A stretch of 64,000 nucleotides of DNA from Solibacillus sp. FSL H8-0523 (GTDB taxonomy: Bacteria > Bacillota > Bacilli > Bacillales_A > Planococcaceae): contig NZ_CP150291.1 of the NCBI RefSeq assembly GCF_038051985.1, forward strand, positions 1,922,001 to 1,986,000, read 5' to 3'. The translations under genes were made by a program, and so were the position numbers. Positions 1 through 64,000 of this stretch are shown one piece after another (the stretch's first letter is position 1; the number at the start of each line of letters is the position of its first letter). The notes under the pieces are model-generated. The model was not told the origin of the DNA. It did not search any database and saw only the letters and a list, made by a program, of their open reading frames with translations.

Positions 1-747
1 CTTCCTGATGCCTTTCTATTAACAATCCAAATTCGTCATATGAGAGGGATTGAGGGCGATTGGCAAGTGACAACACCGATTGAAAAAGTGAATAATCATG
101 AAAGAATAATCACGGTTCATCAAAAAGGGAAGATCGACGGGATTGATTATGAAGTCGACGAATTGAAAATATCGGATACCGGTACGGTTTTAAAAGTCCG
201 TTTTTTTGAGGATGCCTTGAAAATAGCTGTCAGTGATGATCGAATCGCGGCAACAATTACAGACCAAAAGGGTGTCCCACTCAATGTTGTTGATTTTGAT
301 ATGATTGCCGAAGAAAAGGCACTGATCTATCAATATCGCTTAGAACCACTGGCACCAGATGTAAAAGCGTTGGCGCTTCAGTTTTATATCGAACCCAATT
401 TTGCCGAGCTAAAAGAAATTAACAAGCTCCTCACGCATAAGCAACCGCAGCGCATTTCGTTTGGCAAAATAGGGAAGCTTGTTGTAACGGATGTCGTCGA
501 GCAGGGTGATTTGCGTAAGCTACGCTTCAAAGTGGAAAGTGATTTTGCCTTTGATTATTCATTTTCACCAAATAATATAGACGTGCGAAATCATGCAGGT
601 GAGAGCCTTAAAACAGATTTCGTCCATGCAGTCGGGCCGAATGAATATGAACTGACGTATCAGGATGTTGGCGGGGATGTATATATACGTCTCTTAAAGA
701 TGCCAAAGCTAAAAGTGTTAGAGCGCTTTGAGTTAGCGGTGGAATAA
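1..747 (+). CDS. DUF4179-type membrane/anti-sigma-like protein, C-terminal part
   Basis: The reading frame is open at the left edge, so the true start lies outside the window and about 248 C-terminal residues are seen. The first residues, ending in a G-D-W-Q-V-T-T-P-I stretch, resemble the strand pattern of DUF4179 proteins, whose N-terminus is usually a cytoplasmic tail and one membrane helix and which often pair with ECF sigma factors. The rest is beta-rich with no membrane segment, which fits an extracellular sensor part (DUF5643-like). An internal ATG at 40 is not preceded by a ribosome site and is not the start. A hairpin with a short T-run follows the stop. The family call is by resemblance only, and the partner gene is not visible. 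Confidence 0.55.
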   Translation, partial: LPDAFLLTIQIRHMRGIEGDWQVTTPIEKVNNHERIITVHQKGKIDGIDYEVDELKISDTGTVLKVRFFEDALKIAVSDDRIAATITDQKGVPLNVVDFDMIAEEKALIYQYRLEPLAPDVKALALQFYIEPNFAELKEINKLLTHKQPQRISFGKIGKLVVTDVVEQGDLRKLRFKVESDFAFDYSFSPNNIDVRNHAGESLKTDFVHAVGPNEYELTYQDVGGDVYIRLLKMPKLKVLERFELAVE

Positions 748-753
748 AGAGCA

Positions 754-786
754 GGCGTTACCTAGCGAATAGGTAGCGCCTTTTTA
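754..786 (+). terminator. intrinsic terminator
   Basis: Inverted repeat GGCGTTACCTA / TAGGTAGCGCC with a 5-nt loop, then TTTTTA. It lies just after the partial DUF4179-type gene and between it and the convergent small gene, so it may serve both strands. Confidence 0.75.
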
Positions 787-1062
787 ATGGACTGGATACA
801 CAATATAAGCATCAAGTAAATCGGGTACCTGTCCAAAATTCGTCAAAAATCCAATATGAATGCCGTCCACACCAGGCCGAGCAAAGGGAATGACATCAAG
901 GGGCGTATTTAAATAGCGCGATTCAACCGTTTCCACAGCAAAATAATAGCCGAGTAAATCGCCGTACGGTAAAAGCCCTTGTTCAGAGAGTTGCTGCTGA
1001 AATAAAATGACTTGCTGTAACAATGTAGGTACCGGGTATTTTCCGTAGTTGCTAGTAGTCAA
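784..1062 (-). CDS. small hypothetical protein, possibly truncated
   Basis: 92 residues starting at TTG (1062) behind GGAGGG seven bases upstream, a strong start. No signal peptide or membrane helix. The C-terminal half, around P-F-A-R-P-G-V-D-G-I-H-I-G-F-L, looks like a conserved core that I associate with longer uncharacterised Bacillales proteins, but I cannot name a family. The stop falls right at the shared terminator, so the gene may be the front part of a longer ancestor whose 3' end was lost; this is inference. Function unknown. Confidence 0.5.
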   Translation of the reverse strand: MTTSNYGKYPVPTLLQQVILFQQQLSEQGLLPYGDLLGYYFAVETVESRYLNTPLDVIPFARPGVDGIHIGFLTNFGQVPDLLDAYIVYPVH

Positions 1063-1112
1063 AATGATTCCCTCCAGTAGAAAAGTAGTTCGAAAATTAT
1101 AGCTAAAATATT

Positions 1113-1155
1113 AAAACCACAAAAAACGTTAGACATCAACGTTCTTTGTGGTTTT
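1113..1155 (-). terminator. intrinsic terminator of the methyltransferase gene
   Basis: Long inverted repeat AAAACCACAAARAACGTT with a 7-nt loop. On the minus strand it ends in a T-rich run, directly after the methyltransferase stop. Confidence 0.75.
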
Positions 1156-1158
1156 AAG

Positions 1159-1866
1159 TCATTTCCCACAAATATAAACCCGGTACCCAATAATCCCTTG
1201 ATATTTCACCATAATCTCCAAATGTGTTTTCATGACGTCATAAAGGGAGGGGTCAATTTCACTTGAGTAATGAAAATCAGGTTCGGATTCAATTGTCTCG
1301 TGCTGCTGGATTTCAATCGTTTCAAAGCCAGCCTCGCGAAGTAATGCGACCCAGTCATGTTCCATTAAAATGGAATCAAAGCCGTAAAATTGCATGATTT
1401 GCTTTGCGTCTTGATCGGGTAATTGCTCATTCATCGTTTGTTCAATCGCAATGAAGCGCCCACCTGTTTTTAATAGCCGATAAATTTCACTTAAGGCACG
1501 CGGTTTATCGACAAAGGAGAGTACCGATTCCGAAAGAATAAAATCAAAAGATTGATCCGCAAATGCTGTATCTTCAATGGAGCCTTCAATAAAATTCACG
1601 TGTAAATCATTCATCGCCATACGGTATTTTGCTTTTTCAAGCATCGTTTGATTGACGTCGAGGGCGGTTACTTTGGCACCAAAAGTATGCGTTAGGTAGG
1701 CGGCAGTTTGCCCAGTGCCACAGCCGACATCTAACACATGAGACATATCATGAATGTTTTCGTGCTTAAAAATTTCAGTTGTGAGATTAAGCCCACCAGG
1801 ATGTGCACCGCCAATGCCAAGGACAGATAAAAGCTCTAAATATTTCGCATGTTGAATTGGTTTCAC
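1159..1866 (-). CDS. class I SAM-dependent methyltransferase
   Basis: 235-residue soluble protein with the SAM-binding motif I V-L-D-V-G-C-G-T-G at residues 44-52, an acidic strand end near residue 70 (A-L-D-V-N), and the L-S-E-S-V-L-S-F-V-D motif typical of Methyltransf_11/25 enzymes. Such enzymes move a methyl group from S-adenosylmethionine to a small molecule; the acceptor cannot be told from sequence. The start is GTG at 1866, immediately preceded in frame by TAG, so no longer product is possible. The ribosome site is weak (AGTAGGTG overlaps the start). Stands alone, divergent from the thiosulfate-uptake operon. Confidence 0.8.
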   Translation of the reverse strand: MKPIQHAKYLELLSVLGIGGAHPGGLNLTTEIFKHENIHDMSHVLDVGCGTGQTAAYLTHTFGAKVTALDVNQTMLEKAKYRMAMNDLHVNFIEGSIEDTAFADQSFDFILSESVLSFVDKPRALSEIYRLLKTGGRFIAIEQTMNEQLPDQDAKQIMQFYGFDSILMEHDWVALLREAGFETIEIQQHETIESEPDFHYSSEIDPSLYDVMKTHLEIMVKYQGIIGYRVYICGK

Positions 1867-2048
1867 CTACTTTTTTGAAATATGTTTGATTTGGACATTT
1901 TAAAAGTAAATCGTTCTTCATATCGTATGAAATAAAAATTATATTGTTCATACGACGGAGCATGACTATAATCCAAAAACCGGAAGAAGTTTTAGGAAGT
2001 ATCCAAATATTCTCACAATAATCCTGTCCTTTAAACATTAAAACCTAC

Positions 2049-2115
2049 TAAATTGATAAGAAAACCTTAAGCTTATGAAAATCTATTGAAAGAGATAAGA
2101 TTATTATTATATTAT
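2049..2115 (+). promoter_or_regulatory. tsuA promoter region with shared sulfur motif
   Basis: A sigma-A-like promoter TTGAAA (2086-2091) - 18 bp - TATTAT (2110-2115) lies upstream of tsuA. Just before it, TACTAAATTGATAAGAA (about 2047-2063) matches a motif in front of the organosulfur operon (TACTAAACTAATAAGAA at about 11339) except for two transitions. A shared sulfur regulator such as CymR is a natural candidate, but this is inferred from location and similarity only. Confidence 0.45.
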
Positions 2116-2159
2116 ATCCCTATAAATAAACTAGGTATTAAATTTAGGGGGAAATCATT

Positions 2160-3209
2160 TTGTTACAAATGGCTTTAACAGGTATCCTTTGTGGTGCGCT
2201 TTTAGGCTTTGTCATGCAGCGTGGACGTTTCTGTTTAACAGGCGGCTTCCGTGACATGTACATCGCAAAAGATAACCGTATGTTTTATGCGCTACTAGTA
2301 GCGATTGCGGTGCAAGCAGTTGGTGTGTTTGCCTTAATCGAAGCAGGTGCGTTTGAATATCAAGCAGGGCAGTTCCCATTATGGGCAACGGTTGCAGGGG
2401 CATTCATTTTTGGTATCGGGATTATTTTATCGGGTGGCTGTGCAACAGGTACTTGGTATCGCGCGGGTGAGGGCTTAATCGGAAGCTGGATTGCGCTTGC
2501 TTTTTATATGTTAATGGCGGCGATTATGAAATCGGGTCCATTAGCGCAGTTTACAGTTGATGCACGTACACCGGTTGTCGGCACAGATTCAATTGCGGAG
2601 ACGTTTGGCATTAATGTTTGGTTTTTAGTCATTCCATTTGTAGCGCTTGTGGCGTTCATCGTGTTCCGTGAATTACGCAAACCACGCGTGAAAATTCCAA
2701 GCTTAAAGCCAAAGAAAACAGGCTTAGCACATATTTTATTTGAAAAACGTTGGAACCCATATGTAACGGCCGTTTTAATCGGTTTAATCGCAACAGCAGC
2801 ATGGCCACTCAGCGCAGCAACAGGTCGCGTGTTTGGTCTTGGGGTAACAACACCGTCTGCGAATATTTTGCAGTACTTAGTAACAGGAAATTTAGATATT
2901 CTAAACTGGGGCGTGTTCTTAGTTTTAGGGATTTTATTAGGTTCATACTTCGCTGCGAAAATGAGCGGCGAGTTCCGTTTACGTACACCGGACACAAAAA
3001 CAGTTGTTCGTTCTTCAGGTGGCGGTATTTTAATGGGCTTAGGCGCAAGTCTTGCAGGTGGCTGCTCAGTCGGTAACGGTTTAGTTATGACATCTATGAT
3101 GACTTGGTCTGGTTGGGTTGCGTTAACGTTTATGATTTTAGGCACATGGACAGCATCGTATTTCGTATTCGTGCGTCCAGCAAAACAACGTGCAGCAGCG
3201 CGTAATTAA
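2160..3209 (+). CDS. tsuA: YeeE/YedE-family thiosulfate transporter TsuA
   Basis: 349-residue polytopic membrane protein made of two similar halves, as in the YeeE/YedE (DUF395) family. Three cysteines sit in the conserved glycine-rich motifs: Cys25 (R-G-R-F-C), Cys94 (S-G-G-C-A-T-G) and Cys302 (A-G-G-C-S-V-G). In the characterised TsuA proteins such cysteines pass thiosulfate through the membrane. TTG at 2160 is chosen because TAGGGGGAA is correctly spaced from it; ATG at 2169 is the alternative. It is followed after 14 bp by a TusA-like gene, the usual TsuA-TsuB pairing, so thiosulfate uptake is the best prediction, although selenium or sulfide export has been proposed for some relatives. 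Confidence 0.82.
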   Translation: MLQMALTGILCGALLGFVMQRGRFCLTGGFRDMYIAKDNRMFYALLVAIAVQAVGVFALIEAGAFEYQAGQFPLWATVAGAFIFGIGIILSGGCATGTWYRAGEGLIGSWIALAFYMLMAAIMKSGPLAQFTVDARTPVVGTDSIAETFGINVWFLVIPFVALVAFIVFRELRKPRVKIPSLKPKKTGLAHILFEKRWNPYVTAVLIGLIATAAWPLSAATGRVFGLGVTTPSANILQYLVTGNLDILNWGVFLVLGILLGSYFAAKMSGEFRLRTPDTKTVVRSSGGGILMGLGASLAGGCSVGNGLVMTSMMTWSGWVALTFMILGTWTASYFVFVRPAKQRAAARN

Positions 3210-3223
3210 GGAGAGAAAAGACA

Positions 3224-3448
3224 ATGAAAAAAATATTAGAAGTATTAGGTATGGTTTGCCCATTCCCATTAATCGAAGCAAAAGAAGCGATCAAAGAATT
3301 AAACTCAGGTGATGAGCTAGAAGTACAATTCGACTGCACACAAGGTACAGAATCCATTCCACGCTGGGCAGCAGAAGATGGCCACGAAGTTACAAACTAT
3401 GAGCAATTAGGCGAAGCTTCTTGGACGATTACAGTTAAGAAGAAATAA
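3224..3448 (+). CDS. TusA-family sulfur carrier (TsuB-like)
   Basis: 74 residues, the normal TusA/SirA/YedF length. The hallmark C-P-x-P motif is present as G-M-V-C-P-F-P-L with Cys12 as the expected sulfur-binding residue. Members carry sulfur as a persulfide or thiosulfonate. The start is set by GGAGAG nine bases upstream. It sits 14 bp after the TsuA-like transporter and before a terminator, so it is the second gene of a two-gene operon and is expected to receive or process imported thiosulfate (TsuB role). Confidence 0.85.
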   Translation: MKKILEVLGMVCPFPLIEAKEAIKELNSGDELEVQFDCTQGTESIPRWAAEDGHEVTNYEQLGEASWTITVKKK

Positions 3449-3454
3449 TAGAGG

Positions 3455-3490
3455 ACACGCAAAATCGATAATGATTTTGCGTGTTTTTTA
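3455..3490 (+). terminator. intrinsic terminator of the tsuA operon
   Basis: Perfect 12-bp stem ACACGCAAAATC / GATTTTGCGTGT with a six-base loop, followed by TTTTTTA. Confidence 0.9.
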
Positions 3491-4030
3491 TTCGGCTTGA
3501 TAGCACGTTTCATAACTATTCCTCATCAACAAACTCTTACAAGCAAGGCCATTTTCATGATAAATTTCAGTTTCCACATTGAGCACTTTGCTAAGATTTG
3601 CATTGGTCACAAAAAGCGTGGTGTCATCATGCCATTGTAAGGTTACATAGTTTTTGGCATCCGCATAATAGATGACCTTTGTTGAATTTGTTACTGAATC
3701 TGTCACCTCGACCCACATGTTCACACCACCAGCAGCCCCACCATATGGCTCGTAATAACTCTTCGCAACGTACTGTTCGTTTGGGGACGTTGCCGGTAAG
3801 CTAGCGTCCTGCATGAATGTTCTATCGATCGATTCGAATGTGAAAAAATAATTGATATACATAAATATCGCAAGCAATACCGTACAACCAGCTATCGTTG
3901 TGAGGGCAAGTTTTTTCGGGAATTTAATTCGTTTAAAGGCAAATCGAATGAGTTGAATGATGAGTACAAATAGTAATAATAACGTAATGAGAAAGATAAA
4001 TAATCCCAAAAAAAGTAGCCCTAGATTCAT
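3488..4030 (-). CDS. DUF5412-like membrane protein
   Basis: 180 residues from ATG 4030, chosen because AAGGAGGG is well placed; the frame runs open upstream to 4132 but without a ribosome site. Two hydrophobic helices (about residues 4-26 and 43-60) are followed by an external domain with S-P-N-E-Q-Y-V-A-K-S-Y-Y and a glycine/alanine-rich G-G-A-A-G-G-V-N segment, the pattern of DUF5412 proteins of Bacillus. Function unknown. Three cysteines occur (one in the second helix, two near the C-terminus). It converges on the tsuA operon and shares its terminator. Confidence 0.65.
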   Translation of the reverse strand: MNLGLLFLGLFIFLITLLLLFVLIIQLIRFAFKRIKFPKKLALTTIAGCTVLLAIFMYINYFFTFESIDRTFMQDASLPATSPNEQYVAKSYYEPYGGAAGGVNMWVEVTDSVTNSTKVIYYADAKNYVTLQWHDDTTLFVTNANLSKVLNVETEIYHENGLACKSLLMRNSYETCYQAE

Positions 4031-4150
4031 TCGAGACCCTCCTTGTCCTTTTAGGTGTAGACGCAGCATGGTACTGTAAGGTTTCCAATATTTAGATTTT
4101 TTAATTGTATTCTTCTGGGGAATCCTCAACAATAGGAGTGAGGTGATTGG

Positions 4151-4666
4151 ATGAATAAGTTAATGTACCTACTATTATTGCTGCTAGTTCTAGTTGGCTG
4201 TTCGCAAAAAGAGCTAACTCGTGACGATGAATTGTTATTTGAACTGCAAGATATAAACGATGAAGAGCTTGCCGCATTAAAGGAACGTGTCACGATATTT
4301 ACAGAGGAAGAATTGAAGCAAAATTACGCGACGATTGTGTTTGATTATCATGTGAAAAATGGTAAAAAGTTCAATAAGTTAACGGTTGAACATCAATTTA
4401 ATTGGGGTAATTTCATGGATGAGATTGGGTTGGATGATTTCCAAAAATTTATGAACGGTAACGGGAGAACGACCAATTTTAGAAATGGGAGTTTTGAGCA
4501 AGATTCCAATCGATTTGTGTTTTATACGAAGGATTTTACGGATGAGCAAATGCAGGAGATATTTTCTAAATACGCGCTAGAAATTGGCTGGATGAATGAT
4601 GAAGGGCGCTGGGTTAATGAAATCATTCCAGTCGGTTCATCTTATAAAGATAAACGAGGAGAATAA
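4151..4666 (+). CDS. hypothetical lipoprotein
   Basis: 171 residues. The N-terminus is a leucine-rich signal peptide ending in the lipobox L-V-G-C, with Cys17 as the lipidated residue, so the protein should be anchored on the outside of the membrane. The mature part is acidic and has no recognisable domain. The start follows GGAGTGAGGTG. It leads a run of four co-directional genes (to 6427) with small gaps, probably one transcript. Function unknown. Confidence 0.65.
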   Translation: MNKLMYLLLLLLVLVGCSQKELTRDDELLFELQDINDEELAALKERVTIFTEEELKQNYATIVFDYHVKNGKKFNKLTVEHQFNWGNFMDEIGLDDFQKFMNGNGRTTNFRNGSFEQDSNRFVFYTKDFTDEQMQEIFSKYALEIGWMNDEGRWVNEIIPVGSSYKDKRGE

Positions 4667-4669
4667 ATC

Positions 4670-4708
4670 ATGACACAATATACGGGACTTGTAGGAGGAA
4701 CCTTTTGA
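4670..4708 (+). other. 12-codon mini-ORF with good ribosome site
   Basis: ATG at 4670 follows GAGGAG, which overlaps the 3' end of the lipoprotein gene, with a suitable spacing. It encodes only MTQYTGLVGGTF before TGA. It could be a translated leader, or the surviving first codons of a lost gene between the two neighbours. Low confidence. Confidence 0.25.
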
Positions 4709-4745
4709 TTGCAAATTCGTATCCATTAAAAAGGAGCGTACTGTT

Positions 4746-5240
4746 ATGAAAAAATGGCTGATTATCGGAGGCTGTCTCGGCATTATCTATTTATTGATTC
4801 GACCTTGGCCTGAACCAACGATGCTCGAAATCGTGGAAGGCTATGAGGAAAGCTGGGGCATTGCCTTACCAGAGCCACAGCGCTTTGAGCAAATCTGGGC
4901 AACCAAAAACCCTGCACGCGGAGATGGCGAATGGGTGTCAGTGCTACATTACGAAGAGGCACTACCAGAGCCAACTAGCGCGGAATTTAAGCTTATTACA
5001 ACAGAAACGGAAGCAATAATTTCAGGCATGGTGACCCGATTTATGACCAATACAATCAATACACATCTAGGGGACACCGAAACACAGGCAGAAATTCGAG
5101 CAGCCTTTCACAAGCATCCCGTAGAAATTGCGCTTGGTGATTATTATTTTAATCAATCAAAAAATGGCCACGGTGATTATATAATCGGCGTCTATAGTCG
5201 AGAAAATAACAACATCTATTTACTCGAATGGCACCAGTAA
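4746..5240 (+). CDS. hypothetical membrane-anchored protein
   Basis: 164 residues with a short hydrophobic N-terminus (residues 4-18, no lipobox cysteine at a signal-peptide end although Cys10 is inside the helix) and a soluble, likely extracellular, C-terminal part. AAGGAG eight bases upstream sets the start. No domain recognised. It is the second gene in the 4151-6427 run; the product could be a secreted or anchored protein of the cell surface. Confidence 0.55.
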   Translation: MKKWLIIGGCLGIIYLLIRPWPEPTMLEIVEGYEESWGIALPEPQRFEQIWATKNPARGDGEWVSVLHYEEALPEPTSAEFKLITTETEAIISGMVTRFMTNTINTHLGDTETQAEIRAAFHKHPVEIALGDYYFNQSKNGHGDYIIGVYSRENNNIYLLEWHQ

Positions 5241-5252
5241 AGGAGAGATACA

Positions 5253-6047
5253 ATGAAGCACATCGTATTTGGTGAATCGGCAGCGGGGACAATGGCGATC
5301 GCGTTTGAAAAACAGGAAATCATCGCGTTTCCAGACTTTTTAGGGGAAGGACCGATTCAAGGATTACTAACAGAACAAGGGTTAAACGAACGCACGGCTT
5401 GGCTTTCGGAGGCATTTCGAATTGACGGCACTGCGTGGGGTGCGCATTTTACAGATGCAATCCAGAAGCTAGCAGCCGTAACAGAGCAAGATTCCGTACT
5501 CATCTGGGCGAGTGAAAATGCCGCAGAGCAGTTTGGTTTACGTCTTGTTTGTACGTTACTCGCTTCGAAAAATTGTCCGGTCTATTTTTGTGATACATAC
5601 GAAAACATGCTCCATATGCACCGCGCGCGTAATCTTCAAATGGAAATCCGTCATTCAGGTGAAATGAACGTCAAGCAGATGCGCATGATGTATGAGCAGC
5701 AGCAATACCGAGAGCTTTCAAGTGAGGAAATCCGTACGTTCGGTGAACAAGCCAAACAGCTCATGCAAGGGGATTCACTACTACGTACATGGCATCGTGG
5801 TCAAATCCTAGAGGACGTTGAAACACGTGATGATGCACTTATAATCCAATATTTAAACGAGCTTTTGCAAGAAAGAGACGAAGATTACGTGCGAGCACCG
5901 CGCCTCATTGGGCATGTGTTAGGCTTTAGTGTGCATGACATAAGTGATACCTGGATTGAATATCGTTTACTCACATTAATTCAAAAAGGCACTGTGCAAT
6001 ACCACGGTGACCTAAGACAAATGCGAACGTATGAGGTGAAGGTATGA
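5253..6047 (+). CDS. DUF1835 / DUF3658 domain protein
   Basis: 264 residues. The N-terminus I-V-F-G-E-S-A-A-G-T-M, followed by G-E-G-P-I near residue 32, matches the DUF1835 opening, and the C-terminal block around R-L-I-G-H-V-L-G with W-I-E-Y-R-L near the end matches DUF3658, which commonly accompanies it. Soluble, no signal peptide. DUF1835 proteins are common in Bacillales and have no settled function. The stop overlaps the start of the next gene by four bases (ATGA), showing translational coupling. Confidence 0.7.
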   Translation: MKHIVFGESAAGTMAIAFEKQEIIAFPDFLGEGPIQGLLTEQGLNERTAWLSEAFRIDGTAWGAHFTDAIQKLAAVTEQDSVLIWASENAAEQFGLRLVCTLLASKNCPVYFCDTYENMLHMHRARNLQMEIRHSGEMNVKQMRMMYEQQQYRELSSEEIRTFGEQAKQLMQGDSLLRTWHRGQILEDVETRDDALIIQYLNELLQERDEDYVRAPRLIGHVLGFSVHDISDTWIEYRLLTLIQKGTVQYHGDLRQMRTYEVKV

Positions 6048-6427
6048 AGAAACAGGCACCACTAGTCATTAGCGTCGTATTGTTAGTCGGAGCACTGCTG
6101 TACTGGGCATTTGCTGCCGAAAAACACACGGTTCAGGTGGGCGAACTAAATGCGCTTCTGGAACAAGGAGAAACGCTGATCGATTTAACCGAGGTCACTA
6201 ATTTTGAATGGACAAAGGTTGTTGCATTCGGCCCATATTCGACAACTCAAACAATGGAACAAACGCTAGGTATTAATATACGTTTTGGTGGCGGGGAAGT
6301 ATTAGAGTCGAGCTTTAGACTCGTTTTTGCCGACGATGATAAAAAGTTAACTTCGGTGACGTTAGACCGTAAATACGGGGATTACTATGTGAAGGATAAC
6401 CGCTATTTGGTTGTGGATAAGAAATAA
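6044..6427 (+). CDS. hypothetical signal-peptide/membrane-anchored protein
   Basis: 127 residues, with one hydrophobic segment at residues 6-25 and a small beta-rich external part. It starts inside the DUF1835 gene through an ATGA overlap with the ribosome site GAGGTGAAGGT. No known domain recognised. The coupling suggests its amount is tied to that of the DUF1835 protein. Last gene of the run before a hairpin. Confidence 0.6.
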   Translation: MKKQAPLVISVVLLVGALLYWAFAAEKHTVQVGELNALLEQGETLIDLTEVTNFEWTKVVAFGPYSTTQTMEQTLGINIRFGGGEVLESSFRLVFADDDKKLTSVTLDRKYGDYYVKDNRYLVVDKK

Positions 6428-6433
6428 AATGGG

Positions 6434-6463
6434 CTGTCCGAAAAGTGCTTACTTTTCGGACAG
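6434..6463. terminator. hairpin between convergent genes
   Basis: Perfect 13-bp stem CTGTCCGAAAAGT / ACTTTTCGGACAG with a GCTT loop. No clean T-run follows on the plus strand, and the minus strand has CCCATTTTATTT, so termination is likely but not certain. Confidence 0.6.
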
Positions 6464-6471
6464 AATCACCC

Positions 6472-6921
6472 CTAAATCGTAGTGTATGTAATATCTTCCC
6501 GTCGAAGTGTTTGGAAGTTCGAACGATGCTTCGTAAGCGCAATCAAACGATCTACATCATTCGCAAACAACATGACGTAATCCGCATCTACAATAATTAC
6601 CGCTAGCTGACAATCTCCGCCGATTGATGCGTTCAAGTTCACTACATCGTCGAGCGCATTTGTATGTGGAAACGCTCTTAAATCAGCAAAAATAATATAC
6701 TGATTAGGCGTTTGAATCGTCTCGATAAATTCTTTTCCTGTATATACGCGGTTCGTAAAGAGTTCTTGCATATCCCAAGGGTCCTCAACGGAATTACGAA
6801 TATAGTTTTCTCCACCATCAAAACGCCAGCACCAAGAAGGGTCTATTAAATCTTCTAACACCGTAATTAAGCGGAAATCCGTATCTTGCTGTAAATCAAA
6901 GCTTACACCAATGATTGTCAT
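6472..6921 (-). CDS. DUF2691-like small protein
   Basis: 149 residues from ATG 6921, chosen because AAGGAGTG precedes it; the open frame extends three codons further. The order of motifs (G-V-S-F-D near the start, Y-I-I-F-A-D-L-R-A-F-P in the middle, then a D-C-Q-L-A-V-I-I-V-D-A-D-Y-V segment) resembles DUF2691 of Bacillus. Cytoplasmic, function unknown. Its start overlaps the stop of the upstream kinase-like pseudogene, so the two were translationally coupled. Confidence 0.5.
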   Translation of the reverse strand: MTIIGVSFDLQQDTDFRLITVLEDLIDPSWCWRFDGGENYIRNSVEDPWDMQELFTNRVYTGKEFIETIQTPNQYIIFADLRAFPHTNALDDVVNLNASIGGDCQLAVIIVDADYVMLFANDVDRLIALTKHRSNFQTLRREDITYTTI

Positions 6922-7477
6922 AGCGAGCACTCCTTTTGAATGATTTCATTAATTTCTTCTATTAATTGCTTAAAGTTAGTCATTCCATTAACCGTCAATA
7001 AATAATCTGCCTCATCCGAAAAAGGGGGATCTATTTGCGGGAGCTGACTTTGTAGTAGTTCCTCGTATGTAAAGTTTGGGTCACGAAACAGCTTTGTATC
7101 TCTTAGGGTTTGTTCAATTCGAGCGAGCAATGTTGCTTCTGGTACATCAAAATAGACAAATACCCGTACAAATTGCTCACTCGGAAAGAAGCGTTCAAGT
7201 AGCTGCTGGCGCGGCGCAAGGTAAATATTCGAGTTACATAAAATAAGATGATACGCCGTTTTCTCGATTGCATAGCGTAGCAACGTTTCTGAAAGCATAA
7301 ATTTCAGCAAATTTGGTCCTGTCTGCGGGACGAGCTTTTCATAATGCGCATTTAAAAATTCAGCCTGCAAATCTTGATCTAGTACGACAACTTGCTCAAG
7401 TTCCTGTTCAGCTTCCTAGCAAATGAAGATTTCCCACTATGTGTAGGACCAATTGTGAACAGTACCATTCGTTTCAT
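6918..7477 (-). pseudogene. P-loop kinase-like ATPase, broken by a -1 frameshift
   Basis: The gene begins at ATG 7477, overlapping the stop of the membrane-protein gene as ATGA. The first frame reads M-K-R-M-V-L-F-T-I-G-P-T-H-S-G-K-S-S-F-A-R, a clear Walker A motif (residues 10-17), but then runs into TAG at about 7380. The rest of the protein, 150 residues plus about 14 codons upstream (E-Q-E-L-E-Q-V-V-V-L-D-Q-D), continues in another frame to 6918. The two halves join sensibly if one base is added near 7416. So the AAA/kinase-type ATPase is either inactivated by a single-base deletion or carries a sequencing error. Confidence 0.75.
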
Positions 7478-8133
7478 CGCTTAGCCTTCATTTTTCGGTA
7501 TGTCCACACATAAAGTGCGGCGAATAACACACAAAGCACGACTTCGAATCGAGTACCATCAACGAGCGTGACAAGGAAATAGAAAAGGCCACTGCCACAT
7601 AACACAAACATAAAAATATGATGCGTAATTGTCCACTGTTTGTTCAGTGCATAAAGCACGACGACGCTCCCCATCATGATATGTACGCCTAAATTGACGA
7701 TAGTAGAAAGCTCAATGAAAATTGATACATTTAATAAACAAATGAGCATAGCCGCAAGCGATGCATCTTTCGCACGCGAAAATTGTAGCAATGTTATGAG
7801 GAAGACAATCACCGAAAAACCGATAATTACGACTTCGGACACAACATAGAGAAAGATCGAATTTCCAAAAAACAACGTTAAAATCGCCGCAATCGGAATG
7901 AGTACCGGGTGAAGCTTAAAATGGTGAACGACGAATAAATACGCACAATACCCTAATAGTAAAGCACCAGCGAAGATGTAAACATATTTGGACTGGAAGT
8001 GTGACCACTCAAGAATTCCAGCTTGATGCTCTGAAAATTCATAAACCCCAATGATAAATAGCCCATAACAAATCGCTGCGAACACGCTCAGCGCACCCTT
8101 TGAAGGCTTTTGAAGAATTGAAGACAACTGCAT
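7474..8133 (-). CDS. hypothetical polytopic membrane protein
   Basis: 219 residues from ATG 8133, placed by AAAGGAGTC; the longer frame to 8211 lacks a ribosome site. It contains about seven hydrophobic segments (for example F-A-A-I-C-Y-G-L-F-I-I-G, I-F-A-G-A-L-L-L-G-Y, L-Y-V-V-S-E-V-V-I-I-G-F) and a basic C-terminus. No family recognised. It is first in a minus-strand set with the broken kinase and the DUF2691-like gene, linked by 4-bp overlaps. Confidence 0.6.
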   Translation of the reverse strand: MQLSSILQKPSKGALSVFAAICYGLFIIGVYEFSEHQAGILEWSHFQSKYVYIFAGALLLGYCAYLFVVHHFKLHPVLIPIAAILTLFFGNSIFLYVVSEVVIIGFSVIVFLITLLQFSRAKDASLAAMLICLLNVSIFIELSTIVNLGVHIMMGSVVVLYALNKQWTITHHIFMFVLCGSGLFYFLVTLVDGTRFEVVLCVLFAALYVWTYRKMKAKR

Positions 8134-8351
8134 AAAAAAGACTCCTTTAATCGATAATAAGAATTTACAGAAAATTCTTTTCAGAACTATTATAACATAG
8201 TAAAAAGCCAAGAAATTTAAAAAGAAAGATCATTCCTCATTTTGAAAGTAACAGTTTTGAATGTTTGATAAAACGGGAATACTCTCCATGTAAGTAGTAG
8301 CCATCATCACACAATTATTGGATGTAAAATGCACCTAAAGGAGAGATTCAG

Positions 8352-9245
8352 ATGAATTTTAAAAACGTAACAATCGCAGGTAGTGGGGTACTAGGGAGTC
8401 AAATCGCCTTTCAATCCGCATTCTTTGGCTTTAACGTCAGTGTTTATGATATTAATGATGGTGCAATAGAAGGTGCAAAAACACGTATGGCGGCGTTAAA
8501 AGATACGTACGGCACGTATTTTAACGATACAGAAAAGGCTGAAACAGCATTTGCCAGCCTGACATATTATACAGATTTAGCTGAAGCAGTAAAAGACGCG
8601 GACTTTGTTGTAGAGGCAGTGCCAGAGCGCATCGACATTAAACAAAGCTTCTATGAAAATTTAGCAAAAGTAGCACCAGAAAAAACCGTTTTCGCATCGA
8701 ACTCGTCAACGCTATTACCAAGTCAATTTGCAGCATTTACAGGCCGACCTGAAAAGTTTTTAGCGCTCCACTTTGCGAATTCCATTTGGCAAAATAACAC
8801 AGCAGAAATCATGGGACACCCAGGCACTGACGTACAGTATGTAGAGCAAGTAACGGACTTTGCACGCGCCATTCATATGGTGCCATTCGTCTTGAAAAAG
8901 GAACAACCAGGCTACATCTTAAACACATTATTAGTTCCATTTTTATCCGCAGCAATGGAATTATGGGTTAAAGACATCGCCGATCCGCAAACGATCGATA
9001 AAAACTGGATGATTTCAACAGGCGCACCACGCGGACCTTTTGCGATTTATGACATTGTCGGCATGGAAACGCCTTATAATTTAAATGTAATGCGTGCAAA
9101 AACAGATCCAGCTGCTCAGTTCGTAGCAGATAAAATCAAACGCGAAATGATTGACCAAGGAAAAATGGGGATTTCAACGGGCGAAGGCTTCTATAAGTAT
9201 CCAAACCCGGCCTATATGGACCCAGACTTCTTAAAATCAAATTAA
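8352..9245 (+). CDS. 3-hydroxyacyl-CoA dehydrogenase (NAD)
   Basis: 297 residues, single-domain-pair size of the 3HCDH family. The Rossmann motif G-S-G-V-L-G is at 10-15 and an acidic residue (Asp33) ends the second strand, indicating NAD. The family catalytic pair appears as His140 (A-L-H-F-A-N) and Glu152 (T-A-E-I-M). It oxidises an L-3-hydroxyacyl-CoA or related hydroxy acid with NAD; the S-I-W-Q-N-N stretch after the His differs from the usual N-P-V-P, so the substrate may be unusual. Start set by AAGGAGAG. Monocistronic, with a terminator behind it. Confidence 0.85.
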   Translation: MNFKNVTIAGSGVLGSQIAFQSAFFGFNVSVYDINDGAIEGAKTRMAALKDTYGTYFNDTEKAETAFASLTYYTDLAEAVKDADFVVEAVPERIDIKQSFYENLAKVAPEKTVFASNSSTLLPSQFAAFTGRPEKFLALHFANSIWQNNTAEIMGHPGTDVQYVEQVTDFARAIHMVPFVLKKEQPGYILNTLLVPFLSAAMELWVKDIADPQTIDKNWMISTGAPRGPFAIYDIVGMETPYNLNVMRAKTDPAAQFVADKIKREMIDQGKMGISTGEGFYKYPNPAYMDPDFLKSN

Positions 9246-9255
9246 ATTTATAGAA

Positions 9256-9289
9256 ACGCGCATCTCGCTAATTGATGCGTGTTTTTTTC
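9256..9289 (+). terminator. intrinsic terminator
   Basis: Stem ACGCGCATC / GATGCGTGT with a nine-base loop and TTTTTTTCT after the dehydrogenase gene. Confidence 0.85.
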
Positions 9290-9399
9290 TTGTTATGAGT
9301 AAAGTCTCGGTTGATTAAATGAAAATATGATAATATATTCTTATTTTAGCCGATAATATACAGTATAATAATCATAAGTATAAAAATGGAGGCTATTCA

Positions 9400-10905
9400 G
9401 TGTTTTTTAAAAAAGAAAAATCCGTATCATTAGAACAGTTATTACAAGAAACAACGACTCAATTACAGCAGGCTCAGCAAGGTAACTTAGAGGGCTTATA
9501 TATTGAAACAATTGAAAACGAGCAGTTACAACAAATTGTTTCAAACTTAAATGAAATTAACGAACTAAAAAATAACGAAATCGAAGCAGGCAAAATGCGC
9601 TTAGATGCAATTTTATCAAATAACGCAGTTGGATTTTGGGATGTAACGATGCCATCTGGAAAATTCCCACATCAAGATAATGTATTCAAAATCGACATCG
9701 AATTAAAGCGTATTTTAGGCTTCAATCAATCGAGCAAGTTTGATACGTTAGCGGATTTAACGAAACTAGTTTCACCGCAAGATGGTGATCGCGTGATGGC
9801 GTCTTTACTTGCGCATTTACAAGATAGATCTGGGCGTACACAATTTGATCTAACACACAAAATGCAGTTTGCAGATGGACAGGAACGTTGGGTACGTACA
9901 TTTGGTTCAGCACTACGCCATGACAACGGCGCACCTTATCGTCTAGTTGTTGCGATTATGAACACAGATGAGGAAATTCTAAAAAGCGAGCGTCTAAATA
10001 GCCTTGTGACGCGCTACGATTTAATTAACGAGGCGATAGTTGAAGCGCCGTGGGATATGACCGTTGAGCAAGGCGATCCAGTGAACCCTGAAAACGAATT
10101 CTGGTGGAGTCCACAATTCCGTAAAGCTTTAGGCTTCAAAGATGAAAATGATTTCCCGAATATTATGAGCGCATGGAGTGACCGTCTACATCCGGAAGAT
10201 AAAAACAATGCGATGCAAGCATTCACAGATCATTTAATGGATTTCTCGGGTCGTACACCTTTTGATATCGACTATCGCCTACAGTTAAAAACAGGTGAAT
10301 ATCGTTGGTTCCATGCGAGCGGCGCAACAGTACGTGACCAAAAGGGTGCACCGTTACGTGTAGCGGGTACCATTCGTGATATTTCACTTGAAAAAGACAA
10401 AGAACAAAATATCATAGAAACCGTAGCGCGTATGGAAGAGCTATCGGCTTCGATTCATGAATTAGTAACAGGCATTACGTCCATTGCAATCCATTCCCAA
10501 GACCTTGCGTCAACACAAGAAAAAACAACGATTGCTGCAAATGATGCAAAAGTATTAGCAGACGAAACACAAACCATCTCAAACTTTATCAAAGGCATTG
10601 CCGACCAAACAAACTTACTTGGCTTAAACGCAGCAATTGAAGCAGCGCGTGCAGGTGAGCATGGGAAAGGCTTCGGCGTCGTAGCGGATGAAGTACGAAA
10701 ACTAGCGGTTCACTCATCAGAAGCAACGACGAATATTGAATCGGGTGTCACGCAAATGAAGGGTTCGATTGATCGAATCATTGATTATATGACAAAAATA
10801 AATGACTTGGCGCAAACGCAGGCTGCCTTAACGCAGCAAATGAACGCCTCAGCAGAAGAAATTAACGCAATGTCTCAAGACTTAGTTGAGTTTGCGAAAA
10901 AATAA
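9400..10905 (+). CDS. soluble methyl-accepting chemotaxis-type protein with two PAS domains
   Basis: 501 residues without any membrane helix. Two PAS_3-like domains (about 65-200 and 205-345) share the pattern R-x-x-F-D-x-x-x-x-x-x-x-x-G-x-x-R-W and end in typical PAC segments. The C-terminus carries the MCP hairpin tip [19 protein letters not shown] at about 408-426, which binds CheA and CheW. The signalling bundle is short, as in cytoplasmic receptors. It should sense an internal signal, perhaps redox state or a flavin- or haem-bound ligand. GTG start at 9400 behind TGGAGG. Monocistronic. Confidence 0.88.
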
Positions 10906-10918
10906 AATTTTGTTTAAG

Positions 10919-10955
10919 AACTGCCCTTTTGAAATTTTAGGGCAGTTATTTTTTT
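10919..10955 (+). terminator. intrinsic terminator
   Basis: Stem AACTGCCCT / AGGGCAGTT followed by ATTTTTTTT, after the chemoreceptor gene. Confidence 0.9.
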
Positions 10956-10998
10956 TAGGGAAAAATTGCTATAATAAATAAGTTAGGGGGAATTGTTC

Positions 10999-11229
10999 AT
11001 GGAATATATGTCTATTTGGAACGGAGCAATTTGGCTTCCAATCGTTCAAGCGATTGGATTCATCAGTTGTTTTTATTTTGCACTTACTTATTTTCAACAT
11101 GTGAAAACAGGAGAAACACGTTTAATAAGATTAACGAAAATTTGGGCAGTAATTTCATTAGCTGTTGCATTATTAGCCCCGGTGCTCTATCAATTGTATA
11201 TGTTTATGCGCTTTTCAAATGGAAATTAG
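10999..11229 (+). CDS. small two-helix membrane protein
   Basis: 76 residues from ATG 10999 behind TTAGGGGGAA; TTG at 10993 is less well spaced. Two hydrophobic helices (about 10-30 and 48-67) are joined by a basic loop K-T-G-E-T-R-L-I-R. No family recognised. It has its own ribosome site and terminator, and a plausible promoter in the A/T-rich stretch just upstream, so it is likely a real gene of unknown function. Confidence 0.6.
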   Translation: MEYMSIWNGAIWLPIVQAIGFISCFYFALTYFQHVKTGETRLIRLTKIWAVISLAVALLAPVLYQLYMFMRFSNGN

Positions 11230-11244
11230 CGATGAATACTATGG

Positions 11245-11272
11245 CTGCTAACAATTTGTTGGCAGTTTTTTT
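11245..11272 (+). terminator. intrinsic terminator
   Basis: Stem CTGCTAACAA / TTGTTGGCAG (one G-T pair) followed by seven Ts. Confidence 0.85.
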
Positions 11273-11338
11273 GTTTCCAAAAAATGCAAAATGAAAGGGG
11301 TTTATCTCTGCTTTAATACATTAACTTGTTAAAAGCAT

Positions 11339-11399
11339 ACTAAACTAATAAGAATTATAAAATTTAAGCATTGACGTACATCACGTCAATCTGTTAAAT
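11339..11399 (+). promoter_or_regulatory. promoter and operator of the organosulfur operon
   Basis: Sigma-A promoter TTGACG (11371-11376) - 17 bp - TTAAAT (11394-11399). The -35 box is the left arm of a perfect inverted repeat TTGACGTACATCACGTCAA (11371-11389), a good operator candidate. Upstream, TACTAAACTAATAAGAA (about 11339-11355) repeats the motif seen in front of tsuA. No S-box or T-box sequence is present. Promoter by consensus; regulator identities inferred. Confidence 0.55.
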
Positions 11400-11468
11400 T
11401 ACAAATTAAGATTTACCGAATTGCAAGAAAATTCTATAACTTCTAATTTGAGAGGGTGTTTTATACAA

Positions 11469-12608
11469 ATGACAGCAGTGGCAAACATTCAAACAATTGC
11501 CGAGGAGCTCGCAGTGCAGTTTGAAAAAACCGCGGTACAGCGAGACAAAACAGGTGGCAATGCAAAATATGAACGAGACTTAATCCGCAATAGCGGTCTT
11601 TTAAAACTTTTAATTCCAAGTGAGTACGGTGGTTTAGATGGAAATTGGAGAGATGTATTCGAAGTAGTTCGCATTTTCGCACGTGTCGACAGCTCACTGG
11701 CACATGTATTTGGCTACCATTTCATTAACCTAGCAACACCGCACCTGTGTGGGAGTGATGCACAAAAAGAGCACTTCTACCGAGAAACAGCCAAGCGTAA
11801 CCTGTTTTGGGGCAATGCATTCAATCCAGTGGACATTAAATTAGTTGCAACGAAAACAGACACAGGTTACGTACTAAACGGTGTAAAAACATTTTGCTCA
11901 GGCAGCGTTGATTCAGACGTATTATTAGTATCGGCGACTGTAGAAGACCGAGACGAGCCTTTGTTGGCTGTAATACCAAGTAATCGTATTGGTGTAGATA
12001 TAAAAGAGGATTGGGATAATATGGGCCAACGCCAAACCGACAGCGGTACCATCCTTTTCGATCAAGTCGAAGTAACAGCAACAGAAGTGCTTGAACGTGG
12101 CTTTAACGCGAGTGAATTTTCAAAGCTTCGCCTGAATATCGCGACATTTGCACTCAATCACCTCTACTTAGGCATTACAGAAGGGGCGTTGCAGTCAGCC
12201 TTAGCGTACACAAAACAATTTACACGCCCACGTTCCATTTCACAAACGTCGGCCATTGAAGATCCGATTATTCAATACCATTACGGTCAGTTTTATGTAC
12301 AAGTAGAAGCTGCAAATTTAGTGGTCAAGAAGGCCGATGAGCTACTGCTTAAGCTTTGGAACAATCCAAGCGACATTACACCGCAAAAGCGTGCTGAACT
12401 AAGTAAAGCACTACAAACGGCAAAAGTATTTACAACAACGGCCGGCTTAGATATTACATCTCGTATTTTTGAAGTAATGGGTAGCCGCGCAACATCGAAC
12501 CAATTCGGTTTTGATCGATATTGGCGTAACCTTCGTACGATGACGTTACACGTTCCAGTGGACACAACGATTCAAAATTTAGGTCATCTATACTTAACAG
12601 AGGAGTGA
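11469..12608 (+). CDS. DszC/SfnB-like acyl-CoA-dehydrogenase-fold monooxygenase
   Basis: 379 residues with the three-part acyl-CoA dehydrogenase fold: helical N-domain, beta middle domain (G-Y-V-L-N-G-V-K-T-F-C-S-G near 140) and helical C-domain ending in the Y-W-R-N-L-R-T-M-T-L-H block that marks the DszC/SfnB group. These enzymes use reduced FMN and oxygen to oxidise sulfur compounds (for instance sulfide to sulfone, or activation of sulfones). ATG 11469 is preferred over the upstream frame start because GAGAGGGTG precedes it. First gene of the operon, directly before a sulfonate-type ABC transporter, with an FMN reductase at the far end able to supply reduced flavin. Confidence 0.8.
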   Translation: MTAVANIQTIAEELAVQFEKTAVQRDKTGGNAKYERDLIRNSGLLKLLIPSEYGGLDGNWRDVFEVVRIFARVDSSLAHVFGYHFINLATPHLCGSDAQKEHFYRETAKRNLFWGNAFNPVDIKLVATKTDTGYVLNGVKTFCSGSVDSDVLLVSATVEDRDEPLLAVIPSNRIGVDIKEDWDNMGQRQTDSGTILFDQVEVTATEVLERGFNASEFSKLRLNIATFALNHLYLGITEGALQSALAYTKQFTRPRSISQTSAIEDPIIQYHYGQFYVQVEAANLVVKKADELLLKLWNNPSDITPQKRAELSKALQTAKVFTTTAGLDITSRIFEVMGSRATSNQFGFDRYWRNLRTMTLHVPVDTTIQNLGHLYLTEE

Positions 12609-12614
12609 TCACGC

Positions 12615-13484
12615 ATGGTCGTCTTTCAACGAGAGTTTGAACTGCCTACTTCGTTTCCAGAGCAAGAAAAGCGTGTGCGCAACAATAAAATCGAAGCGCG
12701 CGGCATTGATTTTAGCTACGACGGAACGACAAAAATTTTAAATAACATTGATTTAGATGTAAAAGAAGGCGAGTTCCTCGTATTTATGGGACCGTCTGGC
12801 TGTGGGAAAAGTACATTCCTCCGTATGATTGCCGGACTTGAAGGTTTTGATAATGGTGACATCATCATTAATGGTACATCAGTGAAAGAGGCACATCCTG
12901 ATAGCGGTGTTGTGTTCCAAGATTACTCGTTATTCCCGTGGTTAACAGCGCAGGCGAATGTTGTGCTAGCGCTTAAACAACGTAACAAAAAGAAGTCGAA
13001 AAAAGAGCTCGCACATATTGCGGAGGACTATTTAACGCTTGTGAACTTAGGGCATGCATTGAAAAAATATCCTGGGCAAATGTCTGGCGGTATGAAGCAA
13101 CGCGCAGCCATTGCCCGTGCACTTAGCTACGGTTCAGATCTATTACTAATGGATGAACCGTTTGGCGCACTTGATCCAGTCACTCGTATGCAACTGCAAG
13201 ATTTAATTGTGCAAATTCGTGCCCAGCAAAATCGCACGGTCGTCTTTGTCACACATGACGTTGATGAAGCCATTTACTTAGCCGATCGCATTATCATTTT
13301 TGCGCCAGGTAAAAACGGAGCCGTCACAAAATCAATCGAAGTACCTGTAAAAAAAGGCACAAACCGCCAAAAATTATTTGAAAGTTATGAATTCCGTTCG
13401 TTCCGTGAATCGTTATTAAATGAAATGAACGAGCAAATTTTAAATAGTATCAAAACGGAAGTGTCAGAGGGCGCTGGAATTTAG
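12615..13484 (+). CDS. ABC transporter ATPase, sulfonate/taurine type
   Basis: 289 residues. Walker A G-P-S-G-C-G-K-S-T at 59-67, signature M-S-G-G-M-K-Q-R, Walker B L-L-L-M-D-E-P and the F-G-A-L-D D-loop are intact. The S-G-G-M-K-Q-R form and the F-Q-D-Y-S-L-F-P-W Q-loop are typical of the nitrate/sulfonate/taurine importers (SsuB/TauB). It powers import through the permease at 14575 with the binding protein at 13495. Begins six bases after the monooxygenase stop, with GAGGAG as ribosome site; a 20-odd residue N-terminal extension precedes the ATPase core. Confidence 0.88.
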   Translation: MVVFQREFELPTSFPEQEKRVRNNKIEARGIDFSYDGTTKILNNIDLDVKEGEFLVFMGPSGCGKSTFLRMIAGLEGFDNGDIIINGTSVKEAHPDSGVVFQDYSLFPWLTAQANVVLALKQRNKKKSKKELAHIAEDYLTLVNLGHALKKYPGQMSGGMKQRAAIARALSYGSDLLLMDEPFGALDPVTRMQLQDLIVQIRAQQNRTVVFVTHDVDEAIYLADRIIIFAPGKNGAVTKSIEVPVKKGTNRQKLFESYEFRSFRESLLNEMNEQILNSIKTEVSEGAGI

Positions 13485-13494
13485 GGGGAGAACA

Positions 13495-14559
13495 ATGAAG
13501 AAATTTAAATACTTTGCACCATTTCTTTTAGCAGCGAGTGTGTTAGCTGCATGTGGGGATGACAAAGACGTAAAAACAAGCAGTGCAAAAGAGGATTTTG
13601 AAATTACAGTCGGCCTAAGCCAAGCAGCAGGCGGTACATTAGTTGATATCGCGCATCAAGAAGGCTACTTTGAAGATGAAAACGTAACCGTTAACCGCGT
13701 TGGCTTCACAAACTCAGCAGATGGACTAAACGCCTTACAAGCAGGGAAAATCGATGTAGGTTTAACATTCGGTACAGCTGGCCCACTGACATTCATCGCT
13801 AATGGCTCAGACTTCTCGATTATCGGGGGGCATTTAGAAGGTGGACACCCGATTTTAACGAAGAAGGAAAACGCAGGTCAATATACGTCAATGGAAAGTT
13901 ATAAAGGCAAAAAAGTAGGAACGATTCGCATTTTCACATCGGATATCGTGTTCCGCTCAGCGCTTGAAGATGCTGGCATTGACTGGGAAAATGAAGTCGA
14001 TATTGTTGAATTTAAAACAGGAAGCATGTTGCTAGAGGCTGTGGCATCAGGCAAAGTGGATGTCGCCGTTTCCGCAAACTCGTTTTACGCACAGGCGATT
14101 GATATGGGCTTAGAGGCAGTTGCGTGGAGTAATGATTTACAAGAGGGGCATGTTTGCTGCCGCGTCGTGACACGTACGGAGCTCTTATCTGACCAAGATG
14201 GTGAAGGGTACAAACGCTTCTTAAAGGCATTAATTCGTGCAGAGCGCATTAAAAATGAAGATCCACAAGTGGCAATTAAAGCGGCAAAGGAATACATGAA
14301 AGTTGACGACAGTGTTATTGAAACAATCGTTAACGATCCGCATTCAAACTACTCTTCAGACCCAAGTAAGAAAAACGTAGTCGCAATGTGGGAGCAAATG
14401 AAGAAAATTGGATATGTAGAAAATGTAGATGACATTGATGTGAATGATTACGTGAATATTGATCTTTATGAACGCGCACTATCAGAGCTAATTGAGGAGC
14501 ATCCAGAAGATGGCTACTACAAAGAGCAGCTGACACGCTTTAACGAACAAAATATTTAA
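13495..14559 (+). CDS. ABC transporter substrate-binding lipoprotein (SsuA/TauA-like)
   Basis: 354 residues. Signal peptide and lipobox L-A-A-C with Cys20 as the lipid anchor. The N-lobe reads Q-E-G-Y-F-E-D-E-N-V and G-K-I-D-V-G-L-T-F-G-T-A-G-P, the NMT1/SsuA-like pattern of periplasmic-binding-fold proteins for sulfonates, taurine, nitrate or thiamine precursors. The context (monooxygenases for sulfur removal) favours an organosulfur ligand. AGGGGGAG ribosome site. Which compound is bound cannot be read from sequence. Confidence 0.85.
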   Translation: MKKFKYFAPFLLAASVLAACGDDKDVKTSSAKEDFEITVGLSQAAGGTLVDIAHQEGYFEDENVTVNRVGFTNSADGLNALQAGKIDVGLTFGTAGPLTFIANGSDFSIIGGHLEGGHPILTKKENAGQYTSMESYKGKKVGTIRIFTSDIVFRSALEDAGIDWENEVDIVEFKTGSMLLEAVASGKVDVAVSANSFYAQAIDMGLEAVAWSNDLQEGHVCCRVVTRTELLSDQDGEGYKRFLKALIRAERIKNEDPQVAIKAAKEYMKVDDSVIETIVNDPHSNYSSDPSKKNVVAMWEQMKKIGYVENVDDIDVNDYVNIDLYERALSELIEEHPEDGYYKEQLTRFNEQNI

Positions 14560-14574
14560 AGGGAGTGAGACGTC

Positions 14575-15339
14575 ATGCTCACATTTTTTAAGCGCTATAA
14601 TCTTACTATTTTGATAGGAATTCTTGCAATCGTCATGTGGGCACTTGTTACAAAGTATGCAACGTGGATTAATCCCGTCATTTTCCCAGAGCCACTTGTC
14701 GTTGTCGAATCATTCGTAGCGAAATTTGGTGAACTGGTTGGTGGTGTAGGGAGCTCAATGAAGCTGTTAATACCCGGGTTTTTCGGGGCATTACTGGCAG
14801 GGATTGTGTTTGGATTATTCTTCGGCTTAAATAAACGCTCTCGTGAAATTTTAATGCCGTACTTCCATGCACTGAGCCCGATTCCACCGACATTATTTAT
14901 TCCCTATGCGATCGCGCTGCTACCAACATTCCAAACGGCTTCGATGTCACTGATCTTTATCGGCGCATTTTGGCCCATCTTTTTAGGCACGATTCACGGG
15001 GTGCTGTTAATTGATAAGCATTTTTTAGACAACGCCAAATCACTTGGCTTAAAGGGTCCGGAATTTCTGTTTTATGTCGTGTTACCAGCAAGTGCCCCAC
15101 ATATTTTAAGTGGCGCGAGTACATCGCTTGGCATGAGCTTCTTAATCTTAACGATCGCCGAAATGTTCGGTGCATCAAGCGGGATGGGCTTTTTCATCCA
15201 GTATTACAGCGATTTCTCACAATATCATTACGTGTTAGCCGGCATTATTTTTAACTCGATCATTATCGTGACGGTCATGGTTATATTCGAAAAAATTAAA
15301 AAGCGTCTGCTGTTTTGGACGAACTTAAAAGCAGATTAA
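14575..15339 (+). CDS. ABC transporter permease (SsuC-like)
   Basis: 254 residues with about six membrane helices and the cytoplasmic coupling motif around L-D-N-A-K-S-L-G-L-K-G-P (near 145), a variant of the EAA loop in BPD_transp_1 permeases of the sulfonate/nitrate class. It forms the channel for the ATPase and binding protein upstream. Start behind AAAGGGAGTGAG. The FixH-like lipoprotein gene begins one base after its stop, so the transporter and the redox genes are probably translated together. Confidence 0.87.
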   Translation: MLTFFKRYNLTILIGILAIVMWALVTKYATWINPVIFPEPLVVVESFVAKFGELVGGVGSSMKLLIPGFFGALLAGIVFGLFFGLNKRSREILMPYFHALSPIPPTLFIPYAIALLPTFQTASMSLIFIGAFWPIFLGTIHGVLLIDKHFLDNAKSLGLKGPEFLFYVVLPASAPHILSGASTSLGMSFLILTIAEMFGASSGMGFFIQYYSDFSQYHYVLAGIIFNSIIIVTVMVIFEKIKKRLLFWTNLKAD

Positions 15340-15340
15340 C

Positions 15341-15694
15341 TTGAAACGCCTGCTGTTCCTTGTGCTCCTACTAGCTGGCTGTAGCGCACAGGCACATGAA
15401 AACTTACAAGTCACGATTGAAGCAACGAAACAAAGCGTGGAAATATTTGAGCCTGTCACGATTAAAGCAAGCGTTAAAGCGTCGGGAGAGCCGGTAAGTG
15501 CTGATGCAGTCGTCGATTTTGAACTCATACATCCATCGGGCAAAACAATGGGGTCGGTCAACCCAGAAAACAACGGGGACGGCACGTATTCCATTGAAAC
15601 GAGCTTTGACGCGGCAGGTATTTACCGCATCATCTCCCATGTCGATTATGAGAGTGAGCACGAAATGCCGGAAGTAGAGGTGACGGTGAAGTGA
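15341..15694 (+). CDS. FixH/YtkA-like lipoprotein
   Basis: 117 residues. TTG start one base after the permease stop; no clear ribosome site, so translation is likely coupled. Lipobox L-A-G-C with Cys14. The mature part is a small immunoglobulin-like beta domain with an N-N-G-D-G-T-Y-S turn, resembling the YtkA/FixH-like domain found in surface proteins linked to cytochrome oxidase assembly and copper handling. There is no obvious metal ligand cluster. Its place in a sulfur operon next to a thioredoxin-like protein is unusual; it may act with that neighbour outside the cell. Confidence 0.6.
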   Translation: MKRLLFLVLLLAGCSAQAHENLQVTIEATKQSVEIFEPVTIKASVKASGEPVSADAVVDFELIHPSGKTMGSVNPENNGDGTYSIETSFDAAGIYRIISHVDYESEHEMPEVEVTVK

Positions 15695-16170
15695 AACGCA
15701 GCTTACAAATTACGGTCATCCTCGTGCTAGGGCTCGCTGCAGTGTATGCGATTTTCTCAAATAGCGCAAATGACAAAGCATCCGCAGAGGACGTGTCATT
15801 ACAAAATTCAGCGGGTGAGGTGCAAACCATTAAAAAAGGCAACGTAATCTTAAATTTTTGGGCGACGTATTGCCCACCATGCGAACGTGAAATGCCCGAA
15901 TTGAATGCAGCGTATCACGATTTGTTTGACTCGGTACAGCTCTACGCGATTAACGTAGAGGAGCCAACACGAATCGTCAACCAGTATATAAAAAATAAAA
16001 AAGTTGATTTCCCGGTGTTACTTGATCGCACAGGCGAGCTAAAGGACGCTTACAAAATTACCACTTTACCGACAACGCTTTTTATAAAGAATGGTGAAGT
16101 GGTGCACACGGTGAAAGGTGAAATCACCGAAGACGAAATCAAGGTGCTTACAAAACAATACTTAAAATAA
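15691..16170 (+). CDS. membrane-anchored thioredoxin-like protein (ResA/TlpA type)
   Basis: 159 residues. GTG start overlapping the previous stop as GTGA. One N-terminal membrane anchor (residues 6-22), then a thioredoxin fold with the redox motif C61-P-P-C64 in F-W-A-T-Y-C-P-P-C-E-R-E and the cis-proline loop T-L-P-T-T. ResA-type proteins act on the outer side of the membrane, reducing disulfides on c-type apocytochromes or other partners. Here the partner may be the FixH-like lipoprotein or a secreted sulfur compound; this is inferred from overlap alone. Confidence 0.82.
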   Translation: MKRSLQITVILVLGLAAVYAIFSNSANDKASAEDVSLQNSAGEVQTIKKGNVILNFWATYCPPCEREMPELNAAYHDLFDSVQLYAINVEEPTRIVNQYIKNKKVDFPVLLDRTGELKDAYKITTLPTTLFIKNGEVVHTVKGEITEDEIKVLTKQYLK

Positions 16171-16184
16171 AGGAGCAACATCCT

Positions 16185-17483
16185 ATGACATTTTTTAACC
16201 CTGAAACAATCGCCCTGCATACGGGGCAAACGGTAGACCCGGTAACCCGTTCACGTGCAGTACCGCTTTATCAAACAACATCGTACGTATTTGATGACAC
16301 GGAGCATGCAGCAAGCCTGTTCAAATTACAAGGCAGCGGCTACTTATATTCACGTAATGCCAATCCAACAAATGCCGTATTCGAGGAGCGCTTAGCCGCA
16401 CTAGAAGGTGGCGTGGCAGGCTTCGCGGTTTCATCAGGCCAAGCAGCCATTTTAATTGCGGTATTAACGCTCGCTCAAGCAGGGGAAGAAATCGTCGCAA
16501 CGAACGCACTTTACGGCGGTACTTATACCTTATTTTCAAAAACATTACCACGCTTTGGTGTAACCGTACGTTTTGTCGAAGGCTCGGATTTAGCAGCAGT
16601 CGAAGCAGCAATTAATGACAAAACACGCGCGGTATTTACAGAAACGATCGGCAACCCAAGTTTAGAAATCGCTGATATTGAAGGCTTAGCAGCAGTGGCA
16701 CATAAACATGACGTTCCGTTAATTGTGGATAACACATTCGCGACACCGTATTTAAGTAAACCAATCGACTTTGGCGCAGATATTGTCGTGCATTCAACAA
16801 CAAAATTCATCGGTGGGCATGGTACATCACTTGGCGGTGCGATCATTGATGGCGGGAAGTTCGAATGGAAAAAAGAGCGTTTTCCTACATTTGTTGAGCC
16901 AAATGAATTAATCGACAATCGTTCATTTGTTGAAGTAGCTGGTGAAAAGGCCTTTGTTGCAAAGGCACGCTTTGAGTTAGGGCATGATTTAGGGGCAACA
17001 CTTTCTCCATTTAATGCCTGGTTATTCATACAAGGATTAGAGTCATTAGCCGTGCGTGTTCGTCAGCACGTCATTAATGCACAGGCCGTAGCGGAATATT
17101 TAGCACAGCATGAGTTAGTGGAGTGGGTGAATCTGCCAACGATTGAAGGCAATGACCCGAAAAACTTAGTTGAAAAATACTTACCAAAAGGCGCGGGCTC
17201 GATCTTTAGCTTTGGCATCAAAGGTGGGATAGAGGCAGCAAAAGCGTTCATTAATAACGTGGAATTACTGTCACATGTCGCAAACGTCGGGGATTCAAAA
17301 TCACTTGTCATCCATCCTGCAAGTACATCCCATTCACGCTTAACACCAGAGCAGCAGCTAGCGAGCGGCGTGACACCGGGCTTAATTCGCTTATCAATTG
17401 GTTTAGAAGATATAGAAGATATTAAAGCAGACCTTGCACAAGCACTACAAAAAGCAAGCGAAGTCGCACACATCACGAAATAG
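16185..17483 (+). CDS. metY: O-acetylhomoserine sulfhydrylase (aminocarboxypropyltransferase)
   Basis: 432 residues, the length of MetY rather than of the shorter (about 380) MetB/MetC enzymes. Cys/Met-metabolism PLP fold, with Lys207 in H-S-T-T-K-F-I-G-G-H-G as the cofactor Schiff base and the Y-S-R-N-A-N-P-T motif near 57. It joins sulfide (or another thiol) to O-acetylhomoserine to make homocysteine. Within this operon it would fix the sulfur released by the monooxygenases after reduction of sulfite. GGAG ribosome site at 16172. Confidence 0.9.
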   Translation: MTFFNPETIALHTGQTVDPVTRSRAVPLYQTTSYVFDDTEHAASLFKLQGSGYLYSRNANPTNAVFEERLAALEGGVAGFAVSSGQAAILIAVLTLAQAGEEIVATNALYGGTYTLFSKTLPRFGVTVRFVEGSDLAAVEAAINDKTRAVFTETIGNPSLEIADIEGLAAVAHKHDVPLIVDNTFATPYLSKPIDFGADIVVHSTTKFIGGHGTSLGGAIIDGGKFEWKKERFPTFVEPNELIDNRSFVEVAGEKAFVAKARFELGHDLGATLSPFNAWLFIQGLESLAVRVRQHVINAQAVAEYLAQHELVEWVNLPTIEGNDPKNLVEKYLPKGAGSIFSFGIKGGIEAAKAFINNVELLSHVANVGDSKSLVIHPASTSHSRLTPEQQLASGVTPGLIRLSIGLEDIEDIKADLAQALQKASEVAHITK

Positions 17484-17495
17484 GAGGAATTTAAA

Positions 17496-17867
17496 ATGGC
17501 AATCGCAATCGTAATTAATGATGAAGGTATCGTAACACCAATCGTAGAAGGGACGGTGCTACGTATTATTGAGAAAGACGGGACAGCAGAAGATCACCGC
17601 AACCCAGCACTGGATTTAACGGAAGGACGTCGCGGTGCCACATTACGTAAAGCAATCGAATTAGGAGCAACTAAGTTTGTCGCACCCCCTGCAACGTTTT
17701 GTGAATTATCATACGAAAAAGCACAGCAAGAGCAAGTGAAGTTCATTAACATCACTGCAAACCAAACATTTAGCCAAGTTGCACAGCAAATCAAATCAGG
17801 TGCTATTAGCGCGTCAGCAAACTTACCAGCTGATGAAGTCGTTTCAAGTGCACCGGTAACTATTTAA
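17496..17867 (+). CDS. NifX/NifB-type (FeMo-cofactor-like) small protein
   Basis: 123 residues, no membrane segment. The N-terminal strand A-I-A-I-V-I-N-D-E-G-I-V-T-P, a downstream D-H-R-N-P and a G-A-T-L-R-K-A-I-E-L-G-A-T-K-F-V-A-P-P helix-strand resemble the dinitrogenase iron-molybdenum cofactor biosynthesis domain (NifX/NafY). Proteins of this domain bind metal clusters or act in sulfur and molybdenum chemistry. The operon shows no nitrogenase genes, so a role in sulfur metabolism is more likely. The assignment rests on resemblance and is moderate. Confidence 0.45.
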   Translation: MAIAIVINDEGIVTPIVEGTVLRIIEKDGTAEDHRNPALDLTEGRRGATLRKAIELGATKFVAPPATFCELSYEKAQQEQVKFINITANQTFSQVAQQIKSGAISASANLPADEVVSSAPVTI

Positions 17868-17880
17868 GGGGGAAATGACA

Positions 17881-19008
17881 ATGACAAAAGTAGAATTTAT
17901 TACAATGGCGCCAACTTCAGGCGATAGCGAGTACGTAGGAAATCAAGCATCAAAAAAGGATCAACAAACATGGTCTGGCGTTGGTGTGGATTCAGATCGT
18001 CAGCCTTCAGTGGAATACATTACAAAGGTCGCAAAAGCTGCTGAAAAAGCTGGTTTCTCGACATTACTACTACCAATCGGCGGGAGCTGCGTCGATTCAT
18101 TAGTCGCAGCATCTCATTTAACGGCACATACAGAAAAGCTGAAATTCTTATTCGCTGTACGTCCAGGTTCAACGGCACCAACTCAGCTCGCGAAGCAGTT
18201 TGCGTCAGTCAATTACTGGACAAATAACCGTGTGTTCGTAAATGTCGTAACAGGTGGAGCACCAAAAGAATTAGAAAACGATGGCGACTTTTTATCGCAC
18301 GCAGATCGCTACAAGCGTACGCGTGAATACATTGAGATTTTAAAACGCTTATTCAACGGCGAAACTTTCGATTATAACGGCGAGTTCTACACATTAAAAG
18401 GGGCGAATTTACCATTGCCATTAAAAGAAGCACCGCCGATTTTCTTCGGTGGTTCATCTCAAATTGCAAAAGAAGTCGCAACCGATGTAGCAGACGTTTA
18501 TATGCTGTGGGGCGAAACATTAGAAACAACGGCGGAAGAGCTTGAATCCGTTGTGAAATTAGCGAAGGAAAAAAATCGCGACCTGTCATACAGCGTGTCA
18601 TTCCAAGTCGTACTAGGGGATACAGAGGAAGAGGCATACGACAATGCCAACAAAATCATTAGCCATGTCGATCCAGCAGTACTTGAGGCCAAGCATGCCA
18701 ATACAGTTAACAACGGCGCGGTTGGTGTGAGTCGCTTACACCAAATCATGCTCGAATCAAAAGACAATAATTTCGTCATCGCACCAAACATTTGGGCGGG
18801 CTTAACACAAGTGTTATCAGGCAACTCGATTGCTCTAGTCGGCACGCCGCAGCAAGTAGCAGAGCGCGTGGCGGAATTTGTAGACTTAGGCTTTGATAAA
18901 ATTTTACTACGCGGCTTCCCACATCTAGAAGTCATTGAAGAAGTCGGCGCAAAAGTCATTCCGTTAGTACACGCGATTTTAGAAGAACGCGCAAAACTAG
19001 TAGTGTAA
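17881..19008 (+). CDS. ssuD: FMNH2-dependent alkanesulfonate monooxygenase
   Basis: 375 residues from ATG 17881; ATG 17875 two codons earlier is too close to AAGGGGGAA. Luciferase-like (LLM) barrel with the SsuD signatures F-A-V-R-P-G near 100, N-V-V-T-G-G near 120, and the H-A-D-R-Y-K-R-T-R-E-Y segment. SsuD splits the C-S bond of alkanesulfonates with FMNH2 and O2 to give an aldehyde and sulfite. Reduced flavin would come from the reductase at 20355. Lies between the NifX-like gene and a second LLM enzyme. Confidence 0.87.
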   Translation: MTKVEFITMAPTSGDSEYVGNQASKKDQQTWSGVGVDSDRQPSVEYITKVAKAAEKAGFSTLLLPIGGSCVDSLVAASHLTAHTEKLKFLFAVRPGSTAPTQLAKQFASVNYWTNNRVFVNVVTGGAPKELENDGDFLSHADRYKRTREYIEILKRLFNGETFDYNGEFYTLKGANLPLPLKEAPPIFFGGSSQIAKEVATDVADVYMLWGETLETTAEELESVVKLAKEKNRDLSYSVSFQVVLGDTEEEAYDNANKIISHVDPAVLEAKHANTVNNGAVGVSRLHQIMLESKDNNFVIAPNIWAGLTQVLSGNSIALVGTPQQVAERVAEFVDLGFDKILLRGFPHLEVIEEVGAKVIPLVHAILEERAKLVV

Positions 19009-19021
19009 GGGGGAGACGTAC

Positions 19022-20344
19022 ATGACGAAAAAGCAAATGAAATTAGGCTTGTTTTTAATGGGCACAGGCCACCACATCGCTTCATGGCGCCACCCTGAAG
19101 CTCAAGCGGATGCGAGCGAAAACGTAGAGTTCTTTAAAGAAGTTGCGGTAAAAGCTGAAGAAGGAAAGCTGGATATGCTGTTTTTAAGTGACGGCTTAAC
19201 GTTCAATGAGCTATCACACCCAGCCGAGCAAGTGCGCTTTGAACCGCTAACATTACATGCAGTGCTTTCAACGGTAACGAAAAACATCGGCTTAACGGCT
19301 ACGGCTTCAACGACATATAATGAGCCGTTCCATATCGCACGTAAATTCTCATCACTGGATCATTTAAGTGGAGGGCGCGCGGCTTGGAATATCGTGACGT
19401 CTTATTACGAGGCAGAAGCAAGCAACTTCAATCAAGATCAGCACTTAGATCACTCATTACGTTATGAGCGAGCAGACGAGTTTGTTGAAGTCGTAAAAGG
19501 TCTTTGGGATTCTTACGAGGACGATGCATTAGCCCGCAATAAACAAACGGGTGAATATATTACAAAAGGAAAATTACACACACTTAATCATAGAGGCGAA
19601 TACTACTCGGTGCGCGGCCCACTCAATTCAAGCCGCCCCCCACAAGGTCGTCCAGTACTTGTGCAGGCAGGATCATCTGAAGCAGGAACAACACTTGCTG
19701 CGAAACAAGCAGACGTGATTTTTACTGCACAGCAAACGCTAGAAGATGCGCAAAAATTTTATAAGCTATTAAAAGATAAAGCTGTCGCAGCAGGGCGCGA
19801 ACGCGATGATGTGAAAATCATGCCAGGTGTATCGGTGTACGTGGCAGAAACAGAAGAATTAGCACGCGCAAAATACGAGGAGCTGCAACAATTAATCACG
19901 CCTGAAATTGGCTTAGACTTTTTAGCGGATTACTTAGGCTATGATTTATCGAAGCATGATTTAGAGGGCCCGTTACCAAGCGACATCCCGCCAACAAACG
20001 GAAACCGTAGCCGCCAACAGTTAATTATTGAACTAGCAGCGCGTGAAAACTTAACGATCCGCGAGCTGTACTTACGCATTGCCGGCTCACGCGGACACCG
20101 CATTATTTTCGGCTCACCAAGTCAAATCGCTGATCAATTAGAGGAATGGGTAGAGAATGAGGCAGCAGACGGCTTTAACTTAATGCCCCCATACTTCCCA
20201 GGTGGCTTTACGGACTTTATTGATTTAGTCATTCCTGAATTACAAAAGCGAGGTTCATTCCGCACTGAATACGAAGGAACGACACTGCGTGAAAACTTAG
20301 GCTTGCAAGAAGTCAAATCACGCTATACATTACAACAGGTGTAG
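19022..20344 (+). CDS. DszA/NtaA/SnaA-family flavin monooxygenase
   Basis: 440 residues, the size of the NtaA/SnaA/SoxA(DszA) LLM subfamily. Features: H-I-A-S-W-R-H-P near 17-24, the T-A-S-T-T-Y-N-E-P-F-H-I-A-R-K-F block near 95-111 and G-R-A-A-W-N-I-V-T-S. Members oxidise sulfones (DszA), N-acetyl-S-succinocysteine-type thioethers, nitrilotriacetate or dimethyl sulfone with FMNH2. Combined with the DszC-like enzyme at the head of the operon it suggests attack on a sulfide or sulfone, but the substrate is open. AAGGGGGAG ribosome site. Confidence 0.82.
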   Translation: MTKKQMKLGLFLMGTGHHIASWRHPEAQADASENVEFFKEVAVKAEEGKLDMLFLSDGLTFNELSHPAEQVRFEPLTLHAVLSTVTKNIGLTATASTTYNEPFHIARKFSSLDHLSGGRAAWNIVTSYYEAEASNFNQDQHLDHSLRYERADEFVEVVKGLWDSYEDDALARNKQTGEYITKGKLHTLNHRGEYYSVRGPLNSSRPPQGRPVLVQAGSSEAGTTLAAKQADVIFTAQQTLEDAQKFYKLLKDKAVAAGRERDDVKIMPGVSVYVAETEELARAKYEELQQLITPEIGLDFLADYLGYDLSKHDLEGPLPSDIPPTNGNRSRQQLIIELAARENLTIRELYLRIAGSRGHRIIFGSPSQIADQLEEWVENEAADGFNLMPPYFPGGFTDFIDLVIPELQKRGSFRTEYEGTTLRENLGLQEVKSRYTLQQV

Positions 20345-20354
20345 GAGGATTTTT

Positions 20355-20885
20355 ATGACAAAAGCAATTTTAATTAATGGTGGCAATAGTATTGCATCCC
20401 GTTTAACGGGTGTAGAAAATGTTATCGCAGCGAATTTACAGGCAAAGGGTGTTGAGGTGGATGTAATTCAAGTACACCAATTACCAGCAGATGATTTAAT
20501 AACGGCAAACTATGCGAGTGAAGCAATCGCGAAGGAAATTATCAAGGTGGGCGAGGCAGATATCGTTGTATTTTTAACGCCGATTTATAAAGGCTCATAC
20601 ACAGGCATTTTAAAAACGTTTATTGATTTACTGCCGCAAAAAGGCTTAGAAGGCAAGCAAGTAATCCCTGTGGCAATCGGTGGATCAATTGCACATTTAC
20701 TGGCGCTTGAGTATTCGTTGAAGCCGGTGCTATCAATTTTAGGTGCAACGACTATTGAAAGCCCGATTTATATTGTCGATTCACAGGTAGCGCGTACGGA
20801 TGATGGGTTTACTTTAGATGAGGCGGCGACTGAACGAATTGAGAAGGTTTTTTCAAGTGTTGGTAGAGTTCAAGTAGGCGTATAA
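20355..20885 (+). CDS. ssuE: NAD(P)H-dependent FMN reductase, SsuE-like
   Basis: 176 residues, flavodoxin-like fold. N-terminal phosphate loop I-N-G-G-N-S-I-A-S-R-L and the T-P-I-Y-K-G-S-Y-T-G-I-L-K motif near 75-88 are those of SsuE-type reductases, which deliver free FMNH2. It is the last gene of the operon and can serve all three flavin monooxygenases at 11469, 17881 and 19022. TAGGAGG ribosome site. Confidence 0.85.
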   Translation: MTKAILINGGNSIASRLTGVENVIAANLQAKGVEVDVIQVHQLPADDLITANYASEAIAKEIIKVGEADIVVFLTPIYKGSYTGILKTFIDLLPQKGLEGKQVIPVAIGGSIAHLLALEYSLKPVLSILGATTIESPIYIVDSQVARTDDGFTLDEAATERIEKVFSSVGRVQVGV

Positions 20886-20970
20886 GTAGAGGGATAGAAT
20901 GATTTTAAGCACGAGACCTGATTAGTGTGAGCATATATAATGGTTGTATTTAAGGATGATAAAAAGTGAC

Positions 20971-21003
20971 GAGGTAGCCGGTTTTTGGCTACCTCATTTT
21001 TTT
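20971..21003 (+). terminator. terminator of the organosulfur operon
   Basis: Perfect stem GAGGTAGCC / GGCTACCTC, then ATTTTTTT. Confidence 0.9.
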
Positions 21004-21023
21004 GAGTAAAAATTAATTAATGC

Positions 21024-21051
21024 ATCAGCCGAACAAAGCGCGGAGAAGGTT
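21024..21051 (+). repeat. 28-bp direct repeat, left copy (remnant of DUF4230 3' end)
   Basis: Identical over 28 bp to 35154-35181, where the same bases encode S-A-E-Q-S-A-E-K-V inside the DUF4230 protein. Here the frame reads A-S-A-E-Q-S-A-E-K-V-N-F-R-stop, against ...K-V-(15 residues)-F-R-stop in the gene, so it looks like the gene's 3' end with about 40 bases removed. Confidence 0.75.
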
Positions 21052-21348
21052 AATTTTAGGTGAATCGACTATTCATATACCGAATGTACAATGATTTTGA
21101 ATTGCTTGGTTCTCGGTGTACATTACTAATAAAATACAACACTCTTATCTAAAATGGTAATATATAGGTAAATAAATCTGTAATTTACTCAATAACATGT
21201 TGCGGAGAAATTAGATAGTAATGTGTGCTCATGCTCGGTTAACTGACTTTTGGGCACTGATAATAAATCAAGCGGACATTGAAAGTTAAACTTATTTTTG
21301 GTATCTAACAATTGAGTTTCCCTCCACTTTAACTAAAGGAATGGTTTA

Positions 21349-23058
21349 ATGAGAGCATTTATAAAAAAGAATAATACGTTACATAACCAAATCTTTTTAC
21401 TATTTTCAGTATTGGCCGTCATCAATATAAGTGCGGTTACTATTATTGGTTATAATAAATTTTCTTCTGTTTATGATGAAATTGTGCAAGAACAGTTAGA
21501 ACAAACGAGCATAGAATTAAACAGTTCAATTGAAGCAAAGTATTCTCAAATAAGTATGATTGCATCCCAAGTTTCAACCGATGAGGATATTCAAAATTTA
21601 ATGTATCAATTGCTTAGTCAACCAGATTTGGCTAGCTTACAAGCGCAGACTTTTAAGCGAACGTTAAATCGTTACTATCCTTATATTGATAGTATTTTAG
21701 ATTACCGTTTTTATAAATTAGATGGAGCGGGCTTGTTTCCGGCTTCCCAAGAATTAAATTTAATTATTGATGATCAATCGATTCAAAGGGCGTTAGATGC
21801 AGAAGGACAACTTATTTGGGTAGGACAGGATACGAAAAGTCATCGGTATTCTTATGCGATTAAAGTCATAAAATTAATGAATCACTCCTATAAAAAAAGT
21901 GGGTTTCTTGTGTTGAAACTTGCAAATGAATATTTCGATACGCAGTTTGGCGATAGCGATAACTTTATTCAGATCTTTGATGATTCGGAACAATTTCTTA
22001 CAGGTCAAAATTCCTCTAAATTGTTGCTCTCGGATGAAGGGGAAATCTCCATCGACGACGAACCATTTTATGTCGTAAAAAGTGTATCACCACGTACTGA
22101 GTGGACAATCTATGTTGCACAGTCAATGGCAAACTATAACCAAAAAACACAAAAAATTCAATTATTCCTAGTTGGGATAGCGCTAATTGGTGTCGTGCTG
22201 GGCTTTTTATTATCTTGGATTATTGCTTCCTATATCACATCGCCGTTAAAACAGCTAATCGAGGCGATGCGTAAGGGCCCAAAAAGACAGCTGCTACATA
22301 TTGAAGAAACGAATAGCTATCTTGAAATGCATACCTTACATCACACGTACAATCAATTTATTACAGATATCGAAAGGCTTATTGAAGAGGTATATGAAAA
22401 GCAACTACTTCAACAGCAGGCAGAGTTGAAAGCATTACAATCTCAAATCAATCCGCACTTTTTATACAATACATTAAATACATTTTATTGGAAATTAATT
22501 GATGAGGGTAAGGATGAGCTTGCGGACTATGTGCTATCTATGTCTGCACTGTTCAAATATAGCGTTAGCGCTACAACAACGGACACAGATGTTGTTACAC
22601 TTCAACAGGAATTGGAGCAAGTTGAGCATTATTTAAATTTGATGAAAATGCGTTTAGATGACCGTTTGACATGGCAGATTCAATGCGAATCAGAGCTTAA
22701 AACGGTTCAGATTCCGAAACTATTATTGCAGCCTTTTATTGAAAATGCGATTATTCATGGAATTGAGCCACAACGCACGAAGGGTATGATCGATATCATC
22801 ATTCGTTCAAAAGGGCGGGATTTATTATCGATTATTATTCAGGATAATGGGAAAGGGATGCCTGCAACTACGCTAGATAACTTAAATAAAATGACAGATA
22901 TTCCAACGGGCATGAATCATATCGGTGTTCATAATATTCGGTTGCGACTCGCTATTCATTATTCGGAAAATGTTGCAGATTCACTGCACTTCAAGAGCGA
23001 TGAAAACCAAGGTACTAAAGTGTCGCTAATTTTACCAAAGGAGGAAAAACACTCATGA
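21349..23058 (+). CDS. YesM/LytS-type sensor histidine kinase
   Basis: 569 residues. Two membrane helices (about 16-36 and 272-297) enclose an extracellular sensor domain, followed by a HAMP segment, the His_kinase motif Q-S-Q-I-N-P-H-F-L-Y-N-T-L-N with phospho-acceptor His370, and the HATPase N-box I-E-N-A-I-I-H-G and G-box D-N-G-K-G-M. This layout is that of YesM-type kinases, which sense sugars or oligosaccharides often through their ABC binding protein. It overlaps the response-regulator gene by four bases and lies upstream of a sugar ABC transporter, so it most likely controls the xylose cluster. Confidence 0.88.
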   Translation: MRAFIKKNNTLHNQIFLLFSVLAVINISAVTIIGYNKFSSVYDEIVQEQLEQTSIELNSSIEAKYSQISMIASQVSTDEDIQNLMYQLLSQPDLASLQAQTFKRTLNRYYPYIDSILDYRFYKLDGAGLFPASQELNLIIDDQSIQRALDAEGQLIWVGQDTKSHRYSYAIKVIKLMNHSYKKSGFLVLKLANEYFDTQFGDSDNFIQIFDDSEQFLTGQNSSKLLLSDEGEISIDDEPFYVVKSVSPRTEWTIYVAQSMANYNQKTQKIQLFLVGIALIGVVLGFLLSWIIASYITSPLKQLIEAMRKGPKRQLLHIEETNSYLEMHTLHHTYNQFITDIERLIEEVYEKQLLQQQAELKALQSQINPHFLYNTLNTFYWKLIDEGKDELADYVLSMSALFKYSVSATTTDTDVVTLQQELEQVEHYLNLMKMRLDDRLTWQIQCESELKTVQIPKLLLQPFIENAIIHGIEPQRTKGMIDIIIRSKGRDLLSIIIQDNGKGMPATTLDNLNKMTDIPTGMNHIGVHNIRLRLAIHYSENVADSLHFKSDENQGTKVSLILPKEEKHS

Positions 23059-23789
23059 CAATTCAGTTATTAATTATTGAAGATGAAACGATTGTTCGAA
23101 AAAGTCTAAAAAATATGATAGAAAAAAATAGACACTCCATTACGGTTTATACAGCAGCTGATGTTTATGAAGCCAATGAGTATTTCCAGTTAGCACCTAT
23201 ACATGTATTAATTCTTGATATTCAACTTCCTGAAATTGACGGCCTCACATTCTTAAAACAGCTACGAAAAAGACAACCTGATTTACTTGTAATAATTGTA
23301 TCGGCCCATGCTGACTTTGCGTATGCGCAGCAGGCAATCGATTTGAATGTCGTAAAATATTTAGTAAAGCCAGTTTCTAGAGAAACATTATTAGAAGCGA
23401 TAGATCAATGCATAAAGCACGTGAAGATAATACCAAGCGCGGATCACGCCAGTATTCAACAAGCGTTGAATTATATTCATACACATTTTAATGAACCACT
23501 AACGTTACAAGAATTATCTGAGATTGTACACCTTAATACGAGTTATTTTAGCTCTCTTTTCAAACAATCTGTTGGTGTGAATTTTTTGCAATACCTAACG
23601 AATTACAGAATGAAGGAAGCAAAAAAACTATTATTAGAGCACAACTACTCGATTGGAGAAATTTCAATTCGAGTAGGTTACAAAACTTCTAAGTATTTCA
23701 TCCAAATTTTTAAAGAGTATGAGAAGATTACACCAAATCAATACCGAAAGCAAAAACATTCCAAAGATAATGGTGTTTATCCTAAATAA
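23055..23789 (+). CDS. YesN-type response regulator with AraC HTH
   Basis: 244 residues. Receiver domain with acidic pocket E9-D10, phospho-acceptor Asp55 (L-I-L-D-I-Q-L-P), and conserved Lys in V-K-Y-L-V-K-P. The C-terminal 100 residues form a double helix-turn-helix AraC domain (S-Y-F-S-S-L-F-K-Q and I-S-I-R-V-G-Y-K-T-S-K-Y-F). Shorter than many YesN proteins because there is no long linker. Coupled to the kinase (ATGA). Predicted activator of the binding-protein operon that starts at 23854. Confidence 0.88.
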   Translation: MTIQLLIIEDETIVRKSLKNMIEKNRHSITVYTAADVYEANEYFQLAPIHVLILDIQLPEIDGLTFLKQLRKRQPDLLVIIVSAHADFAYAQQAIDLNVVKYLVKPVSRETLLEAIDQCIKHVKIIPSADHASIQQALNYIHTHFNEPLTLQELSEIVHLNTSYFSSLFKQSVGVNFLQYLTNYRMKEAKKLLLEHNYSIGEISIRVGYKTSKYFIQIFKEYEKITPNQYRKQKHSKDNGVYPK

Positions 23790-23853
23790 TTTGGAATTTT
23801 CAGTCTTAAATTTTTGTTATTATAAGCTTAATCACATTTGGGGGGAGATTATA

Positions 23854-25170
23854 ATGAAAAGGTTTAAGAAAGCGCATACATTTTTCTTAGCTTGTATTGT
23901 TGGGGTGTTATTAGTATTAGGGGGATGTAGTTCTTCGAGTAGTGATAGTGAAGTTAGTGGTGATGGAAACAAGGTAGTAAAATTCATGCACATTTGGCCA
24001 CCGGGTAGTTCAAAAACGCAAAACCAAATCGTTGAATCGGTTGTTAAAAAGTATGAGGATGACAATCCAGATGTAAAAATTCAAGTTGAGTATTTAGAAA
24101 ATGAGCAATACAAAGATAAAATCAAAGTTCTTTCTTCATCTAACGAATTGCCTGATGTAGGGGTGACATGGGCAGCTGGTTATTTAAAACCATTCGTTGA
24201 AGGTGGTCTAATGGCAGACTTGTCTGACGTATTAGCAAAAGATAATTTAAAAGACCAATTCGTTGGAGGTACAACAGAAGCATATGCCTTTGATGACAAG
24301 ACATATGGCCTACCAATCGAGTTAAATATTGCACCAGTTTATTACAACAAGGAAATTTTCAAAAAGAATGGTTTAGAAGTACCGACAACATATGCTGAAT
24401 TTGTAAATGTTGTTAAAACACTAAAATCAAGTGGTGTAACTCCAATTGCACTTGGAAATAAAGAGGGGTGGACAGGCTCGCTATGGTATATGTACTTAGC
24501 AGATCGTATTGGTGGCTCAACACTTATCTCTGAAGCAATTGCACAAGAAGTATCATTTGAAAATGCTGATTTAGAACAAGCAGCGGCAGATTTCAAAGAA
24601 TTAGCCGAATTAGGTGCTTTTAGTAAAGGTACAAATGGTTTATCAAATGACGAAGCAAAAATTGAATTTTTAAATGAAACGGCTGCAATGTACCTAATGG
24701 GTAGTTGGGAATTACCGAATTTCACAACAAGTGATGAAACAACACAAGAATTTAAAGATAAAATTGGGTATTTTAATTTCCCTAATTACGAGAGTGGCGC
24801 GGGTGCAGCGGATAGTTGGATCGGCGGGCCAGGCGTCGGGCTATTCGTTTCGGAAAAATCGAAAGTAAAAGATGAATCAAAAGAGTTTATTCGTTACTTT
24901 ATCGAAGAATGGGGCAAACAATCGTTCACGAAAGCGGGCGTAATTCCAGCTACAAAGGTAGATACGTCTTCTCTTGATTTACCACAGATGAATATCGATG
25001 TTTTAAATGATTTAAACAAAGCAAAAAGCATTACACTTTTTGCTGATGTACAAATGCCTGCTTCAGCAGCAGACACTCATTATAATTTATTGCAGTCATT
25101 AGTTAGTGGAGATATAACACCTGCTGACTTTACGAAGCAAACAGAACAATCGCTCAAGTCTGCTAAATAA
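23854..25170 (+). CDS. sugar ABC transporter substrate-binding lipoprotein
   Basis: 438 residues from ATG 23854, set by TTGGGGGGAG; the frame is open upstream into the regulator gene but without a start. Lipobox L-G-G-C, Cys25, followed by a serine-rich spacer. The rest is an extracellular solute-binding protein family 1 fold (F-M-H-I-W-P-P-G, Y-Y-N-K-E-I-F-K-K-N-G-L, W-I-G-G-P-G-V-G). Family members bind mono- or oligosaccharides. Between xylosidase and xylA the expected ligand is xylose or xylo-oligosaccharide. No ATPase gene is in the cluster, so a shared MsmX-type ATPase must energise it. Confidence 0.87.
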   Translation: MKRFKKAHTFFLACIVGVLLVLGGCSSSSSDSEVSGDGNKVVKFMHIWPPGSSKTQNQIVESVVKKYEDDNPDVKIQVEYLENEQYKDKIKVLSSSNELPDVGVTWAAGYLKPFVEGGLMADLSDVLAKDNLKDQFVGGTTEAYAFDDKTYGLPIELNIAPVYYNKEIFKKNGLEVPTTYAEFVNVVKTLKSSGVTPIALGNKEGWTGSLWYMYLADRIGGSTLISEAIAQEVSFENADLEQAAADFKELAELGAFSKGTNGLSNDEAKIEFLNETAAMYLMGSWELPNFTTSDETTQEFKDKIGYFNFPNYESGAGAADSWIGGPGVGLFVSEKSKVKDESKEFIRYFIEEWGKQSFTKAGVIPATKVDTSSLDLPQMNIDVLNDLNKAKSITLFADVQMPASAADTHYNLLQSLVSGDITPADFTKQTEQSLKSAK

Positions 25171-25177
25171 ATTTATT

Positions 25178-25210
25178 AGGACATATCAACAATTGATATG
25201 TCCTATTTTC
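25178..25210 (+). terminator. intra-operon hairpin after the binding-protein gene
   Basis: Perfect 12-bp stem AGGACATATCAA / TTGATATGTCCT with a CAA loop, followed by ATTTTC. Hairpins here commonly protect or partly terminate transcripts so that the binding protein is made in excess over the permeases. Confidence 0.75.
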
Positions 25211-25226
25211 AAAAGGAGTGACACCA

Positions 25227-26102
25227 ATGAATCGATTGAAAGCTTCGAAACTTGATTTGTTAATATATGTCGGACCAGCGTTACTTTTACTGCTAGGAAT
25301 TGTTTATATTCCTATTGTGCAAACGGGCTATTTTGGCTTAATGGAATGGAATGGGATTGGTGAAAAAACATTTGTTGGGCTTGAAAACTATTTAGCATTG
25401 TTGAAAGATTCAAAGTTTTGGGGTAGTGCCTATCATTCGCTTATTTTAGCAGTAGCTTCAATTATTAGCCTTATTTTTTACTTAACCATTTCCTTTGTTT
25501 TAGCAAGCCGCATTAAGGGAGCGAATCTACTACGCAAAATTTATTTGATTCCTATGTTACTGGCTTCTGTTGCGATTGCACAACTTTGGATGAAAATTTA
25601 CAATCCATCGAACGGGATGCTTAATATCTTTTTAATGAAACTGGGGATCGAAAATCCACCTGCATGGCTTGGCGATGCAAATTTAGCACTCTACGCAATC
25701 ATTGTGCCAACGATTTGGCAATATGCAGGTTTTTATATTCTTATTTATTATGCCGCGTTAAAAAATGTTCCAGAATCTCTTGTTGAAGCAGCACGTATTG
25801 ATGGCGCATCTCCATTCCATATTGCACTTAAAATTAAATTACCACTAATTATGAACGTTGTGAAAGTAACAATCGTCCTTGCTGCAGTTGGATCGTTAAA
25901 ATATTTCGATTTAATTTATATTATGACAGGCGGTGGGCCAAGTGGTTCAAGTGAAGTAATGGCCTCGTATATGTATAATACGGCCTTTAATAAATTTGAT
26001 TTTGGCTATGGTAGTGCTATTGGCTTCTTCTTATTAGTCATTTGCCTCGTGGCGACATTCATAATTCAACGTTTGAGTATCGCTGACAAGGATCTTTACT
26101 AG
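25227..26102 (+). CDS. sugar ABC transporter permease (MalF/UgpA type)
   Basis: 291 residues from ATG 25227, behind AAAAGGAG; the GTG at 25218 lies inside the ribosome site. Six membrane helices and the EAA coupling loop V-E-A-A-R-I-D-G-A-S at about 190-199. Works as heterodimer with the next permease and the binding protein upstream to import a pentose or xylo-oligosaccharide. Confidence 0.88.
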   Translation: MNRLKASKLDLLIYVGPALLLLLGIVYIPIVQTGYFGLMEWNGIGEKTFVGLENYLALLKDSKFWGSAYHSLILAVASIISLIFYLTISFVLASRIKGANLLRKIYLIPMLLASVAIAQLWMKIYNPSNGMLNIFLMKLGIENPPAWLGDANLALYAIIVPTIWQYAGFYILIYYAALKNVPESLVEAARIDGASPFHIALKIKLPLIMNVVKVTIVLAAVGSLKYFDLIYIMTGGGPSGSSEVMASYMYNTAFNKFDFGYGSAIGFFLLVICLVATFIIQRLSIADKDLY

Positions 26103-26117
26103 AAAGGATGAAAAGCT

Positions 26118-27011
26118 ATGGAGACGTTAAATGAAAAAATAAAAATGCCAGAAGTAGTAACGAGGAAGACGTCTGAACGCAGTTTTATGCAACGAATTGG
26201 TAAAGCCCTACTTTATGTCGTATTAATTGGTATTGCCATTATACAGTTATTCCCTATCTACTGGCTTACGCTATTTTCATTGAAAAATAACTATGAGATT
26301 TTTAATTTATCACCACTTGCATTACCACAAGAATTACGTTTTGAAAACTACATTAAAGTATGGACAGAAGGAAACATAGCAACCTACTTTTTTAACAGTA
26401 TTTTTTACACAGTTTCAGCGGTTATTTTAACAATTGTATTAGCGAGTATGGTTACTTTTGCGATTACGCGTTTGCAATGGAGAGGACATAAGATTGTGCT
26501 AGGTCTCTTTATGCTAGGGCTAATGATTCCTATTCACTCTACGCTTATTCCATTGTTTAATACGTACACAACAATTGGATTGATTAATCATCCGCTTTCA
26601 CTGATTTTGTCTTATACAGCATTTAATATGCCTATTACCATAATGATTTTACTAGGATTTTACGAGGCGTTATCACATGAAATTGAGGAAGCAGCCATTA
26701 TTGATGGAGCGTCTATCCATCATATATTTTTCCGAATTACATTACCAATGACAGCGCCAGTAATTGCTACTGCATCAATCATTAATATGATATATAACTG
26801 GAATGAATTTGTTTTTGTAAATACATTTATTAGCTCAGATGAACTGAAAACACTGACAGTAGGGATTCAAAACTTTATTGGACAGTACTCGACAGATTGG
26901 GGTGCTATTGGAGCAACGCTAATGTTTAGTATCATTCCAATATTACTTATCTTCCTTATTTTAAGTGATCGTATCGTTGAAGGGATCGCTGCAGGTTCTG
27001 TAAAAGGCTAA
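26118..27011 (+). CDS. sugar ABC transporter permease (MalG/UgpE type)
   Basis: 297 residues, six membrane helices preceded by a 25-residue polar tail. EAA loop E-E-A-A-I-I-D-G-A-S at about 191-200, with the following P-x-x-x-P pattern of MalG-like permeases. Ribosome site AAAGGATG. Partner of the permease at 25227. Confidence 0.88.
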   Translation: METLNEKIKMPEVVTRKTSERSFMQRIGKALLYVVLIGIAIIQLFPIYWLTLFSLKNNYEIFNLSPLALPQELRFENYIKVWTEGNIATYFFNSIFYTVSAVILTIVLASMVTFAITRLQWRGHKIVLGLFMLGLMIPIHSTLIPLFNTYTTIGLINHPLSLILSYTAFNMPITIMILLGFYEALSHEIEEAAIIDGASIHHIFFRITLPMTAPVIATASIINMIYNWNEFVFVNTFISSDELKTLTVGIQNFIGQYSTDWGAIGATLMFSIIPILLIFLILSDRIVEGIAAGSVKG

Positions 27012-27023
27012 GGGGGAATTATT

Positions 27024-27635
27024 ATGATACACCGAGTATATTCAAAATTATTTGTCGTTTGCGAATGGATAATGAATCTGTTGATACTGAACTTGCTGTT
27101 TATATTTTTTAGTTGCGCAGGACTCATTTTATTTGGATTTGCGCCGGCTTATACAGCAATGAGCCTTGTCTTTAAAAAGCTCTATGAGGGAGAAGATGTT
27201 CGGGTTGTCCGTAGCTTTTATACAACTTTTAAAAGTGAGCTTATTAAGAGCAATAAATTTGGTCTTTTATACGGCTATGTGTATATACTCTTATTCATTA
27301 ATTTTTTATTTATTCAAACGTTACCTGTATTCATTCAAACAGCATCGATGTTCGTACTCATTGCACTAACGTTACTTGTACTTGCTAGCAGTTTATACAT
27401 TTTTCCTTTGTATAATAGTTTTGAGTCTACAGTTTGGTTATTAATTAAAAATAGTTTACTTTTAGCGTTTGCCTTTTTACCACGTACAATTTTTACACAA
27501 ATTGTTATTCTTGCAGTGGGCGTTATTTGTTTTTATCAACCAATTTTAATTTTCCTTCTGGGGTTCAGTAGTGTTTGTGCAATTATTACGCTAACGAGCC
27601 AACCGTGTATTCAAAAAATAACTAATACAGTTTAA
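27024..27635 (+). CDS. DUF624 (YesL-like) membrane protein
   Basis: 203 residues with five or so hydrophobic helices. The N-terminal [13 protein letters not shown] and the F-A-P-A-Y-T-A-M motif near 35-42 are characteristic of DUF624/YesL. These proteins are regularly encoded beside YesMN two-component systems and sugar ABC transporters, and may take part in sensing or transporter assembly; the exact role is unknown. AGGGGGAA ribosome site. Sits inside the operon between the transporter and the xylosidase. Confidence 0.8.
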
Positions 27636-27646
27636 GGAGTGTTCGT

Positions 27647-29245
27647 ATGATTCAAAATCCGATTTTAACAGGCTTTAATCCAGATCCTTCGATATGCCGT
27701 GTTGGCGAAGATTATTATATTGCCGTATCCACATTTGAATGGTTTCCAGGGGTAGGCATTTACCATTCAAAAGATTTAACAAATTGGACTCTTGTACGTA
27801 GACCTTTAGAGCGCCTTTCTCAATTGAATATGATTGGTAATCCAAATTCCGGTGGCGTTTGGGCGCCTTGTCTTACATATAGTGAAGGACAATTTTGGCT
27901 TATTTATAGCGATATTAAAGTCGTTGAGGGGCAATGGAAAGACGGACATAATTACTTGGTAACTGCTACAAATATAGAGGATGAGTGGTCAGAGCCTATT
28001 TACTTAAATAGTGCAGGATTTGACCCGTCTTTATACCATGATGAGGATGGAAAAAAATATCTTTTAAATATGGTTTGGGATGCGAGATATAAAAACCATC
28101 CGTTTTATGGAATTAGTATTCAAGAATATGACCATGAAAAAAAATCACTTGTTGGGGAACGCAAAATTATTTTTAAAGGGACAAATGCGAAGCTGACAGA
28201 GGCACCGCATCTTTATAAAATAGACGGCTATTTTTATTTATTAACTGCTGAAGGAGGCACACGCTATGATCACCGTGCAACGATTGCGCGGTCGTCATCA
28301 ATTGATGGGCCATATGAATTGTCTCCACATAATCCTTTAATTACGGGATTCTTTACACCGGAGGAAACGCTACAGAAAGCTGGGCATGCTTCACTCGTTC
28401 AAACGCATACAAATGAGTGGTATTTGGCCTATTTAGTTGGTCGTCCACTGCAAGATGAAAATAAACCATTACTTGATCCACGTGGCTATTGCCCATTAGG
28501 ACGAGAAACAGCAATTAGCAAAATTGAATGGAAAGATGGTTGGCCTGTTGTCGTTGGAGGTAATTATCCACAGTTACAAGTTGAAGCGCCTGCAATTGCA
28601 CCGCAACCTATAGGGGATATGGCACCAACTATAACGTATTTTAAGAGTGAATTGCCTTTAGATTTCCAAACATTGCGTCAACCAATGGACAGCTTTGCCA
28701 CATTGATAGAACGTCCTGGTTATTTACGTTTAATAGGGAAAGAATCTTTAACATCTAAATTTAAGCAAGCATTCGTTGCAAGACGTTGGCAGGACTTCAA
28801 CTTTGAAGCAGAGACAAAGGTAAATGTTTCACCAACATCATTCCAACAATATGCGGGGCTTGTTAATTACTATAATACAGAAAATTGGACTGCTCTTGAT
28901 ATTACATTTGATGAAAAGCTTGGTCGTGTTCTTACAATTTTAAGCAATGACAATACTGTTTTCGGTACGCCTTTAGAAATGCCAATCGTACTTCCTGAAA
29001 AGGGTGAAGTCTATTTGAAGGTTTGTGTCTCAGCGAATGTTTATCAGTATAGTTATTCATTAAATGGAATGGACTGGATAGAAGTAGGACCGAAATTTGA
29101 AAGCTATAAGCTGTCAGATGATTATGTGCAAGGTGGAGGTTTCTTTACGGGAGCATTTGTCGGTATGCATTGCGTGGATTTAGATACGCAATCACTTCCT
29201 GCTAATTTCGAATACTTCAGTTATAAACCTAAAAAACTTGAATAA
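27647..29245 (+). CDS. glycoside hydrolase family 43 beta-xylosidase
   Basis: 532 residues, the standard size of GH43 beta-xylosidases (GH43_11 type). Five-bladed propeller with catalytic base in F-N-P-D-P-S-I near residue 13, the Asp in G-F-D-P-S near 127 and the Glu in L-T-E-A-P-H near 185, followed by a C-terminal lectin-like beta-sandwich ([10 protein letters not shown]). No signal peptide, so it acts inside the cell on imported xylo-oligosaccharides, releasing xylose for xylA. AAGGAGTG ribosome site. Confidence 0.9.
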
Positions 29246-29308
29246 CAGAATGTTAGCTGTATGGGTAGAGATATCATAAGTAAAAACAAATAGTAGGGGG
29301 CCTCTGAA

Positions 29309-30646
29309 ATGGCATATTTTAAAGATATTTCACAAATTCAATACGAAGGACCACAATCAAAAAATGGCTTAGCTTTTAAGTACTACAATCCACAAGAAAA
29401 AGTGGGCGACAAAACAATGGAAGAAATTTTACGTTTTGGCGTAGCTTATTGGCATACATTCACGTATGACGGTGGAGACCCATTTGGTGCAGGCAATATG
29501 CAACGTTCTTGGAATCACTACACAGATATGGACTTAGCAAAAGCACGCGTTGAGGCGTCATTTGAGTTTTATGAAAAATTAAATGCTCCATTCTTCTGCT
29601 TCCATGATGTAGACGTAGCACCAGAAGGATCAACGCTAGCTGAAACGAACAAAAACCTAGACATTATTGTGGATGAAATTGAACGTCATTTAGCGACTTC
29701 AAAAACAAAGCTTCTTTGGAATACAGCGAATATGTTTTCCAATCCACGCTTCGTTCATGGTGCAGCTACTTCACCAAATGCGGATGTCTTTGCCTATTCA
29801 GCAGCCAAAGTAAAAAAAGGTCTTGAAGTTGCGAAACAATTAAACGCAGAAAACTATGTATTCTGGGGCGGCCGTGAAGGGTATGAAACATTACTAAATA
29901 CAAACATGAAGCTGGAACAAGACAACCTAGCACGCTTCTTCCATATGGCAGTAGACTACGCAAAAGAAATCGGCTATGAAGGTCAATTTTTAATCGAACC
30001 AAAACCAAAAGAGCCAACAAAGCATCAATATGACTTCGACGTAGCAACAGGTATCGGCTTCTTACGCACTTATGGATTAGAGGATAACTTCAAATTCAAT
30101 ATCGAAGCAAACCACGCAACATTAGCGGGTCATACGTTTGAGCACGAGCTTCATACTGCTCGTATTAACGGTATGTTAGGTTCAGTAGATGCGAACCAAG
30201 GAGACACATTACTTGGCTGGGATACAGACGAATTTCCTACAGACCTTTATACAAACACATTAGCAATGTATGAAATTCTGAAAAACGGTGGTCTTGGAAA
30301 AGGTGGATTAAACTTCGATGCGAAAGTTCGTCGTGGCTCATTTGAACAAGATGACCTATTCTACGCACATATTGCAGGAATGGATTCGTTTGCAATCGGC
30401 TTAAAGGTTGCGCATCAATTACTAGAAGACCGTGTTTTAGAAGACTTCGTTGATAGCCGATACGATAGCTACAACTCTGGCATTGGTCAAAAAATCGTTG
30501 CAGGTACAACAAACTTCAAAGAGCTTGAAGCCTATGCACTTGGCTTAACGGAGATTCAAAACACATCTGGCCGTACAGAAAAATTAAAAATGATTATCAA
30601 CCAATATTTATTAAACACTCTAAACGATAAAGTAATTGCTCGTTAA
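29309..30646 (+). CDS. xylA: xylose isomerase
   Basis: 445 residues, class II xylose isomerase. Signature [10 protein letters not shown] at about 100-109 with the ring-opening His and its Asp partner, W-G-G-R-E-G-Y-E near 187, [10 protein letters not shown] near 233 and metal ligands in [12 protein letters not shown]. Converts D-xylose to D-xylulose with Mg or Mn. TAGGGGGCC ribosome site. Preceded by a 63-bp gap and followed by a hairpin before xylB. Confidence 0.95.
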
Positions 30647-30663
30647 GGGACCTATGTATACAG

Positions 30664-30703
30664 GCTGTCTTATGAGGTTTTTCCTTGTAAGGCAGCTATT
30701 TTT
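30664..30703 (+). terminator. hairpin between xylA and xylB
   Basis: Stem GCTGTCTTA / TAAGGCAGC (one G-U pair) with a 15-nt loop and TATTTTTC. Could reduce readthrough into xylB. Confidence 0.6.
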
Positions 30704-30726
30704 CAGCACGGGAGGCGGTTTATAGC

Positions 30727-32223
30727 ATGAAGTACGTATTAGGAATTGATATAGGAACAAGCGCGGTGAAAACGTGCTTAATGAATGAGCAAGGACAAAT
30801 TGTGGATGAGGCATCTTGTACTTATAGGTTATATCATGAAAAGTCTGGTTATTCAGAGCAGAAACCTCAAGATTGGGTCGATGGTATAACGGTCTCGATT
30901 CAAGAAATTATTGGGCGTTTTTCAGAGGATGCAGCGAATATCGTCGGTATTAGTTACTCTGGTCAAATGCATGGTTTGGTGCTTTTAGATGAAGTCGGTG
31001 AAGTGATACGCCCAGCAATTTTATGGAATGATACAAGAACAACAGCACAGTGTGAGCAAATTGTTGCGCAAGTAGGGAAAGAACGATTACTTGCGATTAC
31101 AAAAAATCCTGCTTTAGAAGGCTTTACTTTACCAAAGATTCTATGGGTGAAGGAGCATGAACCAGAAAACTTTGTGAAAGCGAAGAGCTTTGTTTTACCG
31201 AAAGACTATGTTCGCTATGTGATGACAGGCAAAGTTCAGATGGAGCGCTCGGATGCAGCAGGAACGCTTCTTTTAGATATCGAACGAAACGATTGGAGTA
31301 CAGAAGTAGCGGAAGCCGTTGGGATTGACATTACGCTTTGCCCACCACTCATCGATGCAACAACAGAGGTCGGTACATTAACAGAAGCATTTGCAACGGC
31401 TACGGGATTAGCTATTACGACAAAAGTATATGGTGGCGGTGCAGATAACGCATGTGGTGCGGTTGGGTCTGGTATCGTGGCAACCAATAAATCGATGGTC
31501 AGCATCGGAACCTCGGGCGTTTTACTATCATTTGAACAAGTACCAGACAAAGACTTTGGGGGTAAGGTCCATTACTTTAATCATGCTGTGACAGATGCGT
31601 ATTATACGATGGGTGTTACGCTTTCTGCGGGGCATTCACTTAGCTGGTTTAAAGAGACTTTTGCCAAAGACAGCTCTTTTGATGAGTTATTAGCAGGTAC
31701 AGAGGAAGTTGCGGCTGGCAGTAACGGACTTTTATTTACACCTTATTTAGTTGGTGAACGTACACCGTATGCAGACAGTACAATTCGCGCAAGTTTTATC
31801 GGGATTGATACGGCTCATACACGTGCACATTTTGCCAAGGCTGTTCTTGAGGGGATCACATTTTCGTTACGAGATACTCTCGAAATTTTCCGTGCATCTG
31901 GTAAGGAAATTCAAGATATCATTTCAATCGGTGGGGGCGCCAAAAACCCACAATGGCTACAAATGCAGGCCGATATTTTTAATGCGAAAATTTATAAATT
32001 ACAAAATGAACAAGGCCCTAGTATAGGCGCATGTATGATAGCGTTAGTTGGTTCAGGGCTAGTAGCTTCTTTTGAAGAAGCAGTAGATAAATGTGTAGCT
32101 ATGGGAGAAGTATTCGTGCCAATTGCTGAAAATGTCGCCGTTTATAATGAGGTTTATAAGGTGTATACACAAATTTATGAACACACGAAATCTTTAAATG
32201 AAGCATTACAAGCATTTCGTTAG
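30727..32223 (+). CDS. xylB: xylulokinase
   Basis: 498 residues, FGGY kinase family. Phosphate-1 motif G-I-D-I-G-T-S-A-V-K at 6-14, catalytic Asp in W-N-D-T-R-T near 105, substrate-binding S-G-Q-M-H-G-L near 80, and the C-terminal G-G-G-A-K-N-P-Q-W ATP-binding turn near 405. Phosphorylates D-xylulose to xylulose 5-phosphate for the pentose phosphate pathway. GGGAGGCGG ribosome site. Confidence 0.93.
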   Translation: MKYVLGIDIGTSAVKTCLMNEQGQIVDEASCTYRLYHEKSGYSEQKPQDWVDGITVSIQEIIGRFSEDAANIVGISYSGQMHGLVLLDEVGEVIRPAILWNDTRTTAQCEQIVAQVGKERLLAITKNPALEGFTLPKILWVKEHEPENFVKAKSFVLPKDYVRYVMTGKVQMERSDAAGTLLLDIERNDWSTEVAEAVGIDITLCPPLIDATTEVGTLTEAFATATGLAITTKVYGGGADNACGAVGSGIVATNKSMVSIGTSGVLLSFEQVPDKDFGGKVHYFNHAVTDAYYTMGVTLSAGHSLSWFKETFAKDSSFDELLAGTEEVAAGSNGLLFTPYLVGERTPYADSTIRASFIGIDTAHTRAHFAKAVLEGITFSLRDTLEIFRASGKEIQDIISIGGGAKNPQWLQMQADIFNAKIYKLQNEQGPSIGACMIALVGSGLVASFEEAVDKCVAMGEVFVPIAENVAVYNEVYKVYTQIYEHTKSLNEALQAFR

Positions 32224-32235
32224 GAGGAATAGGAT

Positions 32236-33210
32236 ATGACAAAGGTAAGATGGGGTATTTTGAGTACAGCAGATATTGCACAAACACAAGTAATTCCTGC
32301 TATTCAACGTGCGAATAATGCGGAAGTTGTAGCTATTGCAAGCCGTGGAGCTAAAGTACATGCGGTTGCACAAGCGCTAAAAATTCCACGAGCATATGAA
32401 AGTTATGACGAGCTTTTATTAGACACGGAGATTGATGCGATTTATATCCCACTACCAAACGATATGCATAAGAAATGGTCGATAAAAGCCGCCGCTGCGG
32501 GGAAGCACGTATTATGCGAAAAACCAGTAGTATTAGCTGAACAGGATTTAGAGGATATTTTAGCGGCCTTTAAAAGAAACGACAAAGTCTTTATGGAAGC
32601 GTTTATGTATCAATTTCATCCCCAGCATGCTCGAGTGAAAAAAATACTGGCAAGCGGTGAGATTGGGCAGGTGAAATTATATAAATCGAGCCATTCCTTC
32701 TTCTTTGAAAACCGAGAAGGCAATATTCGTATGGATGCCGAGAAAGGTGGCGGCGCTATTTGGGATGTTGGATGTTATTCGCTACATGCGATGCAGCATA
32801 TTCTTGATGAGGAAGTAGTGGCGATGACCTTCAAGGCACAGTACGACGAGCAATCAGGTATCGATGTGACGGCTTGTGGTATTGTTGAGCTAACGAACGA
32901 TGTAATGGCGGTTATTGACTGCAGCTTTAATATGGTAGGGCGCAATAACTATGAAGTCGTCGGTACTAAGGGAACAGTTAAGGTGAAGAATGCCTTCAGA
33001 CCAGATGCCTTTAGTGGTGACGCACAAATTATTGTGACAACGGGAGTGACAGAGCGAACAGAATATATTCAAGGCGATATTTACAAATTTGAAATAGAAT
33101 ATTTCTCGAATAAAGTACTAAATGGCTCTTCATTAGACGACCAACACGCAGCATCACGCAAAACGACAAAATTATTATTACAGGCATATGCAAGCTTGAA
33201 GGATGTATAA
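32236..33210 (+). CDS. Gfo/Idh/MocA-family oxidoreductase
   Basis: 324 residues. Rossmann N-domain (W-G-I-L-S-T-A-D-I-A), the family's E-K-P motif (C-E-K-P-V-V-L near 94-100) with catalytic Lys, and the G-G-G-A-I-W-D-V-G-C-Y motif near 171-181. Such enzymes oxidise or reduce sugars and sugar acids with NAD(P). In this cluster a xylose or xylose-derived substrate is likely, giving a possible side route or an epimerisation step. Thirteen bases after xylB; GGAGG ribosome site. Confidence 0.82.
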   Translation: MTKVRWGILSTADIAQTQVIPAIQRANNAEVVAIASRGAKVHAVAQALKIPRAYESYDELLLDTEIDAIYIPLPNDMHKKWSIKAAAAGKHVLCEKPVVLAEQDLEDILAAFKRNDKVFMEAFMYQFHPQHARVKKILASGEIGQVKLYKSSHSFFFENREGNIRMDAEKGGGAIWDVGCYSLHAMQHILDEEVVAMTFKAQYDEQSGIDVTACGIVELTNDVMAVIDCSFNMVGRNNYEVVGTKGTVKVKNAFRPDAFSGDAQIIVTTGVTERTEYIQGDIYKFEIEYFSNKVLNGSSLDDQHAASRKTTKLLLQAYASLKDV

Positions 33211-33211
33211 T

Positions 33212-34246
33212 ATGGAAAGAAAAATTACGCAACATCTATTCGGTCAGGCACATGGACAGAACGTTATACAAACAGTCATGCAAAACGGAAGGGGTATGCG
33301 TTTTGCTAGCTGTACATACGGTGCCACGATTACAGAAATAGCCGTGCCAAATCAGGCTGGTTTAATCGAAAATGTTGTATGTAGCTTTGAGCGCGTGGAG
33401 GATTACTTATTTCAACCACAATTTTTCGGCTCAACGATTGGCCCATTCGCAGGGCGTCTGGAAAATAGTGAATTGGTTATCAATGGGCAATCTCTTCATG
33501 TAACACCAAATGAAGGGAAGCATCTGTTACATGGAGGTAATGCTGGTTTTCATACGAAAATTTGGCACGTTGAAACGTTTGAGGAAAAGGACCGTTTAAC
33601 GACAAAATACTCATTGACGTATGATGAGGAATTTCCTGGGGATCTACAAATAGAGGTATGTTTCTCGTTGTTGGAAACAAATGAAGTCGTTGTGACATAC
33701 AGTGGAGTAAACAGTGAAGACACGCTGCTAAATTGCACGAATCATAGTTATTTTAATTTATCAGGAAATTTGAAGGAAACCATTCATAATCATACATTGA
33801 AAATGAATGCTCGGCGATATATTCCTATTAATAAGCATGGGTTACCACTTGGCAAGCCACTCGAGGTTGAGGATACGGTATTTGATTTTACACAAGTCAA
33901 GCCATTATCGGCAGTAATTGGCGCTACGGATAAACAGGTATGCCTTGCAAGTGGTGGCTTAGACCACACATTTTTACTCGATGAAGGCATCATTACATTG
34001 ACCGATTCCAATAGTGGGCGTCAGCTAATCGTTGTAACACAGGAGCCTGCTGTCGTCGTTTATACAGGTAACAAAATTGGTTCAGGTTATTCCTTTAAAG
34101 AAGCTAACTCAAAAAACTTTCTAGGAATTTGCTTAGAGGAACAAAATGTACCGAATAGTATTAAATATCCGCAATATCCAAGTGCATTTTTAGCAAAAGA
34201 TACACCGTATTCAAAAACAACAACATACAAATTTGAAGTTATATAG
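33212..34246 (+). CDS. aldose 1-epimerase (mutarotase)
   Basis: 344 residues from ATG 33212 behind GAAGGA; an in-frame ATG at 33203 overlaps the preceding gene. GalM fold with substrate-binding His in T-N-H-S-Y-F-N-L near 180, Y-T-G-N-K near 285 and the catalytic Glu in G-I-C-L-E-E-Q near 310. Interconverts alpha and beta anomers of aldoses such as xylose, supplying the anomer used by xylA. Last gene of the xylose cluster. Confidence 0.85.
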   Translation: MERKITQHLFGQAHGQNVIQTVMQNGRGMRFASCTYGATITEIAVPNQAGLIENVVCSFERVEDYLFQPQFFGSTIGPFAGRLENSELVINGQSLHVTPNEGKHLLHGGNAGFHTKIWHVETFEEKDRLTTKYSLTYDEEFPGDLQIEVCFSLLETNEVVVTYSGVNSEDTLLNCTNHSYFNLSGNLKETIHNHTLKMNARRYIPINKHGLPLGKPLEVEDTVFDFTQVKPLSAVIGATDKQVCLASGGLDHTFLLDEGIITLTDSNSGRQLIVVTQEPAVVVYTGNKIGSGYSFKEANSKNFLGICLEEQNVPNSIKYPQYPSAFLAKDTPYSKTTTYKFEVI

Positions 34247-34383
34247 GAAAACAACATTTATAGAAGGAGGGAAGGTACGTAATATTCAGCAAGAAGCTAC
34301 TAGTGGAAAGTTGGAAAGTATGCATTATTCATACAATGACATCTAAAGCGGCACATCAATGATTTATTGCTAATATTACCAAT

Positions 34384-34422
34384 ACGGGTACACAAACAAT
34401 TTTGAATTGTTTTTGTGCCCGT
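34384..34422. repeat. palindromic repeat, copy 1
   Basis: Near-perfect hairpin ACGGGTACACAAACAATT / AATTGTTTTTGTGCCCGT (16 of 18 pairs) with a 3-nt loop. No T-run follows, so it may be more than a terminator. Related copies lie at 35254 and, in part, 37384. A strong ribosome-site-like AAGGAGGGAAGG without a usable start lies upstream at about 34264. Confidence 0.6.
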
Positions 34423-34503
34423 TACTCATTTAATATGGTAGCATTTAAATAGAACCACCCCCTTAAATACGAGATTTATATAAACCAGTAAGGGAGAACA
34501 ACC

Positions 34504-35235
34504 ATGACAAAAAAAGATAAAGCACTATACGAACTCAAAAAGGGTGATCAAGAAAACGCGGCTACTGTTGCTGTAGGACGAAGTAGTAGGAGTGCAAATG
34601 CTTCCGGCACATCCTTTAAATTTAGCGGCGCAAAAATGTTTATTTTAATTGCCTTGCTGCTCGTCGTTATGACCGCAGTATCTACTTGGGTATTTGCGAA
34701 TAATCTATTTAAAATAGAACCAACATTTAAACAAGAAACGACCGTATTTGTCGAACAAATCCAAGACTTAGCGACGCTTGCAACGGCTAAGGGCCATATG
34801 AAAGTCGTCATAGAGCAAGAGGATAATAAGCTGTTTGGAAAGGATATTTCAGTTAATTTTCCGGGGACAAAACGAGAGCTATTGTTAGTTGTGCCTGCGA
34901 CTGTTATTGCAGGAGTGGATCTAAGTGGCATTACTTCAGACGACATTAATGTTAATGAGGAGCAAAAAGAGCTAGAAATTACGTTACCACGTGCCACGTT
35001 TGTACAGGAACCAGCCATTCTGATGGATGAGGTGAAAACGTTCTCTGACGAAGGGCTATTCCGTAGTGAAGCGAAATGGGCTGAAGGCTTTGATCTAGCA
35101 GCAGAAGCACAGCAGCAAATCCTAGACGAAGCCAGTGAAATAGGCTTATTACAATCAGCCGAACAAAGCGCGGAGAAGGTTCTGAAGGGCTTTTTTAGTA
35201 AACTTGGTTATACGGTGGAAATTACATTTAGATAA
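34504..35235 (+). CDS. DUF4230 domain membrane protein
   Basis: 243 residues. A 40-residue polar N-terminus, one membrane helix (about 46-66) and a C-terminal domain of DUF4230 type, with I-T-L-P-R-A near 160 and a helical tail rich in Ala, Glu and Gln. The topology (N-in, domain out) is usual. Function unknown; DUF4230 proteins are common in Firmicutes. The codons for residues S-A-E-Q-S-A-E-K-V are duplicated exactly at 21024, on the other side of the xylose cluster. AAGGGAGAA ribosome site. Confidence 0.75.
   Translation: MTKKDKALYELKKGDQENAATVAVGRSSRSANASGTSFKFSGAKMFILIALLLVVMTAVSTWVFANNLFKIEPTFKQETTVFVEQIQDLATLATAKGHMKVVIEQEDNKLFGKDISVNFPGTKRELLLVVPATVIAGVDLSGITSDDINVNEEQKELEITLPRATFVQEPAILMDEVKTFSDEGLFRSEAKWAEGFDLAAEAQQQILDEASEIGLLQSAEQSAEKVLKGFFSKLGYTVEITFR
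35154..35181 (+). repeat. 28-bp direct repeat, right copy (inside DUF4230 gene)
   Basis: Identical to 21024-21051, same orientation, 14.1 kb apart. The two copies bracket the whole xylose cluster. Confidence 0.75.
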
Positions 35236-35253
35236 ACGGATGATTAATACACT

Positions 35254-35295
35254 GGGTGCACAAACAATTCTAAATTGTGTAGGCTCCCGTTATGC
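35254..35295. repeat. palindromic repeat, copy 2
   Basis: Starts GGGTGCACAAACAATT and continues CTAAATTGTGTAGGCTCCCGTTA. It aligns with the repeat at 34384 in both arms and flanks, with weaker self-pairing. The two copies flank the DUF4230 gene in the same orientation. Confidence 0.55.
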
Positions 35296-35422
35296 ACTAC
35301 CAAAAAGGGGGGATTGGCTTGAGAAAGTATACATACTTCGCATAGCATTGGCTATGTTTTGTTCAATCAAATGTAGCCCTTGCTCTTTCTAATAAAATTT
35401 ATCTATTATTAGGAGTGTAGGA

Positions 35423-35701
35423 ATGAGCTATAAGAAGGCAGAAGATTGTTTACCAATTGAAATTATTGAGTTAATTCAAAAATATGTTGATGGCGAATCG
35501 ATTTATATTCCGCGCAAGGCGGAACGAAAAATAGGTTGGGGTTCTACCACAACGACAAGGCAAGATTTACAGCTTAGAAATGCGAATATCTATCGTGATT
35601 TTTTATTAGGTATGGATACGCATACACTTAGTCGAAATTATTATTTGTCCTTGAAAAGTATTCAGCGAATTATTCTAAAAGAGAAAAAATGCCAACAGTA
35701 A
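35423..35701 (+). CDS. CD3324-family HTH protein
   Basis: 92 residues. The opening S-Y-K-K-A-E-D-C-L-P-I-E-I-I-E-L-I-Q-K-Y-V-D-G, with I-Y-I-P-R-K next, is typical of the CD3324 family (related to the Mor transcription activator). The C-terminal H-T-L-S-R-N-Y-Y-L-S-L-K-S-I-Q-R-I is a helix-turn-helix, so DNA binding is likely. Targets unknown. TTAGGAGTG ribosome site and its own terminator. Confidence 0.75.
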   Translation: MSYKKAEDCLPIEIIELIQKYVDGESIYIPRKAERKIGWGSTTTTRQDLQLRNANIYRDFLLGMDTHTLSRNYYLSLKSIQRIILKEKKCQQ

Positions 35702-35706
35702 ATTCA

Positions 35707-35740
35707 GTCAATACGGTGTATTCCGTATTGGCTTATTTTC
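35707..35740 (+). terminator. intrinsic terminator
   Basis: Stem GTCAATACGG / CCGTATTGGC followed by TTATTTTC. Confidence 0.8.
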
Positions 35741-35864
35741 ATTTATGAAATAAGGTTGAGGTTTCTAGTTGAACGCGTAGCAAATTATAATAAAAGAGTA
35801 CTATCAAATTCAAATTAATTGGCGTGCTGAATACTAAAACGGATCCAAAAGGAGTTGTCTGCAA

Positions 35865-36419
35865 TTGAAAGAAACAAGCCTATTCACAATTGATTGTGGT
35901 GATTTTTACTTAAGAGAGTTTTGCGAAGAAGATGTGGATGCAATCGTTGAAATTACAGGTCAACCTGAAGTCGCTGAATTCTTACCAGATTGGAAGTCCA
36001 CGAGAGCATTACGCTTAGATTGGACGTTAAACGAAGATATTCCTGATAATAAAGCATTTTTGGCTGCTGTACCGAATCTCACTGACGAAATTATAAGACT
36101 TGGCATCATTTTAAAAGAGACTGCGGAATTCATTGGTTTTTGTACGTCGGGGATAAAGGAAGAATTAAGTGGCTCAAATCGAGAAGTTGCGTTTGCCATT
36201 TCAAAGCACTACCGAAATCAGGGCTATACAACAAAAGCTGTGAAAGCATTGATTCAATATTTACTTGAGCATACCAATGTGAAACAGCTTAATGCAGTTG
36301 TTCTCCCGCATAATGCCAGCTCGAATAAAGTGATTCAAAAATGTGGATTTAATTTAAGTGGGCATGCACAAATTGACGGAGAGCAGTTCAATCATTATGT
36401 GTTAAAGAAAAAGCAATGA
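35865..36419 (+). CDS. GNAT acetyltransferase, RimJ/RimL type
   Basis: 184 residues with the GNAT order: L-R-E-F near the start, an I-G-F-C strand, V-A-F-A-I-S-K-H-Y-R-N-Q-G-Y-T-T-K-A (acetyl-CoA motif A near 107-124) and V-V-L-P-H-N-A-S-S-N-K-V-I-Q-K-C-G-F. Transfers acetyl from acetyl-CoA to an amine; the target is unknown. TTG start at 35865 behind AAAAGGAG. Followed 23 bp later by a second acetyltransferase gene. Confidence 0.82.
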   Translation: MKETSLFTIDCGDFYLREFCEEDVDAIVEITGQPEVAEFLPDWKSTRALRLDWTLNEDIPDNKAFLAAVPNLTDEIIRLGIILKETAEFIGFCTSGIKEELSGSNREVAFAISKHYRNQGYTTKAVKALIQYLLEHTNVKQLNAVVLPHNASSNKVIQKCGFNLSGHAQIDGEQFNHYVLKKKQ

Positions 36420-36442
36420 TTACTAATGAAGGGAGACTTTAA

Positions 36443-37369
36443 ATGTCAATAATCACGATCGAAAAAGCAAGCGTTACGGATGCTGAGCAACTAACAGTAA
36501 TATTGAAAAGAACGTTTGATGAAGAAGCGAATAAATGGCTTACGAGTCAAGAGAATATAATGGACTTTAATATTCTGCCACCAGGATATTCTTCTATTGA
36601 GGTGACGAAGTATATGATTAGGGAATTATTATTCTTTAAAATCCTGTACAATCAAGAAATTGTCGGTGGGATTATCATTACTATTTCGGGTGAAAACTAT
36701 GGGAGAATTGATCGTATTTTCATTGACCCTAACTATCAAGGGAAGGGAATAGGTTCAAGGGCAATTACATTAGCAGAAGATCAATTTCCTCAAGTAAGGA
36801 TTTGGGACCTTGAGACGTCAAGTAAACAAATTAACAATCATTATTTTTATGAAAAAATGGGATATAGGACAACCTATAAAACGGACGAAGAATATGGTTA
36901 TCAGAAGACAATCAAAACGTTAGCACACAATGAAAATCTCATTAAAAATCAAAATATTTCAAGTACTCAATACGAAAATTGTGATATGACGAAGATGGCG
37001 TGTTATGCAGTTAATTTAGAAGGAAGTTCGTTTAGTAATAGTAATCTAGCGAATATACAGATTAGCAATTGTAACCTCAGCCAATCAAAGTTCCAAAATA
37101 TTAATTTAAGAAATGCCCTATTTGCCGACTTAAATCTTTCTAATAGTGAGATGACCTTTGTCACGTTAGGTGGGGTTCGTTTCGTGGATACAGTTCTAGG
37201 AAATGAAAAAACACCGATTACATTTGAAAGATGTGACCTTGAAGGGAGTCAATTCACGAACAGTAATCTCAGGAATGTAGAAATACATGCAAGTGATTTA
37301 ACTGGTATGAAAATAGATAATGTTCCAGTAGAAGAACTTATCGCAGCATACAATCAACTAAAAAAATAG
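36443..37369 (+). CDS. GNAT acetyltransferase fused to pentapeptide repeats
   Basis: 308 residues. The first 155 are a GNAT domain with acetyl-CoA motif I-D-P-N-Y-Q-G-K-G-I-G-S-R-A at about 94-107 and N-H-Y-F-Y-E-K-M-G-Y. From about 170 to 295 follow pentapeptide repeats of A(D/N)LXX form (A-V-N-L-E, S-N-S-N-L, I-S-N-C-N-L, L-R-N-A-L-F, F-E-R-C-D-L), expected to fold as a quadrilateral beta-helix. The pairing may bring the acetyl transfer to a particular partner. Some such helices mimic DNA, but no resistance role can be claimed here. GAAGGGAG ribosome site. Confidence 0.82.
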   Translation: MSIITIEKASVTDAEQLTVILKRTFDEEANKWLTSQENIMDFNILPPGYSSIEVTKYMIRELLFFKILYNQEIVGGIIITISGENYGRIDRIFIDPNYQGKGIGSRAITLAEDQFPQVRIWDLETSSKQINNHYFYEKMGYRTTYKTDEEYGYQKTIKTLAHNENLIKNQNISSTQYENCDMTKMACYAVNLEGSSFSNSNLANIQISNCNLSQSKFQNINLRNALFADLNLSNSEMTFVTLGGVRFVDTVLGNEKTPITFERCDLEGSQFTNSNLRNVEIHASDLTGMKIDNVPVEELIAAYNQLKK

Positions 37370-37383
37370 AAATATCCTGCACA

Positions 37384-37398
37384 GGTGCACAAACAATA
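37384..37398 (+). repeat. palindromic repeat, partial copy 3
   Basis: GGTGCACAAACAAT is shared exactly with the repeat at 35254; the right arm is missing. It lies just after the GNAT-pentapeptide gene. Confidence 0.4.
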
Positions 37399-37453
37399 GA
37401 AGAAAATTAGGCTACTAAACTCCCCATTGAATTCGGGAAGTAAGCAGCCTAAT
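37395..37453 (-). terminator. terminator of the sigma-factor operon
   Basis: On the minus strand, ATTAGGCT ... AGCCTAAT closes a large loop and is followed by TTTTCTTCTATT. Confidence 0.55.
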
Positions 37454-37463
37454 CATAAATAAA

Positions 37464-38114
37464 CTAATCTGTTTTCTCTTTAAGTTTCATGTACCCTTCA
37501 TTTTCCAAAAGCTCTGCTGGGTCGACAAATGATAGAGACACGTGCAACGTTCCCATAGGCGTCAACTCTGCTTTGATGATATGCGACGTTTCACTTAAGT
37601 ATAGGTAACGATGTGTATTGGAAGTGAATTTTATACCATTATATTCATTATACAATTTTGCAAACGCATCTTCATTGGTGTTCAGAAGTAAGATTCTAAA
37701 TAATTCTTCTTCATAAAAATAAAATAAGGCATCGCCATTATAATCTAAAATAAGGTCAGCACCACTACCGTCCTCTTGGATTTCTGTTAGAGATTTTTCC
37801 CCTAACAGCTCGACTACTGTTGCTTTTTGATCACCTAAAGTGAGCCCGTGAACATAAAAAATACCTTGTTTGTCTTCAATTAGAGGTTGCGTAAAGTCAA
37901 TGGGGTAGGGAGTTGCTGAATGCTCATTGACAATGAATAATTGGTTGAATAGAAAAAGCATAGCACATACGGTTAAAACAGTAGTTAGCATAACAACACC
38001 CCATTTATATTTGGGTTTCGGAGAGCTGTTTTCTATTTCTTGTACTACATTATGCATCACACGTTGTTTCATGGCCTCTATATCGTTTAATTCATTCGGT
38101 GTATAGTTATTCAT
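37464..38114 (-). CDS. membrane protein, likely anti-sigma partner
   Basis: 216 residues from ATG 38114 behind GGGAGG, overlapping the end of the sigma-factor gene. A cytoplasmic N-terminal stretch of about 45 residues, one membrane helix (48-66) and an external domain follow. This is the layout of anti-sigma factors that bind the sigma factor inside the cell and sense outside, but no zinc-binding H-x-x-x-C-x-x-C motif is present, so it is not of the common ZAS type. The external part has no recognised domain. The anti-sigma role comes from topology and coupling only. Confidence 0.6.
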   Translation of the reverse strand: MNNYTPNELNDIEAMKQRVMHNVVQEIENSSPKPKYKWGVVMLTTVLTVCAMLFLFNQLFIVNEHSATPYPIDFTQPLIEDKQGIFYVHGLTLGDQKATVVELLGEKSLTEIQEDGSGADLILDYNGDALFYFYEEELFRILLLNTNEDAFAKLYNEYNGIKFTSNTHRYLYLSETSHIIKAELTPMGTLHVSLSFVDPAELLENEGYMKLKEKTD

Positions 38115-38625
38115 TGAAAAGAACCTCCCACTCAATGTCTTTCAATTTATTTTTCAATAGCTCTTTCCCTCGGACTAATCGAGTTTTTATTGTACTTTCT
38201 GCTGTCGACAAAATACCTGCAATCTCACTAATCTTCATGTCATTAAAATAATAATAAATCAGTACCTCTCGATATTTTATTGGCAATTCCAAGATTGCAT
38301 CGCCGATAATTGTTTGCTCATCTTTTCTAACTAATTCATCTACTTCTGTTTTACTGGCGGAAGGGAGAATTTTATTTTGCAATTGAACGTTTCTATAAGA
38401 CCAACTTTTTAAATAATCTTTGCTCTTATTCGACGTCATTTTGTATAAATAAGCTTTTAGTTCGCCACGTTCCTCATAGTTAGTTTGAGAATTATACATT
38501 TTTATGAATACTTCCTGCACAATATCCTCGGCTATTTGAGTATCCTTTACATAGTAATAGGCTAAACGTAGTAATGGTTCTGTATATAGATTCATTATTT
38601 CTTTTAAGTTCTGAATAGGAAACAA
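38107..38625 (-). CDS. ECF-type RNA polymerase sigma factor
   Basis: 172 residues. Region 2 (Y-Y-V-K-D-T-Q-I-A-E-D-I-V-Q-E-V-F-I-K-M-Y near 24-44) and region 4 (Y-R-E-V-L-I-Y-Y-Y-F-N-D-M-K-I-S-E-I-A-G-I-L-S with S-T-I-K-T-R-L-V-R-G) are clear. Directs RNA polymerase to stress promoters. TTG start at 38625 behind GAAGGGAG. Overlaps its presumed anti-sigma gene by eight bases. Confidence 0.88.
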   Translation of the reverse strand: MFPIQNLKEIMNLYTEPLLRLAYYYVKDTQIAEDIVQEVFIKMYNSQTNYEERGELKAYLYKMTSNKSKDYLKSWSYRNVQLQNKILPSASKTEVDELVRKDEQTIIGDAILELPIKYREVLIYYYFNDMKISEIAGILSTAESTIKTRLVRGKELLKNKLKDIEWEVLFNE

Positions 38626-38650
38626 GAATACAACTCCCTTCTTTACTTAT

Positions 38651-38680
38651 AAAACGATTTTCACCCTACAAAAGTTTGGA
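38651..38680 (-). promoter_or_regulatory. possible ECF-type promoter of the sigma operon
   Basis: Minus-strand CAAACTTT, then about 16 bp, then CGTTTT, resembling the A-A-C / C-G-T pattern of ECF promoters; autoregulation is common in such operons. Confidence 0.3.
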
Positions 38681-38852
38681 TATTTCTAAATTTTCAGGTC
38701 AAGAAAACGTCAATCTTACTTTAGCAAAATCTAAAAGTAAAAGGAGTAATGTTCAATAAAAAAACTCATCTATATAAATGGTGATTTCCCGAAGCCATGC
38801 CTGATGCCGAATATGAATTTTTCCGCTTTGAAAAGTAATGGGAAAATAATCG

Positions 38853-38900
38853 AAAAAGTGTGTTCGTCTGTACTTACGTACGGATAGACACACTTTTTAA
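38853..38900. terminator. bidirectional terminator
   Basis: Stem AAAAAGTGTGT / ACACACTTTTT with inner pairing GTAC / GTAC. A/T runs on both sides allow termination in either direction. Confidence 0.75.
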
Positions 38901-38976
38901 TTTGTCTTGCATCTTAACTTGTAAAAGTAAAAGTAACATTTCCACAAGTTCGATTTTGTCGTAATTAACAATGACA

Positions 38977-39026
38977 TGATAGCGTTTACATTTTATTAAT
39001 ATTTAATGTAAACGCTTTAATATACT
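38977..39026 (+). promoter_or_regulatory. mtlA control region: two cre sites and -10 box
   Basis: A 12-bp perfect inverted repeat AGCGTTTACATT / AATGTAAACGCT (38981-38992 and 39005-39016) contains two catabolite-responsive elements. The left one read on the minus strand (TGTAAACGCTATCA, 38977-38990) matches the 14-base cre consensus fully; the right one (TGTAAACGCTTTAA, 39007-39020) has one mismatch. TATACT (39021-39026) is a good -10 box, but no matching -35 is seen, as expected for an activator-dependent promoter. CcpA repression and MtlR activation are inferred. Confidence 0.7.
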
Positions 39027-39062
39027 GGACAATAAGGAATGTTCAAAAATGGGGGGATGAAA

Positions 39063-40499
39063 ATGGGGACAGATCAACAGGGGCGGTCAGGGTTCAAGGT
39101 GAAAGTACAGCGTATTGGTAGTTTTTTAAGTGGCATGATTATGCCGAATATTGGGGCGTTTATTGCTTGGGGTCTTATTACTGCTTTATTTATTGAAACA
39201 GGATGGATTCCGAATGCGGATTTTGCAGAACTAGTAGGTCCAATGATTAACTATTTACTTCCAATTTTAATAGGTTTTACGGGTGGTAGATTGGTTTATG
39301 GGATCCGAGGCGGGGTAGTCGGGGCTACTGTTACGATGGGGGTAATTGTCGGAGCAGATATTCCGATGTTCCTTGGTGCAATGATTGTTGGTCCTTTAGG
39401 TGGATGGGCTATTAAGCAATTTGACAAGTTAGTAGAAGGAAAAGTTAAAGCAGGGTTTGAAATGCTTGTGAACAACTTTTCAGCCGGTATTATTGGTGGT
39501 CTTTTAACGCTAATTGCGTACAAACTAATCGGCCCAGCTGTAAACGCGTTAACGAATTTCCTGGCAGACGGCGTACAATTTATTTTCGATTTAGGATTCT
39601 TACCACTGGCAAGTATTTTTATAGAACCAGCGAAGATCTTATTCTTAAACAATGCGATAAATCATGGAATATTAGGTCCTCTTGGCATTCAACAAGCTGC
39701 TGATGCAGGCAAGTCCATTTTATTCTTACTAGAGTCAAATCCTGGACCTGGTCTTGGCATATTACTAGCCTTTATGTTCTTTGGGAAAGGGACAGCAAAA
39801 CAAACTGCACCTGGAGCAGCGATTATTCATTTCCTAGGTGGGATTCATGAAATTTATTTCCCTTACATTTTAATGAAACCTTACTTGCTTTTAGCTGCAA
39901 TCGCAGGTGGAGCATCAGGTGTTTTCACTCTACAAATCTTCAATGCAGGTCTTGTGGCGGCACCTTCACCAGGAAGTATTTTCTCGATTTTAGCTATGAC
40001 ACCAAAAGGCGGTCATATCGGCGTGTTATTAGGTGTAATTGTCGCTACTGCGGTGTCATTTATTATTGCGGCATTAATTTTGAAAGCGTCTAAAGACGTA
40101 GAGGAAGAAGGTTTACAATTAGCAACAGAAAAAGCGTCTGCTCTAAAAGGCAAAGAGAGCATGGCTTCAGGACTAATCCAGTCAACTACAGCTACTGCGG
40201 TGGCTAATGAAGATTCTCTAGCAAATACGAAGCATATCATATTTGCTTGTGACGCAGGTATGGGGTCGAGTGCTATGGGCGCATCCATCTTGAAAAATAA
40301 AATTAGTAAAGAGGGGTTAAACGTATCCGTAACCAATATGGCTATTAGTAGTCTCCCAGCAGATGCAGAAGTAATCATTACCCATAAAGATTTGACGCAT
40401 CGTGCGAAGGAACAGGCACCAAACGCATATCATATTTCCGTAGAGAATTTTTTGAATAGCCCAAAATATGACGAGCTAATTGAGCAGTTAAAAAAATAA
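39063..40499 (+). CDS. mtlA: PTS mannitol-specific IICB component
   Basis: 478 residues, the length of B. subtilis MtlA. ATG 39063 is chosen because GGGGGGATGA precedes it. The IIC part (about 1-340) has the mannitol signature G-G-I-H-E-I-Y-F-P-Y; the IIB domain (from about 388) carries Cys396 in F-A-C-D-A-G-M-G-S-S-A-M as the phosphorylation site. There is no IIA domain; that is supplied by mtlF at 42807. Imports and phosphorylates mannitol to mannitol 1-phosphate. Confidence 0.93.
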   Translation: MGTDQQGRSGFKVKVQRIGSFLSGMIMPNIGAFIAWGLITALFIETGWIPNADFAELVGPMINYLLPILIGFTGGRLVYGIRGGVVGATVTMGVIVGADIPMFLGAMIVGPLGGWAIKQFDKLVEGKVKAGFEMLVNNFSAGIIGGLLTLIAYKLIGPAVNALTNFLADGVQFIFDLGFLPLASIFIEPAKILFLNNAINHGILGPLGIQQAADAGKSILFLLESNPGPGLGILLAFMFFGKGTAKQTAPGAAIIHFLGGIHEIYFPYILMKPYLLLAAIAGGASGVFTLQIFNAGLVAAPSPGSIFSILAMTPKGGHIGVLLGVIVATAVSFIIAALILKASKDVEEEGLQLATEKASALKGKESMASGLIQSTTATAVANEDSLANTKHIIFACDAGMGSSAMGASILKNKISKEGLNVSVTNMAISSLPADAEVIITHKDLTHRAKEQAPNAYHISVENFLNSPKYDELIEQLKK

Positions 40500-40515
40500 A
40501 GGCATATCTGACGAG

Positions 40516-40553
40516 GCTGTCTAAAAGGTATTTCTTTTCGGGCAGCTTTCTTT
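40516..40553 (+). terminator. hairpin between mtlA and mtlR
   Basis: Stem GCTGTCTAAAAG / CTTTTCGGGCAGC with TTTCTTT behind; likely partial termination between mtlA and mtlR. Confidence 0.65.
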
Positions 40554-40685
40554 AATTTAGAAAAAATGCGCTATGTTTCATGGGTAAAGTAAATTATTTT
40601 TATTCTCATTCTCTTAAAGGTGAACAGTTACAAAATGATTTTCAAACAGCTCCTTTATCGATGATTTTGGGGTGTTAGAAATGAG

Positions 40686-42791
40686 GTGTTGATTACGTTT
40701 ATTTCGAGCAGAGAAAAAATGCTGATTGAAGCATTAATCGAGGAACAAGAAGAAGTAACGATTAAACAATTATCCGAAAAAATTGATGTGAGCTCCCGAA
40801 CAATCCAGCGCGATTTAAGCAATATTCAAAGCATTATAGACACGTATCAGCTTAAGTTAATAAGAAAATCAGGCGTGGGTGTTCAAATAATTGGCAAAGA
40901 ACAGATTAAGCAAGAATTGGTCCAGCAACTTAAAAAAATTATGCTTCGGGAATATACATTGGAGGAAAGGTTAACATTCATTCTTTGTATTTTGTATGAA
41001 GCGACAGAACCAGTTAAGTTATTTTCTCTTTCCAAAGATTTAAATGTTTCAATTTCAACGGTTAGTGCAGACCTTTTGAAGTTAGAAGAACAGCTTCGAC
41101 CAATCCAGCTGTCTATCTTGAAAAAAAGAGGATATGGCGTAGAGCTATCAGGAACTGAAAACGCAAAGCGAAGTGCGATTAGTTACGCGTTATACAAAAC
41201 GTTAAAAGAAGAAGGGTTATTTTCCTTAATCAAAGAAAAAATCCATCAACAATCTAGCACCGATGACGACCCTGTGACTGAAAGGCTCGTGCAACTAATC
41301 GACCGAGAAAAATTAGCGGTCATTGAAAGCGCGATGAAGGACTTATATCCAGATGTCGCTTCGTCTATGACAGATAGTGCCTACGTCGGCTTAATTGTTC
41401 ACATTGCTTTAGCTATTGAACGTATAATGCAAGGCGCTAATCTGACAATGGATCCATCGTATTTAAAGCAAATAACATTTGAACCAGAATATCCTATTGC
41501 CAAAAACATTATTACGATGTTGGAAAATCGTTTTCATATTAATATTCCAGAGGCAGAAGTCGGGTACATTATGCTTCACCTCCAAGGGGCTAAGTTACGC
41601 CAACATGAAGTAGGATTCACTACTAATACAAATATCGAATTGTACAGACAAGCAAAGAAATTAATTGAGGAAGTGGAAGTGCAAACAGGTTTCCATTTAT
41701 CGACGAACCGATCTCTTTTAGAAGGATTAGTCGCGCATTTAAAGCCTGCAATCCACCGTATTGAGCAAAATATGGCCATAGTAAACCCTTTACTGGAAGA
41801 AGTTCAAACGAATTATCATGATTTGTTTGCTCAAGTAGAGGTAGCGGTGAAAAAAGTCTTCCCGAACCTGCAAATTCCAAAAGAAGAGATTGGCTATTTG
41901 GTCATGCATTTTGGGGCTGTATTAATCGAGGTACTAACCAAGGGAGATTTAAAGGCTTACGTCATTTGTTTAAGTGGAATTGGTACTTCGAAATTATTAG
42001 CATCCCAACTCAAGCGTGAAGTTCAAGAGATTACAGAGGTGTCCAATATTTCTATGTTTGAGTTAACGAAGCTACAAACGACAATGACAGATCGAGATCT
42101 TATTATTTCAACGATTGATTTGCAGGATTTCCAGCGGGAATATATTCGGGTAAATCCATTTTTAACTCCCGAAGTAATTGAGCAAGTTCAACTTTATGCA
42201 AAAAGGAAAATCCTTGTTCAACAAACCCCTTCACTTGTAAAAGAAATGCCTGCCACTGTAGGTACCATAACGGAAAAAATGGAAAAGCTTCGCGAGTATT
42301 TAGAAAGCATCTTAACTGTTCTAACCAATTTTCAGCTTACGATGTTAAAAGAGCAAACTACCGTGAAAAACTATTTACAAGAGATTTGTGCATTACTGGA
42401 GGATCGTCAAATCATAGAAGAAAAAAATAAAGTGGTTGAGGCCCTGTTAGAGAGAGAAAAAAGTGGCGGCGTTGGTATACCTGGTACAAGGCTTGTCCTT
42501 TATCATGCGCGTAGCAAATATATACAAAAACCATCGTTTACCGTTCATAAGCTTGAATCCGCAATTTGGATAAAAGGAATGGATGGTTATGACGTGAAAG
42601 TCGATACATTTTTAATCTTGCTTTCACCTGAAATAATCGGAAAAGCAGGGTTGGAGATTCTTAGTTTCATCAGTACTTTAATTATTCAAAATGAGCAAAC
42701 GACACAGCTATTTGAAAACGCCGGAAAGGCTCAAGTTCATTCATTTTTGGCGATCGAATTTGAACGATTCATCAAAGAAAATGTAAATTAG
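40686..42791 (+). CDS. mtlR: PTS-controlled transcriptional activator MtlR
   Basis: 701 residues, standard for MtlR. Order: N-terminal HTH (V-S-S-R-T-I-Q-R-D-L near 36-45) and Mga-like helices, two PTS regulation domains (with H-I-A-L near 238 and H-L-Q-G near 297, and H-L-K-P and H-F-G in PRD2), a IIB-like domain (I-G-T-S-K-L-L near 432, lacking the usual Cys before G-I-G-T) and a C-terminal IIA-like domain. GTG at 40686 is the start, but the ribosome site is ambiguous. Activates the mtl operon when phosphorylated by HPr on PRD2 and dephosphorylated on IIB/IIA. Confidence 0.9.
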   Translation: MLITFISSREKMLIEALIEEQEEVTIKQLSEKIDVSSRTIQRDLSNIQSIIDTYQLKLIRKSGVGVQIIGKEQIKQELVQQLKKIMLREYTLEERLTFILCILYEATEPVKLFSLSKDLNVSISTVSADLLKLEEQLRPIQLSILKKRGYGVELSGTENAKRSAISYALYKTLKEEGLFSLIKEKIHQQSSTDDDPVTERLVQLIDREKLAVIESAMKDLYPDVASSMTDSAYVGLIVHIALAIERIMQGANLTMDPSYLKQITFEPEYPIAKNIITMLENRFHINIPEAEVGYIMLHLQGAKLRQHEVGFTTNTNIELYRQAKKLIEEVEVQTGFHLSTNRSLLEGLVAHLKPAIHRIEQNMAIVNPLLEEVQTNYHDLFAQVEVAVKKVFPNLQIPKEEIGYLVMHFGAVLIEVLTKGDLKAYVICLSGIGTSKLLASQLKREVQEITEVSNISMFELTKLQTTMTDRDLIISTIDLQDFQREYIRVNPFLTPEVIEQVQLYAKRKILVQQTPSLVKEMPATVGTITEKMEKLREYLESILTVLTNFQLTMLKEQTTVKNYLQEICALLEDRQIIEEKNKVVEALLEREKSGGVGIPGTRLVLYHARSKYIQKPSFTVHKLESAIWIKGMDGYDVKVDTFLILLSPEIIGKAGLEILSFISTLIIQNEQTTQLFENAGKAQVHSFLAIEFERFIKENVN

Positions 42792-42806
42792 GGGAGGCAT
42801 TTTATT

Positions 42807-43244
42807 ATGGCATTATCGGTATTAGCAGAAGAAAATATTTTACTTAACCAACAGTTAGCAACGAAAGAGGAGGCCATTCGTTTAGCAGGTCAAATTTTAG
42901 TAGACAACAGATATGTGGAAGCGGACTATATTGAGAAAATGCTAGAAAGAGAAGCCATGACATCGACCTTTATGGGCAATTTTGTAGCAATCCCACATGG
43001 TACAGATGATGCAAAAAAAGATGTAAAAGAATCGGGCATTTCAATTATTCAAGTACCAGATGGTGTCGACTTTGGTGATGGGAATATCGTGAAATTAATT
43101 ATCGGTATCGCGGGTAAAGGTGGAGGCCATTTAGATATTTTATCTAATATTGCCATTACGGTTTCAGATATAGAGAATGTGGAGAACATTGTGGCGGCTA
43201 CTTCAGCAAAGAGTATTCTTTCCTTTTTTGAAAGAGTGAACTAA
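42807..43244 (+). CDS. mtlF: PTS mannitol-specific IIA component
   Basis: 145 residues, IIA-Mtl/Fru fold. Active His64 lies in A-I-P-H-G-T-D-D-A-K. It passes phosphate from HPr to the IIB domain of MtlA and can also act on MtlR. TTAGGGGAGG ribosome site, 15 bp after mtlR; mtlD starts three bases after its stop. Confidence 0.93.
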   Translation: MALSVLAEENILLNQQLATKEEAIRLAGQILVDNRYVEADYIEKMLEREAMTSTFMGNFVAIPHGTDDAKKDVKESGISIIQVPDGVDFGDGNIVKLIIGIAGKGGGHLDILSNIAITVSDIENVENIVAATSAKSILSFFERVN

Positions 43245-43246
43245 AT

Positions 43247-44416
43247 ATGAAGGCTGTTCATTTTGGTGCTGGGAATATCGGAAGAGGCTTTATCGGTTTG
43301 CTGCTCTATCAATCGGGCTATCAAACTTGTTTTGTCGACGTGAATGAAGAAGTGGTGGATTTATTAAATGCCAAGCAACACTATCGCGTAAAGCTTGCGG
43401 AAGCCTCTGGTAAAGAGCTACTTGTCGAAAATGTACGTGCGATTAACAGTGTGAAAAATCCTGAGCTTGTCGTTGATGAAGTAGGGAGTGCAGACATTGT
43501 CACGGCTGCGGTAGGGGCGAATATTTTACCTTTAATTGCAGGCTTAATCGCAGAAGGGTTAAAAAAACGCCTAACACAAGCTAAAAAACCTTTAATCATC
43601 ATTGCTTGCGAAAATATGATCGGTGGGAGTTCCTTTTTAAAGGAAAAGGTCTATGAACAGCTGACAAGTACTGAAAAGCTCCAATTTGATACTTACTTTA
43701 GTTTTCCAAATGCAGCCGTTGACCGGATTGTGCCAAATCAATCAAATTTCGATAAGTTAGCTGTCACAGTAGAGCCGTTTTATGAGTGGGTTGTCGATCA
43801 GTCAGAGATAAAGGGTGCCATTCCCGAAATAGAAGGCGTAACATTTGTTGAAGACTTGGAACCGTTTATTGAGCGTAAATTGTTCACTGTAAATACAGGT
43901 CATTCAATCGCTGCTTACTTTGGCTATTTAGCGGGTATTCGCAATTTGCATGAAGCACTTGAAAACACTGAGATAAGAGCGCGGATTGATGCGGTTTTAC
44001 AGGAGACTGGTCGATACTTGATTGCCACTTATTCTTTCGGTGAAATAAAACATGCCACATATATCCAGCAAATTATCAGCCGTTTTGCAAATCCTTTTAT
44101 TTCAGACGATACAACAAGAGTAGGACGCTCACCACTGCGTAAGCTGAAAAGCAATGACCGACTTGTACGTCCTGCCATGAAATATGTGGAAATGTTCGAT
44201 GAAATGCCGGTCTATTTAACGGAAGGTATAGCAGCTGCACTCCATTATGATTTTAAAGAAGATGCAGAAGCAATGGAACTGCAAGAAATGATTGAACAAA
44301 AAGGAATTCAATTTACAATTGAAAAAACGACCGATTTACAGCCAGATACAGCGCTATTTAATAGTATTCAAAAGCAGTATGAAGACATGTTTGCTAAGAA
44401 AAATTCAACGGTTTAA
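43247..44416 (+). CDS. mtlD: mannitol-1-phosphate 5-dehydrogenase
   Basis: 389 residues. NAD-binding F-G-A-G-N-I-G-R-G-F-I-G at 6-17 and the catalytic region K-L-F-T-V-N-T-G-H-S-I-A-A-Y near 211-224 with the polyol-dehydrogenase Lys and His. Oxidises mannitol 1-phosphate to fructose 6-phosphate. Its start lies two bases after the mtlF stop, so translation is coupled. Confidence 0.94.
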   Translation: MKAVHFGAGNIGRGFIGLLLYQSGYQTCFVDVNEEVVDLLNAKQHYRVKLAEASGKELLVENVRAINSVKNPELVVDEVGSADIVTAAVGANILPLIAGLIAEGLKKRLTQAKKPLIIIACENMIGGSSFLKEKVYEQLTSTEKLQFDTYFSFPNAAVDRIVPNQSNFDKLAVTVEPFYEWVVDQSEIKGAIPEIEGVTFVEDLEPFIERKLFTVNTGHSIAAYFGYLAGIRNLHEALENTEIRARIDAVLQETGRYLIATYSFGEIKHATYIQQIISRFANPFISDDTTRVGRSPLRKLKSNDRLVRPAMKYVEMFDEMPVYLTEGIAAALHYDFKEDAEAMELQEMIEQKGIQFTIEKTTDLQPDTALFNSIQKQYEDMFAKKNSTV

Positions 44417-44430
44417 GGGAGCGGATTATT

Positions 44431-44700
44431 ATGGAAAATCAAACATACACGGTATTGGCGGAATCAGGTATCCACGCTAGACCAGCAACAGGACTTGTTC
44501 AAATCGCTTCGGAATATGCATCGGAACTAACAGTAGAGTATAAAGAGAAAAAAGCGAATTTAAAATCGATTCTTGGTGTTATGTCACTTGGGATTGGCCA
44601 AGGTGCAAGCTTCTCCATACATGCTGAAGGAACGGATGAACAAGAAGCGATAGAGGCCATTGAAAACTACCTGACGTTAGAAGGAATTGTTGAGCTATGA
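44431..44700 (+). CDS. ptsH: phosphocarrier protein HPr
   Basis: 89 residues, with His15 in S-G-I-H-A-R-P-A-T (phosphorylated by enzyme I) and Ser46 in [13 protein letters not shown] (the HPr kinase site of Gram-positives). Both conserved, so it can serve transport and CcpA-mediated repression. Located inside the mannitol operon rather than in a separate ptsHI operon. AAGGGAGCGG ribosome site; overlaps ptsI by four bases. Confidence 0.93.
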
Positions 44701-46415
44701 CAGAACATCTAAAGGGAATTGCTGCATCCAATGGCATTGCGATTGGAAAAGCATTTTTAATGGTAGAGCCGGATTTAACGATTTCAAAAACAGCGGTAGA
44801 AAATAAAGAAGCAGAGATTACAAGATTTCACGAAGCAGTAAATGCATCTAAACAAGAGCTAGAGAGCATTCGGGCGCGAGCAGAAATTGACTTAGGTCCC
44901 GAAAACGCAGCTATTTTTGATGCTCATATACTTGTCCTAAGTGACCCTGATTTATTAGGTGCTGTTGAAGGGAAAATCAATGACGAAGCAGTAAATGCGG
45001 AAGTGGCTTTGCAGGAAACGGCTGATCTGTTCATCACGATGTTTGAACAGCTGGATAATGAGTATATGCGTGAGCGCGTAGCAGATATTCGCGATGTTAC
45101 AAAACGCGTTATTGCACGATTATTAAATGTAGAAATTCCAAACCTCGGTTTCATTAATGAAGAAGTGATTATTATAGCTGAAGATTTAGCACCGTCTGAT
45201 ACTGCGCAACTAAATAGAGCCTTCGCAAAAGGGTTCACAACAAACATGGGTGGTCGTACGTCACACTCTGCCATTATGGCGCGCTCCTTAGAAATTCCTG
45301 CAGTTGTAGGGACAAAAGATGCTACAACTGTGATTAAACAAGGCGATGTAGTCATTGTCGATGGGGATGAAGGTGAAATTATTATTAATCCTTCCTCTGA
45401 TTTAATCGAAACATACAAAGCAAAAAGAAGTGAACAACAGACCGAGAAGAAGGGACTCTTATTACTTAAAAATAAGGAAACGATAACGCTCGATGGTATC
45501 CATGTAGAAGTAGCTGCAAATATCGGAACCCCAAAAGATGTAGTGAGCGCACTAGAAAACGGCGCAGAAGGAATCGGACTATATCGTACGGAATTTTTAT
45601 ATATGGAACGCGACGTCTTGCCAACGGAGGAAGAGCAATTTCAAGCCTATAAACAAGTGCTTGAACAAATGTTCGAAAAACCTGTTGTTGTTCGAACATT
45701 GGATATTGGAGGAGACAAACAGCTTCCGTATTTAAACTTGCCTGAGGAAATGAATCCGTTTCTAGGTTTACGAGCAATTCGACTTTGTTTAGAAGAGCAA
45801 ACGATTTTCAAAACGCAGCTCCGGGCATTATTGCGTGCAAGTACATTTGGTAACCTGAAAATTATGTTCCCTATGATTGCAACGTTAGAGGAATTTAGAG
45901 AAGCTAAACAGCTATTAGAGGAAGAAAAGAAAATTCTTCAACAAGAGGGAATAGCGATATCCGACCATATCGAAGTTGGGATTATGGTAGAAATTCCCTC
46001 AACAGCTATTTTAGCAGATCAATTCGCACAAGAAGTCGACTTTTTCAGTGTCGGTACCAATGATTTAATCCAATATACGATGGCTGTAGATCGCATGAAC
46101 GAATCGGTTGCGCATCTCTATCAGCCCTATCATCCAGCAATTTTAAGACTAGTTAAAATGGTCATCGATGCCGCCCATGCGAATAACAAGTGGGCAGGGA
46201 TGTGTGGTGAGATGGCAGGGGATTCTGTTGCGATTCCATTATTGATTGGACTTGGGTTAGACGAGTTTTCGATGAGTGCGCCGTCGATGTTAAAAGCTAG
46301 AAAGCAAATTAACCAGTTATCACAAATTGAAATGAAACGACTTGCTGACACAGCACTATCCATGCAAACTTCTGAACAAGTTAAGCAGTTTGTGAAGGAA
46401 ACACTCGGAATTTAA
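44697..46415 (+). CDS. ptsI: PTS enzyme I (phosphoenolpyruvate-protein phosphotransferase)
   Basis: 572 residues, full length. Active His190 in [12 protein letters not shown], the metal-binding [11 protein letters not shown] near 293-303, and V-G-T-N-D-L-I-Q-Y with the catalytic Cys in W-A-G-M-C-G-E-M near 500. Transfers phosphate from PEP to HPr. Coupled to ptsH by ATGA. Last gene of the mtl-pts operon. Confidence 0.94.
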
Positions 46416-46446
46416 TCACGTTGGAGAAGCTTTTAATAGAAACACC

Positions 46447-46490
46447 AATAACGCCCTCGAGTGAACAAGAGGGCGTTATTTGATGTTTCT
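46447..46490 (+). terminator. terminator of the mtl-pts operon
   Basis: Stem AATAACGCCCTC / GAGGGCGTTATT followed by TGATGTTTCT; the T-run is short. Confidence 0.75.
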
Positions 46491-46553
46491 TTAGATTTAC
46501 TGAAACTTCCAGTCAACAAAAACGACCAATTCTAAAAACGGGGGGACAGCGCA

Positions 46554-46943
46554 ATGAAAAAACTCATCTTCATCTTAACCACCATTCTCTTAACCGCCTG
46601 CTCAGCGCCAAAAGTACAAACATTTGAGAAATACTTCACTAATGCAGGCATGACAAATGTCGAAGAACTCATCATTCAAGATGGCTCCACCGGCTATACG
46701 AAAACAACCGTTGACCCGCAGCACATCGATGCGTTACTCAGTGAGCTAAAATCAATTGAAGTCATTCCCGATGACAATCAGGAAGCTCGTGATGGCTGGC
46801 GTTACGGCATTACGCTTGTACAAGGGGAGAAGCGTTATTCCTTTGCGCTCAATTCGATTGAAGACATCTATTATCACACAGAGCCCGATCTTCATCCGTT
46901 CGTTGATTCGTTTTATCAAAATTTAGACGTTGAGGAAAAGTAG
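46554..46943 (+). CDS. hypothetical lipoprotein
   Basis: 129 residues. Signal peptide ending in L-T-A-C with Cys16 as lipid anchor. The mature part is about 110 residues with W-R-Y-G-I-T-L-V-Q-G-E-K-R-Y-S-F-A-L in the middle, a beta-hairpin-like stretch; no family recognised. Ribosome site GGGGGGAC. Stands alone between the mtl operon and the phosphoesterase. Confidence 0.6.
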   Translation: MKKLIFILTTILLTACSAPKVQTFEKYFTNAGMTNVEELIIQDGSTGYTKTTVDPQHIDALLSELKSIEVIPDDNQEARDGWRYGITLVQGEKRYSFALNSIEDIYYHTEPDLHPFVDSFYQNLDVEEK

Positions 46944-46949
46944 GTTTGA

Positions 46950-47026
46950 TTGTATCGATACAAAGAGAAACAAGTTATCTACAAAAATAGTAATTTACTG
47001 TAAACTAGAACTAGTTATCTTTGTAT
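46950..47026 (+). promoter_or_regulatory. phosphoesterase promoter region with palindromes
   Basis: Perfect 14-bp palindrome TTGTATCGATACAA (46950-46963), a 9-bp inverted repeat ATACAAAGA / TCTTTGTAT spanning 60 bp, and a direct repeat AGTTATCT. TATAGT near 47024 is a -10 candidate. A regulator site is suggested but not identified. Confidence 0.4.
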
Positions 47027-47042
47027 AGTATTGGAGGAGTTT

Positions 47043-47768
47043 ATGTTGACGAAAATTGCGCTCATATCAGATATTCATGGTAATTTAACAGCGCTTGATG
47101 CGGTACTAAGTGATATAAGAAAGCGCGGGGTTGATGCCATTTATTGCTTAGGTGATTTAGTAGGCAAGGGACCGCGTGGTGCGGAATGTATTGCGCTTGT
47201 TAAAGAGTATTGTGACAAAGTGATATACGGGAACTGGGATGTATTTATTCGCGATGATATCGATAACGACATGATTCAGTGGACGCAAAGTCGGTTAAGT
47301 GAAGAAGATTATGCGTATTTAGCGTCGCTGCCGTTTTATATCGAATTTGAGCTAAATGGCAAGCTCATTCGCTGTTTTCATGCTTCACCGCGCAGTGTGT
47401 TTGAGCGCATTGCACCAGAGTATCATTCAAAAGAAGCGTGCCTATCATTATTTGACAATAGTGAAGAAACGAATTCACAGCACAGTGAGCGTACACCGGA
47501 CATTGTATTTTACGGCGATATTCATATGACGCTATTAAGAAGCTATGATACGAAAATTTTATGCAATGTCGGCAGTGTTGGGCTAGATGTTGTCGATGCA
47601 ACGTATGTGATTTTAGACGGCTCTTTTGGTGCGAACGCGATTCAATTTGTACGTGTGCCATATGACCGTGAGGCAGAGCTTACCGCAGCAAAGAAGTTTG
47701 GTATGGTTGGTTATGATGCCTATCAGGAAGAGATTATGTTTGATGAAGTATTGAAGGGGAAAAGCTAG
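47043..47768 (+). CDS. metallophosphoesterase (YfcE/MJ0936-like)
   Basis: 241 residues from ATG 47043, behind TTGGAGGAG; the frame start at 47031 lies within the ribosome site. Metal-binding motifs in order: S-D-I-H-G-N (near 10), G-D-L-V-G-K-G-P (near 38), G-N-W-D (near 62), a later H in C-F-H-A-S-P (near 117) and G-D-I-H (near 160). These make a two-metal centre that hydrolyses phosphodiesters. Substrate unknown; relatives act on cyclic nucleotides or Ap4A-like compounds. Confidence 0.82.
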   Translation: MLTKIALISDIHGNLTALDAVLSDIRKRGVDAIYCLGDLVGKGPRGAECIALVKEYCDKVIYGNWDVFIRDDIDNDMIQWTQSRLSEEDYAYLASLPFYIEFELNGKLIRCFHASPRSVFERIAPEYHSKEACLSLFDNSEETNSQHSERTPDIVFYGDIHMTLLRSYDTKILCNVGSVGLDVVDATYVILDGSFGANAIQFVRVPYDREAELTAAKKFGMVGYDAYQEEIMFDEVLKGKS

Positions 47769-47804
47769 GCATAGTAAGGCTTTTTAAACATACATACAAT
47801 GAAA

Positions 47805-47845
47805 AAGCTAGGAACGCTGTTATTACGGCATTCCTAGCTTTTTTC
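47805..47845 (+). terminator. intrinsic terminator
   Basis: Stem AAGCTAGGAACGC / GCATTCCTAGCTT and TTTTTTCC. Confidence 0.85.
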
Positions 47846-47866
47846 CATCTACACAAAATTTAGCAC

Positions 47867-48166
47867 TCAAGAGTAGAAGCCCATTAATTTTTCTGGTAAC
47901 GTTTTCTTCATAATAACTCCTGCAAAGGCGAGTCCAATGAAAATAAATAGGATGGCAACAATTTTATTGATCCACACCGATTCAATATTATCTGTTAGAT
48001 TGGAGCCACCAATTATGATGATCGCCGCTACAGCCCAGGCACATAAAAAACCTGCGATATACTGCAGCCATTCTTTTTTTGTGAGTTGCTTAAATAGATT
48101 TCTATTTTTATAAAATTTCATAATGCAAAAGAACAGAAATAAAACAAGCAGTATTTTACCTATCAT
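47867..48166 (-). CDS. small three-helix membrane protein
   Basis: 99 residues, hydrophobic segments near 3-17, 36-54 and 68-86. No family recognised. The start ATG at 48166 has only a weak ribosome site (GAGGGATTTTC). Follows the zinc-ribbon gene on the same strand by 29 bp and may be co-transcribed with it. Confidence 0.5.
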   Translation of the reverse strand: MIGKILLVLFLFFCIMKFYKNRNLFKQLTKKEWLQYIAGFLCAWAVAAIIIIGGSNLTDNIESVWINKIVAILFIFIGLAFAGVIMKKTLPEKLMGFYS

Positions 48167-48195
48167 GAAAATCCCTCACATTAATTTAAATTTTT

Positions 48196-48423
48196 TTACT
48201 TACTAGGTAGAGGCTGCTCCGGTCGATTCGGGCAGTACTTACAATCGGGATCCTTACAAGTTGTTTCAGTCCACTGATTACAGCTCGGGCAGAAATAGGC
48301 ATCATAATCATCATAGTAGCCTAAATTCGCCTTGCAAGTGGGACAAAATTTATTTTCTTCCATCTGACCATAAAATTCAAAGCCATCGATCGTTAGTTTT
48401 CCATAAGCTTCAGTTATTTTCAT
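48196..48423 (-). CDS. zinc-ribbon protein
   Basis: 75 residues. C-P-T-C near 27-30 and C-P-S-C near 45-48 form a standard zinc ribbon, followed by C-K-D-P-D-C-K-Y-C-P, which could hold a second metal. No other domain. AAGGAGCTGCTT ribosome site. Cytoplasmic; function unknown. Its reading frame and motif conservation make it a real gene despite the small size. Confidence 0.65.
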   Translation of the reverse strand: MKITEAYGKLTIDGFEFYGQMEENKFCPTCKANLGYYDDYDAYFCPSCNQWTETTCKDPDCKYCPNRPEQPLPSK

Positions 48424-48490
48424 AAGCAGCTCCTTTTCTTGTGATTTTTATTCTATATATTCCCAGTTTAGCATAAAGCGTTATATTGGA

Positions 48491-48530
48491 AAATAAAAAG
48501 CGAATTGACTGGATGAGGGTCAATTCGCTT
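48491..48530 (-). terminator. terminator of the mhq operon
   Basis: On the minus strand, GCGAATTGAC / GTCAATTCGC followed by TTTTTATTTTCC. Confidence 0.85.
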
Positions 48531-48535
48531 CTTCG

Positions 48536-49591
48536 TTATTTCGCTGTAAATTTCTTTACTGCAGGGATGATGTCATTCCCGATAATCTCGATATTTTGCA
48601 TCAGCTTTTCATGCGGCACCCCACCAAAATCAATTTGGGCCATAAAGCGCTGCATGCCGTAGAGCTCGTATTGGTAGTGTAGCTTTTCAATAATTTGATT
48701 CGTCGAGCCGACCATTAATGCGTCGGTTACAGAAGTCGAAGCTTCAAACTGAGCACGCGGGTAGCCTTGACCACGAATCGCCTGCATGCCTCCGTTTAAG
48801 TGCGGGTACATGCCTTCTAGTGCCTCTTGCTCAGTTTTTGCGACATAAAACAAGCTCGTTGTCGCAATCGGTAGCTTCGAAGCATCATGTCCGCTCGCGT
48901 TTGCCGCTTCACGGTACGCATCAACAGAAGGGGTGAACGCAACTGCTGGACCTCCGAGTGTTGTCAGCATCATCGGAATACCCATGTACCCAGCTTTAAT
49001 CGCACTTTCCGGAGGGCCGCCAACCGCACGCCAAATTGGAAGTGAGCCGTTTTGTGGTTGCGGTAAGATATGTGCATCCTTAAGTGGGGCGCGGAACTTA
49101 CCGTCATAATTGACGATTTCTTTATCATTTAACTGCTTCAACAGGCGTAACTTTTCCTCAAAAATTTCCTCGTAATCACGTAAACTCACACCAAATAACT
49201 CATGTGCGCCAACGCGTGAACCTCGACCTGCCACGATTTCAGCACGTCCATTTGAAATTAAATCAAGCGTCGCAAAATCCTCGTACAGACGCACTGGGTC
49301 CGCCACACTCAGCACGGATGCCGAGCTTGCGAGTTTAATTTTTGATGTCGCTTGAGCAATCGCGCCAAGTACGACGGTATGGGCTTGCGTTGTGAAATAT
49401 TGCTGATGGCTTTCACCAACCGCAAACACATTAATGCCGGCTTGTTCAGCCAACTGACTCATTTCAATAATTTCATGAATGCGTGCTTGTGCAGAAATGC
49501 GCGAGCCTGTTAAGGGATTCGGAATATGATCACCTAATGTATAAAGTCCAAATTCCATGCCGTTATCTTCATTAATTCGATAGTTTTCCAT
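48536..49591 (-). CDS. luciferase-like flavin monooxygenase
   Basis: 351 residues, LLM class (YvbT/LimB-like group). Features: F-G-L-Y-T-L-G-D near 14-21, the F-A-V-G-E-S-H-Q-Q-Y segment near 55-64, and G-R-A-E-I-V-A-G-R-G-S near 115-125. Uses reduced flavin and oxygen, substrate unknown. AAGGAGG ribosome site. Last gene of a three-gene operon headed by an MhqR-like repressor, so a quinone or aromatic compound is a reasonable substrate class. Confidence 0.82.
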   Translation of the reverse strand: MENYRINEDNGMEFGLYTLGDHIPNPLTGSRISAQARIHEIIEMSQLAEQAGINVFAVGESHQQYFTTQAHTVVLGAIAQATSKIKLASSASVLSVADPVRLYEDFATLDLISNGRAEIVAGRGSRVGAHELFGVSLRDYEEIFEEKLRLLKQLNDKEIVNYDGKFRAPLKDAHILPQPQNGSLPIWRAVGGPPESAIKAGYMGIPMMLTTLGGPAVAFTPSVDAYREAANASGHDASKLPIATTSLFYVAKTEQEALEGMYPHLNGGMQAIRGQGYPRAQFEASTSVTDALMVGSTNQIIEKLHYQYELYGMQRFMAQIDFGGVPHEKLMQNIEIIGNDIIPAVKKFTAK

Positions 49592-49603
49592 AGTGAATCC
49601 TCC

Positions 49604-50539
49604 TTAGTCAATCGGTTTTAATTTCGCCACGATGTCTGCGCGTTTTGCTTCTAAAAAGTCCGGTAAATCAAGCTTTTCGCCTAATGTGTCGATGTCACCA
49701 TCCACTAAAAAGCCCGGTCCGTCTGTTGCGATTTCAAATAAAATGCCGTTTGATTCGCGGAAGTATAAGCTCTTAAAGTAAAAGCGGTCAACAATGCCTG
49801 AGCTCATAAAGCCGCGCTGTTTCACTTGCTCATCCCAGTACAGTAGCTCTGCATCATCTTTCACACGAATTGCTAAATGATGAATACTACCGCGTCCTGG
49901 TTTTTCAGAAGGGCCATCTTGCTCGATGATATAAATTTCACCGAATAGTTCATTGTTCACCGACTGCATGAGTGCTGTATTCTCTGTTTCAGTAGCGAGC
50001 GTATAGCCAAAAATCTCCGTTAATGTTGCTTTTAGTTTGTACATATTTTTTACGGTTATTTCGACTGTTCCCATGCCTTGAATTTGGTGTTCGGCTGGGA
50101 CAGGGGAGCCGTCATACGTTTCCCAGTGCGCTACCTTGTCTGGTGCGGCAATCAGGGCCATGCGTAAGCCTTCTTTATCTTCAAATAAGACGGCAGGACG
50201 ACCCGCATATGTTGTCAAATTGCTATGCTCAACGCCAAATGACATTAAGCGCTGTTGCCAGTAGTGTAAGCTGTCCTCGCTCGGCACGATTAAGCCGATT
50301 TTTGTAATGGCATTTGTCCCGCGGTGCGTACGGCCAACTAACGGGATTTCAAAAAATGATAATTCCGTACCGGGGCTGCCCGTTTTATCGCCGTAAAATA
50401 GGTGATACATCGACGTGTCATCTTGGTTCACCGTTACTTTCACGCGGCGCATACCTAATACTTCGCGGTAGAAGTGATTATTTGTTTTTGCATTTTTCGT
50501 AATCATCGAAATGTGGTGATGTCCTGGAATTGTGTACAT
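49604..50539 (-). CDS. VOC-family ring-cleaving dioxygenase (MhqO/MhqA-like)
   Basis: 311 residues, two tandem vicinal-oxygen-chelate modules, the length of MhqO. Metal ligands visible as G-H-H-H-I-S near 6-11, I-H-H-L-A-I-R-V near 216-223 and G-I-L-F-E-I-A-T-D near 266-274. Such enzymes break down hydroquinones or catechols as a detoxification step. AGGAGG ribosome site. Lies 12 bp downstream of the MarR regulator, in the usual Bacillus arrangement. Confidence 0.88.
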   Translation of the reverse strand: MYTIPGHHHISMITKNAKTNNHFYREVLGMRRVKVTVNQDDTSMYHLFYGDKTGSPGTELSFFEIPLVGRTHRGTNAITKIGLIVPSEDSLHYWQQRLMSFGVEHSNLTTYAGRPAVLFEDKEGLRMALIAAPDKVAHWETYDGSPVPAEHQIQGMGTVEITVKNMYKLKATLTEIFGYTLATETENTALMQSVNNELFGEIYIIEQDGPSEKPGRGSIHHLAIRVKDDAELLYWDEQVKQRGFMSSGIVDRFYFKSLYFRESNGILFEIATDGPGFLVDGDIDTLGEKLDLPDFLEAKRADIVAKLKPID

Positions 50540-50551
50540 ATTGTTTTCCTC

Positions 50552-50977
50552 CTAGTTGCGGCTATTTTTTTCAACGCGGCTGATGAGTGCATAAAGCTGT
50601 TTTTGCTCATCGCGCGATAGTACATCGTCGAAAAAGGCCGATTGAAATTGTATTTGTGCGTCAAAGGCGTTGTCGAGTAGTTGCTGTCCTTTTTCGGTCA
50701 ACGCGATATAGTTTGTTTTCCACTGTTTGGTGCGCGTAATCATGTTTTCCTGTTCAAGACGTGTCAGCATGCGCGAAATACCACCTTCAGTCACCGTCGC
50801 TTTTTTCGCGAGCTCACTTTGCATGATTGGCTGTGCGATTTGAATTTGTAGCAGCACATCAAACTGCGCGGTTGTTAACCCGTACTCTTTTAGAAACTCA
50901 TTCGATAACAAAATACTTTGGTGGGTAAAGCGCATCATGCGTAGCCAAATCAGGGAGCCAAGTGTATTGTTTTTCAA
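50552..50977 (-). CDS. mhqR: MarR-family repressor MhqR
   Basis: 141 residues from TTG 50977 behind AGAAAGGG; an upstream TTG at 51031 has no ribosome site, and B. subtilis MhqR has nearly the same length as the shorter form. Winged-helix core with [22 protein letters not shown] near 66-88. No cysteine, in keeping with MhqR being derepressed by quinones without thiol chemistry. The predicted operator lies upstream (51035-51058). Represses its own operon and the dioxygenase and monooxygenase genes. Confidence 0.85.
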
Positions 50978-51034
50978 TGCGTCACGCCCTTTCTTAGTTA
51001 TCACTTTACTACTCAAGTGATGACTCGTCAATCA

Positions 51035-51058
51035 TTTTATCTCGAATTCGAAATAAAA
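51035..51058 (-). promoter_or_regulatory. MhqR-type operator
   Basis: Imperfect palindrome with core CTCGAATTCGAAAT flanked by TTTTAT and AAAA. From memory it closely matches the MhqR operator described in B. subtilis (A-T-C-T-c-g-A-A-t-T-C-g-A-G-A-T). A second inverted repeat, ATCACTT / AAGTGAT (about 51000-51021), lies between it and the gene. Confidence 0.7.
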
Positions 51059-51114
51059 TTCAGTTGTAACTTTCTGGATGATGAACCGTCAAATTGAAAA
51101 AGGGGATGAAACCG

Positions 51115-52236
51115 ATGAAAAAATGGGGCTTAGTGCTAGCAATTTTTCTCCTCGCCGCTTGCTCAAAAGAACAACAGGTTAATGAGCCGACACGCGTCCA
51201 GCTGGAGAAGTTGAATATGCCAGATGCCATTGAAATTTTTGAGGAAGCTGAAGTGGAACTTGTTGCAAGTGCGCTTGGACAAGTGAAATGGCAGCCAAAT
51301 GTAGAGGCAGAGACGGCACGTATTGAAGATCTAGAGCTACGCTTATTTATAGAAAAAGATCCGAACATGCCGGAGTATATTATTACATACCGGATATGGA
51401 TTGAAAACGACAAATCATTTACACTGTTAAGTACAGACGAAAAGCAAGGCTACGGCAAACTAAGTGCGAAGCAAGCACAAAAACTCCTCGCGTTTTTATA
51501 TGAAAATATCCCATCTTTACAATCCGTCATCAATACACATGGCAATATTGAAAACCGCGACGTCTTTGAGCAATTTTTACAGCAAGTTAACACAAAAAAA
51601 CAAGCCAGCGTGAACATCACGACTTATACGATTGAAGGGGCTCCGATCTATTATCAGGTCGACTATGACAGCACGACTTTTTCGCTGACCATCGATGAGC
51701 GGGAAGATCATTACAGCAAGCAGGGAGTATCTACGCATACGTGCGATAACTTGACCTATGTACATAATGGAAAAGTGACTTCCTATCAATTAATGGATTG
51801 TGATGAAGAAGGGGCATTTATTGAGCTCGTGCCACTCGTGTTTGACCCGGAAAAGCAACAGTTTACACAAGAATTCTTACCTGATAGCACGTTAACAATT
51901 GGTGACAAGCGGATTTCGATGAGGAAGGGTACGTTTTCATGGTCGATGCCAACGACGACACCAAATGAAACCTTGAATATCCAAACCGATCATGCTTCAC
52001 CCAACCAAATGCTTAGAGTAAGTGACGCGGTACAAGTGGAAAAGTCAGCATCCGTTGATCTGCAATTTGAAGTAGCGCCAAGCCTTGTTGAATACCGTGT
52101 GTGGAATCAGGAAAAACTGCTCGACACGTATGATGCAATTGAAGCGATTGATATAGCGGAACCCTTCATTTTAGAAGTGTTCGCCTACTTTGGTGAAAGT
52201 TATGCTACGTATGTTACGGCTCTTCAATTTCAATGA
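51115..52236 (+). CDS. hypothetical lipoprotein
   Basis: 373 residues from ATG 51115 behind AAAAAGGGG. Lipobox L-A-A-C with Cys16. The mature protein is beta-rich and acidic; no domain recognised. Divergent from mhqR and sharing its control region, so the operator could affect it too, but this is unproven. Has its own terminator. Confidence 0.6.
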   Translation: MKKWGLVLAIFLLAACSKEQQVNEPTRVQLEKLNMPDAIEIFEEAEVELVASALGQVKWQPNVEAETARIEDLELRLFIEKDPNMPEYIITYRIWIENDKSFTLLSTDEKQGYGKLSAKQAQKLLAFLYENIPSLQSVINTHGNIENRDVFEQFLQQVNTKKQASVNITTYTIEGAPIYYQVDYDSTTFSLTIDEREDHYSKQGVSTHTCDNLTYVHNGKVTSYQLMDCDEEGAFIELVPLVFDPEKQQFTQEFLPDSTLTIGDKRISMRKGTFSWSMPTTTPNETLNIQTDHASPNQMLRVSDAVQVEKSASVDLQFEVAPSLVEYRVWNQEKLLDTYDAIEAIDIAEPFILEVFAYFGESYATYVTALQFQ

Positions 52237-52240
52237 AAAT

Positions 52241-52273
52241 AAGGCCACTTTTATAGTAGAGTGGCCTTGTTTT
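52241..52273 (+). terminator. intrinsic terminator
   Basis: Stem AAGGCCACT / AGTGGCCTT with GTTTTA behind the lipoprotein gene. Confidence 0.8.
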
Positions 52274-52297
52274 ATCCGACTAACTTTAGCTCTCCAA

Positions 52298-53965
52298 TCA
52301 CACCACCAAACGCTTCATCTCAAAAAACAATCCACGCTGCTTCATTAATTCCGTATACGTCCCAGTTTCAACGAGCCTACCATCCTGCATAACAAAAATC
52401 CGGTCAACATGCTGTAACCCGTCTAACTTATGCGTAATGAGTACAAGCGATTTATATTTCGTCTCACGCAGCATTTCAGTAAATAATTCCTGTTCGGTTT
52501 CCGCGTCTAGGCTTGTAAACGGCTCATCCAGTAACCAAATGGCACTCGGTTTTAACAGCACGCGCGCAAATGCGAGTCGTTGCTTTTCACCGCCAGATAA
52601 ATTCGTCCCTTGCTCGAGTACTTCATCATCAAGCGACACGGGTAACTGAGCCCGCGCTAACGCATCCTCAAGCGCTGCGTCGTCTAGCGAATCGTCGGCA
52701 ATGCGTAAATTATCGCGAATCGTGCCGGAGAAAAAGTGATTATGCTGCAGCTGAACGGCCATCAATTGCCATAAACAATCCGGCACGAGCTTTTGATACG
52801 GTACTTGATGAATCGACAGGGAGCCTGCTGTTGGCGCAAAACTATTTAGGATTAGCTGTAACAATGTTGTTTTACCAGAACCACTCGGGCCAACAATCGC
52901 AATTTTTTCGCCAGGGGCAATCGTAAACGATACATCACGAAGCGCAGGCTTTAATGCACCGTCATAATGTAACGACACCTGCTTTGCTTCGATTTCATAC
53001 GGTTTTATATGCCCAAGCTCAATCGTCCGGTCATTCGTTTCCCAGTCAATCGCCTGTAAACGTTCCATAGAATAAGCTGCCTCTTTATAAAAATGTGGTA
53101 CCTGCGCAAGGGGAATCACGGTTTCGAAAACGGTCAGCGCGATTAGAATCAGCATTGCCAAATACAAGCTATCAAGGGCGCCAACACTTACGAAATAAGC
53201 ACTTAGCACAATGATAACAAAAATCGTCAAGTAGCTCGCGGCCTGACTGACCAATTGGATCATGTTCAATGCATGCTGTTTTTTCTCCACATCGTACGCA
53301 TAGTCCTCACTTAAATGAAACACCTGATCGGCACGAGAATCGACTAAATGATAATGCTTCAGCTCACGAAACCCGAATAAAAACTGCGTTAATTCCTGCT
53401 TGACGGGTGTACTATCTTCTGACGTCACTTGTTTTTTCAAAATAAAAATCGATGGAATCACAACTGCCACCAGTAAAAAGCCCCCAAACAACACGAGTGC
53501 AACCCACACAGAGAAAAATGCTGTAAAAATAATCGTACATAAAAATACGAGTAGTGCGACAAGCGGGGGATAGACGACGCGTAAAAAGAAATTTTGCAGC
53601 CGTGTCACATCATTTGTGATCGTCGTTAACAACGCGCCACTTTGATAGCGCTGGAATAATGAACCTGAAATGTGCGCCAGCGAGTCAAAATAACGCAGCC
53701 GAATATCCGATAAAATGCGGAAAGTCGCGCGGTGTGAAAGATAGCGTTCCGTATATTTACTTGCGGATTTCATCACGCCAAACACTTTTAAAAAGGCCGT
53801 CAATATTAAAATAATGTAAAACGGAGGCATGAGCGCCGCTTTGGAAATCAAATAGCCGCTTTGTGCAAATAGTGCCACCGCTGTTAAACCAGCAATGACG
53901 CCACACACTAAGGCGAGTACAATATCCTTTTTTTCACGCCACACAATGTGCATCAATTCATTCAT
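52298..53965 (-). CDS. cydC: thiol reductant ABC exporter subunit CydC
   Basis: 555 residues, six-helix ABC_membrane domain (1-300) and ATPase domain with Walker A G-P-S-G-S-G-K-T-T near 363, signature L-S-G-G-E-K-Q-R and Walker B I-W-L-L-D-E-P-F. Pairs with CydD to export cysteine or glutathione from the cytoplasm, needed for cytochrome bd assembly and outer redox balance. Overlaps cydD by four bases. Confidence 0.88.
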   Translation of the reverse strand: MNELMHIVWREKKDIVLALVCGVIAGLTAVALFAQSGYLISKAALMPPFYIILILTAFLKVFGVMKSASKYTERYLSHRATFRILSDIRLRYFDSLAHISGSLFQRYQSGALLTTITNDVTRLQNFFLRVVYPPLVALLVFLCTIIFTAFFSVWVALVLFGGFLLVAVVIPSIFILKKQVTSEDSTPVKQELTQFLFGFRELKHYHLVDSRADQVFHLSEDYAYDVEKKQHALNMIQLVSQAASYLTIFVIIVLSAYFVSVGALDSLYLAMLILIALTVFETVIPLAQVPHFYKEAAYSMERLQAIDWETNDRTIELGHIKPYEIEAKQVSLHYDGALKPALRDVSFTIAPGEKIAIVGPSGSGKTTLLQLILNSFAPTAGSLSIHQVPYQKLVPDCLWQLMAVQLQHNHFFSGTIRDNLRIADDSLDDAALEDALARAQLPVSLDDEVLEQGTNLSGGEKQRLAFARVLLKPSAIWLLDEPFTSLDAETEQELFTEMLRETKYKSLVLITHKLDGLQHVDRIFVMQDGRLVETGTYTELMKQRGLFFEMKRLVV

Positions 53966-55662
53966 ACAACTTCTCCTCTCGATTTCATCGCCTCGTAAAA
54001 TGGAACATCGAACATTGCTAAATGATTGCCACTCGCCTGTACCTGTCCGTTTTCAATATAGTAAATGACTTGCGCCTGACGTAATGTCGCAAAGCGGTGT
54101 GTCACGAGTATAATGGTTGTGTCGTGCAAGCTTGAAATTGCATCCGAGATCATTTGCTCGGTCAACACATCCAGTCCCGCAGTCGGTTCGTCTAGAAACA
54201 ACACGCTCGGTTGCTGGACAATGGCACGTGCAATGGCCATGCGCTGCTTTTCACCACCGGAAAGCGCACTTGCACCTTCTCCAATTTTTGTGTCAAGCCC
54301 TTCAGGAAGCTGTTCAAACCAAGTTGTTAAATTTGCCCTCACTAAGGAAGAGGTGATGGACTCATCCGAAATGTCTCGGCCCATCCGTAAATTTTCCCGC
54401 ACCGAACTGGCAAACACATAGCTATGCTGCGATACATAGGCCATTTCGTCGTACCAGCTTTTTTCATCAATTTCATGCTGATTAATCCCGTTAATCGTTA
54501 AATTGCCACGACGTAAATCCAGCTGTACGGCGAGCATTTGCAGTGCGGTTGATTTCCCGTGACCAGTTGGGCCAATGAGCGCGGTAATTTTCTTTGCTGG
54601 TACCTCAATCGTTATTGGACCGATTGCAGGGCCTTGTTCATAATGAAACACAGCTTCTTTTAAAGACAGGGTAGGGGCTTTCGCTACATGCAAGTGTCCC
54701 CAACCGAGTGAGGTAGGGCGTTTGTTTAATTCAGTTTGTAGTACGTTCATCGCGGCATTGCTACCTTTTTGTGCATGAAACGCAGTCGCCATTTCTTTTA
54801 AAGCATTATAAAACTCAGGTGCAAGTGTTAACACAAAAAACGCCGACACAAAAGGCAATGTCTCAAACACAAGCATTTCAAAGCCGATTTGCAGTGCGAT
54901 CAGCCCAATGCCGAGTGTTGTTATAAGCTCGACAAACAGGGTAGAGGCAAAGGCGATTTTCAGTACAGCCATCGTACGCTCAGTAAAGGCATGATTGTGC
55001 TGTGCCAACACGTCACGTTGTTGTTCGGTTTTACGGAAAAGCTTCAATGTTTGCAGGCCGTATAACAAATCTAAAAACTTTCCGGAAAATCGATTCATCG
55101 CCTCGAGCTGTAATTCAGATTCCGCCTGTGTTTTTTTGCCAATTAATATATAGCTAATCGGAATAAACGGCGCAGTTACCAGTAAAATAAGCGCACTTTC
55201 AACATTAGTAAACACCATACTAATGAGCACAACAATCGGCACAATTTGCGAGCGGATTTTCAGTGGAATGAATTCTCGGTAATAGCCGTCAAGTTCTTCA
55301 ACAGTATCCACATAAAGCGAGATTTTCTGACCGGCTTGCTGTTGTTCAAGCTGCTCATACGAACGCACCGACCACTCATCTAATAGCTGACCGCGTACTT
55401 GCTGTTTGACACTCGTTGCAAAGTGAATCGCGGTATGCTGCATAAAAAAATTCGAACCGAGTCGAAGCATTAGTGCAGCCGCAAGAATAGTGATGAAGGG
55501 AATCGTCGTGTCAAAGGCTTGTTTTTCGATAAATAGAAGGTGAACGATTTGCACGATGCTATAAGCTTGTAGCACAATACTCGCTGCACTTAGCAGGCTC
55601 AGCAAATAAAAGAGTAACGTAAATTTAAGTTGTTTATGTAGTTGCCGAAAAAATAGCTGCAT
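53962..55662 (-). CDS. cydD: thiol reductant ABC exporter subunit CydD
   Basis: 566 residues, same architecture as its partner. Walker A G-P-T-G-H-G-K-S-T near 361, signature A-L-S-G-G-E-K-Q-R and Walker B V-L-F-L-D-E-P-T-A-G-L-D. TAAGGGGGAAGG ribosome site. Heterodimer with CydC. No cydAB oxidase genes lie beside it, unlike in B. subtilis (cydABCD). Ends in ATGA with cydC. Confidence 0.88.
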   Translation of the reverse strand: MQLFFRQLHKQLKFTLLFYLLSLLSAASIVLQAYSIVQIVHLLFIEKQAFDTTIPFITILAAALMLRLGSNFFMQHTAIHFATSVKQQVRGQLLDEWSVRSYEQLEQQQAGQKISLYVDTVEELDGYYREFIPLKIRSQIVPIVVLISMVFTNVESALILLVTAPFIPISYILIGKKTQAESELQLEAMNRFSGKFLDLLYGLQTLKLFRKTEQQRDVLAQHNHAFTERTMAVLKIAFASTLFVELITTLGIGLIALQIGFEMLVFETLPFVSAFFVLTLAPEFYNALKEMATAFHAQKGSNAAMNVLQTELNKRPTSLGWGHLHVAKAPTLSLKEAVFHYEQGPAIGPITIEVPAKKITALIGPTGHGKSTALQMLAVQLDLRRGNLTINGINQHEIDEKSWYDEMAYVSQHSYVFASSVRENLRMGRDISDESITSSLVRANLTTWFEQLPEGLDTKIGEGASALSGGEKQRMAIARAIVQQPSVLFLDEPTAGLDVLTEQMISDAISSLHDTTIILVTHRFATLRQAQVIYYIENGQVQASGNHLAMFDVPFYEAMKSRGEVV

Positions 55663-55724
55663 GAACCTTCCCCCTTAAAAACTCAGTCTATTCATATCTA
55701 TTTCTTTTTTTGCTAAAGAATAAA

Positions 55725-55763
55725 CAAAAAAGGCCAATAAATCCTAAAGTGGATTCATTGACC
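55725..55763 (-). terminator. terminator of metI-metC
   Basis: On the minus strand GGTCAATGAATCC / GGATTTATTGGCC followed by TTTTTTGTTTA. Confidence 0.85.
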
Positions 55764-55776
55764 TCGTGATTAAATA

Positions 55777-56943
55777 CTATTTTGTTAAAATTGCACTTGC
55801 TGCTGTTAACGCCTGTGCAAAATCTTCAATTAAATCATCTTCATTTTCTAAGCCGACTGAGAAGCGTAATAAACCATCTGTAATTCCGCGTTTTGCGCGT
55901 TCTTCGGGTTCCATTGCAGCATGACTCATTTTGGCAGGGTACGAAAGAATCGATTCCACACCACCAAGACTTACCGCAAATACGGGAATTTGCATCGCTT
56001 CAACGAATGCTTTGGCAATGTCGTAGCTAGGTAGGCTAAATGATAGCACCGCACCAGCTGACGTTGATTGCCCGTGGTGAATGGCAAAGCCTGGGTGGGA
56101 AGCTAGTCCAGGATAGTAGACCTTTTCTACAAGTGGCTGAGCTGCTAAAAATTCGGCAATGCGCTGTGCAACGCGTGTTTGCTCGTTAAAGCGTACCGCC
56201 GTTGTTTTCATATTTTGAATAAGTGTAAAGCTATCTTGCACACCTAATACCGATCCAAATGAATTTTGAATAAAGTAAATTTGATTTGCTAGGTCTTCAT
56301 CTTTTGTCACGACTAAGCCAGCTAAAATATCCGAGTGACCTGATAAAAATTTCGTCGCAGAATGAATGACCACATCCACACCTAAATCAAGTGGACGCTG
56401 ATGCAGTGGCGTCATAAAGGTATTATCTAAAAACGTCATTGCCCCGTGCGTTTTTGCAATTTCGACAACTGCGTGGATATCCGTAATGCCTAATGTCGGG
56501 TTTGACGGTGTTTCCATGTAAATTAATTTGGTTTCAGGCTTTACTGCGGCTTTTATAGCTTCCGCGTCTGTGAAATCAACAAATGTATGCGTAATGCCGT
56601 AGCGTGGTAATACCTTTGTCACAAAGCGGTATGTGCCGCCGTATACATCTTCAGTCACTACAATATGGTCACCAGCAGAAAGAATCATAAAGCAGGCAGA
56701 AACGGCCGCCATCCCTGTTGAGAATGCAAAGCCCCGATTGCCACCTTCAAGCTCCGCGATAGCTTTTTCAAGTGCAGCACGTGTTGGGTTACCAGAACGT
56801 GCGTAATCGTATTCACCGAATTCATCAATTGATTCTTGGTGGAATGTTGAAGATAAATAGATCGGTACATTGACCGCGCCTTTTTTATCACTATAGCCTT
56901 CACGAATGGCACCGTGAACTAGTGCTGTTTCAAGTCTTGTCAT
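55777..56943 (-). CDS. metC: cystathionine beta-lyase
   Basis: 388 residues, Cys/Met-metabolism PLP family, close in length to B. subtilis MetC (390). Y-A-R-S-G-N-P-T-R near 47-55 and the PLP lysine in H-S-A-T-K-F-L-S-G-H near 197. Splits cystathionine to homocysteine, pyruvate and ammonia. Coupled to metI by ATGA. Not to be confused with the longer MetY at 16185. Confidence 0.9.
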   Translation of the reverse strand: MTRLETALVHGAIREGYSDKKGAVNVPIYLSSTFHQESIDEFGEYDYARSGNPTRAALEKAIAELEGGNRGFAFSTGMAAVSACFMILSAGDHIVVTEDVYGGTYRFVTKVLPRYGITHTFVDFTDAEAIKAAVKPETKLIYMETPSNPTLGITDIHAVVEIAKTHGAMTFLDNTFMTPLHQRPLDLGVDVVIHSATKFLSGHSDILAGLVVTKDEDLANQIYFIQNSFGSVLGVQDSFTLIQNMKTTAVRFNEQTRVAQRIAEFLAAQPLVEKVYYPGLASHPGFAIHHGQSTSAGAVLSFSLPSYDIAKAFVEAMQIPVFAVSLGGVESILSYPAKMSHAAMEPEERAKRGITDGLLRFSVGLENEDDLIEDFAQALTAASAILTK

Positions 56944-58055
56944 GCAAATTCACCTCGTAGTGTGTCAAATACTTGCTGTAAATCTGCAATTAAATCATCG
57001 GCTTCTTCAATCCCAACCGAGAAGCGTAGTAAACGATTACACACACCACGTGCCACGCGCTCGTCATACGGCATATCGGCGTGTGTTTGTGTGGCAGGGT
57101 AGGTAATAAAGCTTTCCACACCACCTAAGCTTTCTGCAAACGTAATGAGTTTGATGCCTTTTAAGAACGGGTTAATCATGGCCTCATCCTTTACTCGGAA
57201 TGACAGCATGCCACCTTTACCTGTATAGAGTACGTCTGTCACAAGCTCTTCAGCAGTTAAAAACGCCGCTACTTTTTTGGCGTTGGCATCATGCTGCTTT
57301 AGGCGTAAGTGTAGCGTTTTAAGACCGCGAATCAGTAACCATGAATCCATCGGTGCTAATACCATGCCGATTCCGTTATGGTAGAAGCTTAGTTTTTCGC
57401 ATAGCTCTGGGCCTTTCGCGACAACTAAACCTGCTAACACATCGTTATGACCGCCGATGTATTTTGTTGCACTATGTAATACAATGTCCGCACCAAGTTC
57501 GATTGGGCGTTGGAAGTACGGTGTATAGAACGTATTATCAACGATTAATAATAGATTATGTTTTTTCGCTAAAGCTCCATATGCCACTAAATCGATTTCC
57601 TGCATTAATGGATTGGTCGGTGTTTCGATAAATAATGCTTTTGTGTTTTCATTAATTAAACCTTCTACTTCCGCAAGATCTGTGAAAGGGTTGTACACCG
57701 GTTTAATATTGTAATTTTCCGCAAACGTTTTAAATAAACGATACGTCCCACCATATAAATCCTCGGGCACGATTAACTCGTCATTTGGCTTAAACAATGA
57801 CATAACAAGCTGCACGGCTGCCATGCCGGAGCTACAAGCAAAACCTTGATCGCCGCCCTCTAAATCAGCAATCCCTTGCTCTAAAATTGTACGTGTTGGA
57901 TTTTTTGTGCGTGTGTAGTCGTAACCAGTAGATTCGCCAATGCCCGTATGTTGATAGGCTGTTGACATATAAATAGGGGGATTAATGGCACCAGTTTTAG
58001 CATCTGATAAATTTCCAAGCTGAACAAGCTTAGTTTCAATAGAACGTTGTGACAT
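56940..58055 (-). CDS. metI: cystathionine gamma-synthase / O-acetylhomoserine thiolyase
   Basis: 371 residues, matching B. subtilis MetI in length and in motifs such as G-E-S-T-G-Y-D-Y-T-R-T-K-N-P-T-R near 40 and H-S-A-T-K-Y-I-G-G-H near 192 with the PLP Lys. Joins cysteine (or sulfide) to an acylated homoserine. The start follows AAGGAAGTG. In B. subtilis this operon is under an S-box riboswitch; only about 120 bp separate this start from the mscL terminator and no S-box core is visible. Confidence 0.9.
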   Translation of the reverse strand: MSQRSIETKLVQLGNLSDAKTGAINPPIYMSTAYQHTGIGESTGYDYTRTKNPTRTILEQGIADLEGGDQGFACSSGMAAVQLVMSLFKPNDELIVPEDLYGGTYRLFKTFAENYNIKPVYNPFTDLAEVEGLINENTKALFIETPTNPLMQEIDLVAYGALAKKHNLLLIVDNTFYTPYFQRPIELGADIVLHSATKYIGGHNDVLAGLVVAKGPELCEKLSFYHNGIGMVLAPMDSWLLIRGLKTLHLRLKQHDANAKKVAAFLTAEELVTDVLYTGKGGMLSFRVKDEAMINPFLKGIKLITFAESLGGVESFITYPATQTHADMPYDERVARGVCNRLLRFSVGIEEADDLIADLQQVFDTLRGEFA

Positions 58056-58167
58056 GAAAACACTTCCTTAAAATTTCTTAATATTTCGAATGAATCGAGT
58101 ATTACATCAATTTAACAAAAAACATCACATGAAACAATAGCAATACGAGGGTTTTCACAAATTTATA

Positions 58168-58209
58168 TAAAAATAAAAAACCTAGAATACAACTATGCAT
58201 TCTAGGTTT
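58168..58209 (-). terminator. terminator of mscL
   Basis: On the minus strand AAACCTAGAAT / ATTCTAGGTTT, then TTTATTTTTA. Confidence 0.85.
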
Positions 58210-58215
58210 CGATTA

Positions 58216-58608
58216 TTATTTTGATTGCTCTTGTTTTAATAAATCGCGAATCTCTTTTAATAACTCTTCTTTTGTATCTAACTTTGGTGTTGGGTCTTCC
58301 ACAACTTCTGCCGCTTTTTTACGATTTAGTTTAGTAAGAATTCGTAGCGCCATGAAGATGGCAAAGGCAATGATTAAAAAGTCAATGATTGATTGGACAA
58401 ATGTACCAAGTGCAATTTGTGCATCACCAGGACCAAACTTCCATTCGTTCGTTAAATCAATTCCACCCGTTAACATCCCAACTAATGGCATGATGATGTT
58501 TTCTACTAATGAAGTAACGATTTTACCGAAGGCAGCACCGATTACAACCGCTACGGCTAAATCGATTACGTTACCTTTCATCGCAAATTCCTTAAAGTCT
58601 TTCCACAT
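58216..58608 (-). CDS. mscL: large-conductance mechanosensitive channel
   Basis: 130 residues. N-terminal amphipathic helix [14 protein letters not shown], first membrane helix with [12 protein letters not shown] near 20-31, second helix near 68-90 and a charged C-terminal bundle. Opens under membrane tension to release solutes on osmotic downshock. TAAGGAG ribosome site. Monocistronic. Confidence 0.95.
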
Positions 58609-58750
58609 AAAAACAACTCCTTATGTCTTATATTTCCTGCGAATTCCTATTGTACCGATTGTTTTTAATATTTTCAACTATCAATCTAGCATTCACATCT
58701 ATTATAATAGGGGAAGTAACATTCCCTATTAAATAAGATTGGTGGCGTCT

Positions 58751-59440
58751 ATGGCTAAAAACAAAAATAAAAAACCAATAATCTCACCGAAAGTAAAGCT
58801 CTTTTTAATCGTTTTATTAATTCCAGTTGCACTGACTACGTATATCTTCGCTTTTTTTAGCTGGCAGCAAATTCGTACGTTGCCGTTTATCGAGCAGTTT
58901 ACCGAAAAGTCTGTGTACCAGCAAATTCAAGAGCAGTTCGACTTAGAAATCCCGCTTGAATACATCCCGGTTTATGTAGCTGCAGAAGAAAAATACGGTG
59001 TTCCGTGGACACTGCTTGCAGCACATCATCGCGTAGAAACGCGCTTTTCAACGATGAAAAAACTGGTGTCCCCAGTTGGCGCAGAAGGGCATATGCAGTT
59101 CATGCCTTGTACATTTGTTGGCTGGAAGCATCCCTCATGTAAAGATCTAGGACAAGGTGCTATTCCTGAAAAAGATAAAACCAATCCGGCGATTATCAAA
59201 AAATACGGAGGCTACGGGGTAGATGCAAATGGTGATGGTGTAGCCGATCCTTTTGATATTGAAGATGCTGTCTATAGTGCCGCAAAATTTTTATCGATTG
59301 CTGGTGTGAAGGATGGCAAATTAAAAAAAGCCATCTTCCAATATAATCATAGCGACAAATACGTACAAGATATCCTGCATTACTACAAACAGTACAGCGA
59401 TTACGGTGAGCAATTGAAAGTTATCGCGCTGGAAAAGTAA
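58751..59440 (+). CDS. membrane-anchored lytic transglycosylase, Slt35/MltB-like
   Basis: 229 residues from ATG 58751 (GGTGGC ribosome site); TTG 58739 is possible. One membrane anchor (about 15-36), then a lysozyme-like fold with catalytic Glu in H-H-R-V-E-T-R-F near 95 and M-Q-F-M-P near 115, and an EF-hand-like D-A-N-G-D-G-V-A-D-P-F-D-I-E-D-A near 158-173 as in calcium-binding Slt35. Cleaves peptidoglycan glycan strands outside the membrane. Monocistronic with terminator. Confidence 0.8.
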   Translation: MAKNKNKKPIISPKVKLFLIVLLIPVALTTYIFAFFSWQQIRTLPFIEQFTEKSVYQQIQEQFDLEIPLEYIPVYVAAEEKYGVPWTLLAAHHRVETRFSTMKKLVSPVGAEGHMQFMPCTFVGWKHPSCKDLGQGAIPEKDKTNPAIIKKYGGYGVDANGDGVADPFDIEDAVYSAAKFLSIAGVKDGKLKKAIFQYNHSDKYVQDILHYYKQYSDYGEQLKVIALEK

Positions 59441-59452
59441 TTTTATTCATTG

Positions 59453-59486
59453 AAAAAAGTGTGACGCAATGTCACACTTTTTATTT
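59453..59486 (+). terminator. bidirectional terminator
   Basis: Stem AAAAAGTGTGAC / GTCACACTTTTT with a five-base loop; A and T runs suit both strands. Confidence 0.9.
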
Positions 59487-59501
59487 AGATGCATACATAC
59501 A

Positions 59502-59759
59502 TTAAGTTGCTTTACGCATAGATTTTAAAATGAAGCTTACGATGAAAATTAAAACAATGGCACCAATTAATGCTGGGAATACGTAGAAGTCTGAAACTTG
59601 CCAGCCCCAGTTGCCTAATAGCATACTACCAATCCAAGAACCGATAATACCAGCTACGATGTTTCCAATAATACCACCTGGAATATCCTTACCTAATATT
59701 ACACCTGCTAACCACCCTAAAATACCTCCGATGATCAAGAACCAAATAAAACTCATCAT
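59502..59759 (-). CDS. GlsB/YeaQ/YmgE-family membrane protein
   Basis: 85 residues, glycine-rich with three short helices and the conserved G-G-I-I-G-N-I-V-A-G-I-I-G-S-W-I-G motif near 29-45. Found across bacteria as a general stress membrane protein (transglycosylase-associated); the molecular function is not known. AAAGGAGAG ribosome site. Convergent with the transglycosylase gene. Confidence 0.88.
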   Translation of the reverse strand: MMSFIWFLIIGGILGWLAGVILGKDIPGGIIGNIVAGIIGSWIGSMLLGNWGWQVSDFYVFPALIGAIVLIFIVSFILKSMRKAT

Positions 59760-59872
59760 GTTATCAACTCTCCTTTGAAAAAAATGAAAGATAATTGCAT
59801 CTAGTTAATTATTTCCTATATGACAAAGGATTAAACCTAAAAATTATAAAAAATCATATTACTTTTAAATAA

Positions 59873-60418
59873 CTATAAGATTCTAGCACCTAAACATGCT
59901 TCAAAATGACTAAGCGCCCACGTATGACCTACATCATTAAAACTCGCAACCGCGTCCTTATAAATCGTAATCTGATAGCCTAAGTTATAGCTGTCTACCG
60001 CCGTATGAAGGATGCAAATATCTGTACAAACGCCAACTAATACAACTTCCTGTATACCGCGCTCGCGTAGCAAAATAGCTAAATTTGTACCTGCAAATGC
60101 ACTATAGCGTGTTTTATCAAATGAAATGACCTCTTGTTGATATTTTTCGTATAGCTTTTTCACGCTGCCATACAACTCACGTCCGGTCGTCCCTTCTATA
60201 TTATGTGGGGGGAATAGCTTTGTTTCTGGGTGAAATGGATCATTTTCTTTGTGTAAGTCATTTGCAAAAATGACAGGTTGTTTTTCTTGAATGAACTGCT
60301 CTATCAATGAAGCAATTTTCCCTTCAATTGCTTGCCCAGGCGCACCGCAAGTAAGCTTTCCATCTGGCGCGACAAAATCATACGTGTAATCAATGACGAT
60401 TAATGCTTTAGAACTCAT
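59873..60418 (-). CDS. pncA: nicotinamidase (isochorismatase family)
   Basis: 181 residues, near the B. subtilis PncA length (183). Catalytic triad visible: Asp10 in V-I-D-Y-T-Y-D-F, Lys in F-D-K-T-R-Y-S-A-F near 101, and Cys in C-T-D-I-C-I-L near 134. Metal ligands in N-D-L-H and F-P-P-H. Turns nicotinamide to nicotinate for NAD salvage; other isochorismatase-type amidases cannot be fully excluded. TAGGAGG ribosome site. Confidence 0.82.
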   Translation of the reverse strand: MSSKALIVIDYTYDFVAPDGKLTCGAPGQAIEGKIASLIEQFIQEKQPVIFANDLHKENDPFHPETKLFPPHNIEGTTGRELYGSVKKLYEKYQQEVISFDKTRYSAFAGTNLAILLRERGIQEVVLVGVCTDICILHTAVDSYNLGYQITIYKDAVASFNDVGHTWALSHFEACLGARIL

Positions 60419-60508
60419 AAATCAGCCTCCTAAAAGTTAATGATTCTATTATGCCATGTTCCATAACAAGACGGTTAGGAAATTAGTTCGTTAAATAGTC
60501 AGAAAATT

Positions 60509-60537
60509 TTGATATTTAAATCTAACTATTGTATAGT
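60509..60537 (+). promoter_or_regulatory. sigma-A promoter of the miniprotein gene
   Basis: TTGATA (60509-60514) - 17 bp - TATAGT (60532-60537), near consensus and correctly spaced. Confidence 0.7.
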
Positions 60538-60574
60538 AATCTCATAAACAATCAAACGGGGTGATCAATTGGAT

Positions 60575-60673
60575 ATGACAATCACGAAAAGGTTAAATCG
60601 TCAGGGTCTATTATTTGTTGGCGTGCACACTTTAATTGTATTGAACTTTGCATTGGAAATGTTATTAATGTAA
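60575..60673 (+). CDS. 32-residue membrane miniprotein
   Basis: ATG 60575 (or TTG 60569 two codons upstream, better spaced to GGGGTG) opens a 32-codon frame ending in TAA. The product has a basic N-terminus (M-T-I-T-K-R-L-N-R-Q) and one hydrophobic helix, so a membrane peptide is expected. The frame is enclosed by its own promoter and terminator. Size and layout recall Prli42-type miniproteins, but the sequence does not match well enough to claim that. Confidence 0.55.
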   Translation: MTITKRLNRQGLLFVGVHTLIVLNFALEMLLM

Positions 60674-60690
60674 TAAATTTAAAATTACGA

Positions 60691-60719
60691 ACCTAGCAGA
60701 TAGTTGCTAGGTTTTTTTT
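60691..60719 (+). terminator. terminator of the miniprotein gene
   Basis: Stem CCTAGCA / TGCTAGG with a six-base loop and eight Ts. Confidence 0.9.
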
Positions 60720-60799
60720 GTGTATAATAATGGAAAAGTAGAGAGGTGCATACGAAAATATAATGAAAATACGAAAATATTCTTCCGTGAGGTGAAACA

Positions 60800-61975
60800 A
60801 TGGACAACTATAACAAAGCTTTTCAAAACCTAGAGCATCCATTCGCATGGCTTGATTTGGATGCGCTGAATCACAATATTAATTTCGTCAACAAAAGCTG
60901 TGGTGATAAGCAAGTAAGGATTGCCACAAAATCAATCCGTTCGGTGGAAGCGTTGCAGCTGATTGCAAAACGCCTGCACCATTTCGCGGGTTATATGACG
61001 TTTACGGCGAATGAATCCCTGTTTTTATTCGAAAAAGGCTTGGACCAACTACTCATTGGCTATCCGGTGTACGAGGAACTGGCCATTACCAAGCTTGTGG
61101 AATGGGTGAAAAAGGGGAAGTCGCTGACGTTTATGGTCGACCATGTGCAGCAAGCCACGCTACTTAACACGATTGCAAGGAAAGCCCGTGTGACGCTAGA
61201 AGTTTGTGTCGACATTAACGTATCAACCGATTTTAAAGTACTGTATTTCGGTTCTAAGCGTTCGCCAATTACTGATTTTGCGAAGCTGGATGACTTGTTG
61301 AAACAACTCAAAACCCTACCATACATCAAAATTACGGGTGTGATGGCATATGATGCACAAATTGCTGGGGTGGCCGATCAAACGCCGAATTACTTTGGGG
61401 CAAAGGGCGCGCTCATTCGCACATTGAAAAAGCAGTCTGTACAAAAAATTACAGCGCTACGTCAGTTTGCCGTCGCTCATGTGAAAAGTATGGCAGACGT
61501 GAAATTTGTCAATGCAGGGGGCTCCGGCAGCATGCGTTGGTGCAGTAAACAGCGCGATGTGACAGAAATTACAGTCGGCTCGGCATTTTTTGCACCTGCA
61601 TTATTTGATCATTACGAAAGTCTACAGCTTCAACCAGCAGCCGGCTTTGCGCTCCGTGTGACGCGGAGGTTTGCAGATGACATAGTTGTCTGTCATGGTG
61701 GTGGTTATTCGGCTTCAGGCGCAGCAGGGTCGGACCGTTTGCCGGTGTTCTTACAGCCAGAACGTTTTGCACTTCTACCATTAGAAGGCGCGGGGGAGGT
61801 ACAAACGCCGATTCAAGTAAAACAAGGACAAGTTACGATTGGTGACACGGTGTATATGCGCCACGCCAAAGCAGGCGAACTTTGTGAACGATTCCAAGTG
61901 TTACATACCATTGAAGATGGTCACTACAAAGGACCAATGAAAACGTATCGGGGGGAAAATCAATGTTTTCTATAA
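60800..61975 (+). CDS. fold-type III PLP amino acid deaminase/aldolase
   Basis: 391 residues. Alanine-racemase-like barrel with the PLP lysine at Lys44 (R-I-A-T-K-S), V-N-A-G-G-S-G-S near 235 for cofactor phosphate, and a C-terminal beta domain with H-G-G-G-Y near 299 as in D-threonine aldolases and D-serine dehydratases. Likely acts on a D-amino or hydroxy-amino acid. GTGAGGTG ribosome site. Overlaps the following lactone oxidase by 13 bases. Confidence 0.78.
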   Translation: MDNYNKAFQNLEHPFAWLDLDALNHNINFVNKSCGDKQVRIATKSIRSVEALQLIAKRLHHFAGYMTFTANESLFLFEKGLDQLLIGYPVYEELAITKLVEWVKKGKSLTFMVDHVQQATLLNTIARKARVTLEVCVDINVSTDFKVLYFGSKRSPITDFAKLDDLLKQLKTLPYIKITGVMAYDAQIAGVADQTPNYFGAKGALIRTLKKQSVQKITALRQFAVAHVKSMADVKFVNAGGSGSMRWCSKQRDVTEITVGSAFFAPALFDHYESLQLQPAAGFALRVTRRFADDIVVCHGGGYSASGAAGSDRLPVFLQPERFALLPLEGAGEVQTPIQVKQGQVTIGDTVYMRHAKAGELCERFQVLHTIEDGHYKGPMKTYRGENQCFL

Positions 61976-63288
61976 ACAAATGGAAAAATGGACAAAAGTG
62001 GACGAACTGGTCAGGGAGCTATCTTTCTTATCCAAGTGCCTATTACGCACCAAATTCAATAGAAGAAGTTTGCGACATTGTGAAAGACCATGCGCTCCTA
62101 AAACGTACGATTCGTGTAACAGGTGCCGCGCATTCGTTTAGCCCGGTTGCGTTACCAGAACAAACGGCGTTGTCCTTGCACAATATGCGCGGGCTGATTG
62201 AAGTAGATAAGGAAAATCAAACGGCAACCTTTTGGGCAGGTACGTACTTATATGAAGTCGGACCACTTCTCGCTAAGTACGGATTTGCGCTTAGTAATAT
62301 GGGCGATATTCAACAGCAAACGCTGGCTGGCGCGATTTCCACAGGAACACATGGGACAGGTCTTACATTTGGCTCATTTTCATCGATGGTGACGAAATGG
62401 GGCTTTGTAAATGGTTTAGGGGAGTATACCGAGCATGTGCGCGGTGCCGATGCCTTATCAGAAAGCTTACATGTGTCTGTCGGGATGCTTGGGATTTTAG
62501 TGAAGGTGACGATCAAAGTCGTGCCGCTCTACAGCCTCGCCTATACTTCAGAGCGTAGTAATTTTTATAGTGAGGTGGCATTGTTGCAGCAAACAATTCG
62601 TGCGCATCGTAATGTCGAATGGTTTTATTTTCCGGGTAGCGAGCATATTCAAGTAAAGAAGATGGAGGCCGTGGCACCTATTGACCAGCCGAAATTCGAA
62701 AAATACGCCGATCAAGTAAAAGTACAGGCGTTAGAAAACGGGCTATTTTATGTGGCATCAGAGCTGTGTAAATACGTCCCGAAGGCAAGCTTAGCGGTTA
62801 GTAAGCTCGCATCAAAGGTTGTAGGCGGTGAGGCACGTACGGGAAAAAGCTACGAAATTTACCCATCACCTCGTAGTGTAAAGTTTGTCGAAGCAGAATA
62901 TGCCGTGCCACTTACTAAGCTTGAAGCATGCATCGAAGAGGTACACACGATGTTTACTGAGCAAAAGTTTGATGTTCATTTTCCAATTGAAATTCGTACA
63001 ACAGCAGGGGAGCCCGGTTACCTGAGCCCAACGCAAGGACAGGAATGTGCGTTCATTGCATTTCATATGTATAAAGGAATGAACGAAGGGCCGTATTTTG
63101 ATTGGGTGCATGAAACCATGAAGAAATATAACGGTCGTCCGCATTGGGGAAAAATCAATCGCTACAACAAAGACAACATCGATACGTATTATCCAAACGC
63201 CCAAAAATTTAATGAAACTCGTCAACAGCAAGATCCAGCCAATGTATTTTTGACGCATTATTTCCGTAACATCTTTATGTATCACTAG
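61963..63288 (+). CDS. D-arabinono-1,4-lactone oxidase-type flavoenzyme
   Basis: 441 residues, vanillyl-alcohol-oxidase fold. FAD-binding parts G-A-A-H-S-F-S-P near 44-51 and G-A-I-S-T-G-T-H-G-T-G near 122-132; ALO-type C-terminus with R-P-H-W-G-K-I near 390 and P-A-N-V-F near 425. Oxidises a sugar lactone or polyol with oxygen or another acceptor. The reading frame starts inside the aldolase gene with CGGGGGG as ribosome site, so the two are translated together; the aldolase product may be its substrate, but that is inference. Confidence 0.82.
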   Translation: MFSINKWKNGQKWTNWSGSYLSYPSAYYAPNSIEEVCDIVKDHALLKRTIRVTGAAHSFSPVALPEQTALSLHNMRGLIEVDKENQTATFWAGTYLYEVGPLLAKYGFALSNMGDIQQQTLAGAISTGTHGTGLTFGSFSSMVTKWGFVNGLGEYTEHVRGADALSESLHVSVGMLGILVKVTIKVVPLYSLAYTSERSNFYSEVALLQQTIRAHRNVEWFYFPGSEHIQVKKMEAVAPIDQPKFEKYADQVKVQALENGLFYVASELCKYVPKASLAVSKLASKVVGGEARTGKSYEIYPSPRSVKFVEAEYAVPLTKLEACIEEVHTMFTEQKFDVHFPIEIRTTAGEPGYLSPTQGQECAFIAFHMYKGMNEGPYFDWVHETMKKYNGRPHWGKINRYNKDNIDTYYPNAQKFNETRQQQDPANVFLTHYFRNIFMYH

Positions 63289-63633
63289 AAAATTGAGGGA
63301 TTTGAAATAAATATTTTAAAAATTCAAATTTTCGAAAAATAGTAATAAAACAGCAAAAGTATGCAACAGTGACGATGAAAGCGATTTCAAGGTGAGTGAA
63401 CTTTTTGAATTGTATAAAAAATTCAAAAAATAGTGTTGACGTACTAGGTAAATCCGTACTATGATAACAACAATTTAGTACACCACTTCACGAAACATCA
63501 CAGCGATGTCAGTTTTCATGTGAAGCACGTTCGACACTTACAAAATGAAAAGTTCGAATATTTCGACCTTAGTCGAAAAGATCCATTAAAAGATACAGCG
63601 AGAGTAAATGCATTACGTTGAGGGGCGTTAAAA
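63289..63633 (+). promoter_or_regulatory. ilvD promoter and structured leader
   Basis: Promoter TTGACG (63436-63441) - 18 bp - TATGAT (63460-63465). Three GTACTA/TAGTAC hexamers surround it (63441, 63456, 63476). The transcript then forms a nested hairpin CTTCAC ... ACATC / GATGT ... GTGAAG (63486-63525), and GTCGAA (63572-63577) can pair with either of two TTCGAC copies (63530, 63562), allowing alternative folds. A 14-codon frame at 63545 holds Ile, Leu and Val codons but lacks a ribosome site. The T-box core is absent. The first 140 bases hold nothing recognisable. Confidence 0.5.
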
Positions 63634-64000
63634 ATGAGAAGTGATATGATTAAAGTTGGGGTTGACCGAGCTCCACACCGTAGTCTTTTATACGCTACTG
63701 GTAAAGTAAAGGCGAAAGATTTAGAGAAGCCATTCATCGGGGTTTGTAATTCTTACATTGATATTATTCCTGGCCACGTTCACTTACGCGAATTCGCGGA
63801 CGTTGTAAAAGAGGCCATTATTGAAGCGGGTGGGATTCCATTCGAATTTAACACAATTGGCGTAGATGATGGCATTGCGATGGGACACATCGGGATGCGC
63901 TACTCATTACCATCACGCGAAATTATCGCAGATGCAGCTGAAACCGTAATTAACGCACACTGGTTAGACGGTGTGTTCTACATTCCAAACTGTGACAAAA
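63634..64000 (+). CDS. ilvD: dihydroxy-acid dehydratase, N-terminal part
   Basis: The frame runs past the right edge; 122 residues are seen. The opening M-R-S-D, then [19 protein letters not shown] near 36-42, P-G-H-V-H-L near 47 and [10 protein letters not shown] near 76-85 are those of IlvD. The frame ends at I-P-N-C-D-K, the iron-sulfur-ligand Cys. It removes water from 2,3-dihydroxy-acids in valine and isoleucine synthesis. GAGGGG ribosome site. Presumably begins an ilv operon. Confidence 0.93.

Follow-up and report, generated by a model that had tools for sequence, protein, structure and literature searches.

In Pseudomonas, the sfn/msu pathway for dimethylsulfone (SfnG, MsuC, MsuD, MsuE) combines two luciferase-fold enzymes that cleave C-S bonds with a single MsuC-type enzyme that oxygenates sulfur and a single FMN reductase (PMC8234197, PMC13352529). 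The 4S pathway (DszA, DszB, DszC) has DszC-branch and TIGR03860 enzymes in one operon. An importer, a luciferase-fold monooxygenase and the SsuE reductase are encoded by ssuEADCB in E. coli, and C-S cleavage of the TIGR03860 type is part of the CmoO/CmoJ salvage of S-alkylcysteine in B. subtilis. The Solibacillus operon described here has elements of each. It differs from the sfn/msu system by an NtaA/DmoA-family enzyme where SfnG stands, by an SsuD-like enzyme that lacks the sulfonate-binding residues and by the addition of MetY and a protein with a predicted NifX fold. In contrast to the 4S pathway, HMM searches named no DszB in the operon, and neither of the two related enzymes falls in a Dsz clade.

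The window, a stretch of 64,000 nucleotides from the soil bacterium Solibacillus sp. FSL H8-0523, contains eleven co-directional genes on the + strand at 11469-20885, which lie no more than 15 bp apart and overlap once, by 4 bp. All genes named in a sequence-only reading of this DNA were recovered in place and in one direction; the YtkA-like, TlpA-like and 123-aa members were missing from that reading. Of 15 Solibacillus congeners (same-genus genomes), 10 share the order of the eleven genes, so the layout is not due to chance, and the eleven genes are a genuine operon. In the other five congeners, both luciferase-fold enzymes and the small protein are missing, except for one NtaA-family homolog with 34% identity; no SsuD-like match was found in these five genomes, an empty result that carries no weight by itself because the search had no positive control. 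No prior description of the operon or of the 123-aa protein was found among the matches listed from the open-licence PubMed Central literature.

HMM matches identify an SsuB-type ABC ATPase (12615..13484), an SsuA/NMT1-type binding lipoprotein (13495..14559) and an SsuC/TauC-type permease (14575..15339), followed by a YtkA-like lipoprotein (15341..15694) and a TlpA/ResA-like thiol-disulfide oxidoreductase (15691..16170), all on the + strand. The binding lipoprotein scores below the SsuA_fam cut-off (92.4 vs 163.5) and has a CC pair that aligns with the Cys-rich segment of THI13. The similarity of the importer to sulfonate and nitrate types speaks against a non-sulfonate substrate. Among the loci compared, the YtkA-like gene was seen only where the operon has its Solibacillus form. 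At the other end, an SsuE-type NADPH-dependent FMN reductase (20355..20885, + strand) passes the TIGR03567 cut-off (181.4 vs 164.05 bits).

The gene at 11469..12608 (+ strand) encodes a flavin monooxygenase with an acyl-CoA dehydrogenase fold, assigned to the DszC/MsuC branch by HMM and PDB matches. Its best PDB match is MsuC (329 bits, 42.6% identity), with DszC at 279 bits. It misses the equivalog cut-offs for DszC (NF043015, 328.3 vs 850 bits, as compared to 865.4 for plasmid DszC) and SfnB (TIGR04022, 241.5 vs 430.9 bits). Its HMM pattern resembles that of MsuC, but also that of uncharacterised Rhizobium and Caballeronia proteins, and the tree does not resolve how MsuC, DszC and the Bacillales clade that holds the protein are related. 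By these sequence comparisons it is a predicted member of the MsuC/DszC side and not SfnB, a name that had also been proposed and that the score below the cut-off does not support. A comparison of the DszC catalytic residues by their numbering was out of register with plasmid DszC and was dropped. In published work, MsuC acts slowly on methanesulfinate, and Acinetobacter baylyi showed no significant defect when it was deleted, so the presence of an MsuC-like gene does not settle which reaction is carried out.

The SsuD-like luciferase-fold monooxygenase (17875..19008, + strand) was identified by HMM and alignment. According to the MsuD study (PMC8234197), MsuD binds sulfonates through Arg225, Arg296 and an RGGA loop, and neither the R225A nor the R296A variant produced measurable sulfite. 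The enzyme at 17875 has neither arginine and also lacks His227 and the RGGA loop (MsuD numbering), in which it differs from its E. coli ssuEADCB counterpart, to which it is 37% identical. Ser, Leu/Ile and LSGN/ISGN replace Arg225, Arg296 and RGGA in all 24 Bacillales rows of the SsuD-like alignment, many of which are congeners and not independent, and three control sequences keep Arg225, Arg296, His227 and RGGA. Trp195, which stacks on FMN, is present. It had been suggested that SsuD alone would cover alkanesulfonates; the missing residues, a score below the TIGR03565 (alkanesulfonate) equivalog cut-off (308.7 vs 518.2 bits) and the finding of no closer SsuD in the genome speak against this. 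Arg225 is likewise absent, by a two-step alignment, from SfnG, whose substrate is a neutral sulfone. The enzyme might be a paralog that uses other residues to bind sulfonates. Since residues needed for sulfonate binding are missing and the Bacillales clade would be named alkanesulfonate monooxygenase by similarity alone, sulfonate use may be over-predicted in this clade.

An operon-type copy of the O-acetylhomoserine sulfhydrylase MetY is encoded at 16185..17483 (+ strand) and passes the TIGR01326 cut-off (609.1 vs 495.1 bits). The genome has a second, distinct MetY with 55% identity to the operon copy; only this identity is used, as the MetY tree had little support across 12 distinct rows (own_MetC_like and own_MetI_like are the same ORF). 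CysI and CysJ are encoded elsewhere in the genome, both above the curated cut-offs, which confirms the earlier proposal that the step from sulfite to sulfide lies elsewhere; CysH, CysD and CysNC are also encoded. The operon could thus be read as a classical route of the sfn/msu type, in which the NtaA-family enzyme would convert a sulfone to a sulfinate, the MsuC-like enzyme the sulfinate to a sulfonate and the SsuD-like enzyme the sulfonate to sulfite, followed by CysJI and MetY. The enzyme types correspond to SfnG, MsuC and MsuD with one common FMN reductase, MsuC is the nearest PDB relative of the protein at 11469, and the genome encodes CysI and CysJ. However, the enzyme for the sulfonate step lacks the two arginines and the loop, exchange of either arginine left MsuD without measurable sulfite, and no closer SsuD could take over this step, which makes the route rather unlikely. 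The reduced loci of Terribacillus, Fredinandcohnia and Bacillus sp. REN16 combine MetY with the small protein and NtaA-family enzymes and, over the range shown, have neither an SsuD-like nor an MsuC-like gene; this gene content suggests that a cleavage product can go to MetY. As MetY could simply fix sulfide made by CysJI from sulfite, its presence is no proof of thiol or sulfide release.

The second luciferase-fold enzyme (19022..20344, + strand) was placed by HMM and tree in a separate Bacillales clade of the NtaA/DmoA family; it passes the curated subfamily cut-off of TIGR03860 (585.6 vs 279.7 bits). In the tree, which includes a partial 3sdo sequence and leaves out the original NtaA, it is separated from DszA/BdsA with 100/100 support, and CmoJ and 3sdo fall together in another 100/100 clade. 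The DszA identity given to it previously is therefore not upheld. Because no member of its clade in the tree is characterised, we infer its role in sulfur metabolism from its neighbors. Had both flavoenzymes come from non-sulfur clades, the organosulfur reading would have been refuted. This is not the case, as the protein at 11469 is nearest to the sulfur enzymes MsuC and DszC; for the protein at 19022 the clade is uncharacterised in the tree.

The best PDB sequence match of the protein at 19022 is CmoJ (YtnJ) with 376 bits, a result that agrees with a salvage of S-alkylcysteine or S-succinocysteine similar to the Cmo/Yxe system of B. subtilis, in which sulfoxidation would be followed by C-S cleavage to a thiol. 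The chemistry is compatible with thiol release, and in several reduced loci the second NtaA-family enzyme belongs to the clade on the CmoJ side. Yet the protein itself lies outside the CmoJ clade, no acetyltransferase or deacetylase was found among the eleven genes, and the product of MetY, present instead, is homocysteine and not recovered cysteine, so that we regard such a salvage as very unlikely. Another reading is that the enzymes oxidize nitrogen or carbon compounds (nitrilotriacetate, EDTA, alkanes) and have no role in sulfur metabolism. TIGR03860 is the NtaA/DmoA family, and 3sdo, deposited as a nitrilotriacetate monooxygenase, matches the protein at 19022 with 353 bits and outscores DszA (330 bits), which runs against the sulfur reading. 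This alternative is nevertheless highly improbable: the protein is outside the clade with 3sdo, EDTA monooxygenase ranks close to the bottom among its PDB matches (213 bits), and the same operon encodes MetY, the MsuC/DszC-branch enzyme and an Ssu-type importer.

We consider it about an even chance (a probability of roughly 0.5) that the operon serves the FMNH2-dependent scavenging of sulfur from an organosulfur compound other than a simple alkanesulfonate. The three monooxygenases of FMNH2 type, the single FMN reductase and the extra MetY copy agree with the organosulfur operon recognized from sequence, of which the alkanesulfonate role of SsuD and the names DszA and SfnB are not retained. 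In this proposal, the Ssu-type ABC importer would take up the compound, SsuE would supply FMNH2 and the MsuC/DszC-branch enzyme would oxygenate the sulfur. The two luciferase-fold enzymes would then cut C-S bonds in a substrate that is neutral or in any case not a sulfonate; candidates are thioethers, sulfoxides and sulfones. The reduced sulfur set free as a thiol or sulfide, or obtained from sulfite through CysJI, would be joined to O-acetylhomoserine by the dedicated MetY; the order of the steps and a direct transfer to MetY are likewise tentative. The homologous CmoJ releases a sulfenic acid, which is afterwards reduced. The operon points to an organosulfur substrate not yet assigned.

Between MetY and the SsuD-like gene, the ORF at 17496..17867 (+ strand) encodes a protein of 123 aa with an invariant Cys69 and no Pfam or NCBIfam match at 1e-3. 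Its structure was predicted with a pLDDT of 90.7, and the NifX-type (PF02579) fold fills the first 7 Foldseek rows and the first 10 VIA entries for the model, with Z scores of 10.0 to 16.2 against ten NifX-fold PDB entries and 6.2 for the next match. The protein is confidently predicted to have the fold of NifX, NafY, MTH1175 and the orange protein. It differs from these proteins in sequence: there was no Pfam match at 1e-3 across the 21 members of the small-protein family and no significant PDB match by sequence, and the HFG motif of all 18 PF02579 domains compared is absent. An hhalign comparison with PF02579, which used 18 of 25 fetched loci and domains cut at the match start, was not significant, and our claim is therefore limited to the fold. 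An identity as AnfO was set aside (best E 0.044, in 2 of 21 members), and a partnership with a nitrogenase-like C-S reductase was rejected, since the genome encodes no PF00148 protein and no nitrogenase component. The small protein is located near these monooxygenases in 19 of 20 loci, and its distant relatives occur in non-sulfur contexts; any role rests on neighborhood and predicted fold. It may assist the C-S-cleaving enzymes and MetY as a conserved accessory protein, and possibly act as a sulfur or metal-sulfur carrier by way of the invariant cysteine. A bolder version is unlikely, namely that it represents a new NifX-fold family whose cysteine carries a persulfide or metal-sulfur cluster from the flavoenzymes to MetY and so channels organic sulfur to homocysteine, with the SsuD-like clade as a new class of non-sulfonate luciferase-fold monooxygenases. 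The recurrence of this partner ties a fold known from nitrogenase accessory proteins to the aerobic cleavage of C-S bonds.

No riboswitch or other RNA element was detected in the window with Rfam at gathering thresholds (0 matches). A promoter-like site precedes the operon (11371..11400, + strand), with a TTGAC that all 11 upstream regions aligned from Solibacillus retain, and a terminator-like hairpin of 11 pairs and a T-run follows it (20971..20995, + strand). Such matches are not more common in the region than expected by chance (16 vs a shuffle mean of 20.9 for promoters, 10 vs 11.4 for terminators), so both sites are backed only by position and, in the case of the promoter, by conservation. 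A palindrome in the upstream DNA, TTGACGTACATCACGTCAA, was set aside, as the congeners keep only its TTGAC part.

Eleven genes on the forward strand, from position 11469 to 20885, are separated by gaps of at most 15 bp, with a single overlap of 4 bp. According to the family searches, they encode, in order, a DszC/MsuC-branch monooxygenase, SsuB, an SsuA/NMT1-type lipoprotein, SsuC, a YtkA-like lipoprotein, a TlpA/ResA-like protein, MetY, a 123 amino acid protein without a family match, an SsuD-like enzyme, an NtaA/DmoA-family enzyme and SsuE. Gene layout and family searches thus confirm the composite operon proposed in the sequence-only reading, with three flavin monooxygenases, an FMN reductase, an importer and MetY. 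Several of the proteins, transporter parts among them, score well under the curated cut-offs of the nearest named models. A promoter-like site is located 5' of the first gene and a terminator-like hairpin 3' of the last, in a region that is not richer in such matches than shuffled sequence. The promoter-like TTGAC is present in all 11 aligned Solibacillus upstream regions, where the leader around GAATTGCAAGAAAATTC also recurs in slightly altered form. In the Solibacillus copies, the leader stretch 3' of the promoter-like site (both within 11371-11469) contains an imperfect inverted repeat, GAATT-N7-AATTC, possibly a regulator site.

The SsuD-like enzyme (17875-19008) is the best match in the genome to E. 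coli SsuD (37%), the other two being weak matches to NtaA-family proteins, and its best solved relatives are MsuD (250 bits) and SsuD (247 bits). It falls below the cut-off of the alkanesulfonate model (308.7 vs 518.2). The sulfonate-binding motif of MsuD consists of W195, R225, R296 and the RGGA loop, and the R225A, R296A and W195A variants gave no measurable sulfite, as reported in PMC8234197. We aligned 12 Bacillales sequences from loci with the small protein and 12 further sequences; 11 of these 24 rows, including the window enzyme, are from Solibacillus and hence not independent. A second luciferase-fold paralog from Oceanobacillus, which belongs to another subfamily, was also aligned and left out of the 24. 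In all 24 Bacillales rows, R225 is replaced by Ser, R296 by Leu or Ile, H227 by Gln and RGGA by LSGN or ISGN, while W195 is retained; the controls (E. coli SsuD, P. aeruginosa MsuD and Nostoc SsuD) retain R225, R296, H227 and RGGA. Because the sulfonate-binding residues are gone and the cut-off is missed, the SsuD-like enzyme is, judged from its sequence, unlikely to be an alkanesulfonate monooxygenase, and the suggestion that SsuD would cover alkanesulfonates is contradicted, even if the enzyme may bind sulfonate by an alternative mode. SfnG, which cleaves the neutral dimethyl sulfone, likewise lacks R225 in a two-step alignment.

The NtaA/DmoA-family enzyme (19022-20344) had been described as DszA-like. 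Its best PDB match is YtnJ (CmoJ; 376 bits), followed by chain B of 7e36 (357 bits), 3sdo, deposited as nitrilotriacetate monooxygenase (353 bits), and DszA (330 bits). A tree of 27 rows speaks against DszA identity, since the enzyme is placed in a clade of nine Bacillales rows (100/100), all nine from loci with the small protein. DszA and BdsA pair elsewhere in this tree (100/100), and CmoJ and 3sdo belong to another clade, of six rows (100/100), in which several reduced loci have their second NtaA-family enzyme.

For the first gene product (11469-12608), the earlier DszC/SfnB-like assignment held on the MsuC/DszC side, with MsuC as the best PDB match (329 bits, against 279 bits for DszC); the scores on the DszC model (328 bits) and the SfnB model (242 bits) are both under the cut-off. 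For P. aeruginosa MsuC we took the plasmid gene of acyl-CoA-dehydrogenase type that follows msuE and an ssuD-named gene, an assignment based on this gene order; its product scores 349 and 274 bits on these models. Uncharacterized proteins from Rhizobium, Caballeronia and Synechococcus show the same score order; the pattern therefore makes SfnB less likely and does not single out MsuC. A tree of 15 rows groups the protein with other Bacillales sequences (91/100) and does not order this clade relative to MsuC and DszC. According to PMC13352529, deleting msuC caused no significant change and MsuC acts slowly on methanesulfinate, so an MsuC-like gene does not fix the reaction.

Another MetY is encoded at 274.8 kb in the genome (55% identity to the operon copy), whereas MetYs of the operon type share 64 to 95% identity with that of the window. 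Since CysI, CysJ, CysH, CysD and a CysN/CysC fusion, all in the 3260-3279 kb region, each score above the curated cut-off, the genome can, by prediction, reduce sulfite to sulfide, in agreement with the expectation that this step lies elsewhere. The proposed pathway is partly supported, its sulfonate step being contradicted by the sequence. We infer that a non-sulfonate organosulfur compound would be imported, oxygenated at the sulfur by FMNH2-dependent enzymes and cleaved at the C-S bond, with MetY as a candidate route for fixing the sulfur. CmoJ, of the same family as the 19022 protein, has been shown to form a sulfenic acid, which a further step reduces (PMC10863075). Eight named monooxygenases can be supplied by a single reductase, and enzymes with the acyl-CoA-dehydrogenase fold oxidize dimethyl sulfide and sulfoxide (PMC13352529). 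No prior description of this operon was found among the matches listed from open-licence PubMed Central, which included papers on methylthio-alkane reductase (PMC12552129) and isethionate (PMC11423573).

The most novel part of the operon is the partner with a predicted NifX-type fold (17496-17867). Its AlphaFold2 model, built from 21 sequences, has a pLDDT of 90.7 and a pTM of 0.84. In Foldseek the seven top rows, covering six PDB entries, belong to the NifX, NafY and orange-protein group, as do the ten top VIA-align entries (Z 16.2 to 10.0, against 6.2 for the next one). MTH1175, PH0822 and an untitled TM1816 entry are counted in this group although no title identifies them as such. None of 21 members has a Pfam match at 1e-3, and the family profile gave no significant match to PF02579 domains from 18 of the 25 fetched loci, a comparison weakened by trimming of the domains at the start of the match. 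The genome encodes no nitrogenase component. Cys69, Gly19, Asn36, Arg46, Pro65, Ser72 and Ala76 are invariant in 28 aligned members.

We compared 20 loci with the small protein in named genomes, including two from Solibacillus (L033 and L034); 18 were read for about 6.5 kb on each side. A homolog of the SsuD-like or NtaA-family enzyme is present in 19 of the 20, with the former (at least 54%) in 12, the latter (at least 57%) in 16 and MetY (at least 64%) in 15. Given that the genome holds six PF00296 proteins in 4.14 Mb, we infer that such company would arise by chance in a few per cent of cases. The small protein also neighbors SsuD-like and NtaA-family genes in L119 and L120, two further loci found by sampling genomes. 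The loci of Terribacillus, Fredinandcohnia and Bacillus sp. REN16 are reduced to MetY, the small protein and NtaA-family enzymes, with no SsuD-like or MsuC-like genes in the range shown. Distant members (L116, L036 and L118) adjoin a TIGR04053 radical SAM/SPASM protein, FeoB or class II aldolase, the first also with a spore photoproduct lyase gene alongside; the family is therefore wider than organosulfur operons, which argues against a purely sulfur role.

Among 151 genomes searched with the small protein, 14 had a match, including the window's own: 10 of 15 congeners, one Rummeliibacillus and two weak matches (genomes G104 and G067), of which that in G067 (4.6e-4, inside a 388 amino acid frame) is probably spurious. 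The order of the eleven genes is identical in all 10 congeners that have the small protein. Searches of the five congeners without it gave no match to the SsuD-like enzyme and, for the NtaA-family enzyme, a 34% homolog in one genome only; the cluster thus appears, for the genes tested, to be present or absent as a whole. Another 397 Bacilli genomes yielded matches at 1e-3 in eight, one of them (G407) weak and probably spurious.

The YtkA-like and TlpA/ResA-like genes (15341-16170) lie within the operon in all 11 Solibacillus copies; neither was found near the small protein in 19 other loci, apart from a weak TlpA match (21%) in L054. The binding protein (13495-14559) has a CC pair (HVCCRVV) that aligns with the cysteine-rich stretch of THI13; the copies from Solibacillus and Schinkia share this pair, and the other six aligned binding proteins lack it. 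In the four loci without a close NtaA-family homolog, a CoA-transferase-like gene takes its place (L055, L057 and L060 by HMM; L061 by resemblance). In these and in L041, CoA-transferase III and enoyl-CoA-hydratase-like genes, the latter HMM-tested in L041 only, replace the close NtaA-family enzyme and MetY, which suggests a CoA-linked substrate. The L041 cluster may be mobile, as it is located on a Peribacillus frigoritolerans plasmid (NZ_CP085396) with an integrase nearby; a cysteine-dioxygenase-like gene is also close by. Upstream of MetY in L048, L051, L053, L056, L058 and L059 is a small ORF (about 90 to 120 amino acids) with a PDLQF-WC-like stretch, without a significant Pfam match in the two tested. 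Two genes of L054 (Terrilactibacillus sp. S3-3), those for MetY and the NtaA-family enzyme, are each broken into two ORFs, and this cluster may thus be decaying.
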